A stretch of 64,000 bases of DNA from Glycomyces terrestris (GTDB taxonomy: Bacteria > Actinomycetota > Actinomycetes > Mycobacteriales > Micromonosporaceae). Below are positions 1-64,000 of this stretch, piece after piece; the first letter of the stretch is position 1, and every line of letters begins with the position of its first letter. Made by a program: the position numbers and the translations under genes. The stretch covers positions 744,001-808,000 of the forward strand of contig NZ_RSEB01000003.1 in the NCBI RefSeq assembly GCF_003933745.1, given 5' to 3'. A model generated the notes under the pieces. That model saw only the letters and a list, made by a program, of their open reading frames with translations. It did not search any database and had not been told where the DNA came from.

Positions 1-523
1 CGGCGTCATGTCCCTCTACCGGCACGTCCCCGGCAAGGACGAGCTCGTCATCCTCATGTACGACTCCCTCATGGACGGGCCCCCCGACCTGCCCGACGCC
101 GACACCTGGCGCGACGTCCTCCTCCACTGGGGACGGACCGTCATCGGCCTGTTCCGCGCCCACCCGTGGGCGATCACCGTCGGCACCTCCGCCCGCACCA
201 TGGGCCCCGGCGAGGCCGGCTGGGTCGACCACGTCCTCGGCCGCCTCGGCGCCCTCGGCCTCCCCGCCGACCTCGGCCTCATGGCCGTCCTCACCGTCGA
301 CTGCTTCGCCCTCGGGGCCGCCCGCCCCGAGACCGGCGGCGCCGGCTCCTCCGCCGAGTTCTTCAGCTTCCTCGCCGACCCCGCCGCCGGCGCCCGCTTC
401 CCCCACCTCGCGGCCGTCACCACCGCGTCCTTCGCCTCCGAGCAGCTGCTCGAGGACTACTTCGAGTTCGGCCTCCAGCGCGTCCTCGACGGCCTCGAGC
501 AGTACATCGACGCCCGCGCATAG
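1..523 (+). CDS. TetR-family transcriptional regulator, C-terminal part (cut by window start)
   Basis: The open frame runs in from the left edge (codons begin at position 2) and stops at TAG 521-523. The first residues, SLYRHVPGKDELV, match the end of a TetR recognition helix and the following helix; the rest is an all-helical ligand-binding domain with C-terminal similarity to the TetR_C/TetR_C11 type. The ATG at position 8 lies inside the DNA-binding domain and is not the real start. The ligand and target are unknown. It converges on the symporter gene and shares a hairpin terminator with it. Confidence 0.8.
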   Translation, partial: GVMSLYRHVPGKDELVILMYDSLMDGPPDLPDADTWRDVLLHWGRTVIGLFRAHPWAITVGTSARTMGPGEAGWVDHVLGRLGALGLPADLGLMAVLTVDCFALGAARPETGGAGSSAEFFSFLADPAAGARFPHLAAVTTASFASEQLLEDYFEFGLQRVLDGLEQYIDARA

Positions 524-527
524 GAAC

Positions 528-555
528 GGGGGCCGGCCCTCCCGGACCGGCCCCC
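528..555. terminator. Bidirectional hairpin terminator
   Basis: Perfect 9-bp inverted repeat (GGGGGCCGG / CCGGCCCCC) with a 10-nt loop, placed between the convergent TetR and symporter genes. There is no U-tract, as is usual in actinomycetes. Confidence 0.7.
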
Positions 556-583
556 GCTTCTCAGGAGAGGAACAAAGCTCGGA

Positions 584-1951
584 TCACGCCGGCGCGAGCG
601 CCGGCTCCCCCTTGCGGGAGCCCTCGGCGTCCCCGCCGAACGCGGACTCCTCGTCCAGCGGCTGCGGGGCCGCGTCGTACACCTCGCGGTCGAGGAGGTC
701 CTCGGACTTCGCCACGATCACCGGCACCACCATCTGCCCGGCCACGTTCGTGGCCGTGCGGATCATGTCCATGATCGGGTCGATCGCCAGCAGCAGGCCC
801 ACGCCCTCGAGCGGCAGGCCCAGGGTCGACAGCGTCAGCGTCAGCATCACGGTCGCACCGGTCAGGCCCGCCGTCGCCGCCGAGCCGATGACCGACACGA
901 ACACGATGAGCAGGTAGTCCTGCACCGCCAGGTCCACGCCGTACACCTGCGCCACGAAGATCGCGGCGATGGCCGGGTAGATCGCGGCGCAGCCGTCCAT
1001 CTTGGTCGTCGCGCCGAACGGCGACGCGAACGACGCGTAGTCGCGGTCCACGCCGAGCCGGTCGGTCACGGTCTTCTGCGCCAGCGGCAGCGTGCCGACC
1101 GAGGAGCGGGACACGAACGCGAACTGGATCGCCGGCCACGCCTTCCGGTAGAACCGGACCGGCGAGACCTTCCCGAACACGCGCAGCAGCACCGGGTAGA
1201 CGACGAGCATCACGATGAGCGCGCCCGCGTAGATGTCGACGCTGAACACCGCGAGCGGCTCGAGCAGGTCCCAGCCGTACGCGTACACCGACTTCCCGAT
1301 CAGGGCCGCGGTGCCGACGGGCGCCAGGCGGATCACCCACCACAGGGCCTTCTGGACCAGTGCCAGCGCGGAGGCGTTGAACTTGAGGAACGGCTCGGCC
1401 TTGTCGCCGATCTTCGCGGCCGCCGCGCCCGCCACGATCGCGACGAACACGATCTGGAGGACGTTGACGTTCACGAACGCGTCCACGACGTTCGTGGGGA
1501 TGATGCCGGTCAGGAAGTCGGTCCACGACCCCTGCGTCTCGGGCGCGGCGGCCGCGCCGGAGAGCTCGACGCCCCGGCCCGGGTTCGTCGCCAGGCCGAT
1601 GGCGATGCCGATCACCACCGCGATGAGCGACGTGACCGCGAACCAGCCGAGGGTCTTGGCGACCAGCCGGCCCGCGTTCGCGAGGTTGCGCAGGTTCGCG
1701 ATCGACGCGACGATCGCGGTGAACACCAGGAACGGCACGATCAGGAACAGCAGCTGCACGAACAGCGTGCCGACCGTCTCCAAGGTGGTGCCGAGCCACG
1801 CGACGGACCACTCGCGGGCGGCCCAGCCGAGGACGAGGCCGACCACGAGGCCGACGAGCAGTTGCGCGGCGAACGGGAACCGCTTGCGGCGCTTGGACTT
1901 CGAATTCTCCTCCACGGCCGTGTCGGCCGTGTTCTCGGGAGCACTTGCCAT
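584..1951 (-). CDS. Dicarboxylate/amino acid:cation symporter (SDF/DAACS family)
   Basis: 455-aa member of the sodium/proton:dicarboxylate symporter family that takes up C4-dicarboxylates or glutamate/aspartate across the cytoplasmic membrane. Hallmarks are visible in order: hydrophobic helices from about residue 28, the serine-rich hairpin SRSSVGTLPL (281-290), the unwound TM7 motif KMDGCA (317-322, usually NMDGT) and the substrate-binding TM8 segment DPIMDMIRTATNVAGQ (391-406). The tail after residue 415 is acidic and probably cytosolic. The ATG start has the SD-like sequence AGAGGTAG just upstream. Substrate preference cannot be read from the sequence; the K in place of N in the TM7 motif is unusual but occurs in related carriers. 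It is monocistronic and convergent with the TetR gene. Confidence 0.9.
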   Translation of the reverse strand: MASAPENTADTAVEENSKSKRRKRFPFAAQLLVGLVVGLVLGWAAREWSVAWLGTTLETVGTLFVQLLFLIVPFLVFTAIVASIANLRNLANAGRLVAKTLGWFAVTSLIAVVIGIAIGLATNPGRGVELSGAAAAPETQGSWTDFLTGIIPTNVVDAFVNVNVLQIVFVAIVAGAAAAKIGDKAEPFLKFNASALALVQKALWWVIRLAPVGTAALIGKSVYAYGWDLLEPLAVFSVDIYAGALIVMLVVYPVLLRVFGKVSPVRFYRKAWPAIQFAFVSRSSVGTLPLAQKTVTDRLGVDRDYASFASPFGATTKMDGCAAIYPAIAAIFVAQVYGVDLAVQDYLLIVFVSVIGSAATAGLTGATVMLTLTLSTLGLPLEGVGLLLAIDPIMDMIRTATNVAGQMVVPVIVAKSEDLLDREVYDAAPQPLDEESAFGGDAEGSRKGEPALAPA

Positions 1952-2274
1952 GGGAACTACCTCTTGTGAAGGCTGGCGCAGGCACGGGGGCGCGCGGCGG
2001 CGCGGACCGTGCCGGCGGTAAGGAGTGCGGGTCGGGCTCGGACCCAGCGGGGAGATACGAGTACGTCGGCGAGCCGGCCGGTGGGATCGGCGGAACTAGC
2101 GACAGAGCACGGTCGACACGCGGCAGAAGTCGAGATGACGCCTGCGTGTCAGGAACTGGTTGGTGACCGTGTAACTCATAGCCCGTCAACGGTAGCGTCA
2201 TTCGCAATTCGGGCGCAAGTCCCGGTGAGGGATCGCATACGGACCGCCGCGGCCGGGGCGGTTAGATTCACGGC
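1952..2274. other. Divergent intergenic region between symporter and crcB genes
   Basis: About 320 bases holding the promoters of the two divergent genes. I looked for a fluoride riboswitch ahead of the crcB pair and did not see its conserved core on the plus strand. The only clear signal is the -10 listed next. Confidence 0.5.
2263..2268 (+). promoter_or_regulatory. -10 element of a leaderless crcB promoter
   Basis: TAGATT lies 6 nt before the GTG at 2275, the spacing expected if transcription starts at the start codon. No Shine-Dalgarno sequence is present, which supports leaderless translation. Confidence 0.5.
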
Positions 2275-2712
2275 GTGACCGGACCACACCGCCCGCCCCT
2301 GTGGGACGCGCTCCGCGCCGTCCCCGCCTCCGCCCTGGCCGCCGTCGCGCTCGGCGGCGCCGCCGGGGCCCTGGCCCGCGCCGGGCTCCTCGTCCTCCTC
2401 CCCGCCGCACCCGGCCGCTTCGACCTGGCCACGTTCCTCGCCAACGCCCTCGGCGGGCTCCTCATCGGCGTGCTCATGACCGTCGTCACCGAGGCCGCGC
2501 CGGGCCTGCGGCTCCTGCGGCCCTTCCTCGGCGTCGGCGTCCTCGGCGGCTTCACCACCTTCTCCACCTACATCGTCGGCATCGGCCGCGCCGTCGACGC
2601 GGGCGAGGCGCCGCTCGCGGTCGTGTACGCGTTCACCACGATCGCGGCCGCGCTCGGGGCCGCCGCCCTCGGCATGGCCGCCACCCGCCGCGTCCTGGCG
2701 GGCCGCCGGTGA
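2275..2712 (+). CDS. crcB: Fluoride ion channel CrcB/Fluc, subunit 1
   Basis: 145-aa four-helix membrane protein of the Fluc family, which exports toxic fluoride as a dimer in antiparallel orientation. The family signature GGFTTFSTY is at residues 91-99 and the pore asparagine of the FLANALGG segment at about 57. The N-terminus is about 20 residues longer than in the partner. The GTG start fits the leaderless promoter. The stop codon overlaps the next crcB gene, so the two are co-translated and probably form a heterodimer, as in other actinomycetes with paired short Fluc genes. Confidence 0.9.
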   Translation: MTGPHRPPLWDALRAVPASALAAVALGGAAGALARAGLLVLLPAAPGRFDLATFLANALGGLLIGVLMTVVTEAAPGLRLLRPFLGVGVLGGFTTFSTYIVGIGRAVDAGEAPLAVVYAFTTIAAALGAAALGMAATRRVLAGRR

Positions 2713-3071
2713 CGCTCCTCCTCATCGCCGCCGGCGCGGCCGTCGGCGCGCCCGCCCGGTTCCTCACCGACCTCGTGGCCGCCCACTACCTCGGCCGGCA
2801 CCTCCCCTGGGGCACGCTCGCGGTCAACACCGCCGGGTCCGGCCTCGCCGTGTTCCTCGCCGCCGCCGTCGCCGACCCGGCCTGGTCGGCGCTCCTCGCC
2901 ACCGGCTTCTGCGGCGCCCTCACCACGTTCTCGACGCTCTCGTGGGAGACCCTCGTCCTCGTCGAGCAGGGCCGCTGGAGGCACGCCGTCCTCAACATCG
3001 CCGTGAACCTCGCGGGCGGGCTCGCCGCCGGCCTCGGCGGCCTCGCGCTCGCCCGCCTCCTCGGGTACTGA
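2709..3071 (+). CDS. crcB: Fluoride ion channel CrcB/Fluc, subunit 2
   Basis: 120-aa Fluc homologue starting at GTG 2709 within the GTGA overlap with the upstream gene's stop. It carries the pore asparagine in GTLAVNTAGSG (about residue 40) and the phenylalanine/threonine signature ALTTFSTLSWE (70-80). Four hydrophobic segments are seen. Being the overlapping partner of a second, divergent Fluc protein, it is most simply the other half of a dual-topology heterodimer. Confidence 0.9.
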   Translation: MTLLLIAAGAAVGAPARFLTDLVAAHYLGRHLPWGTLAVNTAGSGLAVFLAAAVADPAWSALLATGFCGALTTFSTLSWETLVLVEQGRWRHAVLNIAVNLAGGLAAGLGGLALARLLGY

Positions 3072-3153
3072 AGCGCCGACACGCGGCCGGGCGGCGCGGC
3101 AAATGCGCGGTTCGGCCCGCCCGATGGCCCACGATCGAGGTCCTGCCATATCT

Positions 3154-3197
3154 GCCCGCCGGGGGTTCCCGGGCGCCTCCGCGAACCCCCGGCGGGC
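3154..3197. terminator. Perfect 15-bp hairpin between crcB pair and subtilase gene
   Basis: Arms GCCCGCCGGGGGTTC (3154-3168) and GAACCCCCGGCGGGC (3183-3197) are exact complements with a 14-nt loop. It ends 20 nt before the subtilase ATG, so it can terminate the crcB transcript or, if the subtilase promoter lies upstream, act in that gene's leader. Confidence 0.65.
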
Positions 3198-3217
3198 GCG
3201 AGACGAAGGGACCCCTG

Positions 3218-5716
3218 ATGCCGGGCCACCGCACGCTCCGAACCGTCCCGCCCTCCTGGCGGCGGCCCCTCGCGGCCGCGGCCGCCCTGCCGCTCCTGGC
3301 CCTCGCCGCCCCTGCGGCGCAGGCGGAACCGGAGGCGGGCGACGCGCGGGTGTGGCTCGTCGAGTTCGCCGAAGGCGCCGACGCCTCCGTGCTCGACGCC
3401 GCCCCCGGCCTCGACTTCGAGGTGCGCCACGACTTCGAGCGGATCTGGAACGGCGTCTCCGTCGAGGCCGACCCGGCGACCGCGCGCCGCCTCGCGCAGT
3501 TCGGGCACGTCGAGCGCGTCTGGTCCGACGTGGTGTTCACCGGCCCCGCCGCCGTCGCCGACGATGGGCCGGTTCCCGAACTGGCGCAGGCGATCCAGAC
3601 CACCCGCGCCGACGTCGCGCACGGGCGCGGCGTCACCGGCGAGGGCGTCAAGGTCGGCGTCATCGACACCGGCATCGACTACACCCACCCCGATCTCGGC
3701 GGCTGCTTCGGCTCCGGCTGCCGGGTCGCGTACGGCGCCGACTTCGTCGGCGACGACTTCGACTCCGACGACCCCGAGTTGAGCGAGCCGAGCCCGGACG
3801 ACGACCCGGCCGACTGCGGGGGCCACGGCACCCACGTCGCCGGCATCGTCGGCGCCGACGGCGAGGTCACCGGCGTCGCCCCCGACGCGACCTTCGGCGC
3901 GTACAAGGTCTTCGGCTGCGAGGGCTCCACCAGCGCCGAGGTGATCATGCAGGCCCTGGAGGCCGCGCTCGACGACGGCATGGACGTCGTCAACCTCTCG
4001 CTCGGGCAGTCGTTCCAGTGGCCCGGCTACCCGACGGCGAAGGCCGCCGACCGGCTCACCGAGGAGGGCGTCGTGGTCGTCGCCTCCATGGGCAACGACG
4101 GCGAGCACGGCGTGTACTCCGGTTCGGCGCCCGGCGTCGGCGAGGACGTGATCGCCGTGGCCTCCACCGACAATCCGGCCCAGCGCATGGACGCCGCGTA
4201 CGTGCCCGCGCTCGACCGCCGCATCGGCTACCGCCCCATCGACGCGTCCCCCGACCCCGAGGCCGGCACCGCGACCGACCCGCTCGCGTGGCTCGGCCGC
4301 GCCTGCGCCGACGACGCCTCCGAGAGCGACGTCGCCGGGAAGGCCGCCCTGGTCGTGCGCGGCACCTGCACCTTCGACGAGAAGTACCGGCGGGCCGTCG
4401 CCGAGGGCGCGACGAGCGTCGTCGTCTACAACGACCGCCCCGGGCCCTTCGGCGGCGGCGGCGTCGAGGACCCGGCCGTGCCGGTCATCGCGGTCACCGA
4501 CGCCGACGGGAAGGACCTGCACGACCTCGTCTCGATCGGCGAGGCCCCGGTCCTCGAGTTCACCGGCGAGACCGTCCTCGTCGACCTGCCGCGCGGCGGC
4601 CTCGCCTCCGGGTTCACCGCCTACGGCCCGGCCCCCGACCTGACGTTCAAGCCGGACCTGGCCGCCCCCGGCGGCGGCGTCTGGTCCACCGTGCCCGTCG
4701 CCGACGGCTCCTACGCCTCGCTCTCGGGCACCTCGATGTCCTCGCCGCACGTCGCCGGCGCCGCGGCCCTGCTCCTCGACGCCGAACCGCGCCTCGCGCC
4801 CCGCGAGGTCCGCACCCGGCTCGCGAACGCCGCCAAGCCGGTCCCGTGGGGCGACAACCCCGACCTCGGCGAACTCGAAGCGGCCCACCGGCAGGGCACC
4901 GGCGTCGTCGACATCGTCGACGCCCTCGACGCCCGCGCCTGCCTGCACCCCACCGGGGTCAACACCGGCCACGGCACGGGACCGCGCACCTTCGAGCTCA
5001 CGCTCACCTCGCGCGACGAGGCCGTGCGCGACTACACGCTCACGCACCGGTCCACGATCGCGACCACCGGCGACGACCGGGACCCCGGCTTCCACGCCGC
5101 CGAACCCGCCGTCACGTTCGAGCCCAAGGAGATCCGCCTCCACCCGGGCCAGACCGCCACCGTCGAGGTCACGGTCGAGCCCAGCGCCGACCTGCCGCTC
5201 GGCAGCGTCTTCGGCGGCCGCATCACCGCCCGCCCCGACGCCGGCGGCGAGTCGCTCACGGCCGCCTACTCGGGCTACCACGGCGACTACCTGGCGATCC
5301 CGATCCTGGAGCACCCCGAGCTGCCGAAGCTCGCCGCGATCGTCGCCCAGGACCCGGAGACGCACGAGTTCGAGTACCGCGACCTCGCCGCCGACGAGTC
5401 GTTCAGCCTCGCCGACGGCCCTGACCTCGCGGCCCTCCTCTACCTGGGGCACCAGCCGGCGGCCATGGAGGTCTCGGCGGCGAACGCCGAGACGGGGGAG
5501 GTCGTCGACTGGGAGCCCGAGGCGTTCCTGCCGCGCTCGCCCGGGCCCGACGACGCGATGGGCATCCACCTGGAGGACCTCATCGCCCAGCGCCCGGGAG
5601 CGCTGGAGGCGGGCCGGTGGACCCTCACCGTGAGGGTGCTCAAAGCCCTCGGCGACGAGAGCGACCCGGCGCACTGGGAGCAGTGGACCTCTCCGGAGTT
5701 CACGCTCACTGCGTGA
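3218..5716 (+). CDS. Secreted S8 subtilisin-family serine protease with PA domain
   Basis: 832-aa exported endopeptidase. Residues 1-36 form a signal peptide (twin arginines RRP, then an Ala/Leu core, cleavage after AQA). An I9-like propeptide follows (about 45-110). The catalytic triad is complete: Asp150 in VGVIDTGIDYTHP, His203 in GGHGTHVAG, Ser506 in GTSMSSPHVAG, with the oxyanion Asn293 in GND. A protease-associated (PA) domain is inserted between Asn and Ser at about 340-460, the arrangement of lactocepin-type subtilases. The C-terminal 280 residues look like beta-sandwich (Fn3-like) domains. ATG 3218 was chosen over longer in-frame reading because it has GAAGGG 7 nt upstream and gives the signal peptide directly. 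Confidence 0.92.
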   Translation: MPGHRTLRTVPPSWRRPLAAAAALPLLALAAPAAQAEPEAGDARVWLVEFAEGADASVLDAAPGLDFEVRHDFERIWNGVSVEADPATARRLAQFGHVERVWSDVVFTGPAAVADDGPVPELAQAIQTTRADVAHGRGVTGEGVKVGVIDTGIDYTHPDLGGCFGSGCRVAYGADFVGDDFDSDDPELSEPSPDDDPADCGGHGTHVAGIVGADGEVTGVAPDATFGAYKVFGCEGSTSAEVIMQALEAALDDGMDVVNLSLGQSFQWPGYPTAKAADRLTEEGVVVVASMGNDGEHGVYSGSAPGVGEDVIAVASTDNPAQRMDAAYVPALDRRIGYRPIDASPDPEAGTATDPLAWLGRACADDASESDVAGKAALVVRGTCTFDEKYRRAVAEGATSVVVYNDRPGPFGGGGVEDPAVPVIAVTDADGKDLHDLVSIGEAPVLEFTGETVLVDLPRGGLASGFTAYGPAPDLTFKPDLAAPGGGVWSTVPVADGSYASLSGTSMSSPHVAGAAALLLDAEPRLAPREVRTRLANAAKPVPWGDNPDLGELEAAHRQGTGVVDIVDALDARACLHPTGVNTGHGTGPRTFELTLTSRDEAVRDYTLTHRSTIATTGDDRDPGFHAAEPAVTFEPKEIRLHPGQTATVEVTVEPSADLPLGSVFGGRITARPDAGGESLTAAYSGYHGDYLAIPILEHPELPKLAAIVAQDPETHEFEYRDLAADESFSLADGPDLAALLYLGHQPAAMEVSAANAETGEVVDWEPEAFLPRSPGPDDAMGIHLEDLIAQRPGALEAGRWTLTVRVLKALGDESDPAHWEQWTSPEFTLTA

Positions 5717-5738
5717 TCCCGGGGCGACATCGAGGGTT

Positions 5739-5772
5739 GCGGGCGGCCGGGATGGTGTTCCCGGCCGCCCGC
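5739..5772 (+). terminator. Terminator of the subtilase gene
   Basis: Perfect 14-bp stem (GCGGGCGGCCGGGA / TCCCGGCCGCCCGC) with loop TGGTGT, 22 nt after the stop codon. A second 8-bp hairpin (5783-5803) follows immediately. Confidence 0.8.
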
Positions 5773-5948
5773 GCCTGTGACTGGCGGTCCTGCGTGGACC
5801 GCCGGGCGGGTGGCTTCCCGCGCGCGGTCTCGGTATGGCGACGTTCGCGATTCCCCTTCATATCGCCGCCATCCCGCAGGGCCAGATGGCTTTTTTGTCT
5901 CAACCGTGACACCGTCCGGGGTGGAGTGTCGAGAACGAATTTCCGGCC

Positions 5949-5957
5949 TGTGGATAA
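5949..5957 (-). other. DnaA-box-like 9-mer (TTATCCACA on minus strand)
   Basis: Exact match to the E. coli-type DnaA box. Streptomyces-type boxes usually read TTGTCCACA, so function is uncertain. Confidence 0.35.
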
Positions 5958-6094
5958 CTCGCGCCGCGCGCAGCCGCGCAGCGGTCGCCGCGCTGCGGCC
6001 GGTGGCCGGGCGGGTGCTGCGGAGCCTGTCGTGATGGCGCATGGGTCAACACTGGCACCGAGTGCCGCCAGGTGTCCAGCGCGAGTTCTCCGCC

Positions 6095-6103
6095 TGTGGA
6101 TAA
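6095..6103 (-). other. DnaA-box-like 9-mer (TTATCCACA on minus strand)
   Basis: Second exact match, 146 bp from the first, in the same orientation and with the same flanks (C-rich before, AAC-Y-CGC after). Confidence 0.35.
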
Positions 6104-6113
6104 CCGCCGCGAA

Positions 6114-6138
6114 CGGCCGGCGGCTTCGCCGCCGGCCG
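6114..6138 (-). terminator. Terminator of the SDR gene
   Basis: 11-bp perfect stem CGGCCGGCGGC / GCCGCCGGCCG closed by TTC, i.e. a C(UUC)G-type loop, directly after the minus-strand SDR stop. Confidence 0.75.
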
Positions 6139-6144
6139 ACCGGT

Positions 6145-6879
6145 CTACTTGCGGCGGTGGACGAGCTGGGCCCCGGCCTGGTCGCGCGGGGTGATGGTGA
6201 GCTGGTCGATGTTCACGTGCGAGGGCCGGGTGGCGACCCACGTGACCGCGTCGGCGATGTCGGCCGCGACCAGCGGCGTCATGCCGGCGTAGACGGCGTC
6301 GGCGCGCTCCCGGTCGCCCTCGAAGCGCACCAGGCTGAACTCGGTCTCGACCATTCCCGGGTCGATCTCGCACACCCGCACCGGCTGGCCGAGCAGCTCC
6401 ATGCGGAGCACCCGCGTGACCGCCGCCTCGGCGTGCTTGGCCGCGTTGTAGCCGCCCCCGCCCGGGTACGGCTGGTGGCCCGCGATCGAGCCGATCACGA
6501 TGACCTGCCCGTCGCCCGAGTCGACGAGCTTCGGCAGGAGCGCCTTGGTGATCCGGGCCGTGCCGAGCACGTTCACGTCGTACATGCGCTGCCACAGCTC
6601 CAGGTCCGCGCCGGCCACCGAGTCGAGGCCGAACGCGCCGCCCGCGTTGTTGACGAGCACGTCGCACCGCTCGACCTGGTCGGCGAACGCGGCCACCGAC
6701 GCCTCGTCGGTCACGTCCAGCGCCAGCGCCGTCCCGCCGCACTCGGCCGCGACCTCCGCGAGCCGGTCGGCCCGGCGGGCGCCGAGGACCACGTCGAAGC
6801 CGGCCTCGGCCAGGCCCCGGGCGGCGGCCGCCCCGATGCCGCTGCTCGCTCCCGTGACGACTGCGGTCTGCTTGCCCAT
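6145..6879 (-). CDS. SDR-family NAD(P)-dependent oxidoreductase (YdfG-like)
   Basis: 244-aa classical short-chain dehydrogenase. The Rossmann nucleotide motif GASSGIG is at residues 10-16, NNAG at 77-80, and the catalytic Ser131, Tyr144 and Lys148 are present (GSIAG, YNAAK). An arginine pair after beta-2 (ARRADR) suggests NADP(H). Overall it resembles the YdfG/3-hydroxy-acid dehydrogenase group, which oxidises serine-type 3-hydroxy acids, but the substrate is not certain. The ATG has an ideal GAGGAGG Shine-Dalgarno. It is monocistronic and divergent from the metE riboswitch. Confidence 0.88.
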   Translation of the reverse strand: MGKQTAVVTGASSGIGAAAARGLAEAGFDVVLGARRADRLAEVAAECGGTALALDVTDEASVAAFADQVERCDVLVNNAGGAFGLDSVAGADLELWQRMYDVNVLGTARITKALLPKLVDSGDGQVIVIGSIAGHQPYPGGGGYNAAKHAEAAVTRVLRMELLGQPVRVCEIDPGMVETEFSLVRFEGDRERADAVYAGMTPLVAADIADAVTWVATRPSHVNIDQLTITPRDQAGAQLVHRRK

Positions 6880-7026
6880 CGTTTCCTCCTCGCGTCGCGG
6901 CCCGGGCCGCGGTCCCGGCCCGGCCCGGCTCGGACCTTACTCGGCGCTTCCGGGCCGCCCGCACCGGTTCTCACACTCTGGCCGAGGGGCCCGGGGCGCG
7001 CGTCCGCGGCCGTACCATCGCTCTCG

Positions 7027-7205
7027 ACGCTGGTTCCGCGGCGAGGACTCGCCGCGGCCAAGAGGGAATCTGGTGCGAGTCCAGAACTGCCCCGCAGCGG
7101 TGAGGGGGAACGAAACCCGCCAAGAGCACTGGGTCCGCGAGGGCCTGGGAAGCGGCGGGGACTAGGCGCCGGCGACGGAGCGCCCCCGAGTCCGAATACC
7201 TGCCC
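7027..7205 (+). ncRNA. Cobalamin (B12) riboswitch upstream of metE
   Basis: Shows the ordered landmarks of the cobalamin aptamer: an AGAGGGAA-type segment followed by GGTGCGAGTCC, then GAACTGCCCCGCAGCGGTGAG, a downstream GCCTGGGAAGCGG segment, and the closing box GAGTCCGAATACCTGCC. A GC-rich hairpin (about 7211-7230) between aptamer and start codon can serve as the expression platform. Known role of the family: when B12 is sufficient, the B12-independent methionine synthase is switched off. The precise 5' boundary is approximate. Confidence 0.9.
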
Positions 7206-7262
7206 GCGTCCCGCGCGCGACCGCGCGCGGCCCCGCTGTCGCATGTTCGAGGGAACTGACAC

Positions 7263-9494
7263 ATGAACAACCGCACCGCCGTGCGCTCCACCGCGCTCGG
7301 CTACCCGCGCATCGGATCGAACCGGGAGCTCAAGCGCGCGCTCGAGGCCCACTGGTCCGGCCGGCTCGACGCCGCCGGGCTCGAGCGGGCCGGCGCCGCC
7401 GTCCGCGCCGAGATGCTCGGCGACCTGTCCGTGCTCGACTCGGTCCCGACCGGCGTCTTCTCCTACTACGATCACGTGCTCGACACCGCGTTCGCGGTGG
7501 ACGCCGTCGCCCCGCGGCACCGGCGCGACGACGAGCTCGCCTCCTACTTCGCCGCCGCCCGCGGGGACGCCGCGGCCGCGCCGCTCGAGATGACGAAGTG
7601 GTTCGACACGAACTACCACTACCTCGTGCCCGAGATCGGCCCCTCGACCGCGTTCGCCGCCCGGCCGGGGAAGGCCGTCGCCGAGTTCCTGGAGGCGCGC
7701 GAGCGCGGTCTGGACGCCCGGCCGGTGCTCGTCGGGCCCGTCTCGTTCCTGCTGCTGGCGAAGCCCGCGGACGGCGCGCCGGAGGGCTTCCGGCCGCTCG
7801 ACCGCATCGGCGACCTCGTGGAGGTGTACGCCGAGATCCTCACCGCGCTGGGCCGGGCGGGGGCCGGGTTGATCCAGCTGGACGAGCCCGCGCTCGCGGC
7901 CGACCGCACCCCGGAGGAGCTCGCGGCCGTCGCGGCGGCGTACCGGCGGCTCGTCGGCACCGCGGAGATCCTGGTGGCCGGCGGGTACGGCCCGTTCGGG
8001 GAGTCGCTGCCGGTGCTCCTGGAGGCCGGGGTCGAGGGGATCGCCCTCGACCTGGTGCGCGGCCGGGCGGATCTCGATGCACTTGAGGCACTGGATGTTT
8101 CACGTGAAACATTCGTGGTCGCCGGGGTGGTCGACGGGCGCAACATCTGGCGCACCGACCTGGCGGCGGCCGCCCGGGACGTCGAGCGGGTCCGGGCCCT
8201 GACCGACCGGGTCGGGGTCGCCTCGTCCTCCTCGCTGCTGCACGTCCCGGTCGACCTCGCCGCCGAGACCGACCTCGCGCCGGAGCTGGCCGCGCGGCTC
8301 GCGTTCGCGCGCCAGAAGCTCGCCGAGATCGCCGCGCTCGCCGACCCGGACGGGCCGCGCGACGCGCGCCCGGCGGCCCCGGACGCCTGGCGGGACGCGT
8401 CGGTGCGGTCCCGGCTCGCCGGCCTCGGCGCGGACGCGGACCGCCGGGCGCCCTACGCCGAGCGCCGCGCCGCGCAGGCCGAGCGGGTGCCGCTGCCGCC
8501 GCTGCCGACGACCACGATCGGCTCGTTCCCGCAGACCGCGGAGCTGCGCCAGGCCCGCGCCGCCCACCGGCAGGGCCTCATGATCGACGCCGACTACCGC
8601 GCCCGCATGCGGGCCGAGGTCGCGGCCGTCATCGCGGAGCAGGAGCGGCTCGGCCTCGACGTCCTCGTCCACGGCGAGCCCGAGCGCAACGACATGGTGC
8701 AGTACTTCGCCGAGCAGCTCACCGGCTTCGCGACGACCGCGGCCGGGTGGGTGCAGTCGTACGGCTCGCGCTGCGTGCGGCCCCCGATCCTGTTCGGCGA
8801 CGTGGCCCGGACCGCGCCGATGACGGTGCCGTGGACCTCGTACGCGCAGTCGCTCACCGCGAAGCCGGTGAAGGGGATGCTCACCGGGCCGGTGACGATC
8901 CTGGCGTGGTCGTTCGTGCGCGACGACCAGCCGCTCGCCGACACCGCCGACCAGGTGGCGCTCGCCCTGCGCGACGAGGTGGCCGACCTCGAGGCGGCCG
9001 GGACGGCGATCATCCAGGTCGACGAGCCCGCGCTGCGCGAGCTGCTGCCGGTGCGGGCGGCCGGGCGCGCCGCCTACCGGGCGTGGGCGACGCGGGCGTT
9101 CCGGATCGCGACCGCCGGAGTGCGGCCGGACACCGCGATCCACACCCACCTCTGCTACTCCGAGTTCGGGGAGGTCATCGACGCGATCGCCGCGCTCGAC
9201 GCCGACGTCACCTCGATCGAGGCGTCCCGCTCGAAGATGGAGGTCCTCGCCGACCTCGACGGCGCCGCCTACCGGAGCGCGGTCGGGCCGGGCGTGTGGG
9301 ACATCCACTCCCCGCGCGTGCCGGACGCCGCCGAGATGGCCGCGGCGCTGCGCCTCGCCGTGGCCGCGCTCGGGCCCGACCGGGTGTGGGCCAACCCCGA
9401 CTGCGGGCTGAAGACCAGGCGCTACGAGGAGGTCCTGCCGGCGCTCGCGGGGCTCGTCGAGGCCGCGCGCCTCGTCCGCGCCGAGGCCGCCTAG
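7263..9494 (+). CDS. metE: Cobalamin-independent methionine synthase MetE
   Basis: 743-aa 5-methyltetrahydropteroyltriglutamate-homocysteine methyltransferase, the last step of methionine synthesis without B12. Two homologous barrels are evident, the second starting at TTTIGSFPQT (about residue 416). Zinc ligands fit the pattern His and Cys in IHTHLCYSEF (about 626-635) and Cys in NPDCGLKTR (about 711-719). Length matches the family. ATG 7263 is preceded by GAGGGAAC. Expression should be controlled by the riboswitch in its leader. The coding sequence also contains a perfect parS palindrome at VSRET (8096-8111). Confidence 0.95.
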   Translation: MNNRTAVRSTALGYPRIGSNRELKRALEAHWSGRLDAAGLERAGAAVRAEMLGDLSVLDSVPTGVFSYYDHVLDTAFAVDAVAPRHRRDDELASYFAAARGDAAAAPLEMTKWFDTNYHYLVPEIGPSTAFAARPGKAVAEFLEARERGLDARPVLVGPVSFLLLAKPADGAPEGFRPLDRIGDLVEVYAEILTALGRAGAGLIQLDEPALAADRTPEELAAVAAAYRRLVGTAEILVAGGYGPFGESLPVLLEAGVEGIALDLVRGRADLDALEALDVSRETFVVAGVVDGRNIWRTDLAAAARDVERVRALTDRVGVASSSSLLHVPVDLAAETDLAPELAARLAFARQKLAEIAALADPDGPRDARPAAPDAWRDASVRSRLAGLGADADRRAPYAERRAAQAERVPLPPLPTTTIGSFPQTAELRQARAAHRQGLMIDADYRARMRAEVAAVIAEQERLGLDVLVHGEPERNDMVQYFAEQLTGFATTAAGWVQSYGSRCVRPPILFGDVARTAPMTVPWTSYAQSLTAKPVKGMLTGPVTILAWSFVRDDQPLADTADQVALALRDEVADLEAAGTAIIQVDEPALRELLPVRAAGRAAYRAWATRAFRIATAGVRPDTAIHTHLCYSEFGEVIDAIAALDADVTSIEASRSKMEVLADLDGAAYRSAVGPGVWDIHSPRVPDAAEMAAALRLAVAALGPDRVWANPDCGLKTRRYEEVLPALAGLVEAARLVRAEAA
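8096..8111. other. parS: parS site (ParB-binding palindrome) inside metE
   Basis: TGTTTCACGTGAAACA, a perfect 16-bp palindrome identical to the consensus ParB-binding site. It encodes part of VSRETF in MetE. In actinomycetes parS sites cluster near oriC, so the window is probably in the origin-proximal part of the chromosome. Confidence 0.88.
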
Positions 9495-9502
9495 ACCGCG
9501 GC

Positions 9503-9550
9503 GCACCGGACCGCGCCTCCCGTTTCGCCCGGGATGCGCGGTCCGGGTGC
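9503..9550 (+). terminator. Terminator of metE
   Basis: Arms GCACCGGACCGCGC (9503-9516) and GCGCGGTCCGGGTGC (9536-9550) pair over 14 bp with one bulged G; an inner TCCCG/CGGGA pair extends the structure. Confidence 0.75.
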
Positions 9551-9590
9551 GTTGCGGCGGCCCGGTCCCGGAGCCACGTACCCTTGAGCC

Positions 9591-10763
9591 GTGGCGATGG
9601 ACAACTACCGCATCCTGACCGAGCCGGTGCACGGCGGCATGTCCGGCCTGGCGAAGGCCAGCGCGGACTGGCGGCGGCTCGCGCACAACGTCGAGGCGCT
9701 CGCGCGCGTCGCGGGCGTCCCGATGATGGCGATGGTCAAGGCCGACGCGTACGGGCACGGCATGGTGCCGGCCGCGCGGGTCGCCGTCGAGGCCGGGGCG
9801 GAGCGGCTCGGCGTGGTGACGCTCAAGGAGGCGTGGCAGCTGCGGCAGGCGCCGGGCCTGGGGTCGGCGCCGGTGATGGCGTTCTTCTTCGCGCCGGAGC
9901 AGCCGGGTCTCGCGGAGGTCGTGGGCGCCGGGATCGACCTCGGGGTGTCGTCGCTGGCGCAGCTGGAGGCCGCGGCCGCGGCGGGCGAGGCGGCGGGGTC
10001 GCCGGCGCGGATCCATCTCAAGGGCGACACGGGCATGTCGCGCGGCGGCGTGGCCGAGCACGAGTGGGAGCAGGCCGCCGAGGCGGCGGCGAAGTTCCAG
10101 GCCGCGGGGTCGGTCGCGGTGGTCGGCGCGTGGAGCCACCTGGCGTGCGCCGACGAGGTCGGGCACCCGGCGAACGCGGCGCAGAAGGCGTCGTTCGCGC
10201 GGTTCCTCGCGGCGGTGGCGGCGGCGGGCCTGGAGCCGGAGGTGCGGCACCTGGCGAACTCGGCCGCGCTCATCGCCGACCCGGAGACCCGCTTCGACCT
10301 GGTGCGGCCGGGGATCGCGCTGTACGGGTACAACCCGGTCCCGGACGTCCCGGTGGACCTGGTGCCGGTGCTCGAGGTGCGGTCGCAGGTGATGAGCGTC
10401 AAGCGGCTCCCGGCCGGGTCGGGGATCTCCTACGGCCACACGCACGTCCTGGAGCGGGACACGACCGTGGCGCTGGTGCCGCTCGGCTACGCGGACGGCG
10501 TGCCGCGGGCGGCGTCGAACCGGGCCGAGGTGTACCTGGCGGGGAAGCGGCGGCGCGTGATCGGGCGGATCTGCATGGACCAGTTCGTGGTCGACTGCGG
10601 CGACGACGCCGTGAAGACGGGCGAGCCGGTCGTGCTCATCGGCGCGGGGGAGCAGCACCCGGACGCGGACGAGTGGGCCGCGTGGGCCGGGACGATCCCG
10701 AACGACGTGCTGACGGGCCTCGGGGCCCGCATCCCCCGGCTGTGGAACCGGGGCCTGGAGTAG
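9591..10763 (+). CDS. alr: Alanine racemase
   Basis: 390-aa PLP enzyme converting L-Ala to D-Ala for peptidoglycan. The PLP-binding lysine is Lys50 in AMVKADAYGHG; the second catalytic residue is the tyrosine of GYADGVPR (about residue 300), and the ICMDQF strand follows. GTG 9591 or ATG 9597 are both possible; no clear Shine-Dalgarno separates them, and ACCCTTGAGCC upstream does not help. It heads the conserved actinobacterial order alr - alpha/beta hydrolase - tsaE - tsaB - rimI - tsaD. D-Ala supply also links it to the van locus 43 kb away. Confidence 0.93.
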   Translation: MAMDNYRILTEPVHGGMSGLAKASADWRRLAHNVEALARVAGVPMMAMVKADAYGHGMVPAARVAVEAGAERLGVVTLKEAWQLRQAPGLGSAPVMAFFFAPEQPGLAEVVGAGIDLGVSSLAQLEAAAAAGEAAGSPARIHLKGDTGMSRGGVAEHEWEQAAEAAAKFQAAGSVAVVGAWSHLACADEVGHPANAAQKASFARFLAAVAAAGLEPEVRHLANSAALIADPETRFDLVRPGIALYGYNPVPDVPVDLVPVLEVRSQVMSVKRLPAGSGISYGHTHVLERDTTVALVPLGYADGVPRAASNRAEVYLAGKRRRVIGRICMDQFVVDCGDDAVKTGEPVVLIGAGEQHPDADEWAAWAGTIPNDVLTGLGARIPRLWNRGLE

Positions 10764-10826
10764 CGCCGTCGGCCCGGGCATCGGCGCCCGGGACCCCTGA
10801 GACCCCTTGAGTGGCAGTGAGGTCGC

Positions 10827-12017
10827 ATGACTGAGAGGCAATCGGGCCGCGGTTCGCGGCGGGCGCGCGGCTGGACGCTGGCGGGCGGGATCACCGGCGG
10901 CATCGCGGTGGGCGCGGCGCTGGCGTACGGCGTGCCGGCGTACCTGGCGCGGCGCACCCGCGCGTCCTCGGCCGACCCGTACGCGCACGAGCCGTTCGAG
11001 ATGCCGCCGGTGAACTCGGTGCGGACCGTCGAGACCCGCGACGGCGCGTCGGTGCACGTGGAGACGGCGGGCCCGGAGGACGCGGACCTGACGGTGGTGC
11101 TCATCCACGGCTACATGCAGGACATGGGCACGTTCTACTTCCAGCGCAAGGCGATCGCGGACGCGGTGCGGGGCGGTCTGCGCCTGCGCGCGGTCCTGTA
11201 CGACCAGCCCGGGCACGGCCGCTCGGGCGGCCTGGTGCGCACCGAGTACTCGATCGACGACCTGGCCGAGATCCTGCGGGACGTGCTCGACGCGGTGGCG
11301 CCAGAGGGGCCGCTGGTGCTCGCCGGGCACTCGATGGGCGGCATGACGGTGATGGCGTACGCGCGCCTGTTCCCGGAGGAGTTCCGGGAGCGGGTCAAGG
11401 GCGTGGCGTTCCTGTCGACGAGCGCGGCCGGGCTCGACACGGTGGAGACGAAGCCGATGCGGGCGCTGCGGCGGCTGAGGCGCACCGTGCTGCCGATGCT
11501 CCAGCAGGTGGCGGGCTGGACGCCGGACCTCATCGACCGCTCGCGGCTCCTCGCCGGGGACCTCGGGTGGCTGCTGACGCGCAAGGCCGCGTTCCGGGCC
11601 CCGAACCCGCCCGGGTCGATCGTGACGCTGGTCGAGCGCATGAACCGGCGCGTGTCGATCCAGTCGATCGTGGGGTACGCGCGCGCTATCCTCGACCACG
11701 ACGCGACGGCGGTGCTCCCGCAGTTCAAGGGCCTGCCGATCCTGGTGGCGGTCGGCGACGGGGACCCGTTGACGCCGCCGGCGCACTCGCGGCGGCTCGC
11801 GGAGGCGCTGCCGGGGTCGCGATTGGAGCTCATAGCCGAGGCGGGGCACTCGCCGCAGCTGGAGTACCCTGGTGAAATCTCACAACTGTTGTTGGAGATG
11901 ATCGACAAAGTCGCGGCCGAGATCGGTGACGGTTCGCTGCGCCCGGGGACCGCCGGCCCGGAGGCCGGCCCTGAGCGCCGCCGCAGCTGGAAGCCGTTCT
12001 CGCGCCACCTTCCGTAG
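10827..12017 (+). CDS. Membrane-anchored alpha/beta hydrolase
   Basis: 396-aa alpha/beta hydrolase-fold protein. A basic N-terminus is followed by one hydrophobic segment (about 16-42, Gly/Ala-rich), suggesting a membrane anchor. The oxyanion region HGY (about 94-96), nucleophile Ser in GHSMGG (about 168), acid Asp in GDGDPLTPP (about 310) and His in AGHSPQ (about 340) complete the triad. The Arg/Pro-rich tail is likely disordered. Proteins of this type sit between alr and tsaE in many actinomycetes; their substrate is not known. It could be an esterase, lipase or epoxide hydrolase-like enzyme. Confidence 0.85.
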   Translation: MTERQSGRGSRRARGWTLAGGITGGIAVGAALAYGVPAYLARRTRASSADPYAHEPFEMPPVNSVRTVETRDGASVHVETAGPEDADLTVVLIHGYMQDMGTFYFQRKAIADAVRGGLRLRAVLYDQPGHGRSGGLVRTEYSIDDLAEILRDVLDAVAPEGPLVLAGHSMGGMTVMAYARLFPEEFRERVKGVAFLSTSAAGLDTVETKPMRALRRLRRTVLPMLQQVAGWTPDLIDRSRLLAGDLGWLLTRKAAFRAPNPPGSIVTLVERMNRRVSIQSIVGYARAILDHDATAVLPQFKGLPILVAVGDGDPLTPPAHSRRLAEALPGSRLELIAEAGHSPQLEYPGEISQLLLEMIDKVAAEIGDGSLRPGTAGPEAGPERRRSWKPFSRHLP

Positions 12018-12077
12018 ACGAAGGCCGAGTCAGACACGGGCGCCGGCGTGCCGCCGGCCGCAGAAGAGGAGTGAGAC

Positions 12078-12554
12078 GTGAGGCTGACGCTCCAGACAGC
12101 CGGAGACACCCACGAGTTCGGGCTGCGCCTGGCCGCGGTCCTGCGCCCCGGCGACCTCGTGATCCTCACCGGCCCGCTCGGGGCCGGGAAGACGGCCCTG
12201 ACGCAGGGCATCGGCGCCGGGCTCGGCGTCGAGGGGCGCATCACCAGCCCCACCTTCGTGATCGCGCGCACGCACCGCGCCGGCGCCGCCGGCGTCCCGC
12301 TCGTGCACGTCGACGCGTACCGGCTGGAGACCCTCGACGAGCTCGACGACCTCGACCTGGACACCGACGTGGAGGCTGCGGTCACCGTCGTCGAGTGGGG
12401 CGCGGGCCTGGCCGAGCGGCTCGCGGAGTCGCACCTGGAGATCGCGATCGAGCGCCGCGCGGACGAGGTCCGCGAGGCGGTCCTGCACGCGCGCGGCGGC
12501 GACTGGGCCGCGCGGCTCGCGTCCCTCGACCTGCCGGTGGTCTCGGCCGCATGA
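12078..12554 (+). CDS. tsaE: tRNA threonylcarbamoyladenosine biosynthesis ATPase TsaE
   Basis: 158-aa P-loop ATPase acting with TsaB and TsaD in forming t6A at position 37 of ANN-decoding tRNAs. The Walker A GPLGAGKT lies at about residues 32-39, the ITSPTF switch follows at about 55, and HVDAYRLE and VVEWG are typical TsaE strands. The GTG start is preceded by AGAAGAGGAG. The stop overlaps the tsaB start (ATGA), so the genes are translationally coupled. Confidence 0.93.
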   Translation: MRLTLQTAGDTHEFGLRLAAVLRPGDLVILTGPLGAGKTALTQGIGAGLGVEGRITSPTFVIARTHRAGAAGVPLVHVDAYRLETLDELDDLDLDTDVEAAVTVVEWGAGLAERLAESHLEIAIERRADEVREAVLHARGGDWAARLASLDLPVVSAA

Positions 12555-13192
12555 GAGTCCTCGCCCTCGACACCTCCACCAGCGCCGTCCAGGCCGCGCT
12601 CGTCGACCTCGAAGACGACGAGCTGTTCCTGACCTCGTTCCGGCGCGAGATCGACTCGCGCGGGCACGTGGAGAAGCTCGGCCCGTTCATCGAGGCGTGC
12701 CTTCAGGATGCGGGCCGCACCGCGAAGGACGTCGACGCGGTCGTCGCCGGCGTCGGCCCCGGCCCGTTCACCGGCCTGCGGGTCGGGATGGTCACGGCCG
12801 CGGCGTTCGCCGACGGCGCGGGCGTCCCGGTGTACGGGGTGTGCTCGCTCGACGGGATCGGCGGGAACACGCGCGGCCGGGCGCTCGTCGCCACCGACGC
12901 GCGCCGCAAGGAGGTCTACTGGGCCGTCTACGAGGACGGGGTCCGCGAAGGCGAACCGCAGGTCGGCAAGCCCGCCGACCTCCCCGAGACCGGCGCGGAC
13001 TACGCGATCGGCGAGGGCGCGTCGATGTACGCCGACCAGCTCGCGGTCCAGGCCGAGACCGAACCGGTCTACCCGGACCTGGTGAAGCTCGTCGAGCTCG
13101 CCGCGCCGCGGCTGCTCGCGGGCGCGCCGTCCGAGCAGCTGACGCCCCTGTACCTGCGCCGCCCCGACGCGCAGGCCGCCGGCGGGAAGTGA
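12551..13192 (+). CDS. tsaB: tRNA threonylcarbamoyladenosine biosynthesis protein TsaB
   Basis: 213-aa ASKHA-fold partner of TsaD. The N-terminal MRVLALDTST strand and the GVGPGPFTGLRVG loop (about 68-80) are diagnostic; the catalytic metal histidines of TsaD are absent, as expected for the non-catalytic subunit. ATG 12551 overlaps the tsaE stop. The C-terminus ends in the short PLYLRRPDAQ segment common to TsaB. GTGA at the end overlaps a possible alternative rimI start. Confidence 0.92.
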   Translation: MRVLALDTSTSAVQAALVDLEDDELFLTSFRREIDSRGHVEKLGPFIEACLQDAGRTAKDVDAVVAGVGPGPFTGLRVGMVTAAAFADGAGVPVYGVCSLDGIGGNTRGRALVATDARRKEVYWAVYEDGVREGEPQVGKPADLPETGADYAIGEGASMYADQLAVQAETEPVYPDLVKLVELAAPRLLAGAPSEQLTPLYLRRPDAQAAGGK

Positions 13193-13245
13193 CGCGCGCG
13201 GACGCGGCGGCCGGGCCCCGGCCCGGCGTGGTACAGCTTGACGTG

Positions 13246-13701
13246 ATGAACGGTGACTTGAGGATCGAGCGGGTGCGCTGGTGGCACCTGTCCGCGCTGG
13301 CGCGGATGGAGGCCGCGATCTTCGGGCCCGAGGCGTGGAGCGAGGGCGTGCTGTGGTCCGAGCTCGCGGCCGGGCACGACTACCGGGCCGTGTTCGACCG
13401 CGCCGCGGGCGACCGGATCGCCGGGTACGCGGGCGCCGCGTTCGCCGACGCGGAGGCGTGGATCAACAACATCGCCGTCGACGAGGCGTACCGGCGCCGC
13501 GGCGTCGCCCGGATGCTCATGGACGACCTGATCGCGCGGGCCCGCGCGGGCGGCGCGAAGTCGGTGTTCCTGGAGGTCGCGGTCGACAACGTCCCGGCCC
13601 AGCGGCTGTACGACGGCTACGGTTTCTACGGCATCGGCGTGCGCAAGAACTACTACCAGCACACCGGCACCGATGCCGCGGTGATGAGGATGGACCTGTG
13701 A
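13246..13701 (+). CDS. rimI: Ribosomal-protein-alanine N-acetyltransferase RimI
   Basis: 151-aa GNAT acetyltransferase. It begins with the RimI-typical [14 protein letters not shown], has the acetyl-CoA loop [10 protein letters not shown] (about 84-93) and the C-terminal motif [23 protein letters not shown]. Its usual substrate is the N-terminus of ribosomal protein S18, though actinobacterial enzymes may be broader. ATG 13246 gives the family length; GTG 13189, overlapping the tsaB stop, would add 19 Ala/Pro-rich residues without family support. The stop overlaps the tsaD GTG. Confidence 0.9.
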
Positions 13702-14756
13702 AGAACGAACCTGTGGTACTCGGCATCGAGACCTCCTGCGACGAGACCGGCGTCGGGATCGTGCGTGGGCACGAGCTGCTCGCCGACGCCGTCGCGTCCT
13801 CGGTCGAGGAGCACGCGCGCTTCGGCGGCGTCGTCCCCGAGGTCGCCTCGCGCGCGCACCTGGAGGCGATGGTGCCGACGGTGCAGCGGGCCCTGGACGA
13901 CGCCGGCGTGACCCTCGCCGACCTCGACGGCATCGCCGTCACCGCCGGCCCGGGCCTGGCCGGGGCGCTCATGGTCGGCGTCGGCGCCGCGAAGGCGTAC
14001 TCGATCGCCACCGGCGTGCCGATCTACGGCGTCAACCACCTGAGCGCGCACATCGCGGTCGACACGCTCGAGAACGGGCCGATCCCCGAGCCCGCGATCG
14101 GGCTCCTCGTGTCCGGCGGGCACTCCACGATCATGATGGTCGAGGACCTCGCCGGGAAGGTCACGCAGCTGGGCGCCAGCATCGACGACGCCGCGGGCGA
14201 GGCGTTCGACAAGGTCGCGCGCCTGCTCGGGCTGCCGTTCCCCGGCGGGCCGTACATCGACCGGGCCGCGAAGGAGGGCGACCGGGCGTTCGTCGAGTTC
14301 CCGCGCGGGCTCTCGGCCGCGAAGGACATGGAGAAGCACCGCTACGACTTCTCGTTCTCGGGGCTCAAGACCGCGGTCGCGCGCTGGATCGAGGCGCGCC
14401 GCGCCGACGGCGAGGACGTGCCCGTGAACGACGTCGCGGCCGCGTTCCAGGAGGCCGTGTGCGACGTCCTCACCCGCAAGGCGATCCTGGCCGCGAAGGA
14501 GCACGGCGTCGAGACGATCCTCCTCGGCGGCGGCGTCGCGGCCAACTCGCGCCTGCGCGGCCTCGCGACCGAGCGCGCCGAGGCGGCCGGCCTGACGCTG
14601 CGCTACCCGCGGCCGAAGCTGTGCACCGACAACGGCGCCATGGTCGCGGCCCTCGGCTCGCACCTCGTCGCCGCCGGCGTCGCCCCGTCCACGATCGACT
14701 TCCCGGCGAACTCGTCGATGGACGTCGAGGTCGTCAGCCTCGCGAACTCGCTGTAA
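13698..14756 (+). CDS. tsaD: tRNA N6-adenosine threonylcarbamoyltransferase TsaD
   Basis: 352-aa catalytic subunit transferring threonylcarbamoyl to A37 of tRNA. The metal-binding motif HLSAH (about 113-117), the [10 protein letters not shown] start, the GGHS phosphate loop (about 139-142), GEAFDK and the [12 protein letters not shown] segment (about 274-285) are all intact. The GTG start overlaps the rimI stop by 4 nt. It closes the alr-tsa block. Confidence 0.95.
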
Positions 14757-14794
14757 GCCCGCGGATGTCGGTCCCCGGCGCTACCGTGACCGGC

Positions 14795-15352
14795 ATGACC
14801 GACACTCCGTGGGAACCGCCGCTGGCGGGAACCGAGTCCGAACACCTCCTGGCGATGCTCGAACGGCTGCGCACGACCTTCCGCTGGAAGGCCGACGGCC
14901 TCGACGCCGCCGGCCTGAACGCCCGCGTCGGCGCCTCCGCGCTCACCATCGGGGGCCTGCTCAAGCACCTCGCGCGCGTCGAGGACGTCACCTTCGCCTG
15001 GAAGATGCGCGGCGAGAGCCCGGGCGAGCCCTGGGTCTCGGCGCCGCTCGACGACAGCGACGCGTGGGAGTTCGCCTCCGCGGCCGACGACAGCCCCGAG
15101 TACCTGTACGGGCTGTGGGACGCGGCGGTCGCGCGCTCCCGCGAGCGCCTCGCCGCGATCACCGCCGACGGCGGCCTCGACCAGCCCGCCCACTGGGAGT
15201 GGCCCGGCCGCGGCCACTTCAGCGTCCGCCGCGTCGTCTGCGACCTCATCGAGGAGTACGGCCGCCACACCGGCCACTGCGACCTCCTCCGCGAAGCCGT
15301 CGACGGCCGCGTCGGCGAGGACCCGCCCGAGGGCTGGACCCCGCGCTCCTGA
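14795..15352 (+). CDS. DinB-family (DUF664-like) putative metal-dependent protein
   Basis: 185-aa four-helix-bundle protein of the DinB/DUF664 group. The first metal-type histidine is in LLKHLARVE (about residue 57), and the C-terminal pair in EEYGRHTGHCD (about 161-165). Members include thiol-dependent (mycothiol or bacillithiol) transferases, but most are uncharacterised. ATG 14795 sits 7 nt after TACCGT, a plausible leaderless -10. The gene stands alone between tsaD and a nucleotidyltransferase. Confidence 0.8.
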   Translation: MTDTPWEPPLAGTESEHLLAMLERLRTTFRWKADGLDAAGLNARVGASALTIGGLLKHLARVEDVTFAWKMRGESPGEPWVSAPLDDSDAWEFASAADDSPEYLYGLWDAAVARSRERLAAITADGGLDQPAHWEWPGRGHFSVRRVVCDLIEEYGRHTGHCDLLREAVDGRVGEDPPEGWTPRS

Positions 15353-15391
15353 CCCCGGTACCGTTGCGGGTCAACCGGAAGGGAGCACCCG

Positions 15392-16165
15392 ATGAGCACC
15401 GGCCCGCAGCGGCTCGCCGCCGCCCTCGACGCATGGGCCCTCGCCGTCGACTGGATCGAATGGGTCGAACTCGGCGGCTCCCTCGGCCGCGGCGCGGGCG
15501 ACGAGCTCTCCGACGTCGACGCGGGGATCGGCGTGACCGACTTGGCCGAGGACGACCCGCGCATCGGCGAGGCGCTCACCGCGATCAGCGGCTTCGCCCC
15601 GGTCGCGGCCACCTTGCGCCAGCGGCTCGGCGACCTCGTCCACCTCGTCTGCGTCTACCGGGACGGCCGCCAGCTCAGCCTCGTCGTCTTCGACGCCGCG
15701 GCCCGCGCCGGCCTGCCCCCGCAGTCCACCGCCACCGTCGACAAGACCGGCCGCCTCGCCGCGCCCCTCGACCCGGCCCGCTGGACCCCCGACGCCGCCA
15801 CCCGCCGCGAATGGGCGTTCCTCGCCTGGATCGCCCTCGGCGACGCCGCCCGCCACGCCTATCGCGCCCACCCCTGGCGTGCGCTCCGCTCCCTCACCGA
15901 GGCCCGCGACCACCTCTGGCAGCTCCACGCCGCCGCCCTCGGCCTCCCCTATCCCGCGTTCGGCGCGGTCACCGCCGAGAACGCCGAAGCCGAACCGCCG
16001 CAAGGCATCGAGGCCACCCACCCCGCGACCCTGACGCCCCCGGACCTCCACCGGGCCCTGAACGCCCTCGCCGAACTCCTCGCACCCCACACCACCCCGG
16101 ACCTGCAAGCCCTACCAGCGGCGATCCGCCCCCGCCTGGACCTGCTCGACCCGAGCTGCGACTAG
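15392..16165 (+). CDS. Nucleotidyltransferase-domain protein (aminoglycoside adenylyltransferase-like)
   Basis: 257-aa protein with the polymerase-beta nucleotidyltransferase signature GGSLGRG (28-34) followed by SDVD (40-43), whose two acidic residues bind metal. A helical C-terminal domain with the RHAYRAHPWRAL segment follows. Such proteins resemble AadE/AAD(6) enzymes and MNT-type proteins, but the substrate cannot be inferred. ATG 15392 is preceded by GGAAGGGAG. The gene is convergent with the toxin operon and shares its last CTAG with that operon's last stop, so both stops come from one palindrome. Confidence 0.75.
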   Translation: MSTGPQRLAAALDAWALAVDWIEWVELGGSLGRGAGDELSDVDAGIGVTDLAEDDPRIGEALTAISGFAPVAATLRQRLGDLVHLVCVYRDGRQLSLVVFDAAARAGLPPQSTATVDKTGRLAAPLDPARWTPDAATRREWAFLAWIALGDAARHAYRAHPWRALRSLTEARDHLWQLHAAALGLPYPAFGAVTAENAEAEPPQGIEATHPATLTPPDLHRALNALAELLAPHTTPDLQALPAAIRPRLDLLDPSCD

Positions 16166-16740
16166 ACCAGCCCGGCCGCCAGCAGTAGTTCGAGCCAGCG
16201 GTCGCGGACGACCGCGGGCGTCCCGAGCACTAGCGCGTGCTCCTCGCCCACCGCCCGCGCGACGAGTTCGGCGTAGCGCCACCCCAGGACGAACTCGTCG
16301 AAGAACTCGGCGACGCTCCCCGTGAGCCGTTCGAACGGCGGCCCCTCTCCCGGGTTCTCGTAACGGAACAGGTACTCGTCCGAATCGCAGTAGAAGACCG
16401 AGCCGTCGAGGAGGTCGACGTGAACCACGTCCTCCCATTCGGCGAACGCGATGAACTCGGGGAGTGCGAACCGTAGGGTGCCGATCACCGCCGCGTCGGC
16501 GAACGGGTCGCCTTCCCTCCGGGGCCTCGCGTCCAAGCGCTCCGCCGAGGCGACGACCGCCGGGCGGTCGAACCGGAGGAGGTTCCCGCCGATCGATCGC
16601 AGCGATCCGAACACCTCGCGCATGCCTCCTGGGAGCGGCGGCAGCACCAGCGGCTCCGGCTCGATTTCGATGACGACGCCCCCACCGCTCCGTGCTGCCG
16701 CCGCCTCAAGCGCGCTGAGCTTCTCCAGAACCGATCGCAT
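16162..16740 (-). CDS. Small acidic protein of a toxin operon, possible second immunity protein (SUKH/Smi1-like guess)
   Basis: 192-aa acidic protein of unknown family. A mixed alpha/beta part contains LPEFIAFAEWEDVVHVDL, then YCDSDEYLFRYEN, and ends with a helical tail around FDEFVLGWRYAELV. The combination of an aromatic/acidic beta section and a helical tail recalls SUKH-type immunity proteins, but I cannot confirm it. ATG 16740 is chosen over the longer in-frame reading because GGAG lies just upstream and the longer reading would overlap the preceding gene. It is the last gene of the minus-strand type VII toxin operon, 40 nt after the YwqK-like gene, which makes an accessory immunity role likely. 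Confidence 0.5.
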   Translation of the reverse strand: MRSVLEKLSALEAAAARSGGGVVIEIEPEPLVLPPLPGGMREVFGSLRSIGGNLLRFDRPAVVASAERLDARPRREGDPFADAAVIGTLRFALPEFIAFAEWEDVVHVDLLDGSVFYCDSDEYLFRYENPGEGPPFERLTGSVAEFFDEFVLGWRYAELVARAVGEEHALVLGTPAVVRDRWLELLLAAGLV

Positions 16741-16780
16741 CAGCTCCGTGTCGGGACGACTCGAGTCCACCTCGGCCCGG

Positions 16781-17254
16781 TTAGTGGACGCCGAGCGAGG
16801 CGGCCGCCGACGGTCCCGGCACCGGTGGGAGGTCGTAGACCGTCCGCGTCTTGGCGATCGACTCCTGCTCGGGCGCATCGGAAGGCAGCGCCCACTGCTC
16901 CGTGGCGACGCCGCCGTCGAACGCGACGCGCCAGACGACGGTGCCGCCGTCGTAGGCGACGGCGGCCGCCAGGCTGCCGTCGGGTCGGAACTGCCGCGAC
17001 ACGCCGTGGCGGAACGCCTTGCAGTACCAGTCCTCGACGAGGACCGTCCCGTCCGCGGCGATCGTGCGAGCGGGACCGTGCTGGTAGCCGTCGCGGTAGG
17101 CGATCTCGTCCCGGCCGCCGCCCCGGTTCTCCTCGAAGCCGATCCCGGTGAAGCGCCGGCCCTCGTAGGAGAAGCGCTGATCGCCGTCCACGTCCAGGTC
17201 GTCGTCGGGCACCCTCGGCATCGCCGAGGTGTCCGTCAGCTCTTCCTGTCCCAT
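16781..17254 (-). CDS. YwqK-like MORN-repeat immunity (antitoxin) protein
   Basis: 157-aa acidic protein with MORN-type repeats: DGYQHGPARTIAADG, then CKAFRHGVSRQFRPDGSL, the pattern of YwqK-family antitoxins. In Bacillus subtilis YwqK neutralises the YwqJ deaminase toxin. Here it lies directly downstream of a YwqJ-like deaminase, and its ATG 17254 lies inside the toxin's last codons (19-nt overlap), with GAGGGG as ribosome-binding site. Translation coupled to the toxin gives immunity at the moment the toxin is made. The C-terminal 30 residues are Pro/Ala-rich. Confidence 0.7.
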   Translation of the reverse strand: MGQEELTDTSAMPRVPDDDLDVDGDQRFSYEGRRFTGIGFEENRGGGRDEIAYRDGYQHGPARTIAADGTVLVEDWYCKAFRHGVSRQFRPDGSLAAAVAYDGGTVVWRVAFDGGVATEQWALPSDAPEQESIAKTRTVYDLPPVPGPSAAASLGVH

Positions 17255-17844
17255 CCGTCGATCCCCTCTACGATGCTGCTGCAGTTCGCGCAGCACTCGA
17301 TGAACTCGCCCTTCTTGGAGCCCTTGAGTCTGATGTTATCCACGATGAGATCCTCCGGCTTCGCGTCGGGCCGGTCCTTCAGCGCCTCGTTCCACGCGTA
17401 GACCTCGGAGTGCGACCCCGGCTTGTTCAGGAACTCCGGAGTCGGCACGCGACCGCTCTCGATGTCGGCGTTGCGGGCGTCCAGACGCGCCTGGATCGAC
17501 GGGTGGAGGTCGTCCGGCGGGTCGGCGTGGTTCTGACCGAAGTGGACCTTGCCGGTCTTGCGGTCGAGGATGCCCGACAGGACCGGGCCGCGCTCGCGGT
17601 TCGTCTGGTAGTCGGGGCCGTCCTTGTCCATGATCCGGTCGTAGCGCTCCCGGAGCTGCTGATTGAGCTTCGCGCGGTCGGCGTCGATCGAGTTCGGGTA
17701 GTCGGGGGTCCGGGAGGTGCCCGGGACGTCGGGAGACCGGCCCTTGCCGAACCGGAAGATGTCGGCCCGCTTCAGGATGCGGGAGATCAGGCCGCTGCCG
17801 GCTTCGGAGGCGGCGCGGTTGGCGCGGACGCGTTTCCTAGCCAT
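17236..17844 (-). CDS. YwqJ-like deaminase toxin domain protein
   Basis: 202-aa basic protein. Residues 1-60 are a linker; the C-terminal 110 residues carry the zinc-deaminase pattern: HSE at 145-147 (His zinc ligand, catalytic Glu) and CCANC at 184-188 (Cys185/Cys188 zinc ligands). This matches the YwqJ-like branch of polymorphic deaminase toxins, which attack nucleic acid bases. The ATG overlaps the stop of the upstream carrier gene by 8 nt, with the toxin frame +1 relative to the carrier. In relatives carrier and toxin are usually one polypeptide, so this looks like a split or frameshifted toxin. Its immunity gene follows. Confidence 0.72.
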   Translation of the reverse strand: MARKRVRANRAASEAGSGLISRILKRADIFRFGKGRSPDVPGTSRTPDYPNSIDADRAKLNQQLRERYDRIMDKDGPDYQTNRERGPVLSGILDRKTGKVHFGQNHADPPDDLHPSIQARLDARNADIESGRVPTPEFLNKPGSHSEVYAWNEALKDRPDAKPEDLIVDNIRLKGSKKGEFIECCANCSSIVEGIDGWDRKS

Positions 17845-18331
17845 TGAGCACCATCTCGATCGCCATGCCGATGAGCTGGTCGATGATGATGCCGCTGATG
17901 ATCTTGAAGATCGGGATCTGGGCGAGCGACGCGCCGAAGGTGACGACGGCGGTCGCGATCGCCTGGGCGATCTGGAACGCGAGCAGCACGAGCTGCACGA
18001 TCACCTGGACCTTCAGCGCCAGGATCACGCCGGCCGCGATGGTGAGGCCGATGTTGATGATGTTGCTCGGCTCGGTCGCGTCGGCGAGGTTCCGGACGGC
18101 CGACTCCGCGTCCTCCCATTCGTCGCGGAACGCGTCGATCTCGCGGCCGACGTTGTTCTCGACGAGCGTCCGCGCGGCGGCTTCGAGGTTCTCGATCTTG
18201 CCGGTGATCTGGTCCGCCATGCCGGTCCATTCACCGGCGAGGTTGAAGATCGACTCCTCGTCGGATTCCGGCCAGTCGTACCCGAGCATGCCCAGCAGGC
18301 CGACGAGTTCAGACGGCAGTTGCAGGCCCAA
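17837..18331 (-). CDS. WXG-like type VII secretion carrier protein with hydrophobic helices
   Basis: 164-aa protein resembling the N-terminal trafficking part of actinobacterial type VII polymorphic toxins: LGYDWPESDEES, then a WTG (35-37) helix-turn-helix hairpin, followed by two long hydrophobic stretches (about 90-135 and 142-162) that could be transmembrane or glycine-zipper helices. The start is TTG 18331, supported by a perfect AAGGAGGT 6 nt upstream. It stops after VLNG exactly where relatives would continue into the toxin domain; the next gene encodes that domain in the +1 frame. Confidence 0.65.
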   Translation of the reverse strand: MGLQLPSELVGLLGMLGYDWPESDEESIFNLAGEWTGMADQITGKIENLEAAARTLVENNVGREIDAFRDEWEDAESAVRNLADATEPSNIINIGLTIAAGVILALKVQVIVQLVLLAFQIAQAIATAVVTFGASLAQIPIFKIISGIIIDQLIGMAIEMVLNG

Positions 18332-18364
18332 GGGGGGACCTCCTTGACAGGGGTTGGGGTGCGG

Positions 18365-18691
18365 TCAGCGTTCGATTTCGCCTTGGAGGTCGGTGAAGAT
18401 CTTCGCGATCTCGGCGTCTCCGGTCTCGTGGTCGTCGGCCATGTCGCGGATGCACTGCGCGTAGTCGGCCAGGTCCTCGATGTTCGTGGAGAAGCAGCCG
18501 GTGAGGGCGTCGGTGCACGCCTGATGCGCGATGCCCACCAGCATGCCGATCTCGTCGCCGCCGAAGGCGTCCGCGAACTGCTCCAGCGCGCCGGTGAACT
18601 GGTCCAGAAGGGCCTGGACCTCGTCCTTGGCGGCGTCGAGCTGGTCTGCGGCCTGGCGCATGGACTCGAAGTCGAGCTGGATGTCCGGCAT
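18365..18691 (-). CDS. WXG100-family (EsxA/B-like) small secreted protein
   Basis: 108-aa helical protein with two helices and a central FGGDEIG turn; the canonical W-x-G is not present, as in many WXG100 partners. Three cysteines occur in the second helix. It would be a type VII secretion substrate or co-chaperone pairing with the downstream WXG-like carrier. The ATG lies 1 nt after the YbaB-like stop, with GGAGG upstream. No EccC or other secretion-machine gene is in the window. Confidence 0.65.
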   Translation of the reverse strand: MPDIQLDFESMRQAADQLDAAKDEVQALLDQFTGALEQFADAFGGDEIGMLVGIAHQACTDALTGCFSTNIEDLADYAQCIRDMADDHETGDAEIAKIFTDLQGEIER

Positions 18692-18692
18692 C

Positions 18693-19094
18693 TCACCGTC
18701 CTCCGTGGATCTTGGCCATCACTTCGCTGATGGAGGCGCTCATGGCCTGGAACTGGCGGATCGAGCGGTCCTGGATCTCGGCGACGGTCTCGTTCATGGC
18801 CTCGAGGTCGGGGACGGGCTCGTCGGTGCCGAGGGCTTCGGCGCGCTGGTCGAGGGCCTCGTTGATCATGCGCTTGATCTCGGCGGTGAGGGCCTGGGAG
18901 CCGAAGTGCATGGCGCGGCCGTCCATCTCGAGCTCGTCGACGCGGCCGGCGGGGCTGAGGGTGAGGCGGATGAGGCCGTCGGCGCCTTCGACCGTGACGG
19001 GGTCGATCTGGTGGGACTCAGGGGATTTGACGGCGCTGCTCAAGGTCGCTCGGGCGTCGGCCAGTTGCTGGGCGATCGCGTCCTCTCCGAACAT
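18693..19094 (-). CDS. YbaB/EbfC-family protein
   Basis: 133-aa acidic protein of the YbaB/EbfC type: helical N-terminus, a central three-strand sheet (IRLTLSPAGRVDELEMDGR) and a long C-terminal helical tail with IQDRSIRQFQAM. Members bind DNA or act with WXG100 genes in actinomycete type VII clusters. ATG 19094 was chosen because GGAGG lies 4 nt upstream; a GTG at 19121 lacks one. It is the first gene of the toxin operon. Confidence 0.7.
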   Translation of the reverse strand: MFGEDAIAQQLADARATLSSAVKSPESHQIDPVTVEGADGLIRLTLSPAGRVDELEMDGRAMHFGSQALTAEIKRMINEALDQRAEALGTDEPVPDLEAMNETVAEIQDRSIRQFQAMSASISEVMAKIHGGR

Positions 19095-19224
19095 GGGTCC
19101 TCCATTCGCACTGTGCGACACGAGCGTTACTCATTATATGTGAAACGCGCAACTGCATGGGTTTGTCGCGGTTGCGCACTGGGGCGGCGCCGGTTGTGGA
19201 CGGTGGCCGTTAGGCTTCGGGCGC

Positions 19225-20247
19225 ATGACTGATGCTGACGTGGCGACAGGGGCCGAAGCGCACGCGGAGGCGCCGCGGCGGCCGTGGTGGCGGGCCCGGT
19301 GGCTGCGGGCGCTGTCGTGGACCGGGACCGCGGGGGTCGCCGCGTACACGCTGGTGCGGCTGCTGGGGCTGGAGACCGGGTGGCTGCTGGTGACGACCGT
19401 GGCGTTCGTGCCGTACTTCGCGGTCGCCGCGCTGGTGGCGGCGGGTGTGCAAGCGGCCGTTCGGCATTGGGCCGCGCTCGCGGTGACCGGCGCGGCGGTG
19501 GTGGCGCTCGGGGTGGTGCTGGTGCCGCGGGTCGTGGTGGACGAGCCGGTCGCGGCGGGCGGGGCGGAGTTCACCGTCATGTCCGTGAACCTCTATGTGG
19601 GGCAGACGGATCTGGAGAAGGTCGTCGCACTCGTCGAGGAGCGGCGGCCGGACCTGCTGAGCGTCCAGGAGCTCACGCCGGGCGCGGCCGAGCGGCTCGC
19701 CGAGCTGGGCCTGGAGGAGCTGCTGCCGCACGCGATCCTGGAGCCCGACGAGCTGGCGGTTGGGACCGGCGTGTACTCCGCGCACCCGCTCGCGCGGATC
19801 GAGACGGTCGGGCGGGACGGGATCTTCTACCAGATCGGGGCCGAGGTCGACCTCGGCGGCGAGGCGCTGCGGTTCATGGCCGTGCACACCGCCGCGCCCG
19901 CGTCGCCCGAGCGGATCCCGTTGTGGGAGGAGGACTTCGAGGACCTGCCGCGGCCTGACGGCGGCGCGCCGTGGGTGCTCGTCGGGGACTTCAACGCGAC
20001 CCTCGACCACGACAACATGCGCGGCCTCCTCGCCGACGGCTACGTCGACGCCGCCGAGGCCATGGGCGACGGGCTCCAGCCGACCTGGCAGCCGACCGAG
20101 GGGTACCTGGACGGGCTCGTGAAGATCCCGGCCGTCACGCTCGACCACGTCGTCGCCGAGGAGGGCGTCGCCGTCCTCGACTGGGAGGTCCTGGAGAAGG
20201 ACGGCAGCGACCACGCCCCGGTCCTGGCCCGGCTCCGGCTGCCGTGA
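19225..20247 (+). CDS. Membrane-anchored endonuclease/exonuclease/phosphatase (EEP) family protein
   Basis: 340-aa protein. Three hydrophobic helices (about 28-50, 52-75 and 80-100) precede an extracytoplasmic EEP domain from about 115. EEP motifs are complete: the strand MSVNL, VQEL (metal Glu), GDFNAT (about 253-258), DHVV and the C-terminal SDHAPV (catalytic Asp-His). Related proteins are secreted or membrane-bound phosphodiesterases of unknown target. The ATG 19225 follows TAGGCT by 8 nt, suggesting a leaderless message. Confidence 0.83.
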   Translation: MTDADVATGAEAHAEAPRRPWWRARWLRALSWTGTAGVAAYTLVRLLGLETGWLLVTTVAFVPYFAVAALVAAGVQAAVRHWAALAVTGAAVVALGVVLVPRVVVDEPVAAGGAEFTVMSVNLYVGQTDLEKVVALVEERRPDLLSVQELTPGAAERLAELGLEELLPHAILEPDELAVGTGVYSAHPLARIETVGRDGIFYQIGAEVDLGGEALRFMAVHTAAPASPERIPLWEEDFEDLPRPDGGAPWVLVGDFNATLDHDNMRGLLADGYVDAAEAMGDGLQPTWQPTEGYLDGLVKIPAVTLDHVVAEEGVAVLDWEVLEKDGSDHAPVLARLRLP

Positions 20248-20248
20248 A

Positions 20249-20266
20249 CCTGAAGCGGATTTCAGG
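20249..20266. repeat. Inverted repeat CCTGAA-N6-TTCAGG
   Basis: 18-bp inverted repeat immediately after the EEP stop. Its CCTGAAGCGGA part recurs, as the complement, in the array upstream of kup. It may be an operator or a short terminator. Confidence 0.35.
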
Positions 20267-20291
20267 GTTGCGATGAATCCTGTCGGGGGTC

Positions 20292-20309
20292 GTCGTCATA
20301 GTTGACGAC
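20292..20309. promoter_or_regulatory. Palindromic operator-like site GTCGTCA-TAGT-TGACGAC
   Basis: Perfect 7-bp arms around a 4-nt centre, 30 nt before the DHFR-like gene. A TTGACG in its right arm could be the -35. The regulator is unknown. Confidence 0.45.
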
Positions 20310-20338
20310 AAGCCACTGCTGAACTGAAAGGCCACGTC

Positions 20339-20905
20339 ATGCGCCAGATCATCGTCACCGCGTTCGTCTCCCTCGACGGCGTCATGGAGGCCCCCGGCGG
20401 CGAGCCCGGGTACCGGAACACCGGCTGGACCTTCAAGGACATCGAGTTCCTGCCCGAGGCGTACGAGATCAAGGACCGCGAGCAGGAGGAGGCCGGGGCG
20501 CTGCTGCTCGGGCGCGTCTCCTACGAGGCGTTCGCGCCGGTGTGGCCGAAGATGACCGAGGAGTTCGCCGGCTACAACTCGAAGCCGCGCTACGTCGTCT
20601 CCACCACCCTGAAGGAGCAGGACGAGCGCTGGCCGGCCACCATCCTGCGCTCCCTCGACGAGGTCGCCGCGCTCAAGGAGACCGAGGGCGGGCCCCTGTC
20701 CGTGCACGGCAGCGCCACCCTCGGGCACGCGCTCGCCGACGCCGGGCTCGTCGACCGTTACCACCTGCTGGTCTTCCCCAAGCTCCTCGGCGCCGGGAAG
20801 CGCCTGTTCAGCGACGCCGACAAGGACGCCGTGCAGCTCGACCTCGCCGAGCACGAGGTCTACCGCAACGGCATCCAGAAGCAGGTCTTCGACGTCGTCC
20901 GGTAA
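20339..20905 (+). CDS. Dihydrofolate-reductase/RibD C-terminal family protein
   Basis: 188-aa protein of the RibD C-terminal (DHFR-like) family: it starts IIVTAFVSLDGVMEAPGGE, has LLLGRVSYEAFAP (about 56-68), and the loop VHGSATLGHALADAGLVD followed by FPKLLGAGKRLF. These are NADPH-fold proteins usually of unknown substrate and are distinct from true folate reductases. ATG 20339 follows GAAAGG. A palindromic site lies just upstream. Confidence 0.85.
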   Translation: MRQIIVTAFVSLDGVMEAPGGEPGYRNTGWTFKDIEFLPEAYEIKDREQEEAGALLLGRVSYEAFAPVWPKMTEEFAGYNSKPRYVVSTTLKEQDERWPATILRSLDEVAALKETEGGPLSVHGSATLGHALADAGLVDRYHLLVFPKLLGAGKRLFSDADKDAVQLDLAEHEVYRNGIQKQVFDVVR

Positions 20906-20944
20906 GGGGCGGCCCTCGGGCCGAGGCCACTTACTTCGGCCCAG

Positions 20945-20967
20945 GCCGCCGGTGCCGCACCGGCGGC
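20945..20967 (+). terminator. Terminator of the DHFR-like gene
   Basis: Perfect 10-bp stem GCCGCCGGTG / CACCGGCGGC with a 3-nt loop, 40 nt after the stop. Confidence 0.7.
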
Positions 20968-20991
20968 TTCGCCGCACGGGCCGGAACCCGT

Positions 20992-21262
20992 CCGGCGCTC
21001 GCTGAGCGCTCCGCCCTACTTTCCGGTCGTGTCTTCCTCAAGGACCGACCGGTGGCTTCTGAGACGTGCGTTCGCGGTCGTCACCCGCGCGCTACCGCCC
21101 GGCCGCGTCCTACGTAGGGCCGGCCGTCGGCCTCTGCGGTATGCGCTCGCGGTCGTCACCCGCGCGCTACCGCCCGGCCCCGTCCTTCCATGGGGCCGGT
21201 CGCTCGCCGCCGCGACATGCGCTCGCGGCCGCCACCCGCGCACTACTGCCCGGTCGCGTCCT
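20992..21262 (-). repeat. Four tandem copies of a ~75-bp unit derived from the end of the GNAT gene
   Basis: Three strong 45-bp cores at 21067-21111, 21142-21186 and 21218-21262 (spacing 75 and 76) plus a diverged copy at about 20992-21040. The last copy is the 3' end of the minus-strand GNAT gene. Each copy keeps an in-register TAG preceded by D-x-x-G-x codons (DATGQ, DAAGR, DGAGR, DTTGK). No other gene is seen here. Confidence 0.75.
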
Positions 21263-21779
21263 TCGGGAGGGCCAGCCGCTCGATCGGGTAGGCCCGGCCC
21301 GCGAGTTCGAACTCGTCGCGTTCGCCGTCCGGCGTGAAGCCGTACCGCTCGTAGAAGCGGCGGCCCACCTGGTTGCCGACCAGCTCCCACACCCGGATCG
21401 GGAGCATGCCCTCCTCGGTGAGCCACTTCTGGGCTTCGCGCATGAGCGCGCGGCCGGCCCCGCGGCCCCAGTGGTCAGGGTGGACGTAGATCGCCCACAC
21501 CTCCCCGGGGACGCCGGGCCCGGCCTCCTCCTCGGTCGACTCGCGGCGGTCCCAGCCCACCGTCGCGAAGCCGATCACGTTGGGGCCCTTCTCCGCTACC
21601 AGGGTGATGGCGTGCGCGCGCCGGTGGGAGAGGCCGCGCACGAAGCCGTCCGAAGGCTCGTCGGAGAGGCCGGCCAGCACCTCGTCGGCGACGATGCCCG
21701 CGTAGGCAGCGCGCCAGGAGGCGTTCTTCAGTTGCATGATCTCGTCTGCGTCTGCGGGGCCGCCGGTTCGGATCCTCAT
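21243..21779 (-). CDS. GNAT-family N-acetyltransferase
   Basis: 178-aa acetyltransferase. It begins MRIRTGGPADADEI, has the beta-4/acetyl-CoA loop WAIYVHPDHWGRGAGRALM (about 101-119) and the C-terminal RRFYERYGF segment. Substrate unknown. ATG 21779 is preferred over the 9-codon longer reading by family alignment. The gene's last codons and stop are repeated in tandem downstream. Confidence 0.85.
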   Translation of the reverse strand: MRIRTGGPADADEIMQLKNASWRAAYAGIVADEVLAGLSDEPSDGFVRGLSHRRAHAITLVAEKGPNVIGFATVGWDRRESTEEEAGPGVPGEVWAIYVHPDHWGRGAGRALMREAQKWLTEEGMLPIRVWELVGNQVGRRFYERYGFTPDGERDEFELAGRAYPIERLALPKDATGQ

Positions 21780-21866
21780 GTCTACCAACCGTGCCCGAAG
21801 GTCCACAAGAAAGCAACCACTCAGGGTGCCGTAATTGCGACCGCAACCCGTTCGTGCAAGAAACGT

Positions 21867-22847
21867 CTAGGCGACGACCGGCTCCAGGAGCCGCAGCTCG
21901 CGGGCCGTGGCATCCACGGAGGCCAAGGCGCCGATCGGCATCGGCAGATTGGGGCCGGTATGTCCGAAGTCGACTCCGGCGAGGACCGGGAAGTCGTAGT
22001 CGGCGAGCACGTCGAGCACCACGTCGCGCACCAAGACGGGGTGGAACTCGGACCCGGCCGGGAGGTCGACGTCGAGCGGGATGCCGACGACCATCGCCCC
22101 GACCCGGTCGAACACGCCGCACATGCGCAGGACGTGCAGCTGGTTCCACACGTGCCCGAGGTTGCGGCCCACGTCCTCCCAGAAGAAGACCGCGCCGTCC
22201 CAGGTCTCGGGCGCGAGCCGGTACGGCGACGCCTGCACGTTGATGAGCCGGTCGAGCAGGCCGCCGACGAGCCGGCCGGTCGCCCGGCCCGGTCTCCAGG
22301 TCTCCCAGGCGTTCTCGGCCGGAAGCGACACCTCCGCGAGCTCGCCGGTGAGGAGACCGCGCAGGAGGTCGCGGACGACGCGGCGGCGCTCGGGGGTCGC
22401 GTCGGGCCAGGCGCCGTCGCCGATGCCGCTCGCGAGGTCGGTGTGCATGCCGACCAGGCCGGTCTGCGAGTGGAACGCCAGGTGGAGCGCGGAGAGGTCG
22501 CTGTAGCCGAGGAGCGGCTTCGGGTCGCGGCGGATCGCGTCGTAGTCGATGCGGTCGAGGTAGGCCGTGGTGGCGTTCCCGCCGGTGAACGCGACGATCG
22601 CGCGCACCTCCGGGTCGTTCAGCAGCGCGTTCAGCTCGGCGGCCTGGGCCTCGGGCGGCGCGGCGCGCCAGAAGCGGTTGCCGCCCGCCGCGACCAGGGG
22701 CGTGACCTGCACCCGGAACCCCATGCCTTCCAAGGCCGCGACGCCCGAGTCGAGCTCGGACCGCCACTGCGGCAGGCACGGGCCCGACAGGGCCGCGACG
22801 GCGACGGTGTCGCCGGGGTTGAGGCGCTTGGGCCGCAAGGGTTCCAT
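21867..22847 (-). CDS. S66-family LD-carboxypeptidase / microcin C immunity (MccF)-like peptidase
   Basis: 326-aa serine peptidase. The nucleophile is Ser116 in GYSDLSALH; the glutamate in FFWEDVGR (about 222) and the histidine in VDFGHTGPN (about 300) complete a Ser-Glu-His triad. LdcA enzymes remove the terminal D-Ala of tetrapeptides during murein recycling; MccF relatives cleave aminoacyl-nucleotide antibiotics. The FTGGNAT segment resembles the MccF branch more, but this is not decisive. The ATG has GGAAGG 9 nt upstream. Confidence 0.85.
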   Translation of the reverse strand: MEPLRPKRLNPGDTVAVAALSGPCLPQWRSELDSGVAALEGMGFRVQVTPLVAAGGNRFWRAAPPEAQAAELNALLNDPEVRAIVAFTGGNATTAYLDRIDYDAIRRDPKPLLGYSDLSALHLAFHSQTGLVGMHTDLASGIGDGAWPDATPERRRVVRDLLRGLLTGELAEVSLPAENAWETWRPGRATGRLVGGLLDRLINVQASPYRLAPETWDGAVFFWEDVGRNLGHVWNQLHVLRMCGVFDRVGAMVVGIPLDVDLPAGSEFHPVLVRDVVLDVLADYDFPVLAGVDFGHTGPNLPMPIGALASVDATARELRLLEPVVA

Positions 22848-22930
22848 GTGGTGCTGCCTTCCGGGGACGGTTCAGGGCCGGGACCAGCCTAGCGGCGGTC
22901 CCGGCCCGGTGCGATCCCAGGTTGCAAGCG

Positions 22931-23983
22931 CTATCGGATTGCGGGCTCGATCGCGTCGGCCCGCTTGCGGGCCCGGGCGGCGGTGAGCGCGATGCCCGCG
23001 GCGGCGACGAGGACGGAGGCGGCGTACGCGGCGAGGCTGGCGGCGTCGGGGGCGGTGAACGCCTGGCCGCGGACGGCCTGCCAGCCGGCGGTCGCGAAGA
23101 CCCCGAGGTAGCCGACGGCGCTCCAGCGGACGATCGCGGCGCGGACCCGGTCGTCGCGCAGCCACAGGCGGCGGGCGGCGAGGAGGCCGAGGAGCATCGC
23201 GAGGCCGATGAGGACCTGGATGCCGTGCAGGCCGATGAAGTGCGCGACCCGCATGTCGCCGCCGGTGGTGGACCAGCCGGTGAGGAACATGCCGTTGCCG
23301 TCGAGGTCGCCGACGCCGTGGCCGGCGTTGAGCGGGACCTCGTTCCCGTTGGCGTCCAACTGGGTGCGCTCGCCCTGGCCGCCGATGGTGACGATGAAGA
23401 ACGCGGCGAACATGCCGAGGCTCGACAGGAGCAGGCCCCAGCGGATCACGGCGGTGACGGCGCGGTCGCCGATGCGCTGGAACAGGACCAGGACCGCGAT
23501 CACCAGGTTCGCGAGGAACATGACGGGCACGAACTGGAACGCCATCTGCACGACCTGGTTGAACGGGTCGTCGGAGGCGTTGAAGTGACTGTAGGTGCCC
23601 ATCGCGGCCGCGGCCACGATGACGCCGACCTCGGCGGCGCTGATCACGGCGAACACGGTGCCGAAGACCCAGCCGGTGCGGCGCAGCTTCGTCATATGCG
23701 ACAGGAGCCAGGCGAGGGTGAGGCAGTAGGTGAAGAAGGAGAAGCCGAACTTGAAGGACTTGACCCAGACGTCCTCGCCGAGGATCTCGCGGTCGTCGAA
23801 GGGCATCGCGACGAGCGAGGCGAGGGCGATGACGCCGCAGGCGATCCCGAGGACGAGGAGCGGGCGGTGCCAGCGGCGGCCGCCGCTGGTGAGGGCGAGC
23901 CCGGCGTCGGCGGCGCGGGCGGCGGCGGACCGGGCGGCCGCGTGGCGGGCCTGGGGGCGGGTGATGACCGGGGCAGTGCTCAT
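22931..23983 (-). CDS. Multi-pass membrane protein of unknown function
   Basis: 350-aa integral membrane protein with about eight hydrophobic helices. A short extracytoplasmic loop after helix 5 contains GGQGERTQLDANGNEVPLN, and FIGLHGIQVLIGLAM follows. I do not recognise the family. The ATG 23983 lies 7 nt after the minus-strand -10 TACCGT (23991-23996), giving a leaderless message. The longer open frame upstream has no translation signal. It is divergent from a truncated phosphatase. Confidence 0.7.
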   Translation of the reverse strand: MSTAPVITRPQARHAAARSAAARAADAGLALTSGGRRWHRPLLVLGIACGVIALASLVAMPFDDREILGEDVWVKSFKFGFSFFTYCLTLAWLLSHMTKLRRTGWVFGTVFAVISAAEVGVIVAAAAMGTYSHFNASDDPFNQVVQMAFQFVPVMFLANLVIAVLVLFQRIGDRAVTAVIRWGLLLSSLGMFAAFFIVTIGGQGERTQLDANGNEVPLNAGHGVGDLDGNGMFLTGWSTTGGDMRVAHFIGLHGIQVLIGLAMLLGLLAARRLWLRDDRVRAAIVRWSAVGYLGVFATAGWQAVRGQAFTAPDAASLAAYAASVLVAAAGIALTAARARKRADAIEPAIR

Positions 23984-24079
23984 GGGAACGACGGTATTTC
24001 CGATCCGGTTGCGCCACACTGACGCACACCGCCGAATAAGAGGTGGGGCCTGCCTTACCCGGGCCGGTACGCTGCGGCG

Positions 24080-24256
24080 ATGACGACGGTGTTCGTGGTG
24101 CAGCACGGCGAGAAGGAGCGCGTCCCGGGCGACCCGGGCCTGACCGAGCGCGGGCGGCTCCAGGCGGCGCTGGCCGCGGAGCGACTGCGACCCGAAGGCC
24201 TGCGGGCGGTGTCTCGCGGGCCGTTGGCGCTCCGGCACTTGATGCAGCGCGTGTGA
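24080..24256 (+). pseudogene. Truncated histidine-phosphatase (phosphoglycerate mutase-like) fragment
   Basis: 58 codons starting MTTVFVVQHGEKE and continuing GDPGLTERGRLQA, the N-terminus of the histidine phosphatase superfamily, with the first histidine replaced in register as QHGE rather than RHGE. Family members are about 190 aa; here the frame stops after SRGPLALRHLMQRV, which aligns with the SPLxRAxQTA motif, and nothing further is recognisable. It is a 3'-deleted remnant. Confidence 0.6.
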
Positions 24257-24340
24257 GCGGTCGGCCTGGGTGCCGGGGCGCGAAGGTGTCTATTGCTTGT
24301 ATTTCGGGTGGCGCAGCGGGGGATTCTAGACGTAGTGCGC

Positions 24341-24354
24341 GCGAACGCTTGCGC
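24341..24354. promoter_or_regulatory. LacI-type operator candidate before the GH92 gene
   Basis: GCGAACGCTTGCGC, 30 nt before the GH92 start, resembles the imperfect palindromes with a central CG used by LacI/GalR-family regulators of glycan genes. Confidence 0.4.
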
Positions 24355-24384
24355 GTTCACGCTGCCGTAACGAGGATGTGACGA

Positions 24385-26658
24385 ATGAGCTCTAATCTCA
24401 GTCGCATCTTGGACAGCGTGGACCCGTTCATCGGTACGGCGGCGACCGATCTGCCCGCGGCGCAGGGGCTGGCCGCCAGTTGGTGGTGGCCGAAGGCCCA
24501 GGTCGGGAACACCCATCCGGGCGCGTGCTACCCGCTCGGGATGGTCTCCGCGTGCGCGTGCTCGGGCGCCTACCCGACGGGCTACGGCCTGTACGGGATC
24601 TCGACCGAGGGCGCCCCCACGCCCATGTACGACGACTACCTCGCCAGCGGCTTCACCCACTTCCAGCAGTCCGGCACGGGCGCGATCCGCAAGTACTACA
24701 ACTACTTCCGCGTCACGCCGATGATCGAGCCGCTCGACGCGCTCGGGAACCGCTGGAAGCTGGAGGAAGAGGAGGCCTCGCCGGGCTACTACGCGGCGAC
24801 GCTGGAGAACGGCATCAGGTGCGAGCTCACCGTGGGCGCGAAGACGGCCGTGCACCGGTACACGTTCCCCGAGTCGTCCTCGTCGCGAGTGGTCCTCGAC
24901 TTCTCGTACGGCGGGCTCGCGATCGAGCACGGCACCACGGTGCCGCTGCGGGCCGGCATCGAGAGCCTGGGCCAGGGGTGCGCGCAGGGGACCGTGGTCA
25001 TGGAGGGCATCCCGCTCTCGGTCTACATCGACACCGACGCGCCGGGCTGGCGCCAGCTCGTCTGGTACGACCGGCGGCGCGTCGACGGCGGGACCAGGCT
25101 CGACTTCGACTACATCCGGCGCACGACGCTGCGCCCGTTCGGCCTCATGTTCATGGGCCCGACCCGGGCCGGGCAGGTCGTGGAGATCCGCATGGGCTTC
25201 TCCATGCGCGGCACGGAGCAGGCGAGGAGGAACCTCGAGCAGGCCCTGCCGGGCGAGGCCGGGTTCGACCAGGCGCTCGCCGACACGCGGGAGGCGTGGT
25301 CGGACTACTTCTCCCAGGTCGAGGTCCAGGGCGGGACGGGTGAGCGTCGGCAGGTGTTCGCGACGAGCCTGTACCACTCGCTGATCAAGCCGTGCTTCGC
25401 GCAGGACGAGAGCCCGTTCTGGCCTTCCAAGGGCCCGTTCGTGTTCGACATCGCGACCATGTGGGACATGTACAAGACCCAGTTCCCGCTGCTCACCGCC
25501 TTGAATCCGGCGAAGGGCGCGGACATGATGGAGGCGATCGTCCGGATCGCCGAGGAGGAGGGGAACCTCCCGATCGGGTACCGGATGGCGCGCGGCTCGG
25601 ACCGGTTCTTCCGGCAGGCCTCCGCGCTCGCGCACACCGTCCTCGCCGACGGCTTCCAGCTCGGTCTCGAAGGGCCCGAATGGGATTGGGCGCTCGTCCA
25701 CATGCAGGACGACCTGCGCCGCGGCTACGGCGAGGACTACACCGAGCGCGGGATCGTCCACCCGATCAGCCACACCCTCGACCTCGCCACCGGCTACTGG
25801 TGCACCGCGATCATCGCGCGCGGCCTGGGGGACCTGCGGCTCGCCGACGAGCTGGAGGCGAAGTCCCGCCACTGGATCAACGCGTTCGGCCCCGACGGGC
25901 TGCTGCGCGACTCCTCCTTCTACGAGGGCGGCCGCTGGAACTACTCGTTCCGGCTGCTGCACGACATGGCCTCGCGCATCGAGCTCGCCGGCGGCGACAA
26001 GGAGTTCACGTCGATCCTCGACCGGTTCTTCGGGTTCGGCGCCGACCCGGTCGTGCAGCTGGGGACGCCGCCGTTTGGGACCGAGTTCGCGATCGGCCTC
26101 GACCTCGACCGGTTCGAGGGCCTGAACAACGAGCCGGACATGGAGGCCCCCTGGGCCTACCACTACGCGGGCCGGCCGGACCGGACCGCCGAGATCGTGC
26201 ACGCGGCCCTGTCCTACCAGTTCGGGACCGGCCGCGGCGGGCTCCCGGGCAACGACGACTCCGGGGCCCTGTCGTCGTGGTACGTGTGGGCGTCGCTGGG
26301 CCTGTTCCCCGTCGCCGGCCAGAACCTGTTCCTCGTCAACGCGCCCGCCTTCGCCGAAGCGCAGCTCCGCTTCGGCGGCAACGACTTCGAAGTGGTCACC
26401 ACCGGCCATGTCGAGGCGGGCATCGGGGAGGACGCCCGCGGGTACCCCCCGCAGTACGTCCAGTCCGCGCGCTTCAACGGGAAGCCGCTGGACCAGAGCT
26501 TCATCACCGGCAACCAGCTGCACGGCGGCGGGAGGCTGGAGATCGAGCTCGGAGCCGAACCGTCCGACTGGGCGACGAAGACGCGCCCGCCGTCCGCCTC
26601 CGACCGCACCGACCTCGCTCGGGACGCCGGGGCCCGCTTCCAGGAGTTCCTACCGTGA
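24385..26658 (+). CDS. GH92-family alpha-mannosidase-like glycoside hydrolase
   Basis: 757-aa GH92 enzyme. The family opens with DSVDPFIGT, has GNTHPGACYPLGMV and the GLPGNDDSGALSSWYVWASLG block (about 617-637) that contains the metal/catalytic region typical of calcium-dependent inverting exo-alpha-mannosidases. No signal peptide is visible, so unlike most actinomycete GH92 enzymes it is probably cytoplasmic. It overlaps by 4 nt (GTGA) with a glycosyltransferase gene; a hydrolase-transferase pair of this kind suggests turnover of an internal mannoside. A LacI-like operator lies upstream. Confidence 0.85.
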   Translation: MSSNLSRILDSVDPFIGTAATDLPAAQGLAASWWWPKAQVGNTHPGACYPLGMVSACACSGAYPTGYGLYGISTEGAPTPMYDDYLASGFTHFQQSGTGAIRKYYNYFRVTPMIEPLDALGNRWKLEEEEASPGYYAATLENGIRCELTVGAKTAVHRYTFPESSSSRVVLDFSYGGLAIEHGTTVPLRAGIESLGQGCAQGTVVMEGIPLSVYIDTDAPGWRQLVWYDRRRVDGGTRLDFDYIRRTTLRPFGLMFMGPTRAGQVVEIRMGFSMRGTEQARRNLEQALPGEAGFDQALADTREAWSDYFSQVEVQGGTGERRQVFATSLYHSLIKPCFAQDESPFWPSKGPFVFDIATMWDMYKTQFPLLTALNPAKGADMMEAIVRIAEEEGNLPIGYRMARGSDRFFRQASALAHTVLADGFQLGLEGPEWDWALVHMQDDLRRGYGEDYTERGIVHPISHTLDLATGYWCTAIIARGLGDLRLADELEAKSRHWINAFGPDGLLRDSSFYEGGRWNYSFRLLHDMASRIELAGGDKEFTSILDRFFGFGADPVVQLGTPPFGTEFAIGLDLDRFEGLNNEPDMEAPWAYHYAGRPDRTAEIVHAALSYQFGTGRGGLPGNDDSGALSSWYVWASLGLFPVAGQNLFLVNAPAFAEAQLRFGGNDFEVVTTGHVEAGIGEDARGYPPQYVQSARFNGKPLDQSFITGNQLHGGGRLEIELGAEPSDWATKTRPPSASDRTDLARDAGARFQEFLP

Positions 26659-27941
26659 CCCAGCAGTCCCGCCGCCTCATCATCGTCGTCCGCGCCGACC
26701 CGGTCATCTGCGGCCACGCCACCGAGGCCCGCGGCCTCGCGGAGGTCGCGCTCACGCGCGGCTTCGACGACGTGCGCATCGTGACCTGGCCGATCGACGC
26801 GCTCCAGGCGGCGGGGCTGCCGCTCAAACCGCTCGACGAGCTCCTCCCGTACTCCGAGGGGATCACCGTCGAGCGGCCCGGGCCCGTCGGGGACTACCGC
26901 CTCCCCGACGGCCGCCACCTCCTCGGCATGACCGGCCGCCTGTTCGAGCTGTTCACCGACGGCGTGCCGACGGTGTGCATGTCGATGTACCTGTCGCCGC
27001 ACGCGAACGCGGTCGTGGACGCGCTCCGGTCCGCGCGCGCCGCCGGGCTCGACCCGGACGTCGTCACCGTCGCCGAGGCGGTCGGCTCCGACATCACGAA
27101 CGTCGTGCGCGGCTGCCTCGCGCGCGGCGAGTTCGGGGCCGCCGCGGCCCTGTTCACGACCTACCTCGCGAACGACCGGTGCGTGGCGGTCTCCCAGTAC
27201 ACCAAGGACCTCATCGTCGAGGAGGCCGAGCAGGTCGACCGCGCCTGCGGCACCCGCTTCGCCGCCCAGGTCGCCGCGCGCGTCCAGGTCTCGTACCCCG
27301 CCGTCGACGCCGGCCTCTACACCGGCATCGACGCCACCCCCGAGCGGCGCGCCGCCGTGGACGCGGCCCTGGCCGCGCGCGGCCTCGAACGCGACAAGTA
27401 CGTCCTGTTCCTCTCGCGCGTGGCCGCCGCCAAGGGCGCCGACGACCTCATCGCCGCGCACCGCGACTCCCTCGCCTACAAGACCCACCGGCTCGTCATC
27501 GCCGGCACCGGCCCGGCCCTCGCGGAGACGAAGGTGTTCGCCGAGGGCGACGAGCGGGTCCTGTTCCTCTCCGACGTCGGTGACGAGGAGAAGCCCCTGC
27601 TCATGAACGGCTGCGCGGCGTACGCGCTGCCGTCGAAGCCCCGCCCCGAGTTCGTGGAGACGTTCGGCATCGCCCTGGTCGAGAAGATGCTCGCCGGCGG
27701 CGGCCCCGTCATCACCACCCGCACCGGCGGCATCCCCGAAGCGGTGGGCGACAACGCGATCGAGGTGCCGCCCGCCGACCGCGAGGCGCTCGCCGCGGCC
27801 ATCGACGCGGCCGTGTCCATGGGCGCCGAGGAGCGCGCGGCGCGGGCCGAGCGGGCCCGCAAGTACGCGATGCGCTTCGACCGCGCCGCCGTCTTCGACC
27901 GCCTCTTCGCCGGGCTCACCCCGGGCGTCCCCGTGGCGTAA
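26655..27941 (+). CDS. GT4-like glycosyltransferase
   Basis: 428-aa GT-B-fold enzyme. The N-terminal domain starts LIIVVRADPVICGHATEARGLAE; the C-terminal domain has VLFLSRVAAAKGADDL, VIAGTGP and the retaining-GT motif EFVETFGIALVEKMLAGGGP (about 333-352), followed by TRTGGIPE. GTG 26655 overlaps the GH92 stop. The donor and acceptor are unknown; the genetic pairing with a GH92 mannosidase suggests a mannose-containing product. Confidence 0.82.
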   Translation: MTQQSRRLIIVVRADPVICGHATEARGLAEVALTRGFDDVRIVTWPIDALQAAGLPLKPLDELLPYSEGITVERPGPVGDYRLPDGRHLLGMTGRLFELFTDGVPTVCMSMYLSPHANAVVDALRSARAAGLDPDVVTVAEAVGSDITNVVRGCLARGEFGAAAALFTTYLANDRCVAVSQYTKDLIVEEAEQVDRACGTRFAAQVAARVQVSYPAVDAGLYTGIDATPERRAAVDAALAARGLERDKYVLFLSRVAAAKGADDLIAAHRDSLAYKTHRLVIAGTGPALAETKVFAEGDERVLFLSDVGDEEKPLLMNGCAAYALPSKPRPEFVETFGIALVEKMLAGGGPVITTRTGGIPEAVGDNAIEVPPADREALAAAIDAAVSMGAEERAARAERARKYAMRFDRAAVFDRLFAGLTPGVPVA

Positions 27942-27975
27942 GCCCCCCACCTGCGACGACGCCGCCCCAGAGAAC

Positions 27976-27987
27976 TTCTTCGAAGAA
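27976..27987. promoter_or_regulatory. 12-bp palindrome TTCTTCGAAGAA
   Basis: Perfect palindrome 35 nt after the glycosyltransferase stop, in an AT-richer patch. It may be an operator for the small unit that follows or part of a weak terminator. Confidence 0.4.
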
Positions 27988-28000
27988 TCTTCTGATCCGG

Positions 28001-28062
28001 GGCAACCTTCGGCGTGCCCGCGGCAACTGGGAGACGGTGCGGCAACCCGGCTCCGCCGCACC
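28001..28062 (+). ncRNA. Candidate structured leader RNA with three GGCAAC repeats
   Basis: GGCAAC occurs at 28001, 28022 and 28041; the last is in the loop of an 8-bp hairpin (GGTGCGGC 28036-28043 / GCCGCACC 28055-28062). It lies just before a small ORF with a good ribosome-binding site. No known RNA family was identified by eye. Confidence 0.35.
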
Positions 28063-28089
28063 GCACAGCTACCGGAGGGAAGGACCCCG

Positions 28090-28137
28090 ATGTCCTCACC
28101 GACTTTCATCCTCACCCCCGCCATGGCGGGCCCGTAA
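28090..28137 (+). CDS. Candidate 15-aa peptide ORF
   Basis: ATG to TAA encoding MSSPTFILTPAMAGP. It has purine-rich GGAGGGAAGGA upstream and is followed by a strong hairpin terminator (28179-28215), so it could be an independent small gene or a leader peptide for the structured RNA. No homologue is recognised. Confidence 0.35.
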   Translation: MSSPTFILTPAMAGP

Positions 28138-28178
28138 CGACTCCGGTTCCAGCGGATGGGCTTCCTGCCATGGGAGAT

Positions 28179-28215
28179 CGACAGGCGCGGGCACCGGGGG
28201 TGCCTGCGCCTGTCG
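28179..28215 (+). terminator. Strong 16-bp hairpin before the sigma factor gene
   Basis: CGACAGGCGC + GGCACC pairs with GGTGCC + GCGCCTGTCG with one internal mismatch and a GGG loop. It separates the small ORF from the sigma-factor promoter. Confidence 0.7.
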
Positions 28216-28221
28216 TGCAAC

Positions 28222-28256
28222 GGAACGTGAGGGGGTCACGGTCTTGCTGCTAGAAT
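28222..28256 (+). promoter_or_regulatory. Promoter region of the SigE-type sigma factor gene
   Basis: A TAGAAT (28251-28256) could be a housekeeping -10. A GGAAC at 28222-28226 followed 14 nt later by GTCT is an ECF-type promoter pattern and would allow autoregulation. The two are alternatives. Confidence 0.4.
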
Positions 28257-28288
28257 CGCCTCCCCGCACCGCGACCGGAAGGCCCCCC

Positions 28289-28834
28289 TTGGACGTCCCC
28301 GCCAAGCTGGAGGAAGACGCCTTCCGCGCCTTCTTCGAGCGGCACCACGCCGAGCTGGCGCGCTTCGCGTGGATGCTCATCGGCGAGCGCGCCGCGGCCG
28401 AGGACATCGCCGCCGACGCCATGCTCGCCGTGTGGCGCCAATGGGACCAGGCCCGCCGGGCCCGCTCGCAGATCGCGTACGCGCGCGGGATCGTCGCGAA
28501 CCTCGCCAAGGCCCGCATCCGGGCCGCCGTGCGCGAGCGCCGCCGCAACACCCTCTTCTGGCAGCGCCCGACGGAGGCCGCCGAGGGCCCCGACACGGCC
28601 GCCGTCCTCGACGTGCGCGCCGCGCTCGACCGGCTGCCGCTGCGCCGGCGCGCCTGCGTCATCCTGCGCCACTCCCTCGACCTGTCCGAGCGCGAGACCG
28701 CCGACGCCCTCGGCATCTCGATCGGCACCGTCAAGAGCCAGACCTCGAAGGGCCTCGCCGAACTGCGGCGCCTCCTCGGCGCCGCCGGGGACGGGTCCGC
28801 GCGGGCCGAGATCAGGAAGGAGGCCGGGCCGTGA
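28289..28834 (+). CDS. SigE-family RNA polymerase sigma factor
   Basis: 181-aa group 4 sigma factor. Region 2 spans about 10-75 (FRAFFERHHAELARFAWMLIG ... AEDIAADAMLAVWRQW), region 4 about 110-165 with the helix-turn-helix SERETADALGISIGTVKSQTSKGL. TTG 28289 is the best start: GGAAGG lies 6 nt upstream and the family length fits. The stop overlaps the GTG of a membrane protein gene that is probably its anti-sigma or signalling partner. Confidence 0.82.
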   Translation: MDVPAKLEEDAFRAFFERHHAELARFAWMLIGERAAAEDIAADAMLAVWRQWDQARRARSQIAYARGIVANLAKARIRAAVRERRRNTLFWQRPTEAAEGPDTAAVLDVRAALDRLPLRRRACVILRHSLDLSERETADALGISIGTVKSQTSKGLAELRRLLGAAGDGSARAEIRKEAGP

Positions 28835-29616
28835 ACGACGAGCTGCCCGACCGGCTCCGGGTCACCGCCGAGGAGTTCGAACCCGACGCCGACCGCATGT
28901 GGACCCGCATCGCCGACGGCATGCGCGAGCCGCGCGGCGCCGCGGCCCCGGCCGCCCGCCGCCGCCTCATGCCGCACCTGGCGCTCGCCACCGGCGCGGC
29001 CGTCCTCCTCGTCGGCGCCGTCGTCCTGTTCGGACAGATGCTGGGCCTGGGGCCCTCCGCCGACTCGGACTCCGCGCCCCCCGCGGGCGGGCCCGGCACC
29101 CAGTCGCAGACCCCCGCCGGGGACGGCGGGACGACCGGCGGCGAGTCCCCCTCCGGCGGGCCCTCCGACACCGGCACCACCGCCGCCGAGACCGGCACCG
29201 ACGAGGAGACCCCCGAAGGCGGCCCCGAGGCCCCGGAGTGGCTGGACGCCGCCGGCGTGATCGACCCGAACAACACCGAGTACTGGACCCAGTCGTCCGT
29301 CGTCTTCTCCAGCGACAGGGCCCTGACCGGGCTCGAGGTCGAACTGCGCCTCGCCGAGGGCGAGGGCCTGACCCACCTCGACTCGTGGACCACCGACGAC
29401 AACCTCTTCACCGAGGCGGTCGTCACCAGCGAGGACGGCGTCACGATCCTGCGCTGGACCCTGAAGGAGGGCGCGGTCGTGCCCGCCGGCGCCGAGTACA
29501 CGCTCGCGGGCCAGTTCGACCCCAACGGGGGTCCGCGCAGCGGCGAGGACGACGCGTTCACGATCACGGCCACGGCCGAGGACGGCGCGACCGGCGTCCT
29601 CGAGGGCGGCTACTAG
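28831..29616 (+). CDS. Membrane-anchored extracytoplasmic protein, possible anti-sigma partner
   Basis: 261-aa protein starting at GTG 28831 (GGAAGGAGG upstream; GTGA overlap with the sigma factor). Residues 1-45 are cytosolic, one transmembrane helix is at about 49-72, then a Gly/Ser/Thr/Pro-rich linker (75-130) and an extracellular beta-rich domain (about 140-261). The operon position matches anti-sigma factors of SigE-type systems, but no ZAS motif (HxxxCxxC) is present, so regulation, if any, would be by another mechanism. Confidence 0.65.
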   Translation: MNDELPDRLRVTAEEFEPDADRMWTRIADGMREPRGAAAPAARRRLMPHLALATGAAVLLVGAVVLFGQMLGLGPSADSDSAPPAGGPGTQSQTPAGDGGTTGGESPSGGPSDTGTTAAETGTDEETPEGGPEAPEWLDAAGVIDPNNTEYWTQSSVVFSSDRALTGLEVELRLAEGEGLTHLDSWTTDDNLFTEAVVTSEDGVTILRWTLKEGAVVPAGAEYTLAGQFDPNGGPRSGEDDAFTITATAEDGATGVLEGGY

Positions 29617-29637
29617 CGCCGCAACCCCAGAGCGGAG

Positions 29638-29668
29638 GCGGGGACCGGCCGCAGCGGCCGGTCCCCGC
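29638..29668. terminator. Terminator of the sigma factor operon
   Basis: Perfect 13-bp stem GCGGGGACCGGCC / GGCCGGTCCCCGC with loop GCAGC. Confidence 0.8.
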
Positions 29669-29710
29669 ACCTGCGTCAGCAGCCCACGAGCGCGAACGCC
29701 GCCGTGGGAT

Positions 29711-29905
29711 TCAGACCGCGAACACCTCGACGTCGTACTTCGGTATCACCGAGTCCCGGGTCATGATCGCGGCGTTGTCGCACCGGGCCTGCGCGATGAG
29801 GAAGCGGTCGAACGGATCGCGATGGATGTCGGGGAGGCGGCCGGCCGCGATCGCGTGGTGGTGCCGGGCGGGGAGCTCGAGGAAATCGCTCGAGCGGACG
29901 GCCCC
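29711..29905 (-). pseudogene. C-terminal remnant of a PIN-domain (VapC-like) toxin
   Basis: In the minus strand the frame ending at TGA 29711-29713 reads LPDIHRDPFDRFLIAQA, then IMTRDSVIPKYDVEVFAV, which is the conserved C-terminal half of PIN toxins (HxDPFDRxLIAQA and TRDxxIxxY). The N-terminal half and its metal-binding Asp are missing and there is no start codon with a ribosome-binding site, nor an antitoxin gene. It is a decayed toxin gene. Confidence 0.6.
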
Positions 29906-29948
29906 GGTGCACCGGCGGGTCGCGGCCGATCCGGCGCGCGCGCCGCGG

Positions 29949-30419
29949 TCAGCAGGCGCAGGAGACGCCGCTCGACGGGGCGGTGAGCGGGTCGGGCCTG
30001 CCGCGTTCGACGCCGGCGTCGGTCTCGACCGGGAGTCCTTCGCGGGCCCAGTACTCGAAGCCGCCCATCATGTACTTCACCCGGTAGCCGAGCCGGGCGA
30101 ACTCGACGGCGGCGCGGTACGCGCCGTTGCAGCCCGGGCCCCAGCAGTACACCACCACGAGCTGCGACGGGTCCACCAGTTCGCTTGCGCGGGAGGCGAT
30201 CTCGTCGGTCGGCAGGTGCACGGCGCCGGGGACGCGGCCCTGCGACCAGGCGGCCGCGCCGCGCGAGTCCACCAGCGTGAAGCCGGGCTCCCCGGCGTCC
30301 ATGGCGGCGTGCACGTCGGACACGTCGGTGCTGTAGGCCATGAGGCCGGTGAAGTGGGCGAGCGCGTCGGCGGGGGAGGCCGCGGGGACGCGCAGCACGG
30401 CGTTCTGATTCGTACCCAT
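29949..30419 (-). CDS. Rhodanese-like sulfurtransferase
   Basis: 156-aa single rhodanese domain: the VDSRGAAAWSQGRVPGAVHLP entry (about 53-73) and the active-site loop beginning at the Cys of YCWGPGCNG (about 96). It transfers sulfane sulfur or acts as a phosphatase-like sensor. The C-terminus ends in an extra SCAC. ATG 30419 is 8 nt after the minus-strand TATCGT, a leaderless arrangement. Two direct TACAAAG repeats lie upstream. Confidence 0.85.
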   Translation of the reverse strand: MGTNQNAVLRVPAASPADALAHFTGLMAYSTDVSDVHAAMDAGEPGFTLVDSRGAAAWSQGRVPGAVHLPTDEIASRASELVDPSQLVVVYCWGPGCNGAYRAAVEFARLGYRVKYMMGGFEYWAREGLPVETDAGVERGRPDPLTAPSSGVSCAC

Positions 30420-30435
30420 GATCGGAACGATACAT

Positions 30436-30468
30436 GCCAGTACAAAGAAATCATTGCACCGGTACAAA
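30436..30468. promoter_or_regulatory. Direct TACAAAG repeats between rhodanese and aldo-keto reductase genes
   Basis: GTACAAAG occurs twice about 24 bp apart in the divergent promoter region; on the rhodanese strand they read CTTTGTAC. They could be operator half-sites or -35-like elements. Confidence 0.35.
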
Positions 30469-30539
30469 GCCTGCCGCGGTGCGGGACGCGGGGTAGCGTA
30501 GGACGCCGAATCGCATCCGATGAGAGAGGGACTCCACCG

Positions 30540-31376
30540 ATGGCTCCCACTGCACCGACCGTCCGCCTCCTCCACGGCGCCGACATGCCGCGCCTGGGCC
30601 TGGGCACCTGGCCGATGGACGACGCGGAGGCCGAGCGGGTGGTCGCCGAGGCGATCGGCCTCGGCTACCGGCTGGTCGACACCGCCGAGAACTACCGCAA
30701 CGAGCGCGGCGTCGGCCTGGGGCTCAAGGCCTCCGGCGTCGCCCGCGAGGACCTGTTCGTCACCACCAAGTTCAACCGCGAATGGCACGGCGTCGAGCTC
30801 GCGGCCGAGGCCGCCGAGCGCCGCCTCGACCTCCTCGGGCTCGACTACCTCGACCTGCTCCTCATCCACTGGCCGAACCCGCAGCACGGCAAGTACACCG
30901 AGGCCTGGCAGGGCCTGGTCCGGCTCCTCGAGTCCGGGCGCGTCAAGGCGATCGGCACCTCCAACTTCAAGCCCGCCCACCTCGACCGGATCATCGACGC
31001 CACCGGGGTCGTGCCCGACGTCAACCAGATCCAGCTGAGCCCGTACACGACCCGCGACGCCTCGCGCGAGCACGGCGACGCCAAGGGCATCGTCACCCAG
31101 TCGTGGTCGCCGATCGGCGGCGAGGGCGGCGAGGTCCGCAAGGACCCGCTCGTGGTCGCGCTGGCCGAGAAGTACGGGAAGACGCCGGTGCAGATCGTGC
31201 TGCGCTGGCACCTCGAGCTGGGCCTGGCGGTCGCGGTGAAGTCCGCGAACACCGAGCGGCTGGAGCAGAACCTCGACGTGTTCGGCTTCGAGCTGGACCC
31301 GGCCGACATCGACGCGCTCACCGCCCTCGACCGCGGCGAGGCGGCGGCCGCGGACTCGGACCGGTTCGGGCACTAG
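30540..31376 (+). CDS. Aldo/keto reductase
   Basis: 278-aa AKR-fold NADPH-dependent carbonyl reductase. The catalytic tetrad is present: Asp and Tyr in DTAENYRNE (about 44-52), Lys in TTKFN (about 75) and His in LLIHWPN (about 107-112). The coenzyme site has KSANTERLEQN (about 229-239). It resembles 2,5-diketo-gluconate reductase-like AKRs. The ATG is preceded by GAGAGAGGG. Bidirectional terminator follows. Confidence 0.9.
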   Translation: MAPTAPTVRLLHGADMPRLGLGTWPMDDAEAERVVAEAIGLGYRLVDTAENYRNERGVGLGLKASGVAREDLFVTTKFNREWHGVELAAEAAERRLDLLGLDYLDLLLIHWPNPQHGKYTEAWQGLVRLLESGRVKAIGTSNFKPAHLDRIIDATGVVPDVNQIQLSPYTTRDASREHGDAKGIVTQSWSPIGGEGGEVRKDPLVVALAEKYGKTPVQIVLRWHLELGLAVAVKSANTERLEQNLDVFGFELDPADIDALTALDRGEAAAADSDRFGH

Positions 31377-31419
31377 GCGGGTGCGGCGGCCTGACGCGGC
31401 CGCCGCGCGAAGACGACGA

Positions 31420-31446
31420 CGGCGGCACCGGAAACCGGTGCCGCCG
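31420..31446. terminator. Bidirectional terminator
   Basis: Perfect 12-bp stem CGGCGGCACCGG / CCGGTGCCGCCG with loop AAA, followed by a T-rich stretch, between convergent aldo-keto reductase and XRE genes. Confidence 0.85.
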
Positions 31447-31457
31447 TTCGCCTTTCC

Positions 31458-31673
31458 TTACTGCTGCTCGTCGGGGACCCAGCGGAGGACGTCCCCGGGC
31501 TGGCATTCGAGGACCCGGCAGATCGCCTCCAGGGTCGAGAACCGCACCGCCTTCGCGCGGCCGTTCTTGAGGACCGCGACGTTCGCGGGGCTGATGCCGA
31601 CCGCCTCGGCGAACTCGCCCACCGACATGCCGCGCTCGGCGAGCAGCACGTCGAGGTCGACCGCGATGGCCAT
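31458..31673 (-). CDS. Small XRE/YozG-type helix-turn-helix regulator
   Basis: 71-aa protein consisting of one HTH domain: MSVGEFAEAVGISPANVAVLKNG (about 16-38) and CQPGDVLRWVPDE at the end. Its ATG overlaps the stop of the DUF2975 gene by one base. XRE regulators of this size are typically found with DUF2975 proteins and probably control their own operon through the inverted repeat upstream. Confidence 0.88.
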   Translation of the reverse strand: MAIAVDLDVLLAERGMSVGEFAEAVGISPANVAVLKNGRAKAVRFSTLEAICRVLECQPGDVLRWVPDEQQ

Positions 31674-32161
31674 CAGATGACCTCGGCCATCTCGGTCCGC
31701 AGCTCGGTCGCCTTGCGCAGCAGGCCCTTCATGATCAGGGTGAACATCGCGAAGGCCGCGCCGCCGCCCGCGCACGCGACGAGCGCGCCGATGTCGCCGA
31801 GGAGCCGCATCTCGTCGGCCCCGCTGCCGTACACGAAGATGTAGGCGGCGGTGAGCAGGGAGAGCAGGGTCGCGGCGGCGGTCGCCCAGACGACCACGTC
31901 GACCCAGCCGAAGGCCCGCTCGCTGAAGATGGCGTCGCCCTGGATCATGCCGAGGAGCCGCCAGGTGGCGACGAGCACGACCTGCACGCAGGCGATGCCC
32001 GCGATCGCGGCGGGGACGACCACGGTGGCCATCGAGTCGCCGTACGCGGCGGTGACGTCCTCGGCGAGCGAGTTCGGCACCACGAGGACCTGGCCGAAGA
32101 GGCCGGCGAGGAAGGCGGCCGCGAGGGCCAGCCGGAGCATGAAGATGAGGAATGCGTTCAT
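31673..32161 (-). CDS. DUF2975-family membrane protein
   Basis: 162-aa protein with four hydrophobic helices (about 5-28, 45-70, 85-112, 122-146) and a basic/acidic C-terminus, matching DUF2975. Function unknown. It forms an operon with a small XRE regulator. No Shine-Dalgarno is seen: a long inverted repeat ends only 3 nt before the ATG. Confidence 0.82.
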   Translation of the reverse strand: MNAFLIFMLRLALAAAFLAGLFGQVLVVPNSLAEDVTAAYGDSMATVVVPAAIAGIACVQVVLVATWRLLGMIQGDAIFSERAFGWVDVVVWATAAATLLSLLTAAYIFVYGSGADEMRLLGDIGALVACAGGGAAFAMFTLIMKGLLRKATELRTEMAEVI

Positions 32162-32164
32162 GCA

Positions 32165-32217
32165 TCGATTCTCGATCGGTTTCTATCGAAAATCAATAGA
32201 TACCGATCGAGAATCGA
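32165..32217. promoter_or_regulatory. Long inverted-repeat operator of the DUF2975-XRE operon
   Basis: Arms of 16 bp (32165-32180 and 32202-32217; TCGATTCTCGATCGGT and its exact complement) with an inner TCTAT/ATAGA pair. Placed directly before the ATG, so it covers the promoter and the 5' end of the message. Confidence 0.75.
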
Positions 32218-32235
32218 GAGATGGCACGATCCTGG

Positions 32236-32283
32236 GAGCTGAGCTGAGCTGAGCTGAGCTGAGCTGAGCTGAGCTGAGCTGAG
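32236..32283. repeat. Pentanucleotide microsatellite (GAGCT)9.6
   Basis: Nine perfect GAGCT copies plus GAG, between the 3' end of the ECF41 sigma gene and the operator of the DUF2975 gene. Confidence 0.95.
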
Positions 32284-32287
32284 ACCC

Positions 32288-33175
32288 TCACGCGTCGAGG
32301 AGCGTCAGCTCCATCCCGCGAATCCGGGCCGCGTCCGTGATGCCCTCCATCGCCGTGATCCGGCCGTCCTCGACGGTGAAGACGAGCACCCGCGTCGGCA
32401 GCGGCATGTCCGGGATCGAGGAGACCGCGCCGATGCGCCCGTCGACGAGCACCAGCTGCGCCTGGGTCGCCATGGCCGCGAACGTGACCGCGCCGCCCGC
32501 GATCGTGGCCGCGCCGCGCAGGATCGTGCCCACCTCGGCCGCGTCCGTCCGCAGCGTGACGTCAGGGTCGAGCACCGACACGAGCGCGTCGAAGTCGCCT
32601 TCGCGCGCCGCCGACATGAACGCCTCGACCACCGCGCGCTGCCGCGCCACGTCCCGCCGCTCCGGCTCGCCCGTGCCGCGCACCCGCGCCCGGGCCCGGC
32701 TCGCGAGCTTCCGCGCCGCCACGGGCGTGCGGTCCACGATCTGCGCGATCTCGTCGAACGGCACCCCGAACATGTCGTGCAGCACGAACGCGAGCCGCTC
32801 CGCCGGCTCCAGCGTCTCCAGGACCACCAGCAGCGCCAGGCCCACCGAGTCGGCCATGACCGCCGACGACTCCGGGTCGACCGGCGCGCCCGCGAGGGTC
32901 GGCAGCGCCGCCGGCTCCGCCCCGGACTCCGGCATCGGCAGCTCGGCCCGCGACTTGCGGCGCCGCAGCTGGTCCAGGCACACCCGGCCCACCACGGTCG
33001 TCAGCCACCCGGAGAGGTTCTCGATCCGGTCGGCGTCACTGGCCGCCAAGCGGAACCACGCCTCCTGCACGGCGTCCTCGGCCTCCCCGGAGGAGCCGAG
33101 CATCCGGAACGCGACCGACTCCAGCCGGGGGCGGTCCTCCTCGAAACGTCGCGCGAGCCACTGGTCGTCGGTCAT
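32288..33175 (-). CDS. ECF41/SigJ-type sigma factor with SnoaL-like C-terminal domain
   Basis: 295-aa sigma factor: region 2 at about 15-75 (FRMLGSSGEAEDAVQEAWFRL), region 4 at about 120-175 (LHDMFGVPFDEIAQIVDRTPVAARKLASRAR), then an NTF2/SnoaL-like domain (180-285) that modulates activity in this group. ATG 33175 has AAGGAGGG upstream and matches the family start. ECF41 genes normally sit beside a carboxymuconolactone decarboxylase or an oxidoreductase; neither is present here. Confidence 0.88.
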   Translation of the reverse strand: MTDDQWLARRFEEDRPRLESVAFRMLGSSGEAEDAVQEAWFRLAASDADRIENLSGWLTTVVGRVCLDQLRRRKSRAELPMPESGAEPAALPTLAGAPVDPESSAVMADSVGLALLVVLETLEPAERLAFVLHDMFGVPFDEIAQIVDRTPVAARKLASRARARVRGTGEPERRDVARQRAVVEAFMSAAREGDFDALVSVLDPDVTLRTDAAEVGTILRGAATIAGGAVTFAAMATQAQLVLVDGRIGAVSSIPDMPLPTRVLVFTVEDGRITAMEGITDAARIRGMELTLLDA

Positions 33176-33229
33176 CTCCGGTCCCTCCTTGTGTGCGGTC
33201 ACCGGTATGACGCAATCCTGGCCGCGGAT

Positions 33230-33263
33230 GTGACCGAGCGGGCCACCGCGTGGCCGCGGTCAC
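33230..33263 (-). terminator. Terminator of the arginine deiminase operon
   Basis: GTGACC/GGTCAC outer and GGCCAC/GTGGCC inner pairs form a nested hairpin 10 nt after the arcA stop. Confidence 0.65.
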
Positions 33264-33273
33264 CCGGCCCGCC

Positions 33274-34515
33274 TCAGAAGTCCACGGGGTCGCGGATGAT
33301 CGGGCAGGTCATGCAGTGGCCGCCGCCGCGGCCGCGGCCGAGCTCGGCGCCCACGATCGTCAGGACCTCGATCCCGGCCTTGCGCAGCAGCGTGTTCGTC
33401 TGCGTGTTCCGGTCGTACGTCATGACCACGCCCGGCTCCAGCGCCACCGCGTTGTTCCCCGAGTCCCACTGCTGCCGTTCGGAGGCGTACACGTCGCCGC
33501 CGGTCTCGATGACCCGCAGCCCCGGCAGGCCCAGCGCCTCCGCGACCACCTCGGTGAACGGCGCCGAACCGTGGTCGACGAGGTCGAGGCCCGGCTCCCG
33601 GTCGGCCGGGTGCAGCGAGAACGTGTGCACCGCGTCCATGATCTTCGGGTACAGGGTGACCACGTCGCGGTCGGCGAACGTGAAGACCGTGTCCAGGTGC
33701 ATCGCCGACCTGAGCTTCGGCATGCCCGCCACGATCACCCGCTCGGCCGCGCCCCGCGCGAACAGGGCCCGCGCCACCTGCGTGATCGCCTGCCGGGAGG
33801 TGCGCTCGCTCATGCCCATGAGCACCACGCCGTTCCCCACCGGCATGATGTCGCCGCCCTCGAACGTCGCCTGCCCCCAGCTCTCGTCCGGGTCGCCCCA
33901 CCACACCGTCGACCCCGTGAAGTCCGGATGGAACGTGTACACCGCCTTCATCAGCAGCGTCTCGTCGTGCCGCGCCGGCCAGTACAGCGGATTGAGCGTG
34001 AGCCCGCCGTACAGCCAGCACGTCGTGTCCCGCGTGTACAGCGTGTTCGGCAGCGGCGGCATCAGGTACTCGCGCGCGCCCGTCGACTCGCGCGCCAGCG
34101 CCAGGTACGCCGGGCGCAGGTCCTCCGGCAGGTCCGCGGTCGACATGCCGCCGATGAGGAACTCGGCCAGGTCCGCGGGCGAGAGCGACTCCAGGAACGT
34201 GCGGGTCGGCTCGATCAGACCCAGCCCCACTTCGTTCGCGGTGATCTTGCGGTCGAGCAGCCACGAGCGCGCCGCCGGGTCCGCCACGGTCGCGGCGAGC
34301 ACGTCGTGCAGCTCCACCACCTCGACGCCGCGCCCGCGCATCGCGGCCACGAAGTCGGCGTGGTCGCGCTGCGCGTTCTCCACCCACATGACGTCGTCGA
34401 ACAGCAGCCCGTCGGCGTTCGTCGGCGTCAGCCGCCGGTGGGCCAGGCCCGGGCGGCACACCAGGACCTTGCGCAGGCGGCCCACCTCGGAATGGACGCC
34501 GTACTCCTCGCTCAT
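33274..34515 (-). CDS. arcA: Arginine deiminase
   Basis: 413-aa enzyme hydrolysing arginine to citrulline and ammonia. Catalytic residues are visible: [10 protein letters not shown] (Asp/Glu region, about 217), HLDTVFT (His, about 272) and the nucleophile Cys in GGGHCMTCP (about 402). ATG 34515 has GGGGAGAAG upstream. It is downstream of an antiporter gene with a 20-nt gap; arcB and arcC are not in the window, so either they lie elsewhere or the pathway serves to make ammonia against acid stress. Confidence 0.93.
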
Positions 34516-34535
34516 CGCTTCTCCCCCAAGCTTGT

Positions 34536-35975
34536 TCAGATGCTGATCCAGTCGAGTGCGAGCGCGGTGACCCCGAGCGCGGCGCCCGCCACCGAGACGG
34601 CCAGGAGCACCGCCTCGCCGGGGCTGAACAGGCGCCGGCCCTGCTCGCGGCGGGTCATGACGAACAGGATCGTGGCCGGGGCGTACACGATGAACGAGAC
34701 GAGCACGAACTTCAGGCCCGCCGCGAACAGCAGGAACGCCGTGTACACGACCGCGAGCAGCGCGATCGGGAGCGCCCCGCCCGCCCTGGCGCCCACCGCG
34801 TCCCGGTCCCGTCCGGCCGCGACCTTCACCGCGAACAGGGCGGCGAGGAGGAACGGGATGAGCGTGAGCGCGCTGGTGAGGTCGAGCGCGAAGTTGAACG
34901 CGTCCTCGGAGAAGTAGGTGACGACCAGCACGACCTGGCTGAGCGCGGTCGAGAGCGCGAGCGCCGGCACCGGCACGTCCGCCCCGGTGGAGCGGGCCAG
35001 GAAGCGCGGCATGTCCCGGTCCTTCGCGGCCACGAACAGGACCTCTGCGGCCATGAGCGTCCACGCCAGGTACGCGCCCAGGACCGAGACGATGAGGCCG
35101 GCGCTGACGAACACCATGCCCCAGGTGCCGACCGCGTGCTCCAGGACGCCGGCCATCGACGGCTGGCGCAGCTCGGCGATCTCGTCCATCGGCATGATCC
35201 CGTAGGACACGATCGTGACCGACGCGAACACTGCGAACACCGACAGGAACCCGGTCACGGTCGCGCGGCCGACGTCCTCGCGGCGCTTCGCGTGCCGGGA
35301 GTACACGCTCGCGCCCTCGACGCCGAGGAACACGAACACGGTCGCGAGCATCGTGCCCTTGACCTGGCTGAACAGGGACCCGGCGTAGTCGGCGCCGCCC
35401 CAGTTCGCGGCGAACGCGGCCGGGTCGAGGAAGAACAGCGCCAGGACCACGAACACGGCGATGGGGATGAGCTTGGCGACCGTGACGATCCGGTTGATCG
35501 CCGCGGCCTCCTTCACGCCCTGCTTGATGAGGAGGAAGAACCCCCACAGGCCCGCGGACGACAGCGCGAGGGCGAGGACGGTGTCGCCTTCGCCGAGCGC
35601 GGGCACGAGCGCGCCGACCGTGGACATGATGAGGACCCAGTAGGTCACGTTGCCGACGCAGGCGCTGGCCCAGTACCCGAACGCGGAGAAGAAGCCCGGG
35701 TACTCGCCGAAGCCGGCCTTCGCGTACGCGTACACGCCGGCGTCGAGGTCGGGGCGGCGGACGGCGAGCTGCTGGAACACGAACGCGAGCATGAGCATGC
35801 CGGTGCCGGCGATGGCCCAGGCGACGAGCGCGCCGGCGACGCCGGTCTGCTGCGCGAAGCGGGCGGGGAGGGAGAAGACGCCGGCGCCGACCATGGAGCC
35901 GACCACCATCGACGTGAGCGTCCAGAACGCGAGTTTCGCCGCGGGACGCGCTTCGGTCGCGGTGTCGTGCGCCAT
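34536..35975 (-). CDS. arcD: APC-family arginine/ornithine antiporter (ArcD-like)
   Basis: 479-aa amino acid-polyamine-organocation transporter with 12 hydrophobic helices; TM1 contains the typical [15 protein letters not shown], and the [20 protein letters not shown] loop is characteristic of basic amino acid antiporters of the ArcD/YjdE type. The ATG 35975 is preceded by GCGAGG. As the first gene of the operon with arcA, it most likely imports arginine in exchange for ornithine or citrulline. Longer upstream open frame has no support. Confidence 0.85.
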
Positions 35976-36174
35976 GGGATCCTCGCAGGTCCTGCCCGCG
36001 TGCTCGGGTGCCGGCGGGCATCGGGCCTGAATATAACTCCGGTCCGGGCGCCCGGGCCGCGATTCGCGCCGATCGCGCCCCGCCGGGGGAGCGGGCCGGA
36101 TTCGCGGCGGGCCGCGCCGGGTATCCCTGCCGTGTTCCCGCAGTCCCCGCGGGCACTGTACGGAAGGAGCGGAC

Positions 36175-36666
36175 ATGGACGTCTCGGAGAGCAGGCCGGA
36201 GCGGATCGTCGTCGGCGTGGACGGCTCGGCGGCGTCGCTGCGGGCCCTGGAGTGGGCGCTGCGCGAAGCGGCGCTCACCGGAGCCGGACTGGAGGCGGTC
36301 CACGCGTGGGAGGTGCCGGCCGCGTACGGCACCGGGATGGTGCTGGCGATGCCGGGCAACGAGGAGTTCGAGTCCGCCGCGCGCGAGGCCCTGGCGCGCG
36401 CGGTCGACCAGGTCGCCGGGAACGAGCCCGGCGTCGCCATCGAGCAGAACACGGTCGCCGGGCACCCGGCGCGGGTCCTCATCGACGCCGCCGAGGGCGC
36501 GTCGCTGCTGGTCGTGGGGTCGCGCGGGCACGGCGGGTTCGTGGGGACGCTGGTCGGCTCGGTCAGCCAGTACTGCGTCTCGCACGCGCCGTGCCCGGTC
36601 GTCGTGGTCCGCGACCTCTCGCACGAGGACAAAGGCAGGGACCACGGCAAGGACCGTGAGCACTAG
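36175..36666 (+). CDS. Universal stress protein (UspA family)
   Basis: 163-aa UspA-domain protein: [18 protein letters not shown] (about 12-29) and the ATP-binding [18 protein letters not shown] (about 120-137) followed by CPVVVV. ATG 36175 follows GGAAGGAG. Probably an ATP-binding stress regulator. The final codons GAGCACTAG are the seed of the repeat array that follows. Confidence 0.9.
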
Positions 36667-36938
36667 GCCGCGAGAGAGGGCGCGAGGATTTGGTCGCGAG
36701 CGCTAGGGCCGCGAGGACTAGGGCCGAGGAGCACTGGGGCCGCGAGCGCTAGGGCCGCGAGGTCTAGGGCCGAGGAGCACTGGGGCCGCGAGCACTAGGC
36801 CACGAGGACTGGGGCCGCGAGGTCCACTGGGGCCGCGGGCACTCGGACGCGAGGGCCACTCGGGCCGCGAGGATTACTGGGGCCGCGGGCACTCGGACGC
36901 GAGGGCCACTCGGGCCGCGAGGATTACTGGGGCCGCGG
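36655..36938. repeat. Degenerate tandem array of ~17-bp units from the uspA 3' end
   Basis: About 16 units related to GAGCACTAGGGCCGCGAG (last uspA codons plus stop), in larger periods: a 46-bp duplication (36696-36741 / 36742-36787) and an exact 50-bp duplication (36839-36888 / 36889-36938). Non-coding. Confidence 0.85.
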
Positions 36939-36958
36939 CCTCCGGAGGCCGCGGCCCC
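36929..36958. terminator. Bidirectional terminator, perfect 30-bp palindrome
   Basis: GGGGCCGCGGCCTCC followed directly by its reverse complement, between convergent uspA and GH43 genes, touching the GH43 stop. Confidence 0.8.
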
Positions 36959-38425
36959 CTAAGCGGGCCGGTAGGCGAACCGGCGCAGCAGCGAGTCGCC
37001 GCCTGCCGCGCCCACCCCGAGCATCCGGCCGGTGAAGCCGGTCGCGACCTCGGTCGAGAGGTAGCGGCCGTCGAGCCGCGCGAGCACGTCGTCGCCGACG
37101 GCGAGCACGATGTCGTCGGGGCCGTATGCGGTCATGGTCTCGGCCTCGCACTCGACCGCGCTGATGCGCAGCACGGCGTCGCCGTCCGCCGCGACTGCGC
37201 CGAGTTCGGCCGCGACGCCGCCGATGCGGGCCTCGGCGCGCACGGTGCCGTCCTCGTAGACCAGGCCGTAGCGGTGCCGGTCGTCGATGCGGACCTCGAA
37301 GCGGCCCGAGCCGGCGAAGACCGCCTCGGCCTCCCAGCGGAGGTCCTTGACGCGGGCGCACAGCAGCCCGGGGGAGCGGTCGCCCGGGTCGCGCAGGTAG
37401 AGGCCGCCGCCGGGGCGCGGCGTCGCGATCTTCTCCGGTTCGCTCGCGGGCGCGACCCAGCGCAGGCCGAGCGCGGGGGCGGTGAAGTCGTCCTCGAACG
37501 CGGTGTCGTCGGGCGCGAACTCGTAGCGGGACTCGTCGAACACGGGCCAGCCGTCGACCCAGTCGACGCCGGCGAGGAACGTCTCGCGGCCGAGCACGTG
37601 GAACGAGGGCGTGAACCCGCCCGGTCGGACCGCGAGGTAAACCGCGGCCCATTCACCGGAGGCGGTCTGGACGAGGTCGGCATGGCCGGTGTTCTGCACC
37701 GGGTGCGGGGTCGAGCGGTGGCTGAGGACGGGGTTGCGCGGGCACGGCTCCCAGGGGCCCTCGGGGCGCTCGGCGCGGGCGATCGTCACGGAGTGGCCGC
37801 GCTCGGTGCCGCCCTCGGCGAGCAGCAGGTACCAGTGGCTGTCGACCCGGTACATGTGCGGCGCTTCGGGATACGCGAGCCCGGAGCCCTGCCACACGCG
37901 GTACGGCGGCGCCTCGAAGCCGCCGGTCTTCATGTCGAGGCGTCCCTGCCAGACGCCGTTCCCGGCGGCGTCGTCGCCGCCGACGGTGCCCGTCCAGCTG
38001 AGGTAGCAGGTGCCGTCCTCGTCCCAGGCGAGGTCGGGGTCGATGCCGACCGCCTCGGGCACGAAGACGGGGTCGCTCCAGGTTCCCGCGGGGTCCTCGG
38101 CGGAGACGATGGTCTGGCCCGACCCGGCGTCGCCCACGTTCGTGGTGACGAAGTAGAAGCGGCCCTCGTGGTGGCGCAGGGTCGAGCCGTAGATGCCGCC
38201 GGAGGGCCGGCCGTCGCCGCGCAGGAACTGGCCGCGCCGGTCGAGGATGTTCCCGATCTGCCGCCACGACACGAGGTCGCGGCTGTGGAAGATCGGCGCC
38301 CCGGGGAAGTACTCGAAGCTGGAGTGGGCGAGGTAGTAGTCGTCCCCGACCCGGCAGACCGTGGGATCGGGGTGGAAGCCGGAGACGACGGGGTACTCGG
38401 CTGCTGACACGGTCGGACGGCTCAA
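36959..38425 (-). CDS. GH43-family beta-xylosidase/arabinofuranosidase
   Basis: 488-aa five-bladed propeller enzyme plus C-terminal beta-sandwich (about 315-488). Catalytic acids fit the family: base Asp in SGFHPDPTVCR (N-terminal), pKa modulator in GIDPDLAWDEDG, acid Glu in YPEAPHMYR. The subfamily resembles GH43_11/12 xylosidases. No signal peptide: it acts on imported xylo-oligosaccharides. TTG 38425 is preferred: GGGAG lies 5 nt upstream, whereas the longer TTG at 38476 lies upstream of the promoter -10. Confidence 0.85.
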   Translation of the reverse strand: MSRPTVSAAEYPVVSGFHPDPTVCRVGDDYYLAHSSFEYFPGAPIFHSRDLVSWRQIGNILDRRGQFLRGDGRPSGGIYGSTLRHHEGRFYFVTTNVGDAGSGQTIVSAEDPAGTWSDPVFVPEAVGIDPDLAWDEDGTCYLSWTGTVGGDDAAGNGVWQGRLDMKTGGFEAPPYRVWQGSGLAYPEAPHMYRVDSHWYLLLAEGGTERGHSVTIARAERPEGPWEPCPRNPVLSHRSTPHPVQNTGHADLVQTASGEWAAVYLAVRPGGFTPSFHVLGRETFLAGVDWVDGWPVFDESRYEFAPDDTAFEDDFTAPALGLRWVAPASEPEKIATPRPGGGLYLRDPGDRSPGLLCARVKDLRWEAEAVFAGSGRFEVRIDDRHRYGLVYEDGTVRAEARIGGVAAELGAVAADGDAVLRISAVECEAETMTAYGPDDIVLAVGDDVLARLDGRYLSTEVATGFTGRMLGVGAAGGDSLLRRFAYRPA

Positions 38426-38456
38426 GGAGGCTCCCTCGGTGATGGCGCGGACGGCC

Positions 38457-38486
38457 AGACTAAGTTGCGTCGCCAAACTTTGTCAA
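38457..38486 (-). promoter_or_regulatory. Promoter of the GH43 gene with operator-like repeat
   Basis: Minus-strand TTGACA (38481-38486), 17-nt spacer, TTAGTC/TAGTCT. The spacer holds AAGTT-N9-AACTT, a LacI-type imperfect palindrome. Confidence 0.6.
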
Positions 38487-38490
38487 CCGG

Positions 38491-38752
38491 CTTCAGCTCC
38501 TTTTCAGGTCTCCCGCAGTACGTTCGAGACCGGGGACCCAAAGCCGCCTTCAGCTCCGCTTCAGGTGTCCCCGTCTACCTTCGAGACCGGGGGCCCAGCG
38601 GTGGCTTCAGCTTCGCTTCAGGTTGCTTCAGCTCGGCTTCAGGTGTCCCCGACTACGTTCGATATCGGGGGCCCAAAGCTGCCTTCAGCTTCCCCTCAGG
38701 TCGCTTCAGCTCCGCTTCAGGAACTCGAGCCTAGCCTGGAAACCGGGGGCCC
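38491..38752. repeat. Modular tandem array of 57-nt and 21-nt units upstream of kup
   Basis: Units start at 38491, 38548, 38605, 38626, 38683 and 38704 with lengths 57, 57, 21, 57, 21 and about 49. Every unit opens with two CTTCAG-type hexamers 11 bp apart (CTTCAGCTCCG-CTTCAGG); long units add a constant part ending in GGGGGCCC. Not obviously coding. Confidence 0.85.
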
Positions 38753-38853
38753 TTTCCCGGCGGTGAAGGCGGTCCTCGCCGTGCCCGCCGCCGGGGCTGT
38801 GATCCCGGGCAACGAGCGCCGCCGTTCACGCGTGCCGCGTCTCGCGCTCCAGG

Positions 38854-38881
38854 TCGACGGAGCGTGTCCGCGAGGTATCGT
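38854..38881 (+). promoter_or_regulatory. Possible kup promoter
   Basis: TCGACG (38854-38859) and TATCGT (38876-38881) with a 16-nt spacer. Low information content. Confidence 0.35.
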
Positions 38882-38953
38882 GCATCGGTCGGAACGGTCC
38901 GCGGGTGCCCGCCCGCCGGTCCGGCCGCCCGTTCTCAAGTAGGAGTGTTCGCA

Positions 38954-40921
38954 GTGACCGCCGCCGCCGGCACCGCGGGTCAGCCCGGACCCGCCACCGC
39001 CGCCGAGCCCCCCGAGGGGCCCGGCCTCCGCAGCGCCACGCGCCTCGCGCTCGTCGTGGGCGCCCTCGGCATCGTCTTCGGCGACATCGGCACCAGCCCC
39101 ATCTACGCCCTCCAGACGGTGTTCAACCCCGCCGACCCGCACCCGGTGCCGGTCCAGGAGGCGAGCATCTACGGCGTCATCTCCCTCATGTTCTGGTCGA
39201 TGACGATCATCGTCACCGTCACCTACGTCCTCCTCGCGATGCGCGTCGACAACGACGGCGAGGGCGGCATCATGGCCCTCATCACCCTCCTCCACCGCTG
39301 GAAGCAGGGCCGCGGCCGCACGACCGCGCTCGCGCTCGCCGCGCTCGGGATCTTCGGCGCCTCCCTGTTCCTCGGCGACTCGATGATCACGCCCGCGATC
39401 TCCGTCCTCTCCGCCGTCGAGGGCATCGGCGTCGTCGAACCGCACCTCGAAGGGCTCGTCGTCCCCGTCACCGCCGTGATCATCGTCGTGCTGTTCACCG
39501 TGCAGCGCCGCGGCACCGCCGCCGTCGGGCGCGCGTTCGGGCCGGTCATGATCGTCTGGTTCTGCGTCCTCGCCCTCCTCGGCATCCGCGGGATCAGCGG
39601 CCACCCCGAGATCCTCAAGGCCCTCTCGCCGGTCTACGCCGCCGACTTCCTCTTCGGCCACTTCCACATCGCGTTCTTCGCGCTCGCCGCGATCGTCCTG
39701 TGCGTCACCGGCGCCGAGGCCCTCTACGCCGACATGGGCCACTTCGGGCGCCCCGCCATCACCAAGGCCTGGCTCATCCTCGTCTTCCCCGCCTGCCTCC
39801 TCAACTACATGGGCCAGGGCGCGATGGTCCTCGAGGACGGCGCGGCCGTCAGCGGCCCCTTCTTCCTCCTCGCCCCCGGCTGGGCCCGCCTCCCGCTGCT
39901 GCTCCTCGCCACGTGCGCCACCGTGATCGCCGCCCAGGCCGTCATCACCGGCGCGTACTCCGTCGCCGCGCAGGCCTCCCGCCTCGGCTACCTCCCGCGC
40001 CTGCGCATCGACCACACCTCCGCCGAGCAGTACGGCCAGATCTACGTCCCGTGGATCAACTGGCTCCTCATGGTCTCCGTGCTCACCCTCGTGTTCGCGT
40101 TCCGCTCCTCGCACGCCCTCGCGTACGCCTACGGCATGGCCGTCATGGGCACGATCGCGATCATGACCCTGCTGTTCCTCTACATCGCCAAGCACCGCTG
40201 GAACCTCCCGGTATGGGTCGTCGCCGCCGGCGGCGCGCTCCTCCTCGGCTTCGACCTCCTCTTCCTGGCCGCGAACTTCACCAAGCTCGTCCACGGCGCC
40301 TGGCTGCCGCTGCTCATCGGCGTCGCCGCGTTCACCGTCATGGTCACCTGGCAGAAGGGCCGCGCGATCGTCACCGCCGAGCGCGAACGCCGCGAGGGCC
40401 CGCTCCGCGCCTGCGTCAAGCAGCTGCGCGCCGAGCTCCCGAAGACCAAGTGCGTGCCCGGCACCGCCGTGTTCCTCAACCGCGGCAAGCTCACCACCCC
40501 GCTCGCCCTGCGCGCCAACATGGAGCACAACCACGTGCGGCACCAGCAGATCGTGATCGCCTCGATCGAGACGAAACCGGTCCCGCGCATCGCCGACGAC
40601 GAGCGCATCAGCGAGGACTTCCTCGGCTTCGCCGACGACGGCATCGTCTACGTCCAGGTCCGCTTCGGCTACATGGAGGTCCAGGACGTGCCCCGCGCCC
40701 TCGCCCTCCTCGACCGCACCCGCCACGGCGGCCGGCTCCACGTCGAGGACGCCACCTACTTCCTCTCCACGATCCAGCTGCGCCCCGGCGCGCAGCCCAC
40801 GATGGCCAAGTGGCGCAAGCACCTGTTCATCGCGACCTCCCGCATCACCGCCGACGCCGCCGACCACTTCCGGCTCCCCCGCGAGCGCACCATCATCATG
40901 GGCTCCCAGATCGAAGTCTGA
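38954..40921 (+). CDS. kup: Kup-family potassium transporter
   Basis: 655-aa low-affinity K+/H+ symporter (KUP/HAK/KT family). Twelve hydrophobic helices start at about residue 30 with GALGIVFGDIGTSPIYALQ, the family hallmark; DGEGGIMALITLL and YADMGHFG follow. A cytosolic C-terminal domain of about 150 residues follows the membrane part. GTG 38954 has AGGAG 8 nt upstream. It is monocistronic; its long leader region holds the modular array. Confidence 0.95.
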   Translation: MTAAAGTAGQPGPATAAEPPEGPGLRSATRLALVVGALGIVFGDIGTSPIYALQTVFNPADPHPVPVQEASIYGVISLMFWSMTIIVTVTYVLLAMRVDNDGEGGIMALITLLHRWKQGRGRTTALALAALGIFGASLFLGDSMITPAISVLSAVEGIGVVEPHLEGLVVPVTAVIIVVLFTVQRRGTAAVGRAFGPVMIVWFCVLALLGIRGISGHPEILKALSPVYAADFLFGHFHIAFFALAAIVLCVTGAEALYADMGHFGRPAITKAWLILVFPACLLNYMGQGAMVLEDGAAVSGPFFLLAPGWARLPLLLLATCATVIAAQAVITGAYSVAAQASRLGYLPRLRIDHTSAEQYGQIYVPWINWLLMVSVLTLVFAFRSSHALAYAYGMAVMGTIAIMTLLFLYIAKHRWNLPVWVVAAGGALLLGFDLLFLAANFTKLVHGAWLPLLIGVAAFTVMVTWQKGRAIVTAERERREGPLRACVKQLRAELPKTKCVPGTAVFLNRGKLTTPLALRANMEHNHVRHQQIVIASIETKPVPRIADDERISEDFLGFADDGIVYVQVRFGYMEVQDVPRALALLDRTRHGGRLHVEDATYFLSTIQLRPGAQPTMAKWRKHLFIATSRITADAADHFRLPRERTIIMGSQIEV

Positions 40922-40927
40922 GCGGCG

Positions 40928-42349
40928 TCAGCCCGCCGAGGGGTAGGGCGTGAACCGGCTGTGCCGGTCGGTGACCTCCAGCGGCGCGCCGATCGCCGGG
41001 AACGCCCGCTGCGGGCAGCCCTTGCGGTCGCACACCTTGCAGCCGGGCCCGATCGGGGTGAGCATCGCCGGGTTCTGGAGGTCGAGGCCGTCGGCGTACA
41101 CGAGGCGGTGCGCATGGTGGAGGTCGCAGCCGAGGCCGATCGCGAACGTCTTCGCGGGCGTCCCGAAGCCCCCGTACCGGCGCGTCACGGTGCGGGCGAC
41201 CCACAGGTAGGAGCGGCCGTCGGGCATCTGCGCGAGCTGGGTGCGGATCTCGCCGGGGTTCGCGAACGCCTCGTAGACGTCCCACAGCGGGCAGGTGCCG
41301 CCGACGCGCGAGAAGTGGAAGTCGGTGGCGGACTGGCGCTTCGAGATGTTCCCGGCCCGGTCGACGCGCACGAAGAAGAACGGGACGCCGCGCGCGCCGG
41401 GCCGCTGGAGCGTCGAGAGCCGGTGCGCGACCGTCTCGAAGCCGACGCGGAAGCGCCGCCCGAGGAGGTCGATGTCGTAGCGCAGCTCCTCGGCCGCGCG
41501 CAGGAACGGTCCATAGGGGAGGATGAGGGCGCCGGCGAAGTAGTTCGCCAGGCCGATGCGCGCCAGCCCGCGCGCCTCGTCGCCCGAGAGGTCCGCCGCG
41601 TCGACCTCGGCCCGGATCAGGTCGTCGCATGCCGCCAGCGCCAGGTGCGTGGCGAGCTGGAACGCCCGCTGTCCGGGGCTCAGGAGCGGCGAGACGCGCA
41701 GCACCCGCGCCTCGGGGTCGAAGCGGCGCTTCACCCGGTTCGCCTCGCCCGCTTCGAGGTCGGTGACCACCGTCCCGTATTCGTCCCGCAGCAGCCGCGC
41801 GAGGCCGCCGGCGAGGTCGCCGCGTTCGAGCGCGCCCTCCAGGCCCGCGCCCTCGTACATGCGCTCGGCGGCCTCGTCGAGCGCGGCCACGTGGTTCCGC
41901 TTGGCGTAGAACAGGTCCCGGACCTCCTCGTGCGCGGTCGGGGAGCCGCCGTCGTCGAGGGTCGCGCTCATCGCCGCGTTGCGTTCGAGCAGGTGCCGGT
42001 GGCGCCGGTGCAGGTCCACGACGTACCGCGCCAGCTCCGGCATCGACTCGGCCAGCTCGCGCGCCTCGGCGTCCGAGACCCGGTCGGCGTGCGCGGTGTC
42101 GGCCAGGGCGTCCCGCAGCTGCGCCGTCAACCGGTCGCTCTCGGAGGCCGAGAACCGCTGCACGTCCACGTCGTACACCTCGGCGAGCCGCAGCAGCACC
42201 GGCCCGGTGATCGGCCGCTGGTTCGACTCCATCTGGTTGACGTAGCTCGTCGAGATCCCGAGCGCCTGCGCCAGCGCGGCCTGCGTCAGCCCCTGCTCCT
42301 CCCGGAACCGGCGCAGCCGCAGCCCGGCCTTCGCCTTCCTCAACGCCAT
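40928..42349 (-). CDS. prpR: PrpR/RamB-type short-chain fatty acyl regulator (ScfR family)
   Basis: 473-aa regulator: an XRE HTH (about 12-60, GLTQAALAQALGISTSYVNQME) followed by the ScfR region and a C-terminal zinc/Fe-S-like domain with cysteines in GGTCPLWD, GLGCDL and GPGCKVCDRKGCPQ. In mycobacteria PrpR carries a 4Fe-4S cluster, binds short-chain acyl-CoA and activates the methylcitrate cycle. It is divergent from prpDBC, its expected target. ATG 42349 (AAAGG upstream) is preferred over GTG 42355. Confidence 0.9.
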   Translation of the reverse strand: MALRKAKAGLRLRRFREEQGLTQAALAQALGISTSYVNQMESNQRPITGPVLLRLAEVYDVDVQRFSASESDRLTAQLRDALADTAHADRVSDAEARELAESMPELARYVVDLHRRHRHLLERNAAMSATLDDGGSPTAHEEVRDLFYAKRNHVAALDEAAERMYEGAGLEGALERGDLAGGLARLLRDEYGTVVTDLEAGEANRVKRRFDPEARVLRVSPLLSPGQRAFQLATHLALAACDDLIRAEVDAADLSGDEARGLARIGLANYFAGALILPYGPFLRAAEELRYDIDLLGRRFRVGFETVAHRLSTLQRPGARGVPFFFVRVDRAGNISKRQSATDFHFSRVGGTCPLWDVYEAFANPGEIRTQLAQMPDGRSYLWVARTVTRRYGGFGTPAKTFAIGLGCDLHHAHRLVYADGLDLQNPAMLTPIGPGCKVCDRKGCPQRAFPAIGAPLEVTDRHSRFTPYPSAG

Positions 42350-42360
42350 GACCACGGCCT

Positions 42361-42452
42361 TTCACAGAGTTCACAAACCGGCCCGGAAAATTCCACAAGA
42401 AACCACATTTACAGCTGTTTCAACGGGTCTCCGGGGTGTACATACTGTGAAA
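42361..42452. promoter_or_regulatory. prpR-prpD divergent promoter with TTCACA-type half-sites
   Basis: TTCACA at 42361 and 42370, TTCCACA at 42391 and, on the other strand, TTTCACA at 42446-42452. These repeated half-sites are candidate PrpR sites; CATACT near 42441 may be the prpD -10. Confidence 0.45.
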
Positions 42453-42485
42453 CATACCCGTCCGCCGCACTGCCAGGAGCCCTGA

Positions 42486-44003
42486 GTGATCACCCACCGC
42501 GTCCGCGCCCACGCCTCCCGCGAGGACCTGCCCCGCGAGGCGCAGCTCGCCTGGAAGCTCGCCGCCGCCGCGGTGGACCCGGTGCCGGTGGAGCGCGACG
42601 TCGCCGAGATGATCGGCAACCGCGTCATCGACAACGCCGCCGTCGCCGCCGCGTCCCTGGCGCGCGGCCCGGTGGCGGCCGCGCGGGCCCAGGCGCTCGC
42701 GCACCCCTACTCGCCCGGCGCGGCCGTCTTCGGAGTGGCACAGCACGGGGCGGCCGCGCCGGTGCGGTCCTCGCCGGAGTGGGCCGCGTGGGCGAACGGC
42801 GTCGCCGTGCGCGAGCTCGACTTCCACGACACGTTCCTCGCCGCCGACTACTCGCACCCCGGCGACAACATCCCGCCCGTGCTCGCGGTCGCCCAGCACC
42901 GCGGCCTCGACGGCCGCGCCCTGGTGCGCGGCATCGCGGCCGCGTACGAGGTCCAGGTGGACCTGGTGCGCGGGATCTGCCTGCACGAGCACCGGATCGA
43001 CCACATCGCGCACCTCGGCCCCTCGGCCGCGGCCGGCATCGGCGCGCTCATGGACCTGCCCGTGGACGTCGTCTACCAGGCGATCGGGCAGGCGCTGCAC
43101 ACCACGACCGCGACCCGGCAGTCCCGCAAGGGCGCGATCTCGTCCTGGAAGGCGTACGCGCCGGCGTTCGCGGGCAAGGCCGCCGTCGAGGCCGTCGACC
43201 GGGCGATGCGCGGCGAGGGCGCCCCGTCCCCGATCTACGAGGGCGAGGACGGCGTCATCGCGCGGCTCCTCTCCGGGCCCGAGGCGGTGTACGAGGTGCC
43301 GCTGCCCGGCCGCGGGGAGCCCAAGCGGGCCGTCCTCGACACGTACACCAAGGAGCACTCCGCGGAGTACCAGTCGCAGGCGCTCATCGACCTGGCCCGC
43401 CGCATGGCGCCGCGGGTCGGCGACCTGTCGCGGGTGCGCGAGGTCGTCATCCGCACCAGCCACCACACGCACCACGTGATCGGCTCGGGCGCGGGGGACC
43501 TGCAGAAGACCGACCCGGACGCGAGCCGCGAGACCCTCGACCACTCGATCATGTACATCTTCGCGGTGGCCCTGGAGGACCGCGCCTGGCACCACGAGCG
43601 GTCCTACACTCCCGAACGCGCGCACCGGCCTTCGACCGTGGCGCTGTGGCGGAAGGTCCGCACCGTCGAGGACCCCGAGTGGACCGCCCGCTACCACGAC
43701 CCCGACCCCGCGAAGCGGGCCTTCGGCGGCCGCGTCGAGATCGTCCTCGACGACGGCACCGTGGTCGCCGACGAGCTCGCGGTCGCCGACGCGCACCCGG
43801 CCGGGGCGCGCCCGTTCGGCCGCGAGCAGTACATCGCGAAGTTCCGGACCCTCGCCGACGGCGTGATCGCCGCGGCCGAGCAGGACCGGTTCCTGGACCT
43901 GGCCTGCCGCCTGGAGTCGCTCGACGCGACCGGCGTGCGGGCCCTGCACCTGGCCGCGCCCGCGGGGGCGCTGGCCGAACCGACCGCGAAGGGGCTGTTC
44001 TGA
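42486..44003 (+). CDS. prpD: 2-methylcitrate dehydratase
   Basis: 505-aa MmgE/PrpD-family enzyme dehydrating 2-methylcitrate to 2-methyl-cis-aconitate. Family signatures include [14 protein letters not shown] (about 103-116), HPGDNIPP (about 123-130) and the [13 protein letters not shown] block (about 215-227). GTG 42486 has AGGAG upstream. First gene of the propionate catabolic operon; its stop overlaps the prpB start by one base (TGATG). Confidence 0.93.
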
Positions 44004-44908
44004 TGCCGACTCCCGCCGAGAAGCGGCGCCGCCTGCGCGACGGGCTCGCCTCGGGCCGCCTGCTGCGGCTGCCGGGCGCGTTCTCGCCCTTGGCCGCGAA
44101 GGCGGTCGCCGACCACGGGTTCGACGGCGTGTACGTCTCCGGGGCGGCGCTCGCCGCGGACCTGGCGCTGCCGGACATCGGGTTGACGACGCTGACGGAG
44201 GTCGCGGGCCGGGGCGGGCAGATCGCGCGCGCCACGGACCTGCCGACGCTCGTCGACGCGGACACCGGGTTCGGCGAGGTGTCGAACGTGGCCCGCACGA
44301 TCCGGTCCTTCGAGGACGCCGGGCTCGCCGGCTGCCACCTGGAGGACCAGGTGAACCCGAAGCGCTGCGGGCACCTGGACGGGAAGTCGGTGGTGCCGGC
44401 GGCCGAGATGGTCCGCCGCGTCGCCGCCGCCGTCAAGGCCCGCACCGACCCGGACTTCGTCGTGTGCGCGCGCACCGACGCGCGCGCGATCGAGGGCCTG
44501 GACGCCGCGATCGACCGCGCGAAAGCCTATGTGGACGCCGGGGCGGACCTGGTGTTCCCGGAGGCGCTGCGCGACGAGGCCGAGTTCGCGGCCTTCCGCG
44601 CGGCGGTCGACGTCCCGCTGCTGGCGAACATGACCGAGTTCGGGACCTCCCCGAACCTCACCGCCCGGCAGCTCGAGGACCTGGGCTACAACGTCGTCAT
44701 CTGGCCCGTCTCGAGCCTGCGGGCCGCGATGGGCGCGGTCGACGAGCTGTTCGCGGCCTTGAAGACCGAAGGGACGCAGGCGTCCCTGCTCGGCCGGATG
44801 CAGACCCGCGCCCGGCTGTACGACCTGGTCGACTACGCCTCGTACAACGAGTTCGACCAGGAGCTGTTCGACTTCGCCGTTCCAGGCGAGCACGGGAGGG
44901 ACGCATGA
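44003..44908 (+). CDS. prpB: Methylisocitrate lyase
   Basis: 301-aa enzyme of the isocitrate lyase superfamily splitting 2-methylisocitrate into pyruvate and succinate. The catalytic signature KRCGH is at about residues 118-122, and DADTGFGE (about 83-90) holds metal-binding acids. Its ATG overlaps the prpD stop; its stop overlaps the prpC ATG. Final reactions detoxify propionyl-CoA from odd-chain fatty acids, branched amino acids or cholesterol-like substrates. Confidence 0.94.
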   Translation: MPTPAEKRRRLRDGLASGRLLRLPGAFSPLAAKAVADHGFDGVYVSGAALAADLALPDIGLTTLTEVAGRGGQIARATDLPTLVDADTGFGEVSNVARTIRSFEDAGLAGCHLEDQVNPKRCGHLDGKSVVPAAEMVRRVAAAVKARTDPDFVVCARTDARAIEGLDAAIDRAKAYVDAGADLVFPEALRDEAEFAAFRAAVDVPLLANMTEFGTSPNLTARQLEDLGYNVVIWPVSSLRAAMGAVDELFAALKTEGTQASLLGRMQTRARLYDLVDYASYNEFDQELFDFAVPGEHGRDA

Positions 44909-46023
44909 GCGCCGACATCCGCAAGGGCCTGGCCGGAGTCGTCGCGGACACCACCGCGATCTCGGAGGTCGTCCCCGAGACCCTCTCGCTGACCTACCGG
45001 GGCTACCCGGTGCAGCAGCTGGCCGCGTCCCGCTCGTTCGAGGAGGTCGCGCACCTCATCTGGTACGGCGAGCTCCCCGACGCCGCGGCCCTGGCCGCCT
45101 TCACCGCCCGCGAGCGCGCCCAGCGGGAGGTGACCCGCTCGACGATCGGCGTCGTCGACCGCGTCCCCGACAACTGCCACCCGATGGACCTGCTGCGCAC
45201 CGCCGTGTCCTGCCTCGGCGCGGAGGACCCGAGCGAGGACGACAACCGGCGCGCGTCGAACCAGGCGAAGGCCGAGGCGCTGTTCGCGAAGCTCCCCACC
45301 GTGATCGCGCACGCCCACCGGCGCCGCCGCGGCCTGGCGCGCATCGCGCCCGACCCCGGCCTGGGCTGGTCGGCGAACTTCTTCCACATGTGCTTCGGCG
45401 AGGTCCCGGCCCCGGAGGTGCTGCGCTGCTTCGAGGTCTCGATGATCCTGTACGCCGAGCACTCCTTCAACGCCTCGACCTTCACCGCCCGCGTCGTCGC
45501 CTCCACCCTCTCCGACATGTACTCGGCCGTGACGGCCGCGGTCGGGGCGCTCAAGGGCCCGCTCCACGGCGGCGCGAACGAGGCCGTCATGAAGATGATG
45601 CTCGAGATCGCCGACCCCGACCGGGCCGGCGACTGGCTGCGGGCGCGCCTGGCCGCCAAGGAGAAGGTCATGGGCTTCGGGCACCGCGTCTACAAGGACG
45701 CCGACTCGCGCGTGCCGACCATGAAGGCCGCGCTCGTCGACATGGCGGCCCTCACCGGCGGGCGGAAGTGGGTGCGGATGTACGAGGAGCTGGAGCGGGC
45801 CATGCTGGAGGCCAAGGGCATCCACCCGAACCTCGACTTCCCGGCCGGGCCCGCGTACTACCTCATGGGCTTCGACATCCCCATGTTCACGCCGCTGTTC
45901 GTCATGTCGCGCGTCACCGGCTGGACCGCGCACATCATCGAGCAGCTCGACGCGAACGCGCTCATCCGGCCGCTCTCGGCCTACACCGGGCCGAGCGAGC
46001 GCCCCGTCCCCGCCGCCGCCTGA
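44905..46023 (+). CDS. prpC: 2-methylcitrate synthase
   Basis: 372-aa citrate synthase-family enzyme condensing propionyl-CoA with oxaloacetate. Catalytic residues sit in the typical blocks: AEHSFNASTFTAR (His, about 190), GGANEAV (about 230) and MGFGHRVYK (about 257-265), and Asp in DFPAGP (about 312). ATG 44905 overlaps the prpB stop by 4 nt. Operon order prpD-prpB-prpC, divergent from prpR. Confidence 0.94.
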   Translation: MSADIRKGLAGVVADTTAISEVVPETLSLTYRGYPVQQLAASRSFEEVAHLIWYGELPDAAALAAFTARERAQREVTRSTIGVVDRVPDNCHPMDLLRTAVSCLGAEDPSEDDNRRASNQAKAEALFAKLPTVIAHAHRRRRGLARIAPDPGLGWSANFFHMCFGEVPAPEVLRCFEVSMILYAEHSFNASTFTARVVASTLSDMYSAVTAAVGALKGPLHGGANEAVMKMMLEIADPDRAGDWLRARLAAKEKVMGFGHRVYKDADSRVPTMKAALVDMAALTGGRKWVRMYEELERAMLEAKGIHPNLDFPAGPAYYLMGFDIPMFTPLFVMSRVTGWTAHIIEQLDANALIRPLSAYTGPSERPVPAAA

Positions 46024-46034
46024 AAAGCGCACGA

Positions 46035-46058
46035 CCGCACCCCCGGTCGGGGGTGCGG
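46035..46058 (+). terminator. Terminator of the prp operon
   Basis: Perfect 10-bp stem CCGCACCCCC / GGGGGTGCGG with loop GGTC, 12 nt after the prpC stop. Confidence 0.85.
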
Positions 46059-46173
46059 CCGCCCGCATATCGGACCACTCCGGTGCGGGCCCGGCCGTCA
46101 CCTGCCCGCGGACGTGCTGCGGGTGGCGACCCGGCCGGGCCGCGAGACCGCCCGGGCCGGGCGCACGAAATAA

Positions 46174-46221
46174 GCAACACTGAGCCCTTGCGCTTAGTGT
46201 CCGGCCGCGCAATACTTAGCC
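46174..46221. promoter_or_regulatory. Operator of the ArsR-SRPBCC operon
   Basis: Direct repeats GCAACACTGAGCC (46174-46186) and GCAATACTTAGCC (46209-46221) with an inverted CTTAGTGT (46193-46200) between them. The second repeat includes the -10 TACTTA. This is likely where the ArsR protein represses its own leaderless promoter. Confidence 0.55.
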
Positions 46222-46223
46222 TT

Positions 46224-46559
46224 ATGGCACACTATTCGGAGGCGCTCGACGGCGTGTTCACCGCGCTCGCCGACCCCACCCGTCGCGAGGTGGTCCGCCG
46301 CCTCGGGCGCGGGCCGATGAGCGTCGGCGACCTCGCCCGCGGGTTCCCGATGACCCTTCCCTCCTTCATGAAGCACGTGCGGACCCTGGAGGCGAACGGC
46401 CTCATCCGCACCGCGAAGGCCGGCCGGGTGCGCACCTGCGCGCTCCGGCGCGAACGGCTCGCGCTCGTCGACGACTGGCTCGCCGAGCAGCGGCGGGTCT
46501 GGGAGGCGCGCACCGACCGGCTGGAGCAGTTCGTCACCGATCCCGAGGAGCAGCAATGA
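46224..46559 (+). CDS. ArsR-family winged-helix regulator
   Basis: 111-aa ArsR/SmtB-type repressor: FTALADPTRREVVRRLGRG (about 12-30) and the recognition helix LPSFMKHVRTLEANGLI (about 45-61). Metal cysteines of classical ArsR proteins are absent, so it belongs to the SRPBCC-linked group. ATG 46224 is 5 nt after TACTTA, probably leaderless. The stop overlaps the SRPBCC start by ATGA. Confidence 0.88.
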   Translation: MAHYSEALDGVFTALADPTRREVVRRLGRGPMSVGDLARGFPMTLPSFMKHVRTLEANGLIRTAKAGRVRTCALRRERLALVDDWLAEQRRVWEARTDRLEQFVTDPEEQQ

Positions 46560-47029
46560 ATCCCGAACTCGACCTCGTCGTCGAACGCGTCATCCGCGCC
46601 CCGCGCGACGTCGTCTGGCGCGCCTGGACCGACCCGGCCCGCTTCGAGCAGTGGTGGCTCCCGGCCCCCATGGTCATGCGCGTCGAGCGCTTCGAGGCCG
46701 CGCCCGGGGGCCCCATGGTCACCAGCATGAGCGAGGACGGCGAGACCTACGTCCCGCACATGGACGCCGTGTTCCTGGTCGTGGAGGAGGGCGAGCGCAT
46801 CGTCTTCACCAACGCCCTCGACAGCGCCTGGCGCCCCGCCGACCCGCAGCCGGTCGCCCTCACCGCGGAGATCACGCTCGCCGACGCGCCCGAGGGCACC
46901 GAGTACCGCGCCCTGGTGCGCCACGGCGACCGCGCCGCCCGCGACCGGCACGAGGAGCTCGGCTTCCACGAGGGCTGGGGCGCCGTCGCCGACCAGCTCG
47001 CCGCGCTCGCCGAGAAGGAGTCCGCCTAG
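46556..47029 (+). CDS. SRPBCC (AHSA1-like) domain protein
   Basis: 157-aa START/Bet v1-fold protein of the AHSA1 group: VIRAPRDVVWRAWTDPARFEQWW (about 11-33), then FHEGWGAVADQLAAL at the end. It is always co-transcribed with an ArsR regulator in this arrangement; ligand unknown. Confidence 0.87.
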   Translation: MNPELDLVVERVIRAPRDVVWRAWTDPARFEQWWLPAPMVMRVERFEAAPGGPMVTSMSEDGETYVPHMDAVFLVVEEGERIVFTNALDSAWRPADPQPVALTAEITLADAPEGTEYRALVRHGDRAARDRHEELGFHEGWGAVADQLAALAEKESA

Positions 47030-47098
47030 GCCCAGTGTCGCGGCCGTTTACCGCTGCGACCTGCGGGTACACCCCGGCGAGAGAAAGGGGTCACCCGC

Positions 47099-47995
47099 AT
47101 GCCGTCAGTTACGGTCGAGGGCCGCGACATCACCGTCTCCCGGCTCGACAAGGAGCTCTTCCCCGCCGACCACGTGACCAAGGGCGACGTCATCGACCAC
47201 TACCGCGCCGTCGCCGACGCCATGGTCCCGCACCTGGCCGGCCGCCCGCTCACCATGCGGCGCTTCCCCGACGGGATCGGCGAGGGCGGCTTCTTCCAGA
47301 AGGACGCCTCCGACTACTTCCCCGACTGGATCCGCACCACCGCGGTCGAGGGCCGCGGCGACTCCGGCACCGTCGACTACGTCCTCTGCGACGACGCCGC
47401 CACCCTCGTCTACCTCGCGAACCAGGCCACCGTCGAGTTCCACGTGTGGCTCTCCACCCTCGACGACCTCGAGCGCCCCGACCGGCTCGTCATCGACATC
47501 GACCCGCCCGACGGCACCGACACCGCCGTCCTCCACAAGGTCGCCCGCCGCCTGCGCGACGTCTACACCGAGATCGGCCTGACCCCGTTCACGCAGGCCA
47601 CCGGCGGCCGCGGCTACCACGTGGCGGCCCCGCTCGACCGCACCGCCGACTTCGCGACCGCGCGCGAACTCGCGCTCGCGATCGCCGACCGGCTCGCCGC
47701 CGAGGACCCGGACCTGCTCACCACCGCGCAGCGCAAGAACCGGCGCGGCGACCGGATCTTCCTGGACGTCAACCGGAACGGCTTCGGGCAGACGTTCGTC
47801 GCCCCGTACTCGCTGCGCGCCCGCGCCGGCGCGGCCGTCGCCACCCCGCTCGACTGGGACGAGCTCGGCCGCTCGACGCCGGACCGCTACTCGACCGACC
47901 GCGTCCGCCGCCGCCTCGTCCGCAAGTCCGACCCGTGGGCCGCGATGGACGACCACGCCGCGTCCGCGGAGGAGGCCCTGGGGCGCCTGGGCTGA
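47099..47995 (+). CDS. LigD polymerase-domain protein (NHEJ primase/polymerase)
   Basis: 298-aa stand-alone polymerase domain of the archaeo-eukaryotic primase superfamily. Catalytic acids are in VIDIDPPDG (about 138-146), the TGGRGYHV motif (about 167-174) and the terminal FLDVNRN (about 220-226). It extends primers and fills gaps in double-strand break repair, normally fused to the LigD ligase; no ligase or ku gene is in the window. ATG 47099 has GAAAGGGG upstream. Confidence 0.87.
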   Translation: MPSVTVEGRDITVSRLDKELFPADHVTKGDVIDHYRAVADAMVPHLAGRPLTMRRFPDGIGEGGFFQKDASDYFPDWIRTTAVEGRGDSGTVDYVLCDDAATLVYLANQATVEFHVWLSTLDDLERPDRLVIDIDPPDGTDTAVLHKVARRLRDVYTEIGLTPFTQATGGRGYHVAAPLDRTADFATARELALAIADRLAAEDPDLLTTAQRKNRRGDRIFLDVNRNGFGQTFVAPYSLRARAGAAVATPLDWDELGRSTPDRYSTDRVRRRLVRKSDPWAAMDDHAASAEEALGRLG

Positions 47996-48071
47996 GCCCT
48001 TGGGCCCCTTGGACCCCGCTTCGATCCGGACGCGGACGGCGTCCCCGGCCGCTGCGCGGCGCAAGCACAGG

Positions 48072-48111
48072 GACCGGCGGCGGCGCGCCACCAGAGGCGC
48101 CGCCGCCGGTC
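48072..48111. terminator. Bidirectional terminator
   Basis: 15-bp stem GACCGGCGGCGGCGC / GCGCCGCCGCCGGTC with a 10-nt loop, between convergent LigD-Pol and SDR genes. Confidence 0.85.
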
Positions 48112-48126
48112 GTCTCGAAAGACCGG

Positions 48127-48972
48127 TCAGCCCGGCATCGTCTCGCCGCCGAGCGGGGCGAGCACCTCGCCGCTGTAGTACGACGAGAGCCGGTTCGACG
48201 CGAAGAACACGAATGACGGCGCGATCTCGTCGGGCTCGGCCGTGCGCCCCATCGGGGTCTGCTCGCCGAACTTCTCGACGTGCTCCTCCGGGAGCGTCGA
48301 GGGGATCAGCGGCGTCCACACCGGACCGGGCGCGACGCAGTTGACGCGGATCTTCCGGTCCGCGAGCGCCTGCGCCATCGAGTACGTCCAGGCGATGACC
48401 GCGCCCTTCGTCGCCGAGTAGTCGATGAGGGTCTTGTTGCCGCGCAGGCCGTTCACCGACGCGGTGTTGATGATCGAGTCGCCCTCGCCGAGGTGCGCGA
48501 GCGCCGCCGCCGTCACCCGGAAGTAGCTGTGAATGTTCACGTCGAACGTGCGCACCCACTGCTCGTCGGTGATCTCCTCGGGCCGGTCCACCGGCTGCTG
48601 GGTCGCGATGTTGTTCACCAGCAGGTCGATCCCGCCGAGCGCCTCGACGGTGCCGTCCACGGCCTTCTGGCACTGCTCGGCCGACCCGAGGTCGCCCGGG
48701 AGCAGCGCGCACTTGCGCCCCTCGGCCTCGACGAGCTTCGCGGTCTGCTCCGCGTCGTCGTGCTCCGACAGGTACGCGATCGCGACGTCGGCGCCCTCCT
48801 TCGCGAACGCGACCGCCACGGCCCGCCCGATCCCGGAGTCGCCGCCGGTGACGAGCGCCTTGCGGTCCTTCAGGAGCCCGCGGCCCTCGTAGCCCTCCAT
48901 CGAGTCCCGCGGCCGCGGCCGCATCTCGTCGGTCCGCCCGGGCGGTTGCTGCTGCTGCGCCGGCTTGCCCAT
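48127..48972 (-). CDS. SDR-family oxidoreductase (YghA/YhdG-like)
   Basis: 281-aa short-chain dehydrogenase of the general-stress type with an N-terminal Gln/Pro-rich tail (residues 1-35). GGDSGIG (about 43-49), NNIATQQP (about 120-127), Ser in NTASVNG, and YSATK (about 185-189) give the cofactor and catalytic sites. ATG 48972 was chosen over the ORF start because a GGGG-rich site precedes it and homologues start at MGKPAQ. Substrate unknown, probably sugar or aldehyde. Confidence 0.88.
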   Translation of the reverse strand: MGKPAQQQQPPGRTDEMRPRPRDSMEGYEGRGLLKDRKALVTGGDSGIGRAVAVAFAKEGADVAIAYLSEHDDAEQTAKLVEAEGRKCALLPGDLGSAEQCQKAVDGTVEALGGIDLLVNNIATQQPVDRPEEITDEQWVRTFDVNIHSYFRVTAAALAHLGEGDSIINTASVNGLRGNKTLIDYSATKGAVIAWTYSMAQALADRKIRVNCVAPGPVWTPLIPSTLPEEHVEKFGEQTPMGRTAEPDEIAPSFVFFASNRLSSYYSGEVLAPLGGETMPG

Positions 48973-49114
48973 GGTGCCGTTCCCCCTCACGTGGCTGCGG
49001 CCCCGCGGCGGCGGGGCCCTGGGACGCAGGAGGTACCCGTGACGGCCGCGCCTAACCGCCGGTCCGGTGCAGCCGCAGGTCAGGGCCGTGCGGCCGAGAG
49101 ATCCCCGAGATTGT

Positions 49115-49126
49115 GCAATCGGTTGC
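49115..49126. promoter_or_regulatory. LacI-type operator upstream of pectate lyase
   Basis: GCAATCGGTTGC matches the GCAANCGNTTGC pattern of LacI-family regulators, 10 nt upstream of the -35. Confidence 0.6.
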
Positions 49127-49135
49127 CCAAAATCC

Positions 49136-49165
49136 TTGATTTTCGGAAAGGGCTTTCCCTAGACT
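49136..49165 (+). promoter_or_regulatory. Pectate lyase promoter
   Basis: TTGATT (49136-49141), 18-nt spacer, TAGACT (49160-49165); about 40 nt leader before an AGGAG ribosome-binding site. Confidence 0.6.
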
Positions 49166-49204
49166 CATTGAAACATGTCAATTCCTACCCCTTAGGAGCC
49201 GGCG

Positions 49205-50752
49205 ATGAGACGATCGCTAGCACTCAGAGTCGGGACAGTCGCCGCCGCGATGGCCGTGGCCGTCGCCGGCGTGGCGCTCTCGATGAACACCGCGACGGCC
49301 CAGGCGAACGCCGCGAACGGCTACGCCGCGCAGAACGGCGGCACGACCGGCGGCGCCGGCGGCGCCGTCGTCCGGGCCACCACGGGCACCCAGATCAACC
49401 AGGCCCTGTGCAACCGGGCCTCCGCCAGCACCCCGATCGTCATCCAGGTCGAGGGCACCATCAACCACGGCAACACCGCCGACGTCTCCGGCAGCAGCTG
49501 CGACGTCGGCTCGACCCTCATCGACCTCAAGGGCGTCAGCAACGTGACGATCGTCGGCGTCGGCTCCGGAGCCGTCTTCGACCAGATCGGCATCCACATC
49601 CGCGAGTCGAGCAACATCATCCTCCAGAACTTCACCGTCAGGAACGTGAAGAAGTCCGGCTCGCCGACCTCCAACGGCGGCGACGCGATCGGCATGGAGT
49701 CCGGGGTCCGCAACGTCTGGGCCGACCACCTCACCCTGGAGGCCTCCGGCGGCGAGGCGGAGGGCTTCGACGGCCTGTTCGACATGAAGAACGACACCAA
49801 GTACGTGACGCTGTCCTACAGCATCATGCGCAACTCCGAGCGCGGCGGCCTCATCGGCTCCAGCGAGAGCGACGTGTCGAACAGCTTCATCACGTTCCAC
49901 CACAACCTGTACCAGAACCTGAACTCGCGCATCCCGCTGCTGCGCGGCGGCACCGCGCACAGCTACAACAACCACTTCGTCGGCGTCGTCGAGTCGGGCA
50001 TCAACTCCCGCGTCGGCGGCAGGATCCAGGTGGACAACAACTACTTCGAGGACTCCAAGGACGTCCTCGGCACCTTCTACACCGACGAGATGGGCTACTG
50101 GGAGGTCAACGGCAACGTCTACGACAACGTGACCTGGTCGTCCCCCGGCACCGACAACCACCCGGCCGGACCGAACCCGGTCTCCACCACCTCGGTCTCC
50201 ATCCCCTACTCGTTCAGCCTCGACAACGCGAACTGCGTCCCGTCGGTGGTGGCCGCGACCGCGGGCGCGAACAAGGGCCTGAAGACCTCCGACGGCAGCT
50301 GCTCCGTCCAGTCGCCGTCCCCGACCCCGACCGGCAACCCGCCGACCACCCCGACCACGGACCCGCCGACCTCGCCGCCGCCGACCACCGGCGTCAACCT
50401 CAGCCTCGGCGCGGGCGCCGACGGCTCCTCGAAGGCCAGCGGCACCAGCTACGGCAACGTCATCGACGGCAGCGCCTCGACCCTGTGGTCCCCGAGCGGC
50501 ACCACCGGCCGCGTCTCGGTGAAGTGGAGCTCCGCCAAGACGATCGACACGGTCGTGATCCGGGAGGCCGCCGGCTCTGTCGGGAACATCGACGACTGGC
50601 AGCTGGTCAACAACGACACCGGAGCGGTCCTCGCCTCCGGCACGGGAGCGGGCACGATCACCTTCACCGCCACCTCCCTGACGAAGGTCAACTTCGTGAT
50701 CCTCACGGCCTCAGGCACACCCAAGATCACCGAGTTCGAGACCTACGCGTAG
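49205..50752 (+). CDS. Secreted pectate lyase (PL1) with C-terminal carbohydrate-binding domain
   Basis: 515-aa secreted enzyme. Signal peptide 1-33 (cleavage about AQA), then a right-handed beta-helix PL1 domain (about 40-330) with VWADHLTLE and GLFDMKNDTKYVTLSYS (calcium and substrate residues), RIPLLRGG and a Pro/Thr/Ser linker (about 370-400). The C-terminal 115 residues form an F5/8-type C-like (discoidin-like) sandwich, probably polysaccharide binding. It cleaves polygalacturonate by beta-elimination. LacI operator and clear promoter upstream suggest induction by pectin fragments. Confidence 0.92.
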   Translation: MRRSLALRVGTVAAAMAVAVAGVALSMNTATAQANAANGYAAQNGGTTGGAGGAVVRATTGTQINQALCNRASASTPIVIQVEGTINHGNTADVSGSSCDVGSTLIDLKGVSNVTIVGVGSGAVFDQIGIHIRESSNIILQNFTVRNVKKSGSPTSNGGDAIGMESGVRNVWADHLTLEASGGEAEGFDGLFDMKNDTKYVTLSYSIMRNSERGGLIGSSESDVSNSFITFHHNLYQNLNSRIPLLRGGTAHSYNNHFVGVVESGINSRVGGRIQVDNNYFEDSKDVLGTFYTDEMGYWEVNGNVYDNVTWSSPGTDNHPAGPNPVSTTSVSIPYSFSLDNANCVPSVVAATAGANKGLKTSDGSCSVQSPSPTPTGNPPTTPTTDPPTSPPPTTGVNLSLGAGADGSSKASGTSYGNVIDGSASTLWSPSGTTGRVSVKWSSAKTIDTVVIREAAGSVGNIDDWQLVNNDTGAVLASGTGAGTITFTATSLTKVNFVILTASGTPKITEFETYA

Positions 50753-50770
50753 ACCCAGGGAGCGAAGACA

Positions 50771-50804
50771 GGGACGCCCGGGCGCGCGAGCACCCGGGCG
50801 TCCC
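50771..50804. terminator. Bidirectional terminator
   Basis: Perfect 12-bp stem GGGACGCCCGGG / CCCGGGCGTCCC with a 10-nt loop between convergent pectate lyase and murF2. Confidence 0.85.
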
Positions 50805-50854
50805 CGTCGGCCGCGATCGCGCGGGGAACCCCGAGCGACCGGTTCCGGCACCGC

Positions 50855-52210
50855 TCAGCCGCCCTGCCGCAGGAGCGCGTCGGCCACCTCGTCGAGGCGC
50901 GCCGCACGCGAGCCCTTGACGAGCACCACGTCGCCGTCCTCGACCCGGCCGCGCAGCCACGCGGCCGCGGCGTCGTTGCCGCCCAAGGCGATCCCGCGCT
51001 CCCCGGCCCCCGCGGCGACCGGCCGGGCCTCCTCGCCGACCGCGACCACCACGTCGGCCCGCGCGGCGGCGTACGCGCCGATCGCGAGATGCTCCGCGTC
51101 GCTCTCGCCGCCGAGTTCGAGCATCCCGCCGATGACCGCGATGCGGCGCCCGCCCTCGACCACCGCGAGCGCGTCCAGCGCGGCGCGGGCCGAGTCCGGA
51201 TTCGAGTTGTAGCTGTCGTTGAGCAGCACCCCGCCCCCGGGCAGGTCGCGCAACTCCATGCGCCACTTCGACAGCGACGCCGTCTCCAGTGCCGCCGCGG
51301 CCGCGTCGAGGGGTACGCCGACCGCGAGCCCGGCCGCGGCGGCGGCGGCCGCGTTGTGCGCCTGGTGCGCGCCGATGAGCGGCAGCGCGACCCGCGCCGC
51401 GGCCCCGGCGGCCCGCAGTGTGAAGGACGGCCGGCCGAGCCGGTCCAGTTCCAGGCCGGTGACGCGCACGTCGGCGTGCTCGGCCGCGCCGAACGTCAGC
51501 ACCGGGCCGTCCGTGAGCGCGCGCATCGCGACCACGGCCGGGTCGTCGGCGTTGAGGACCGCCGTGCCGCCCGGCGCGAGGCCCGCCACGAGTTCGCCCT
51601 TCGCCTGCGCGATGCCCTGCCGCGACCCGAAGTACGTCAGGTGCGCGAGCCCGACGTTGAGCACCACGCCCGCGTCGGGCGCGCAGAGCCGCGCGAGCGC
51701 GGCGATGTCGCCGATGCGGCGCGCGCCCATCTCCAGGGCGAGGAACCGCGTGTCCTCGTCGGCCCGGAGCATCGTGACCGGCACGCCCAGTTCGTTGTTC
51801 GCCGAGCCGTGCGCCGCGATCGTCGGCCCGGCGCTCGCCAGCACCGCCCCGATCAGGTCCTTCGTGCTCGTCTTCCCCTGCGACCCGGTCACCCCCACGG
51901 CCGTGAGCCGGTGGCGCAGCCGGCGCACGACCTCGGCCGCGAGCGCCTGGAGCGCGGCCTGCGCGTCGGCGACCACCACGGTCGGCAGCGCGGTCGGCCG
52001 CGACCCGAGGACCGCGACCGCGCCCGCCTCCCCGGCCTGCGCGGCGAAGTCGTGGCCGTCGACCCGCTCGCCCGCGAACGCGACGAACAGGCCGCCCGGT
52101 TCGGCCTCGCGGCCGTCGAGCACGGCCGGGGCGGTCACCCGCACGTCCCCGTCGCCCTTGACCGTCCCGCCGGTGACCGCGGCGATCTCGTCGAGGCGCA
52201 GGGGGATCAT
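50855..52210 (-). CDS. murF: MurF-type UDP-MurNAc-tripeptide ligase, van-locus paralogue (MurF2)
   Basis: 451-aa Mur ligase that adds the terminal dipeptide to UDP-MurNAc-tripeptide. The ATP loop [13 protein letters not shown] is at about residues 107-119; the central-domain motif NNELGVP (about 139), GHxN equivalent LIGAHQAHN and the C-terminal NDSYNSNP block are present. It lies divergent from vanH under a matching promoter, so it is most likely the dedicated paralogue that adds D-Ala-D-Lac, as known from glycopeptide producers and S. coelicolor-type clusters. Its ATG is coupled to a leader ORF. Confidence 0.9.
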
Positions 52211-52257
52211 GCCGCGGCCCCGCGGGGCCGCTCATGCGTCTTCTCGTTGCAGCACAT
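52207..52257 (-). CDS. 16-aa leader peptide ORF coupled to murF2
   Basis: On the minus strand ATG at 52257 opens [16 protein letters not shown] and its TGA (52207-52209) overlaps the murF2 ATG (ATGA-type coupling). Its own ATG is 7 nt after TTCACT, the -10-like element of the shared van promoter, so it would be a leaderless peptide. A perfect 16-bp palindrome (CGGCCCCG-CGGGGCCG, 52212-52227) lies within its last codons and could block murF2 translation unless the leader is being translated. Confidence 0.55.
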
Positions 52258-52264
52258 GCCGCCC

Positions 52265-52322
52265 AGTGAAGACCGCGGGGCGTTGCGCGGGCGTATGCGC
52301 TTCCCGATACGCCGGCGATATG
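52265..52322 (-). promoter_or_regulatory. VanR-type promoter of the leader-murF2 unit
   Basis: Minus-strand repeats CATATCG (52316-52322), 4 nt, CGTATCG (52305-52311), 7 nt, CATACG (52292-52297), then 21 nt to TTCACT (52265-52270). Identical spacing occurs at vanH and vanY. Confidence 0.75.
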
Positions 52323-52335
52323 TTCGCGCCCGGAG

Positions 52336-52393
52336 CTTATCGCCGGCATATGGAAAAGCCCATACGCCGCGACAACAGCGCCGCGGCTTCACT
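52336..52393 (+). promoter_or_regulatory. VanR-type promoter of vanHAX
   Basis: CTTATCG (52336-52342), 4 nt, CATATGG (52347-52353), 7 nt, CATACG (52361-52366), 21 nt, TTCACT (52388-52393), 7 nt to the vanH ATG: leaderless. Confidence 0.78.
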
Positions 52394-52400
52394 GGGCACC

Positions 52401-53456
52401 ATGGCAGACACAGGCCGATCGACAGACCCGGGCCGCGGGCCCGAACCCGCGGCGGACGCGGGCCGCGGCGCACCGGACGGGCCGCCCGCCGGCATCACCG
52501 TGTACGGGTGCGGACGCGACGAGGCCGCCCTCTTCGCGGAGCTGGCGCCGCGCTTCAACGTGCGCCCCACGATCGCCGAGGCCCCGGTCTCGGAGGGCAA
52601 CATCGAACTCGCCCTGGGCAACCGGTGCATCAGCGTCGGCCACAAGTCCCGGGTCACGAGCGCGACGCTGCTCGCGCTCAGCCGCGCGGGCGTCGCGTAC
52701 GTGTCGACGCGCAGCATCGGCGTCAACCACATCAACGTGAAGTACGCCGAGAGCGTCGGCATCACCGTCGGGAACATCGCCTACTCGCCCGGCTCGGTCG
52801 CCGACTACACGCTCATGCTCATCCTCATGGCGCTGCGGCACGCGAAACCGGTGCTCCTGCGCGCCGAGGCCCACGACTACCGGCTGCACGAGACCCGCGG
52901 CCGGGAGCTGCGCGACCTCACCGTGGGCGTCGTCGGCACCGGCCGCATCGGCTCGGCGGTCATCGAGCGGCTCAAGGGCTTCGGCTGCCGCATCCTCGCC
53001 CACGACAGCCGCCCGGCGGGCGGCCGGTCCGACGGCGTCGACCGCGTCCCCCTCGACGACCTGCTGCGCGGCAGCGACGTCGTCACCCTCCACACGCCGC
53101 TCAACGCCGGCACGCACCACCTCCTCGACCGGCACCGCATCGAGCGGCTCCGTCCCGGCGCGGTCGTCGTCAACACCGGGCGCGGGCCGCTCATCGACAC
53201 CGAGGCGCTCGTCCCGGCGCTGGAGAGCGGCCGCCTCGGCGGCGCGGCCCTCGACGTCGTGGAGGGCGAGGAGGGCGTCTTCTACACCGACCGCCGCCGC
53301 GAACCGATCGAGGACAAGACGCTGCTCCGCCTCCAGGAGCTGCCGAACACGATCATCAGCCCGCACACCGCGTACTACACCGACCGCGCGCTGCGCGACA
53401 CCGTCGAGCAGTCGATCGCCGGCTGCCTCGACTTCGAGAAGGGAACCCGGCGATGA
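52401..53456 (+). CDS. vanH: D-lactate dehydrogenase VanH
   Basis: 351-aa D-2-hydroxyacid dehydrogenase reducing pyruvate to D-lactate. The Rossmann motif GVVGTGRIGSAVIE is at about 175-188, catalytic Arg in STRSIGVNH (about 105), Glu in DVVEGEEG and His in SPHTAYYT (about 323). The N-terminal 28 residues are Gly/Pro/Asp-rich and extra relative to the family. ATG 52401 fits the leaderless promoter and the leader codons. Its stop overlaps vanA by ATGA. Confidence 0.94.
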   Translation: MADTGRSTDPGRGPEPAADAGRGAPDGPPAGITVYGCGRDEAALFAELAPRFNVRPTIAEAPVSEGNIELALGNRCISVGHKSRVTSATLLALSRAGVAYVSTRSIGVNHINVKYAESVGITVGNIAYSPGSVADYTLMLILMALRHAKPVLLRAEAHDYRLHETRGRELRDLTVGVVGTGRIGSAVIERLKGFGCRILAHDSRPAGGRSDGVDRVPLDDLLRGSDVVTLHTPLNAGTHHLLDRHRIERLRPGAVVVNTGRGPLIDTEALVPALESGRLGGAALDVVEGEEGVFYTDRRREPIEDKTLLRLQELPNTIISPHTAYYTDRALRDTVEQSIAGCLDFEKGTRR

Positions 53457-54499
53457 CCGAACCGCACGCGAAGCTCCACCTCGGCGTCCTCTTCGGAGGC
53501 GCCTGCGAGGAGCACCCCGTGTCCGTCAAGTCCGCGCAGGAGGTCGCGCGCAGCCTCGACCCGGACCGCTACCGGCCCTACTACATCGGCATCACGAAGG
53601 CCGGCGCGTGGCGGCTCTGCGACGGGCCCGGGCCCGACTGGGAGGACGGCGACCACCGGCCCGTCGTGCTGTCCCCGGACCGCGCCGCGCCCGGCCTGCT
53701 CGTCCTCGACGACGGCAAGTACGAGTCGATCCGCCTCGACGCGGTGCTCCCGGTCCTGCACGGCCGCCTCGGCGAGGACGGCGCGGTCCAGGGACTCCTG
53801 GAGCTCGCGGGCCTGCCGTACGTCGGCTGCGACGTGCAGAGCTCGGCGGTGTGCATGGACAAGTCCCTCGCGTACGCCGTCGCCGCGAACGCCGGCGTCG
53901 CCGTCCCCGACTTCCGGACCTCCTACGGCGAGGGCGACATCGACCCCGACGACCTCGCGTACCCGGTGTTCGTGAAGCCGGCCCGCTCCGGCTCCTCCTT
54001 CGGCGTCACCAAGGTCGAGCGGAAGGAGGAGCTCCCCGCGGCCCTCGCGACCGCGCGCGAGTACGACACGAAGGTCCTGGTCGAGGCGGCCGTCGCCGGC
54101 AGCGAGATCGGCTGCGCGGTCCTCGGCCGCGGCGGCGACCTGCTCACGGGGGAGCTCGACCGGGTCGCGCTCTCCCACGGCTTCTTCCGCATCCACCAGG
54201 AGGACGCGCCCGAGACCGGATCGGAGAACTCGACGTTCATCGTGCCCGCCGACATCCCGGACGACGCCCGCGACCTGGTCCGCGAGACCGCGATGCGCGT
54301 CTACCGCGCCCTCGGCTGCGGCGGCCTCGCGCGCGTCGACCTGTTCCTCACCCCGGACGGGCGCGCGGTCCTCAACGAGGTCAACACGATGCCGGGCCTC
54401 ACCTCGTACAGCCGCTACCCGAGAATGATGAAGGCCGCGGGCCTCCCGCTCGCCGCAGTGTTGGACCGGACGATCGCACTGGCCCTGGAGCAGCGTTGA
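53453..54499 (+). CDS. vanA: D-alanine--D-lactate ligase VanA
   Basis: 348-aa ATP-grasp ligase making D-Ala-D-Lac, the altered precursor terminus that vancomycin binds poorly. LGVLFGGACEEHPVSVKSA opens the protein; FVKPARSGSSFGVTKV and LNEVNTMPGLTSYSRYP (ATP and metal residues) follow. The diagnostic omega-loop reads FFRIHQE; His248 corresponds to the VanA His that replaces Tyr of Ddl and gives lactate specificity. ATG overlaps the vanH stop; TTGA overlaps vanX. Confidence 0.95.
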   Translation: MTEPHAKLHLGVLFGGACEEHPVSVKSAQEVARSLDPDRYRPYYIGITKAGAWRLCDGPGPDWEDGDHRPVVLSPDRAAPGLLVLDDGKYESIRLDAVLPVLHGRLGEDGAVQGLLELAGLPYVGCDVQSSAVCMDKSLAYAVAANAGVAVPDFRTSYGEGDIDPDDLAYPVFVKPARSGSSFGVTKVERKEELPAALATAREYDTKVLVEAAVAGSEIGCAVLGRGGDLLTGELDRVALSHGFFRIHQEDAPETGSENSTFIVPADIPDDARDLVRETAMRVYRALGCGGLARVDLFLTPDGRAVLNEVNTMPGLTSYSRYPRMMKAAGLPLAAVLDRTIALALEQR

Positions 54500-55125
54500 C
54501 TTTCCCGCACGGCTTCGTCTTCGTGGACGAGCACGTCCCCGGCGTACGCTGGGACGCCAAGTACGCCACCGCCGACAACTTCACCGGCGCGCCCGTCGAC
54601 GGCTACCTGACCGGCCGCATCGTCGGCACCCTGGCCCTGTGCGCGGCCCTGGAGCACGTCCAGGAGAAGGCCGCCGCGCACGGCTTCGGCCTGCACCTGT
54701 GGGACGCCTACCGGCCGCAGCGCGCCGTCGACCGCTTCCTGCGCTGGACCGCGCAACCGGAGGACGGCCGCACCAAGGCCCGGCACCACCCGAACCTCGA
54801 CCGGTCCGAGCTGGTCGCGCGCGGCTACATCGCCGCCGAGTCGGGCCACAGCCGCGGCGGCACCGTCGACCTGACGCTGTGCCGCCTCGACACCGGCGAC
54901 CTCGCCGACATGGGCGGCGGCTACGACCTGATGGACCCCGTCTCGCACCACGGCGCGGCCGGCGTCCCCGAGGCCGCGGCCGCGAACCGGCGGCTGCTGC
55001 GCTCGCTCATGGAGGACTGCGGCTTCCAGGCGTACCAGTGCGAATGGTGGCACTACACGCTGCGGGACGAACCGCACCCGCGCACCCGCTTCGACTTCCC
55101 GATCACCGAGGAGCCGGAGTGCTGA
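54496..55125 (+). CDS. vanX: D-Ala-D-Ala dipeptidase VanX
   Basis: 209-aa zinc dipeptidase that removes D-Ala-D-Ala so only the lactate precursor is used. WDAYRPQRAV contains the transition-state Arg; zinc ligands His118 and Asp125 in GHSRGGTVDL and His186 in EWWHY with catalytic Glu183 are intact. The start is TTG 54496, overlapping the vanA stop (TTGA); the next codons TFPHGFVFVDE are the usual VanX N-terminus. Confidence 0.94.
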   Translation: MTFPHGFVFVDEHVPGVRWDAKYATADNFTGAPVDGYLTGRIVGTLALCAALEHVQEKAAAHGFGLHLWDAYRPQRAVDRFLRWTAQPEDGRTKARHHPNLDRSELVARGYIAAESGHSRGGTVDLTLCRLDTGDLADMGGGYDLMDPVSHHGAAGVPEAAAANRRLLRSLMEDCGFQAYQCEWWHYTLRDEPHPRTRFDFPITEEPEC

Positions 55126-55598
55126 TCCGGGCCCTGCGCCCGGCCGACGCGGCGGCGGTCGACGCGCTCCTGGCCCAGCTCGGCTACCCGCAGGCCGGCC
55201 CGGCGGCGACGGCCGAGCGGATCGAGGCGTGGACGAACGACCCGTCGAGCGCGGCGTACGCGGCGGCCGTGGACCCGGCGCCGACCGGCGTTCCCGACGG
55301 CGTCGCCGGCCTGGTCGCGGTCCACGTCTGCCCGTACTTCGAGCGCCCCGGCGCGTGGGGCCGGATCGTGGCGCTCGTCGTGTCGGACACCGTGCGCGGC
55401 AACGGGATCGGCACCCGCCTGGTCGAGGCCGCCGAAGCCTTCGCGCTCGAGCGCGGCTGCGTCCGCATTGAGGTCACCAGCAACGACCGCCGGGCCGGCG
55501 CGCACGCGTTCTACCGCGCCCGCGGCTACACCGTCCAGACAGGACACTCGTCCCGGTTCCTCCGCGACCTCACGACGGGGCCGGCAGCGCCACGGTGA
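55119..55598 (+). CDS. GNAT acetyltransferase in the van operon
   Basis: 159-aa acetyltransferase whose GTG start lies inside the last codons of vanX (7-nt overlap, GAGGAG upstream), so it is the fourth gene of the vanHAX operon. LIRALRPADAAAVDALL opens it, VSDTVRGNGIGTRLVE (about 86-101) is the acetyl-CoA loop, and AHAFYRARGY the C-terminal motif. Its 3' end overlaps the vanS 3' end by 29 bp. A glycopeptide-resistance role is unproven. Confidence 0.8.
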   Translation: MLIRALRPADAAAVDALLAQLGYPQAGPAATAERIEAWTNDPSSAAYAAAVDPAPTGVPDGVAGLVAVHVCPYFERPGAWGRIVALVVSDTVRGNGIGTRLVEAAEAFALERGCVRIEVTSNDRRAGAHAFYRARGYTVQTGHSSRFLRDLTTGPAAPR

Positions 55599-56679
55599 CG
55601 CGGAGCCCGCCCTCCGGGCGCGCTTCGAGCAGCAGGGACCCGTCGTGCGCGTGCACGATGCTCTTCACGATCGCCAGCCCGAGCCCGACCCCCGCGTGGT
55701 CGGCGCGGATGCGGCGGGTGCCGCGCTCGAACGGCTCGGTGAGGGTCGCGAGCAGCTGCGGCGTGAGCCTCGCGCCGGTGTTCTCCACGACGAGCGTCAC
55801 GGTCTCCGGCCCGGCGCCGGTCGCGACGTCCACGGTCCCGCCCTCGGCGAGGTTGTGGACGATCGCGTTGTGCATGAGGTTCACGGCCACTTGGAGCAGC
55901 AGCGCGTAGGAACCGGAGGCCGTCGCGACGTCCCCGGCGGTCCGGATCTCGACCCCGCGCTGCTCCGCGAGCGGCAGCAGCGTCTCGGCGGCCTCCTCGG
56001 CGAGCAGCGACAGGTCGACGGGCTCGTGCGTGAACGACCGCTGGTCGGCGCGGCTGAGCAGCAGGAGCGCCTCGGTGAGGTCGATCGCGCGCGCGTTCAC
56101 GAGGTAGAGCCGCTCCACGAGCTCGCCGACCTCCTGCCGGGGATCGTTGCGGGCGACCTCCAGCATCGTCTGCGTGATCGCGAGCGGGGTCCGCAGCTCG
56201 TGGGAGGCGTTGGCGGCGAAGCGCCGCTGCTCGGCGACGTGCGCTTCGAGCCGCGCGAGCATCGCGTCGAACGCGTCGGCGAGCTCCCGGTACTCGTCGG
56301 CCCGCCCGGGCAGCCGGATCCGGTGCGAGAGCGAGCCTTCGGCGACCAGCCGCGTCGCCTCCGTGATCTGCGCGACCGGCGCGAGCATCCGCCCGGCCAG
56401 GACCCAGCCCCCGCCGAGCCCGAGCGCCAGCAGGAACACCGCGAGCACGGCCGCCTTCGGCGCGAACGCCCGCCACAGGTCGAGCCGGCCGGGGATGAAG
56501 TACCCCGGGCCGTGCCTCCCGTTCTCGTCGAGCTCGCCGCGGAGGCTGATCGCCTCGGCCGGCGCGTACCGCAGCAGGAACAGCCAGATGGCGGCGAGCA
56601 GCAGCACCCCCGCGATCATGAGCAGGCCCGCGTAGCTGAGCGTCAGCTTCAGGCGGACGCTCATGCCCGGCCTACGCAC
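55570..56679 (-). CDS. vanS: VanS-type sensor histidine kinase
   Basis: 369-aa HisKA sensor kinase. TM1 about 12-36, a short extracytoplasmic loop of roughly 40 residues, TM2 about 75-97, HAMP (to about 150), H-box ASHELRTPLA with His160, N-box NLMHNAIVHN and the G-box GVGLGLAIV. The short sensor loop is typical of actinomycete VanS, which senses the antibiotic or lipid II. The start is GTG 56679 (GAGGAGG upstream, 8-nt overlap with vanR) or ATG 56664. Confidence 0.9.
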   Translation of the reverse strand: MRRPGMSVRLKLTLSYAGLLMIAGVLLLAAIWLFLLRYAPAEAISLRGELDENGRHGPGYFIPGRLDLWRAFAPKAAVLAVFLLALGLGGGWVLAGRMLAPVAQITEATRLVAEGSLSHRIRLPGRADEYRELADAFDAMLARLEAHVAEQRRFAANASHELRTPLAITQTMLEVARNDPRQEVGELVERLYLVNARAIDLTEALLLLSRADQRSFTHEPVDLSLLAEEAAETLLPLAEQRGVEIRTAGDVATASGSYALLLQVAVNLMHNAIVHNLAEGGTVDVATGAGPETVTLVVENTGARLTPQLLATLTEPFERGTRRIRADHAGVGLGLAIVKSIVHAHDGSLLLEARPEGGLRVTVALPAPS

Positions 56680-57343
56680 CGGCCTCCTCCTCGATCCGGT
56701 AGCCGACGCCGGGGACCGTGGCGATCACCCACGGCTCGCCGAGGCGCTTGCGCAGCGCGGACACCGTGATGCGAACCGCGTTCGTGAACGGGTCGGCGTG
56801 CTCGTCCCACGCCCGCTCCAGCAGCTCCTCGGCGCTGACGACCCCGCCTTCCGCCGCGACGAGCACCTCCAGGACCGCGAACTGCTTCCTGGTGAGCGCC
56901 ACGTACCTGCCGTCCCGGAACACCTCGCGGCGGAACGGGTCGAGCCGCAGCCCGGCGATCTCGCGCACCGGCGGCCGGCTGTGCGCGCGCCGCCGGTCGA
57001 GCGCCCGCAGGCGCAGCACGAGCTCCCGCAGCTCGAACGGCTTCGTCAGGTAGTCGTCGGCGCCGAGCCCGAACCCGCTCTCCTTGTCGTCGAGCCGGTC
57101 GGCGGCGGTCAGCATCAGGATGGGGATCCCGCTCCCGGACGCGACGATGCTCTGGGCGACCTCGTCCCCGCTCGGCCCCGGGATGTCCCGGTCGAGGACG
57201 GCGATGTCGTACGAGTTCACCGACAGGAGTTCGAGCGCGGTGTCACCGTCCCCCGCCACGTCGGCCGCGATGGCCTCCAGCCGCAACCCGTCGCGGATGG
57301 CCTCGGCCATGAAGGGCTCGTCCTCGACGACCAGTACACGCAT
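56672..57343 (-). CDS. vanR: VanR-type response regulator
   Basis: 223-aa OmpR-family regulator: receiver domain with phosphoacceptor Asp51 (AVLDRDIPG), Thr/Ser in LMLTAAD, Lys101 (LTKPF), and a winged-helix C-terminal domain with VRITVSALRKRLG. ATG 57343 is 7 nt after minus-strand TAGCAT (57351-57356), a leaderless promoter inside the divergent vanR-vanY region. It should activate the three promoters sharing the van repeat architecture. Confidence 0.92.
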   Translation of the reverse strand: MRVLVVEDEPFMAEAIRDGLRLEAIAADVAGDGDTALELLSVNSYDIAVLDRDIPGPSGDEVAQSIVASGSGIPILMLTAADRLDDKESGFGLGADDYLTKPFELRELVLRLRALDRRRAHSRPPVREIAGLRLDPFRREVFRDGRYVALTRKQFAVLEVLVAAEGGVVSAEELLERAWDEHADPFTNAVRITVSALRKRLGEPWVIATVPGVGYRIEEEAGA

Positions 57344-57350
57344 GCGCCCA

Positions 57351-57356
57351 ATGCTA
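57351..57356 (-). promoter_or_regulatory. Leaderless -10 of vanRS
   Basis: Minus-strand TAGCAT, 7 nt before the vanR ATG. The VanR repeats of the divergent vanY promoter lie next to it and may also control vanRS. Confidence 0.5.
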
Positions 57357-57366
57357 CGAGTCCGGG

Positions 57367-57424
57367 CATATCGCCCGCATATCGAAATCCGCATACGGGC
57401 TCACAACAGCGCCGCCCCTTCACT
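57367..57424 (+). promoter_or_regulatory. VanR-type promoter of the vanY gene
   Basis: CATATCG (57367-57373), 4 nt, CATATCG (57378-57384), 7 nt, CATACG (57392-57397), 21 nt, TTCACT (57419-57424), 6 nt to ATG. Also shares CACAACAGCGCCGC with the vanH promoter. Confidence 0.8.
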
Positions 57425-57430
57425 GGAGCT

Positions 57431-58018
57431 ATGACCCGAACCACCGCAGTCCCCCTGGCGCCCCGCCTCCGCCGCCGGGCCGCCGCCACCCTCCTCCCGC
57501 TCCTGGCCCCGCTCGCCCGCGCCCTCGGCTACCGCCTCCTGCGCATCCGCGACCGCGGCGGCCTCGGCCTCGACGACGGTGCGATTCCCTACGGCACCAG
57601 CGTCTTCGACGACGACGTCCCCGGCGTCGCCAACCTCGACCCGCCCTTCCTCGCGGCCCTGCGCCGCGCCGCGACGGACGCCGCCGCCGACGGCATCGCG
57701 TTCACCGTCAACAGCGGCTGGCGCACCCCCGCCTACCAGCGCCGGCTCCTGCGCGAAGCGGTCGCCGAACACGGCTCCCCCGAAGCCGCCGCCCGCTGGG
57801 TCTCCACCCCCGAGACGTCCTCCCACGTCTCGGGCGACGCGATCGACCTCGGCCCCGCCGACGCCCAGGCCTGGCTCGAGGCCCACGGCGCCGCGTACGG
57901 CCTGTGCCGCGTCTACCGCAACGAGCCCTGGCACTTCGAACACCGCCCCGACGCCCCCACCCGCGGCTGCCCGCCCCTGTACGACACCCCCGCATCAGAC
58001 CCCCGCCACCAGAGGTGA
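57431..58018 (+). CDS. vanY: VanY-type D-alanyl-D-alanine carboxypeptidase (M15)
   Basis: 195-aa zinc peptidase with an N-terminal hydrophobic anchor (about 17-38), acting outside the membrane on remaining pentapeptides ending in D-Ala. VNSGWRTPAYQ (about 93-103), zinc His132 and Asp139 in SSHVSGDAIDLG, and EPWHFEH (Glu165, His168) are the M15 signature. ATG 57431 fits the leaderless van promoter. It belongs to the same regulon as vanHAX and murF2. Confidence 0.88.
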   Translation: MTRTTAVPLAPRLRRRAAATLLPLLAPLARALGYRLLRIRDRGGLGLDDGAIPYGTSVFDDDVPGVANLDPPFLAALRRAATDAAADGIAFTVNSGWRTPAYQRRLLREAVAEHGSPEAAARWVSTPETSSHVSGDAIDLGPADAQAWLEAHGAAYGLCRVYRNEPWHFEHRPDAPTRGCPPLYDTPASDPRHQR

Positions 58019-58170
58019 CCCGCTCGCCTCCACGTTGAACCGATGCCCGTCCGTCGGGATCAGGCACGATCATCGCCGGAGATCAGTTGCAGCCCAAGGA
58101 TAACGACGGCGAAGGCGGCACATTGGGCAGCGACTTGAACCGGCCGTGCCAACAAACTTCGGCCGAGTCA

Positions 58171-58199
58171 TTGACTAGACATAGATGCATCTCTATAGT
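58171..58199 (+). promoter_or_regulatory. Promoter of the SGNH esterase gene
   Basis: Near-consensus TTGACT (58171-58176), 17-nt spacer and TATAGT (58194-58199), one of the best sigma-70-type promoters in the window. It leaves a leader of almost 200 nt. Confidence 0.75.
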
Positions 58200-58207
58200 T
58201 CGAGATG

Positions 58208-58229
58208 TCGAAATCGTCAAATGTTTCGA
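58208..58229. promoter_or_regulatory. Operator TCGAAA-N10-TTTCGA
   Basis: Perfect 6-bp arms placed from about +3 relative to the predicted transcription start, so a bound repressor would block initiation. The GAAA/TTTC arms fit glycan-responsive regulators. Confidence 0.6.
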
Positions 58230-58399
58230 AGCCGACCTGCGCCATGTGAGCGATAACTACCGCATCGGCCGGGTCCGCGGCAAGACGCAGGCTCGGCTCG
58301 GATCTCTCGAGGTGACGGGCGGGCTCGGTACGGGGGCCGAGCCCGGATCCCTCCGGCCACCTGAAACGGAAATGACCCTACGAATGCAAGGGGCAAGGG

Positions 58400-59500
58400 A
58401 TGCGAACAGCAAGGTGGCTCGGACCGATCGTGGCGCTCGGTCTCATGATGGGCCTGGTGGCGGCGCCGTTCGACACCGCCAGCGCGGAGTCGAACGGCGG
58501 GGTGCGGGTCATGCCGCTGGGCGACTCCATCACCGAGGGCACCGCCACCCCGGGCGGCTACCGGATCGGCCTGTGGCAGCGCCTCGCCGGCGGCGGGTAC
58601 ACCACCGACTTCGTCGGCTCGCAGTTCAACGGGCCGGGGAGCCTCGGCGACCACGACCACGAGGGCCACCCGGGCTGGCGCATCGACCAGATCCACGCGA
58701 ACATCGTCAACTGGCTGAACACCTACCAGCCGCAGACCGTGCTGCTGCACATCGGCACCAACGACATCCTCCAGAACCACGACGTCGCCGGCGCCCCGAA
58801 CCGGCTGTCCGCACTCATCGACCGGATCACCACCACGGCGCCGAACGCCGAGGTGTTCGTCGCCCAGATCACGCCGCTGGGGTGGAGCGAGGGGGACGCG
58901 GCGGTGAACCGCTTCAACGCGGCGATCCCCGGCATCGTGCAGGCCAAGGTCGACGCCGGCAAGAACGTGCACCTGGTCGACATGCACAGCGCCCTCACCG
59001 CCGCCGACCTGGACGACGGCGTCCACCCGACCGCCGCCGGATACGACAAGATGGCCGCGGTCTGGTACGCCGCGTTGCAGTCCGTGCCCGGCAGCATCGG
59101 GACGCCGGGGAACAGCACCGAGATCGTGGGCGCCCAGTCCGGCCGCTGCCTCGAGGTCACCGGGCTCGGCACCGCCAACGGCACCGGCGTGCAGCTGTGG
59201 GACTGCTGGGGCGGCTCCAACCAGCGGTGGACCTACACCGCGGGCAAGCAGCTCGTGGTGTACGGCAACAAGTGTCTGGACGCCCAAGGTCGGGGCACCG
59301 GCAACGGCACCGCGGTGATCATCTGGGACTGCAACGGGCAGGCCAACCAGCAGTGGAACCTCAACGCCAACGGCACCATCACCGGCGTGCAGTCCGGCCT
59401 GTGCCTGGACGCCTCGGGCTGGGGCACCGGCAACGGCACGAAGGTCCAGCTCTGGACCTGCGGCGCCGGACAGGCCAACCAGCAGTGGACCAGACGGTGA
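58400..59500 (+). CDS. Secreted SGNH (GDSL-type) esterase with C-terminal ricin-B lectin domain
   Basis: 366-aa secreted protein: signal peptide 1-29 (cleavage ASA-E). SGNH blocks: GDSITEG with nucleophile Ser43, GTND at about 119-122, and DGVHPT at about 206-211 (Asp/His). A CBM13/ricin-B beta-trefoil (about 238-366) has three QW-type repeats (NQRW, NQQW, NQQW). Likely a carbohydrate esterase deacetylating plant polysaccharide, targeted by its lectin domain. It sits upstream of GH62 and shares the theme. Confidence 0.9.
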   Translation: MRTARWLGPIVALGLMMGLVAAPFDTASAESNGGVRVMPLGDSITEGTATPGGYRIGLWQRLAGGGYTTDFVGSQFNGPGSLGDHDHEGHPGWRIDQIHANIVNWLNTYQPQTVLLHIGTNDILQNHDVAGAPNRLSALIDRITTTAPNAEVFVAQITPLGWSEGDAAVNRFNAAIPGIVQAKVDAGKNVHLVDMHSALTAADLDDGVHPTAAGYDKMAAVWYAALQSVPGSIGTPGNSTEIVGAQSGRCLEVTGLGTANGTGVQLWDCWGGSNQRWTYTAGKQLVVYGNKCLDAQGRGTGNGTAVIIWDCNGQANQQWNLNANGTITGVQSGLCLDASGWGTGNGTKVQLWTCGAGQANQQWTRR

Positions 59501-59666
59501 CCGCGGCTTCAGGCGCGAGTCGCAGTGGTCCCGTGATCGCGATCGCCGATACGACCGCTCAACGCGCTGCGATCCGACCGAACGCCGGTCCGCGACCCCC
59601 CGGTCCCCTCCATAGCAACGATCCCGCATCCCCATGACCCGAAGAATCTCAACGAAGGAGGCCACC

Positions 59667-61136
59667 ATGGCCTGGATGGAAAACCCCAAGAGCCGCAGGC
59701 GGATGCTCCTCGGCGGAGCCGGCGTGCTCGCCGGGGCCGCCGCCGCGACCGTACTCAGCCCGTTCACCGCGGCAGCCGCCACCGTCGACACCGCCGCCTG
59801 GTATGTGCTGGTGAACCGCAGCAGCGGCAAGGTCCTGGACGTCAGCGGTGCGTCCACCGCCGACGGGGCCCTGCTGCAACAGTGGACCCGCACGAACTCC
59901 AACAACCAGCAGTTCCAGTTCGTGGACGCCGGCGGCGGCTACTACCGGATCAGGGCGCGGCACTCGGGCAAGATGCTCGACGTCTCCGGCTGGTCGACCG
60001 CCGACGGTGCCGCCATCCACCAGTGGACCGACCACGGCGGCGCCAACCAGCAGTTCCGGCTGGCCGACTCCGCCGGCGGCTACGTCCGCCTGATCAACCG
60101 CAACAGCAACAAGGCGGTCGAGGTCCAGGGCGCGGCGGCCAACGACGGCGCGAGCGTCGTGCAGTACAGCGACTGGGGCGGCGCCAACCAGCAGTGGCAG
60201 CTCGCCCTCGTCGGCGGTGGCGCCGCCTGCGGGCTCCCGTCGACGTACCGCTGGACCTCGACGGGCCCGCTCGCGCAGCCGAAGAACGGGCAGGTCTCGC
60301 TCAAGGACTTCACCGCCGTCCGCCACAACGGCCAGTACCTCGTCTACGCGACGACGCACGACACCGGAGACGCCTGGAACTCGGTGGTCTTCAGCCCGTT
60401 CACCAACTGGTCCGACATGGCCTCGGCCGCCCAGACCAGGGTGACGAGCTTCAACCCGGTGGCCCCGACGCTGATCTACTTCGCCCCGAAGAACATCTGG
60501 GTGATCGCCTACCAGTGGGGCTGGCCGTACAAGTTCTCCTACCGCACGTCGACCAACCCCGCCGACCCCAACAGCTGGGGCCCGCACCAGGAGCTCTTCA
60601 ACGGGCAGATCCCCGTGAACAACCCCATCGACCAGACCCTCATCGCCGACGACCAGAACATGTACCTGTTCTTCGCGAACGACGAGGGCCAGATCTACCG
60701 CTGCAGCATGCCCCTCGGGAACTTCCCGAGCAGCTTCGGCACGAGCTACCAGCTCGTCATGAGCGACACGAGGGAGAACCTGTTCGAGGCCGTCGAGGTC
60801 TACAAGGTCCAGGGCCAGAACCAGTACCTCATGATCGTCGAGGCCATGGGCAGGCAGGGCCGCTACTTCCGCTCGTTCACGGCCACCAGCCTGAACGGCA
60901 CCTGGACGCCGCAGGCCGCGACGGAGAGCAACCCCTTCGCCGGCAAGGCCAACAGCGGTGCCACGTGGACCAACGACATCAGCCACGGCGACCTGGTGCG
61001 CACCAACCCCGACCAGACCAAGACCATCGACCCCTGCAACCTGCAATTCCTCTACCAGGGCCGCGACCCCAGCTCCGACGGCATGGACTACGGCCTCCTC
61101 CCCTACCGCCCGGGCCTCCTGACCCTCCAGCGCTAG
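59667..61136 (+). CDS. Secreted GH62 alpha-L-arabinofuranosidase with N-terminal ricin-B lectin domain
   Basis: 489-aa secreted enzyme. Tat signal SRRRML (9-14) and cleavage near AAA about residue 38; a CBM13/ricin-B domain at about 40-180 (repeated NQQF/NQQW) and GH62 from about 187 with [30 protein letters not shown] (catalytic Asp), [13 protein letters not shown], and the terminal [10 protein letters not shown]. It removes arabinose from arabinoxylan. ATG 59667 has AAGGAGG 5 nt upstream; the longer frame is not supported. No own promoter was seen; it may be read with the esterase gene. Confidence 0.92.
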
Positions 61137-61176
61137 CACCCCAACCCAAGTCCAACTCGAATATCCCGAACCAACC

Positions 61177-61201
61177 GGGCGGGCTCCCCACGAGCCCGCC
61201 C
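61177..61201 (+). terminator. Terminator of the GH62 gene
   Basis: Perfect 10-bp stem GGGCGGGCTC / GAGCCCGCCC with a 5-nt loop. Confidence 0.85.
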
Positions 61202-61247
61202 GCATCAGCCCAGAGACTTCCCATCCGCAATCACTCCTGGAACAGCA

Positions 61248-61278
61248 AAGAGCGGCCATCACCACGATGACCGCTCTT
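61248..61278 (-). terminator. Terminator of the (displaced) tRNA-Ala gene
   Basis: AAGAGCGG / CCGCTCTT with an inner CATC/GATG pair and one mismatch. On the minus strand it lies just downstream of the tRNA 3' end. Confidence 0.6.
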
Positions 61279-61296
61279 CTGCTCGATATCCGAGTC

Positions 61297-61339
61297 TGTG
61301 GAGCTTAGGGGATTCGAACCCCTGACCTTTTCCATGCCA
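61297..61339 (-). other. 3' half of tRNA-Ala(GGC): attachment site of an integrated element
   Basis: The minus strand reads, from the anticodon loop on, TGGCAT, GGAAA (3' anticodon stem), AGGTC, T-arm AGGGG-TTCGAAT-CCCCT, acceptor AAGCTCC, discriminator A and CA. U70 (for the G3:U70 identity pair) and A73 are those of tRNA-Ala, and the anticodon would be GGC. The 5' half is absent: no D-arm or acceptor partner precedes it. This is the usual displaced copy left by integration into a tRNA. Confidence 0.72.
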
Positions 61340-61481
61340 TAGAACTAGACGTCTAGGTCTCCTAGATGTATCGATTGGATGCGGCTTGGACTAGGGATCT
61401 GTCCGAACGGCTACCATGCTCGATCCGAATCGCTGACCACTACGGGCTTCGCAAGCCATATCACGGGCTTAAGCTCCATGC

Positions 61482-62417
61482 ATGGCAACAGCATCCACGT
61501 CAGAGCACGATGACGAGCTTCCCGAGGCTGCCCATGAGTTCGCGTACATCGATGCGGCGCGCACACAGTCTCTGCTCGCGTACCTCTTCGATGGCCTTCC
61601 CAACGCGGTCCAGACCGTCAGAAACTCCGGCAAGTTCAAGCTGGGTCTGAGGTACATCGCCTCGGCTGAATACGAAGCCCGAAGCGGCCAGGAAAGTGAA
61701 ACTAGGTCACAGGATCTAGACTCCCTCCACTACCAGGTTCTGGAGTTGGCTCTCGAATCCGTAGGTTTCCTGCGTGATATCACTGACGAACTTACCGGGG
61801 CTGAAGTCTGGAATACAACCATTCAGGAGCTAGCGCCGCCGGGCAAACTGATCAGAGTTACGGGACCGACGACGATGATCGACTACCGCAAGGTCCTGCA
61901 ATCATTTCAAAAGATCTATCCATACTTCAATTCTGATAGCTCATCTAAGAAGGGGCCCAGGCCCAAGAGTTTGGCCGACAAGTTCGCAAGCGGCGATACT
62001 CTAACAATCATCGCTGCTCTTGAAGAGCTATCGCCTGAAGGTGTCAGTATCCGTATCGAGCCACATGGGTCGGATCTCCCGAACTGCGGCTTCGTCGGCA
62101 CACTGGACCCGCGCTACTTCCGCGACGATGGAGGGTCCTTCGCGATTCGTCACGGATATAAGCCTCAACTGTGGACAACTGTGGCTTACATCAGCCGGTA
62201 TGCTGACACCGATGTCGCAGATGTGACCGCCATCTCCGATCCTATCCAGAACCTGTATACCGGAGAACGGATCGACCGCGGTGCTCTCGCCAAGATTGTA
62301 CAGGGAGTTGGAAACTATATGGGAGACTTCGGAATGACCGAGGCTCCAACTGCACCAGGTGGCGCTATTACGCCAATTGCGGTGTACAAACATATTACGA
62401 AATATGAGGTTGAATGA
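61482..62417 (+). CDS. Unrecognised 311-aa protein of the integrated element (DUF6414-like guess)
   Basis: Soluble 311-aa protein with FAYIDAARTQSLLAYLFDGLP (about 19-39) at the N-terminus, then helical parts with many acidic residues, KKGPRPKSLADKF (about 151-163) and a C-terminal beta-containing part (VAYISRYADTDVADVTAI). The opening resembles the DUF6414 pattern of a tyrosine-aspartate turn followed by a helix, but I am not sure. Codons are far less GC-rich at third positions than core genes. ATG 61482 has no good ribosome-binding site. It stands alone in the element and is a candidate for a novel function such as defence. Confidence 0.55.
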   Translation: MATASTSEHDDELPEAAHEFAYIDAARTQSLLAYLFDGLPNAVQTVRNSGKFKLGLRYIASAEYEARSGQESETRSQDLDSLHYQVLELALESVGFLRDITDELTGAEVWNTTIQELAPPGKLIRVTGPTTMIDYRKVLQSFQKIYPYFNSDSSSKKGPRPKSLADKFASGDTLTIIAALEELSPEGVSIRIEPHGSDLPNCGFVGTLDPRYFRDDGGSFAIRHGYKPQLWTTVAYISRYADTDVADVTAISDPIQNLYTGERIDRGALAKIVQGVGNYMGDFGMTEAPTAPGGAITPIAVYKHITKYEVE

Positions 62418-62945
62418 CGGCCATGCGAATTCCTTCTGCATAGGTGGGACGGCTCGCCACCTTGCCGCAGCCGACGCTTGCGGCGGCAAGTAGCCCTCTC
62501 TGCTCCTGCGATGGTGCCGCCGACCGCCACGGTCTCGATCCCAAGAGACCCGGACGCCGTTCATTCGGCCTGGGCAAGAACGGAGCCGGAGTCTCGCGCG
62601 TCGACCACAGGCGGTGGTGTCGGATCGCGACGCTCGCCCCGATCCCTCTGTCGCTGCCCTGGCGCCCCTGCGCCCACCTGGATCGGAGTCCTGCCCGTGT
62701 CGGCCGTACTTCGTCTGGTTCGTCTCGTTGGCGCCGCCGCCCGCGGAACGGCCGGAGGCCGCACGCCCCGGGCGAGCGGCGTGCGCCAGGCGCGCGAAGC
62801 GCGCCCTTGATCCAGTAGAGAAAGTTTGAACACAAGCCGGGGCTACCAGGTTCATGAGCGCCGTTCGGCTAGTCTCAGATTCCACTGATGCTTCGGTTGG
62901 TCCGAATGTCGGTGAAAGCCCGTCCACCCCGTTAGGCGGTGTCTC
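62418..62945. other. Gene-free stretch with two short hairpins
   Basis: Several overlapping frames on both strands look like noise. Hairpins GCACGCC/GGCGTGC (62761-62784) and GGCGCGC-GAA-GCGCGCC (62789-62805) are present near the end of a GC-rich patch. Confidence 0.5.
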
Positions 62946-63065
62946 TTGTTCGATCGAGATTCGGATATCAACGTAACCGCAATACTCATTGGTGTTGCGG
63001 TGCTGGTGCTTTGCGGCCTTGGTTGTCTTGGAATGACAGGAGGAGGCGGCGGTCCCTGGCAGTAG
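62946..63065 (+). CDS. Candidate 39-aa membrane peptide
   Basis: TTG-initiated frame (AGGCGG 6 nt upstream; only start available after an upstream stop) encoding one hydrophobic segment, ILIGVAVLVLCGLGCLGM, and a tail TGGGGGPWQ. A hairpin terminator follows at once. Small single-helix peptides of this kind are common beside XRE regulators in mobile elements. No homologue is recognised. Confidence 0.4.
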   Translation: MFDRDSDINVTAILIGVAVLVLCGLGCLGMTGGGGGPWQ

Positions 63066-63071
63066 ACATCG

Positions 63072-63099
63072 GGTGGCAGTCGAACCTTTGGCTGCCACC
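63072..63099. terminator. Bidirectional terminator
   Basis: GGTGGCAG / CTGCCACC with a 12-nt loop between the 39-aa ORF and the convergent regulator gene. Confidence 0.7.
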
Positions 63100-63110
63100 T
63101 ACACGGAGAC

Positions 63111-64000
63111 CTACCCAGCGAGGGCGCGGAGACGTTCCTGAAAGTCCTTGGTGGCGCTCTCTTCCGGGAATCGCTGCTGGAGTTCGCCGGACAGTTCGCC
63201 TGCGACCATGAGCAGGGACGGCAAAGACTTCCGCTCGGAGTCGAAGACTCGGTCCGCCTGCTCGATTGCCTGGTCAAGCTCGCCTTTCCGAGCGGCCGTG
63301 ATCGCGAGGACCAGGCGGGCCTCCTGGTTCCTCATCGGCGAGATCTCAATGCCGTTCGGCGTGGTCCCGAACTTGATCACTTCGCCTGCGTACTGAGTCG
63401 CGAGGTCGTAGTCCTGTGCCTGCGAGTACGCGTCCATGGCGTAGAACTGCCACTTCGGAAGGTCGATCGCGAAGTGGTTATCTGACCGTGAGGGAGCCTC
63501 GAAGCGCTCAAGGATCTCCGCGCCCTCGTCTAGGGCCCTGCGGACACCCTGGACGTCCCCGAGTCGACCGAGCGCCTTGGCCTCCTGCCCGATGAGTTGG
63601 ACGGCGAAGTTGTGTCCTGCCGCGAGGTGGCGGCCCTCGGCAACCGCGTTGAGAACATCGGGATAGCGCCCCTGGGTCAGAGCGATCCACGCCTTCATTT
63701 CGAGGGCCCAACCGTGGATCTCGGGCGCTCCGGCCTCGACGCCGAGGTTCGACGCCATGATGCGGGTTGCCTCGGCCGATGCTCGCATACCGAGGTCGTA
63801 CTCAAGGCAACCGATGAGTAGTGCGAGCCACCCAGCGTTGACTAGCAGCTCCCTATGAGCTTGCAGCCCAATGGGTTGCTTGATCATTCGAGCGACCTCG
63901 CGGAGCCACCTGTGGCCCTCGGCGCGAAGCTGGGTCGGGTCGGTGGTGGCGTACTGGCAACAGAGGTCCTCGACCGTGGACCGGAGGGCTTCAATGGTGG
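63111..64000 (-). CDS. TPR-type regulator (C-terminal part of an XRE/TPR protein, cut by window end)
   Basis: The frame enters from the right edge and ends at 63111. Visible residues form TPR-like helix pairs: GWLALLIGCLEYDLG, WALEMKAWIALTQGRY, AKALGRLGDVQGVRRALDEG, LVLAITAARKGELDQAI. This is the C-terminal sensor domain of Streptomyces-type XRE-TPR regulators; the HTH would lie outside the window. The ATG at 63887 is internal. Lower GC than the core genes. Confidence 0.75.
   Translation of the reverse strand, partial: TIEALRSTVEDLCCQYATTDPTQLRAEGHRWLREVARMIKQPIGLQAHRELLVNAGWLALLIGCLEYDLGMRASAEATRIMASNLGVEAGAPEIHGWALEMKAWIALTQGRYPDVLNAVAEGRHLAAGHNFAVQLIGQEAKALGRLGDVQGVRRALDEGAEILERFEAPSRSDNHFAIDLPKWQFYAMDAYSQAQDYDLATQYAGEVIKFGTTPNGIEISPMRNQEARLVLAITAARKGELDQAIEQADRVFDSERKSLPSLLMVAGELSGELQQRFPEESATKDFQERLRALAG

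Follow-up and report, generated by a model that had tools for sequence, protein, structure and literature searches.

The window analysed here, a 64-kb stretch of DNA (C9:744001-808000 of the assembly), contains a gene for the cobalamin-independent methionine synthase MetE, assigned by its match to the NCBIfam family PRK05222 (NF003556) with a score of 985 bits (cut-off 541). The 16-bp palindrome TGTTTCACGTGAAACA lies 833 bp into its coding sequence and is read in frame as the pentapeptide VSRET (Table 1). The site agrees with the chromosomal parS consensus at all 16 positions. The consensus of the Noc-binding site (NBS) has a different centre, ATTTCCCGGGAAAT; the metE site carries the parS form, TTTCACGTGAAA, and does not fit the NBS consensus. 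An earlier note on this DNA had reported a perfect parS at this position, coding for VSRET, and had considered a chance match in 64 kb very unlikely. Position, frame and codons all agree with that description, and the estimate of rarity is borne out by calculation. In fact, the palindrome is the sole match in the window with three or fewer mismatches, where shuffled sequences give an expectation of 0.01, and under a third-order Markov model, fitted to over 100 kb of sequence from the same genome (GC 0.72), one would expect 3e-7 perfect copies per 64 kb and 3e-5 per 5.24-Mb genome.

Table 1. Coordinates of features in the window and, where marked C9, on the contig.
Feature	Coordinates	Strand	Remarks
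metE, B12-independent methionine synthase, 743 aa	7263..9494	+	parS host; open reading frame and NCBIfam match
parS palindrome	8096..8111	.	0 mismatches; seventh, outlying copy in the genome
VSRET codons GTT TCA CGT GAA ACA	8097..8111	+	V279 S280 R281 E282 T283 of MetE
Dicarboxylate symporter orthologue	584..1951
Gap between convergent S8 peptidase and SDR oxidoreductase genes	5717..6144		two units of about 59 bp
DnaA boxes of the two units	5949-5957 and 6095-6103
Six-copy parS cluster	C9:713573-718536		around parB, parA and rsmG
dnaA	C9:721947-723884
dnaN	C9:724277-725425
metE parS on the contig	C9:752096

parS sites around the replication origin

Perfect copies of the palindrome number seven in the 5.24-Mb genome, and all fall within 39 kb of one another; no further match with fewer than three mismatches was found genome-wide, and a reversed control pattern gave no match in the genome. 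The gap between dnaA and dnaN, which contains about 16 DnaA boxes and near-boxes, is the usual actinomycete oriC, and it falls between parS copies 6 and 7, with the sites concentrated around it. Six copies form a cluster 5-11 kb from oriC on one side, and the metE copy lies 28 kb away on the opposite side. The parB product was identified by its TIGR00180 score (178 bits, cut-off 58) and by a phmmer match to the solved Spo0J/ParB chain 6sdk (5e-47), and a ParA-type ATPase gene adjoins rsmG, placing cognate ParA and ParB close to oriC. The earlier proposal that the window is origin-proximal is supported by this map, since oriC, parAB and six more perfect parS sites were all located 28-39 kb away on the same contig, with the metE copy across oriC from the rest.

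Within the cluster, parB contains two copies and rsmG one, all three translated in frame to VSRET, and the remaining three occupy DNA without a convincing gene, which we take to be intergenic. The three coding copies are similar to the metE copy in their reading but differ in their setting: they belong to N-terminal stretches of ParB and RsmG that the family matches do not cover, and they adjoin parAB, whereas the metE copy falls within a folded enzyme, 28 kb past oriC. Two cluster copies (C9:713573 and 715250; L006:3573, 5250) are also the centres of longer perfect palindromes with 10-11 additional pairs per side, and comparable palindromes around parS are seen in the genus and its relatives (L141:7862; L168:9348, 12307; L163:6989), with 10-18 additional pairs per side overall. 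From their sequence, such palindromes resemble terminator hairpins in addition to being parS sites.

DnaA boxes are also found away from oriC. The two units in the gap between the convergent S8 peptidase and SDR oxidoreductase genes are 146 bp apart, and each consists of TCAACnnTGrCA, about 36 bp of spacer and CCTGTGGATAAC, ending in a perfect DnaA box. About ten species of the genus retain both boxes within otherwise diverged DNA. Of the 22 species, 12 carry one to four such units per genome, and a reversed control pattern gave no match. The unit is possibly a DnaA-binding or titration element. A second pair of boxes in the same genome (G000:C13:209778-209934, L169) has the same spacing of 146 bp, and the boxes upstream of dnaA are 144 bp apart. 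Dense clusters of DnaA boxes were also observed at C9:489056-489189 (L170), about 230 kb from oriC, where 134 bp hold four exact copies of CTGTGGATAAC along with several near matches, and at C9:832676-832697 (L171), about 110 kb from oriC.

Codon-level conservation and the MetE loop

All 22 genomes of the genus examined, one per species, contain metE, and in each the parS is present at the same place, although these species are kin and the counts are consequently not independent. The palindrome is perfect in 19 species and shows a single outer change in three (C for T at position 1, CGTTTCACGTGAAACA), the inner 15 nucleotides, GTTTCACGTGAAACA, being invariant throughout; no broken site was found among the 22. 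In one species (L020) the protein has three inserted residues immediately before VSRET, added in frame, and the site is intact there too. The surrounding gene is far less constrained, with protein identities to the MetE of the window of 77-90% and a mean pairwise identity of only 60% (minimum 46%) at the third bases of four-fold degenerate codons.

The selective nature of this conservation is illustrated by codon usage. Codons ending in A or T make up 7% of metE codons in the genus (93% end in G or C), and among 815 codon columns the five adjacent VSRET codons are the only ones with A or T at the third base in every one of the 22 species. Given the peptide and the codon usage of the gene itself, the probability of these rare A/T-ending codons is 1.7e-8 per gene. 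Other invariant V, S, R, E and T positions in metE use 1.8-2.9 different codons on average. The earlier note had seen in the site a coding constraint on a central enzyme, and had proposed to check whether the metE of relatives keeps the palindrome at synonymous positions. Within the genus both hold, in 22 of 22 species; the constraint does not extend further and is genus-specific, because the MetE proteins of other genera have neither the site nor VSRET.

In the AlphaFold model, residues 279-283 form a loop between a helix (269-277) and a strand (284-290), and confidence is high both for the whole protein (mean pLDDT 91) and for the VSRET stretch (91-96). Helix-to-strand loops of (beta/alpha)8 barrels face away from the active site. 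This loop holds unrelated residues, and often insertions or deletions, in the MetE proteins of named actinomycetes and of family members outside the genus (56-66% identity). Taken together, the modelled position and the length variation point to a permissive place for five residues dictated by the DNA. The possibility that parS arrived on a mobile element was considered and rejected, the MetE proteins of the closest outgroups being nearly the same length across the loop, with nothing to suggest an insertion.

The arrangement around the origin is also maintained. In every genome of the genus whose contig holds both the cluster and the metE site, dnaA lies between them, and, with one mismatch allowed, the 6 + 1 layout is seen in nearly all well-assembled genomes. 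G021 has a 7 + 1 layout, and G007, from an assembly that is 92% complete and in which no dnaA was found, has two parS sites only. The distance from the cluster to the metE site varies from 24 kb (G003) to 94 kb (G005), and what is kept is therefore the position in metE and the side of oriC rather than a fixed spacing.

Other genera and known systems

No parS was found in the metE genes of other family genera or of named actinomycetes. Nevertheless, a site with no more than one mismatch, across dnaA from the cluster, is present in 6 of 10 other genera tested, at 22-64 kb; these far-side sites are lone and mostly occupy apparently non-coding DNA. G034 has the most similar MetE outside the genus (66%), encoded about 1 Mb from dnaA, and its one-mismatch far-side site (L139:4054 = G034:C1:24054) lies in apparently non-coding DNA about 22 kb across dnaA, some 600 bp upstream of a dicarboxylate symporter gene. 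The orthologue of this symporter lies 6 kb from metE in the window, which suggests turnover of parS within one neighbourhood. A long palindrome in G033, some 26-27 kb beyond dnaA, contains TGTTTCACGGGAAACA, and one-mismatch sites lie across dnaA at about 23 kb in G025, 38 kb in G024, 37 kb in G031 and 63 kb in G022. Three genera share the asymmetric variant TGTTGCACGTGAAACA (or its complement) at 37-64 kb across dnaA, in DNA that looks non-coding (L164:6758, L165:7082, L166:6683); this variant may bind ParB weakly or not at all.

Four of the ten outgroup genera with dnaA placed (G030, G076, G080 and G103) lack a far-side site at one mismatch or fewer, and G067 has no parS site anywhere at this threshold; a second side is therefore not essential in the family. 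As judged from these genomes, a far-side parS is common in the family without being universal, and the sequence that hosts it differs by lineage. This pattern speaks for a function that depends on where the site lies and not on metE itself.

Occurrence of parS within coding DNA is known already from Corynebacterium glutamicum, where parS1 lies inside trpCF (PMC7083940). Like the metE copy, it has a similar 16-bp consensus and is the outermost member of an oriC-proximal set, placed in the coding sequence of an amino-acid biosynthesis gene. ParB binding to parS1 has been demonstrated by ChIP-seq and this site alone is sufficient for segregation (PMC7083940). For the metE copy, conservation across 22 species was measured in the present analysis. 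In that organism, the ten parS sites are all on one side of oriC, a single site does well, one oriC-proximal parS being enough for segregation, and from a lone site ParB occupies DNA as far as 16 kb to either side (PMC7083940). In contrast to this one-sided set, the metE copy stands alone across oriC from a six-site cluster. The Streptomyces chromosome likewise has parS concentrated near oriC, in unequal numbers on the two sides (about 80% right and 20% left), but it carries 11-65 sites rather than the seven found here as 6 + 1, and the reason for the uneven distribution over the two arms is called unclear by the authors (PMC8743542). A partial literature search returned no description of parS in metE, which is weak evidence of novelty; the new elements are how strongly the codons are conserved, the isolated position of the site on the far side of a two-sided layout, and the turnover between genera.

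Interpretation

The best explanation of these observations is that the palindrome is a genuine chromosomal parS, one of seven, overprinted on a change-tolerant MetE loop and acting as a functional centromere site on the far side, a reading to which we assign a probability of roughly 85% from the sequence comparisons. The metE stretch appears to serve DNA segregation beside its role in coding for the enzyme, and metE is probably merely the host, the far-side sites of other genera lying elsewhere.

A role in local gene control, in which ParB bound to the metE coding sequence would repress or tune metE or its neighbours and so couple methionine synthesis to the cell cycle, could account for the constant presence of parS inside metE in the genus, whatever its distance from oriC, and ParB can affect parS-adjacent genes in some species (PMC7022226). 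In Bacillus subtilis, however, loss of Spo0J left such genes unchanged (PMC7022226). The metE site is not in a promoter position, and G034 combines a metE remote from the origin with a far-side site elsewhere. Because the site is 833 bp inside the gene and other genera have far-side sites in other sequences, local control is considered unlikely. A chance or fossil origin, the latter being a parS once used whose decay is still to come, is very unlikely. A random occurrence is expected only about 3e-7 times per window, and five intact A/T-ending codons in 22 species, when other four-fold sites differ by about 40%, do not resemble decay, for which there has been ample time, as the scrambled synonymous sites elsewhere in metE show.

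Selection on the protein, with MetE needing VSRET and the palindrome a by-product, would explain the invariance of the peptide in the genus, yet it leaves unexplained why its five codons never vary when invariant residues of the same kinds elsewhere do, and VSRET as a protein motif is ruled out by this synonymous invariance. Also significant is that the identical peptide is read from parS in parB, twice, and in rsmG, that other genera tolerate unrelated residues and indels here, and that the stretch is modelled as an alpha-to-beta connection; selection for the peptide is accordingly extremely improbable.

It is established for other species that parS is where ParB loads, that ParB spreads from there in the form of CTP-dependent clamps, and that it recruits SMC. 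If the metE site is a functional parS, it would be bound by ParB dimers, which would form clamps in a CTP-dependent manner and then move away from it along the DNA, forming a second ParB-coated zone opposite the main cluster at parAB. ParB would then lie to either side of the origin, spreading from the site 28 kb one way and from the cluster 5-11 kb the other, and ParA-driven pulling and SMC loading would start from both arms, the presumed benefit of having two sides.

For the family as a whole, a lone parS opposite the parAB cluster could be under selection for its position, giving a two-sided centromere; such a site would be regained when lost while its host sequence turns over, and in this genus would have been captured inside metE, fixing codons and a surface peptide; we hold this wider reading tentatively, at slightly less than even odds. 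The metE parS offers a clean natural case in which an enzyme carries an overprinted segregation site at a cost that can be measured in codons and peptide, and it suggests that a 6 + 1 arrangement of parS at the origin recurs. Since the lone site could be removed by synonymous recoding, leaving the par genes and the protein untouched, the question of what a second side contributes would be directly testable.
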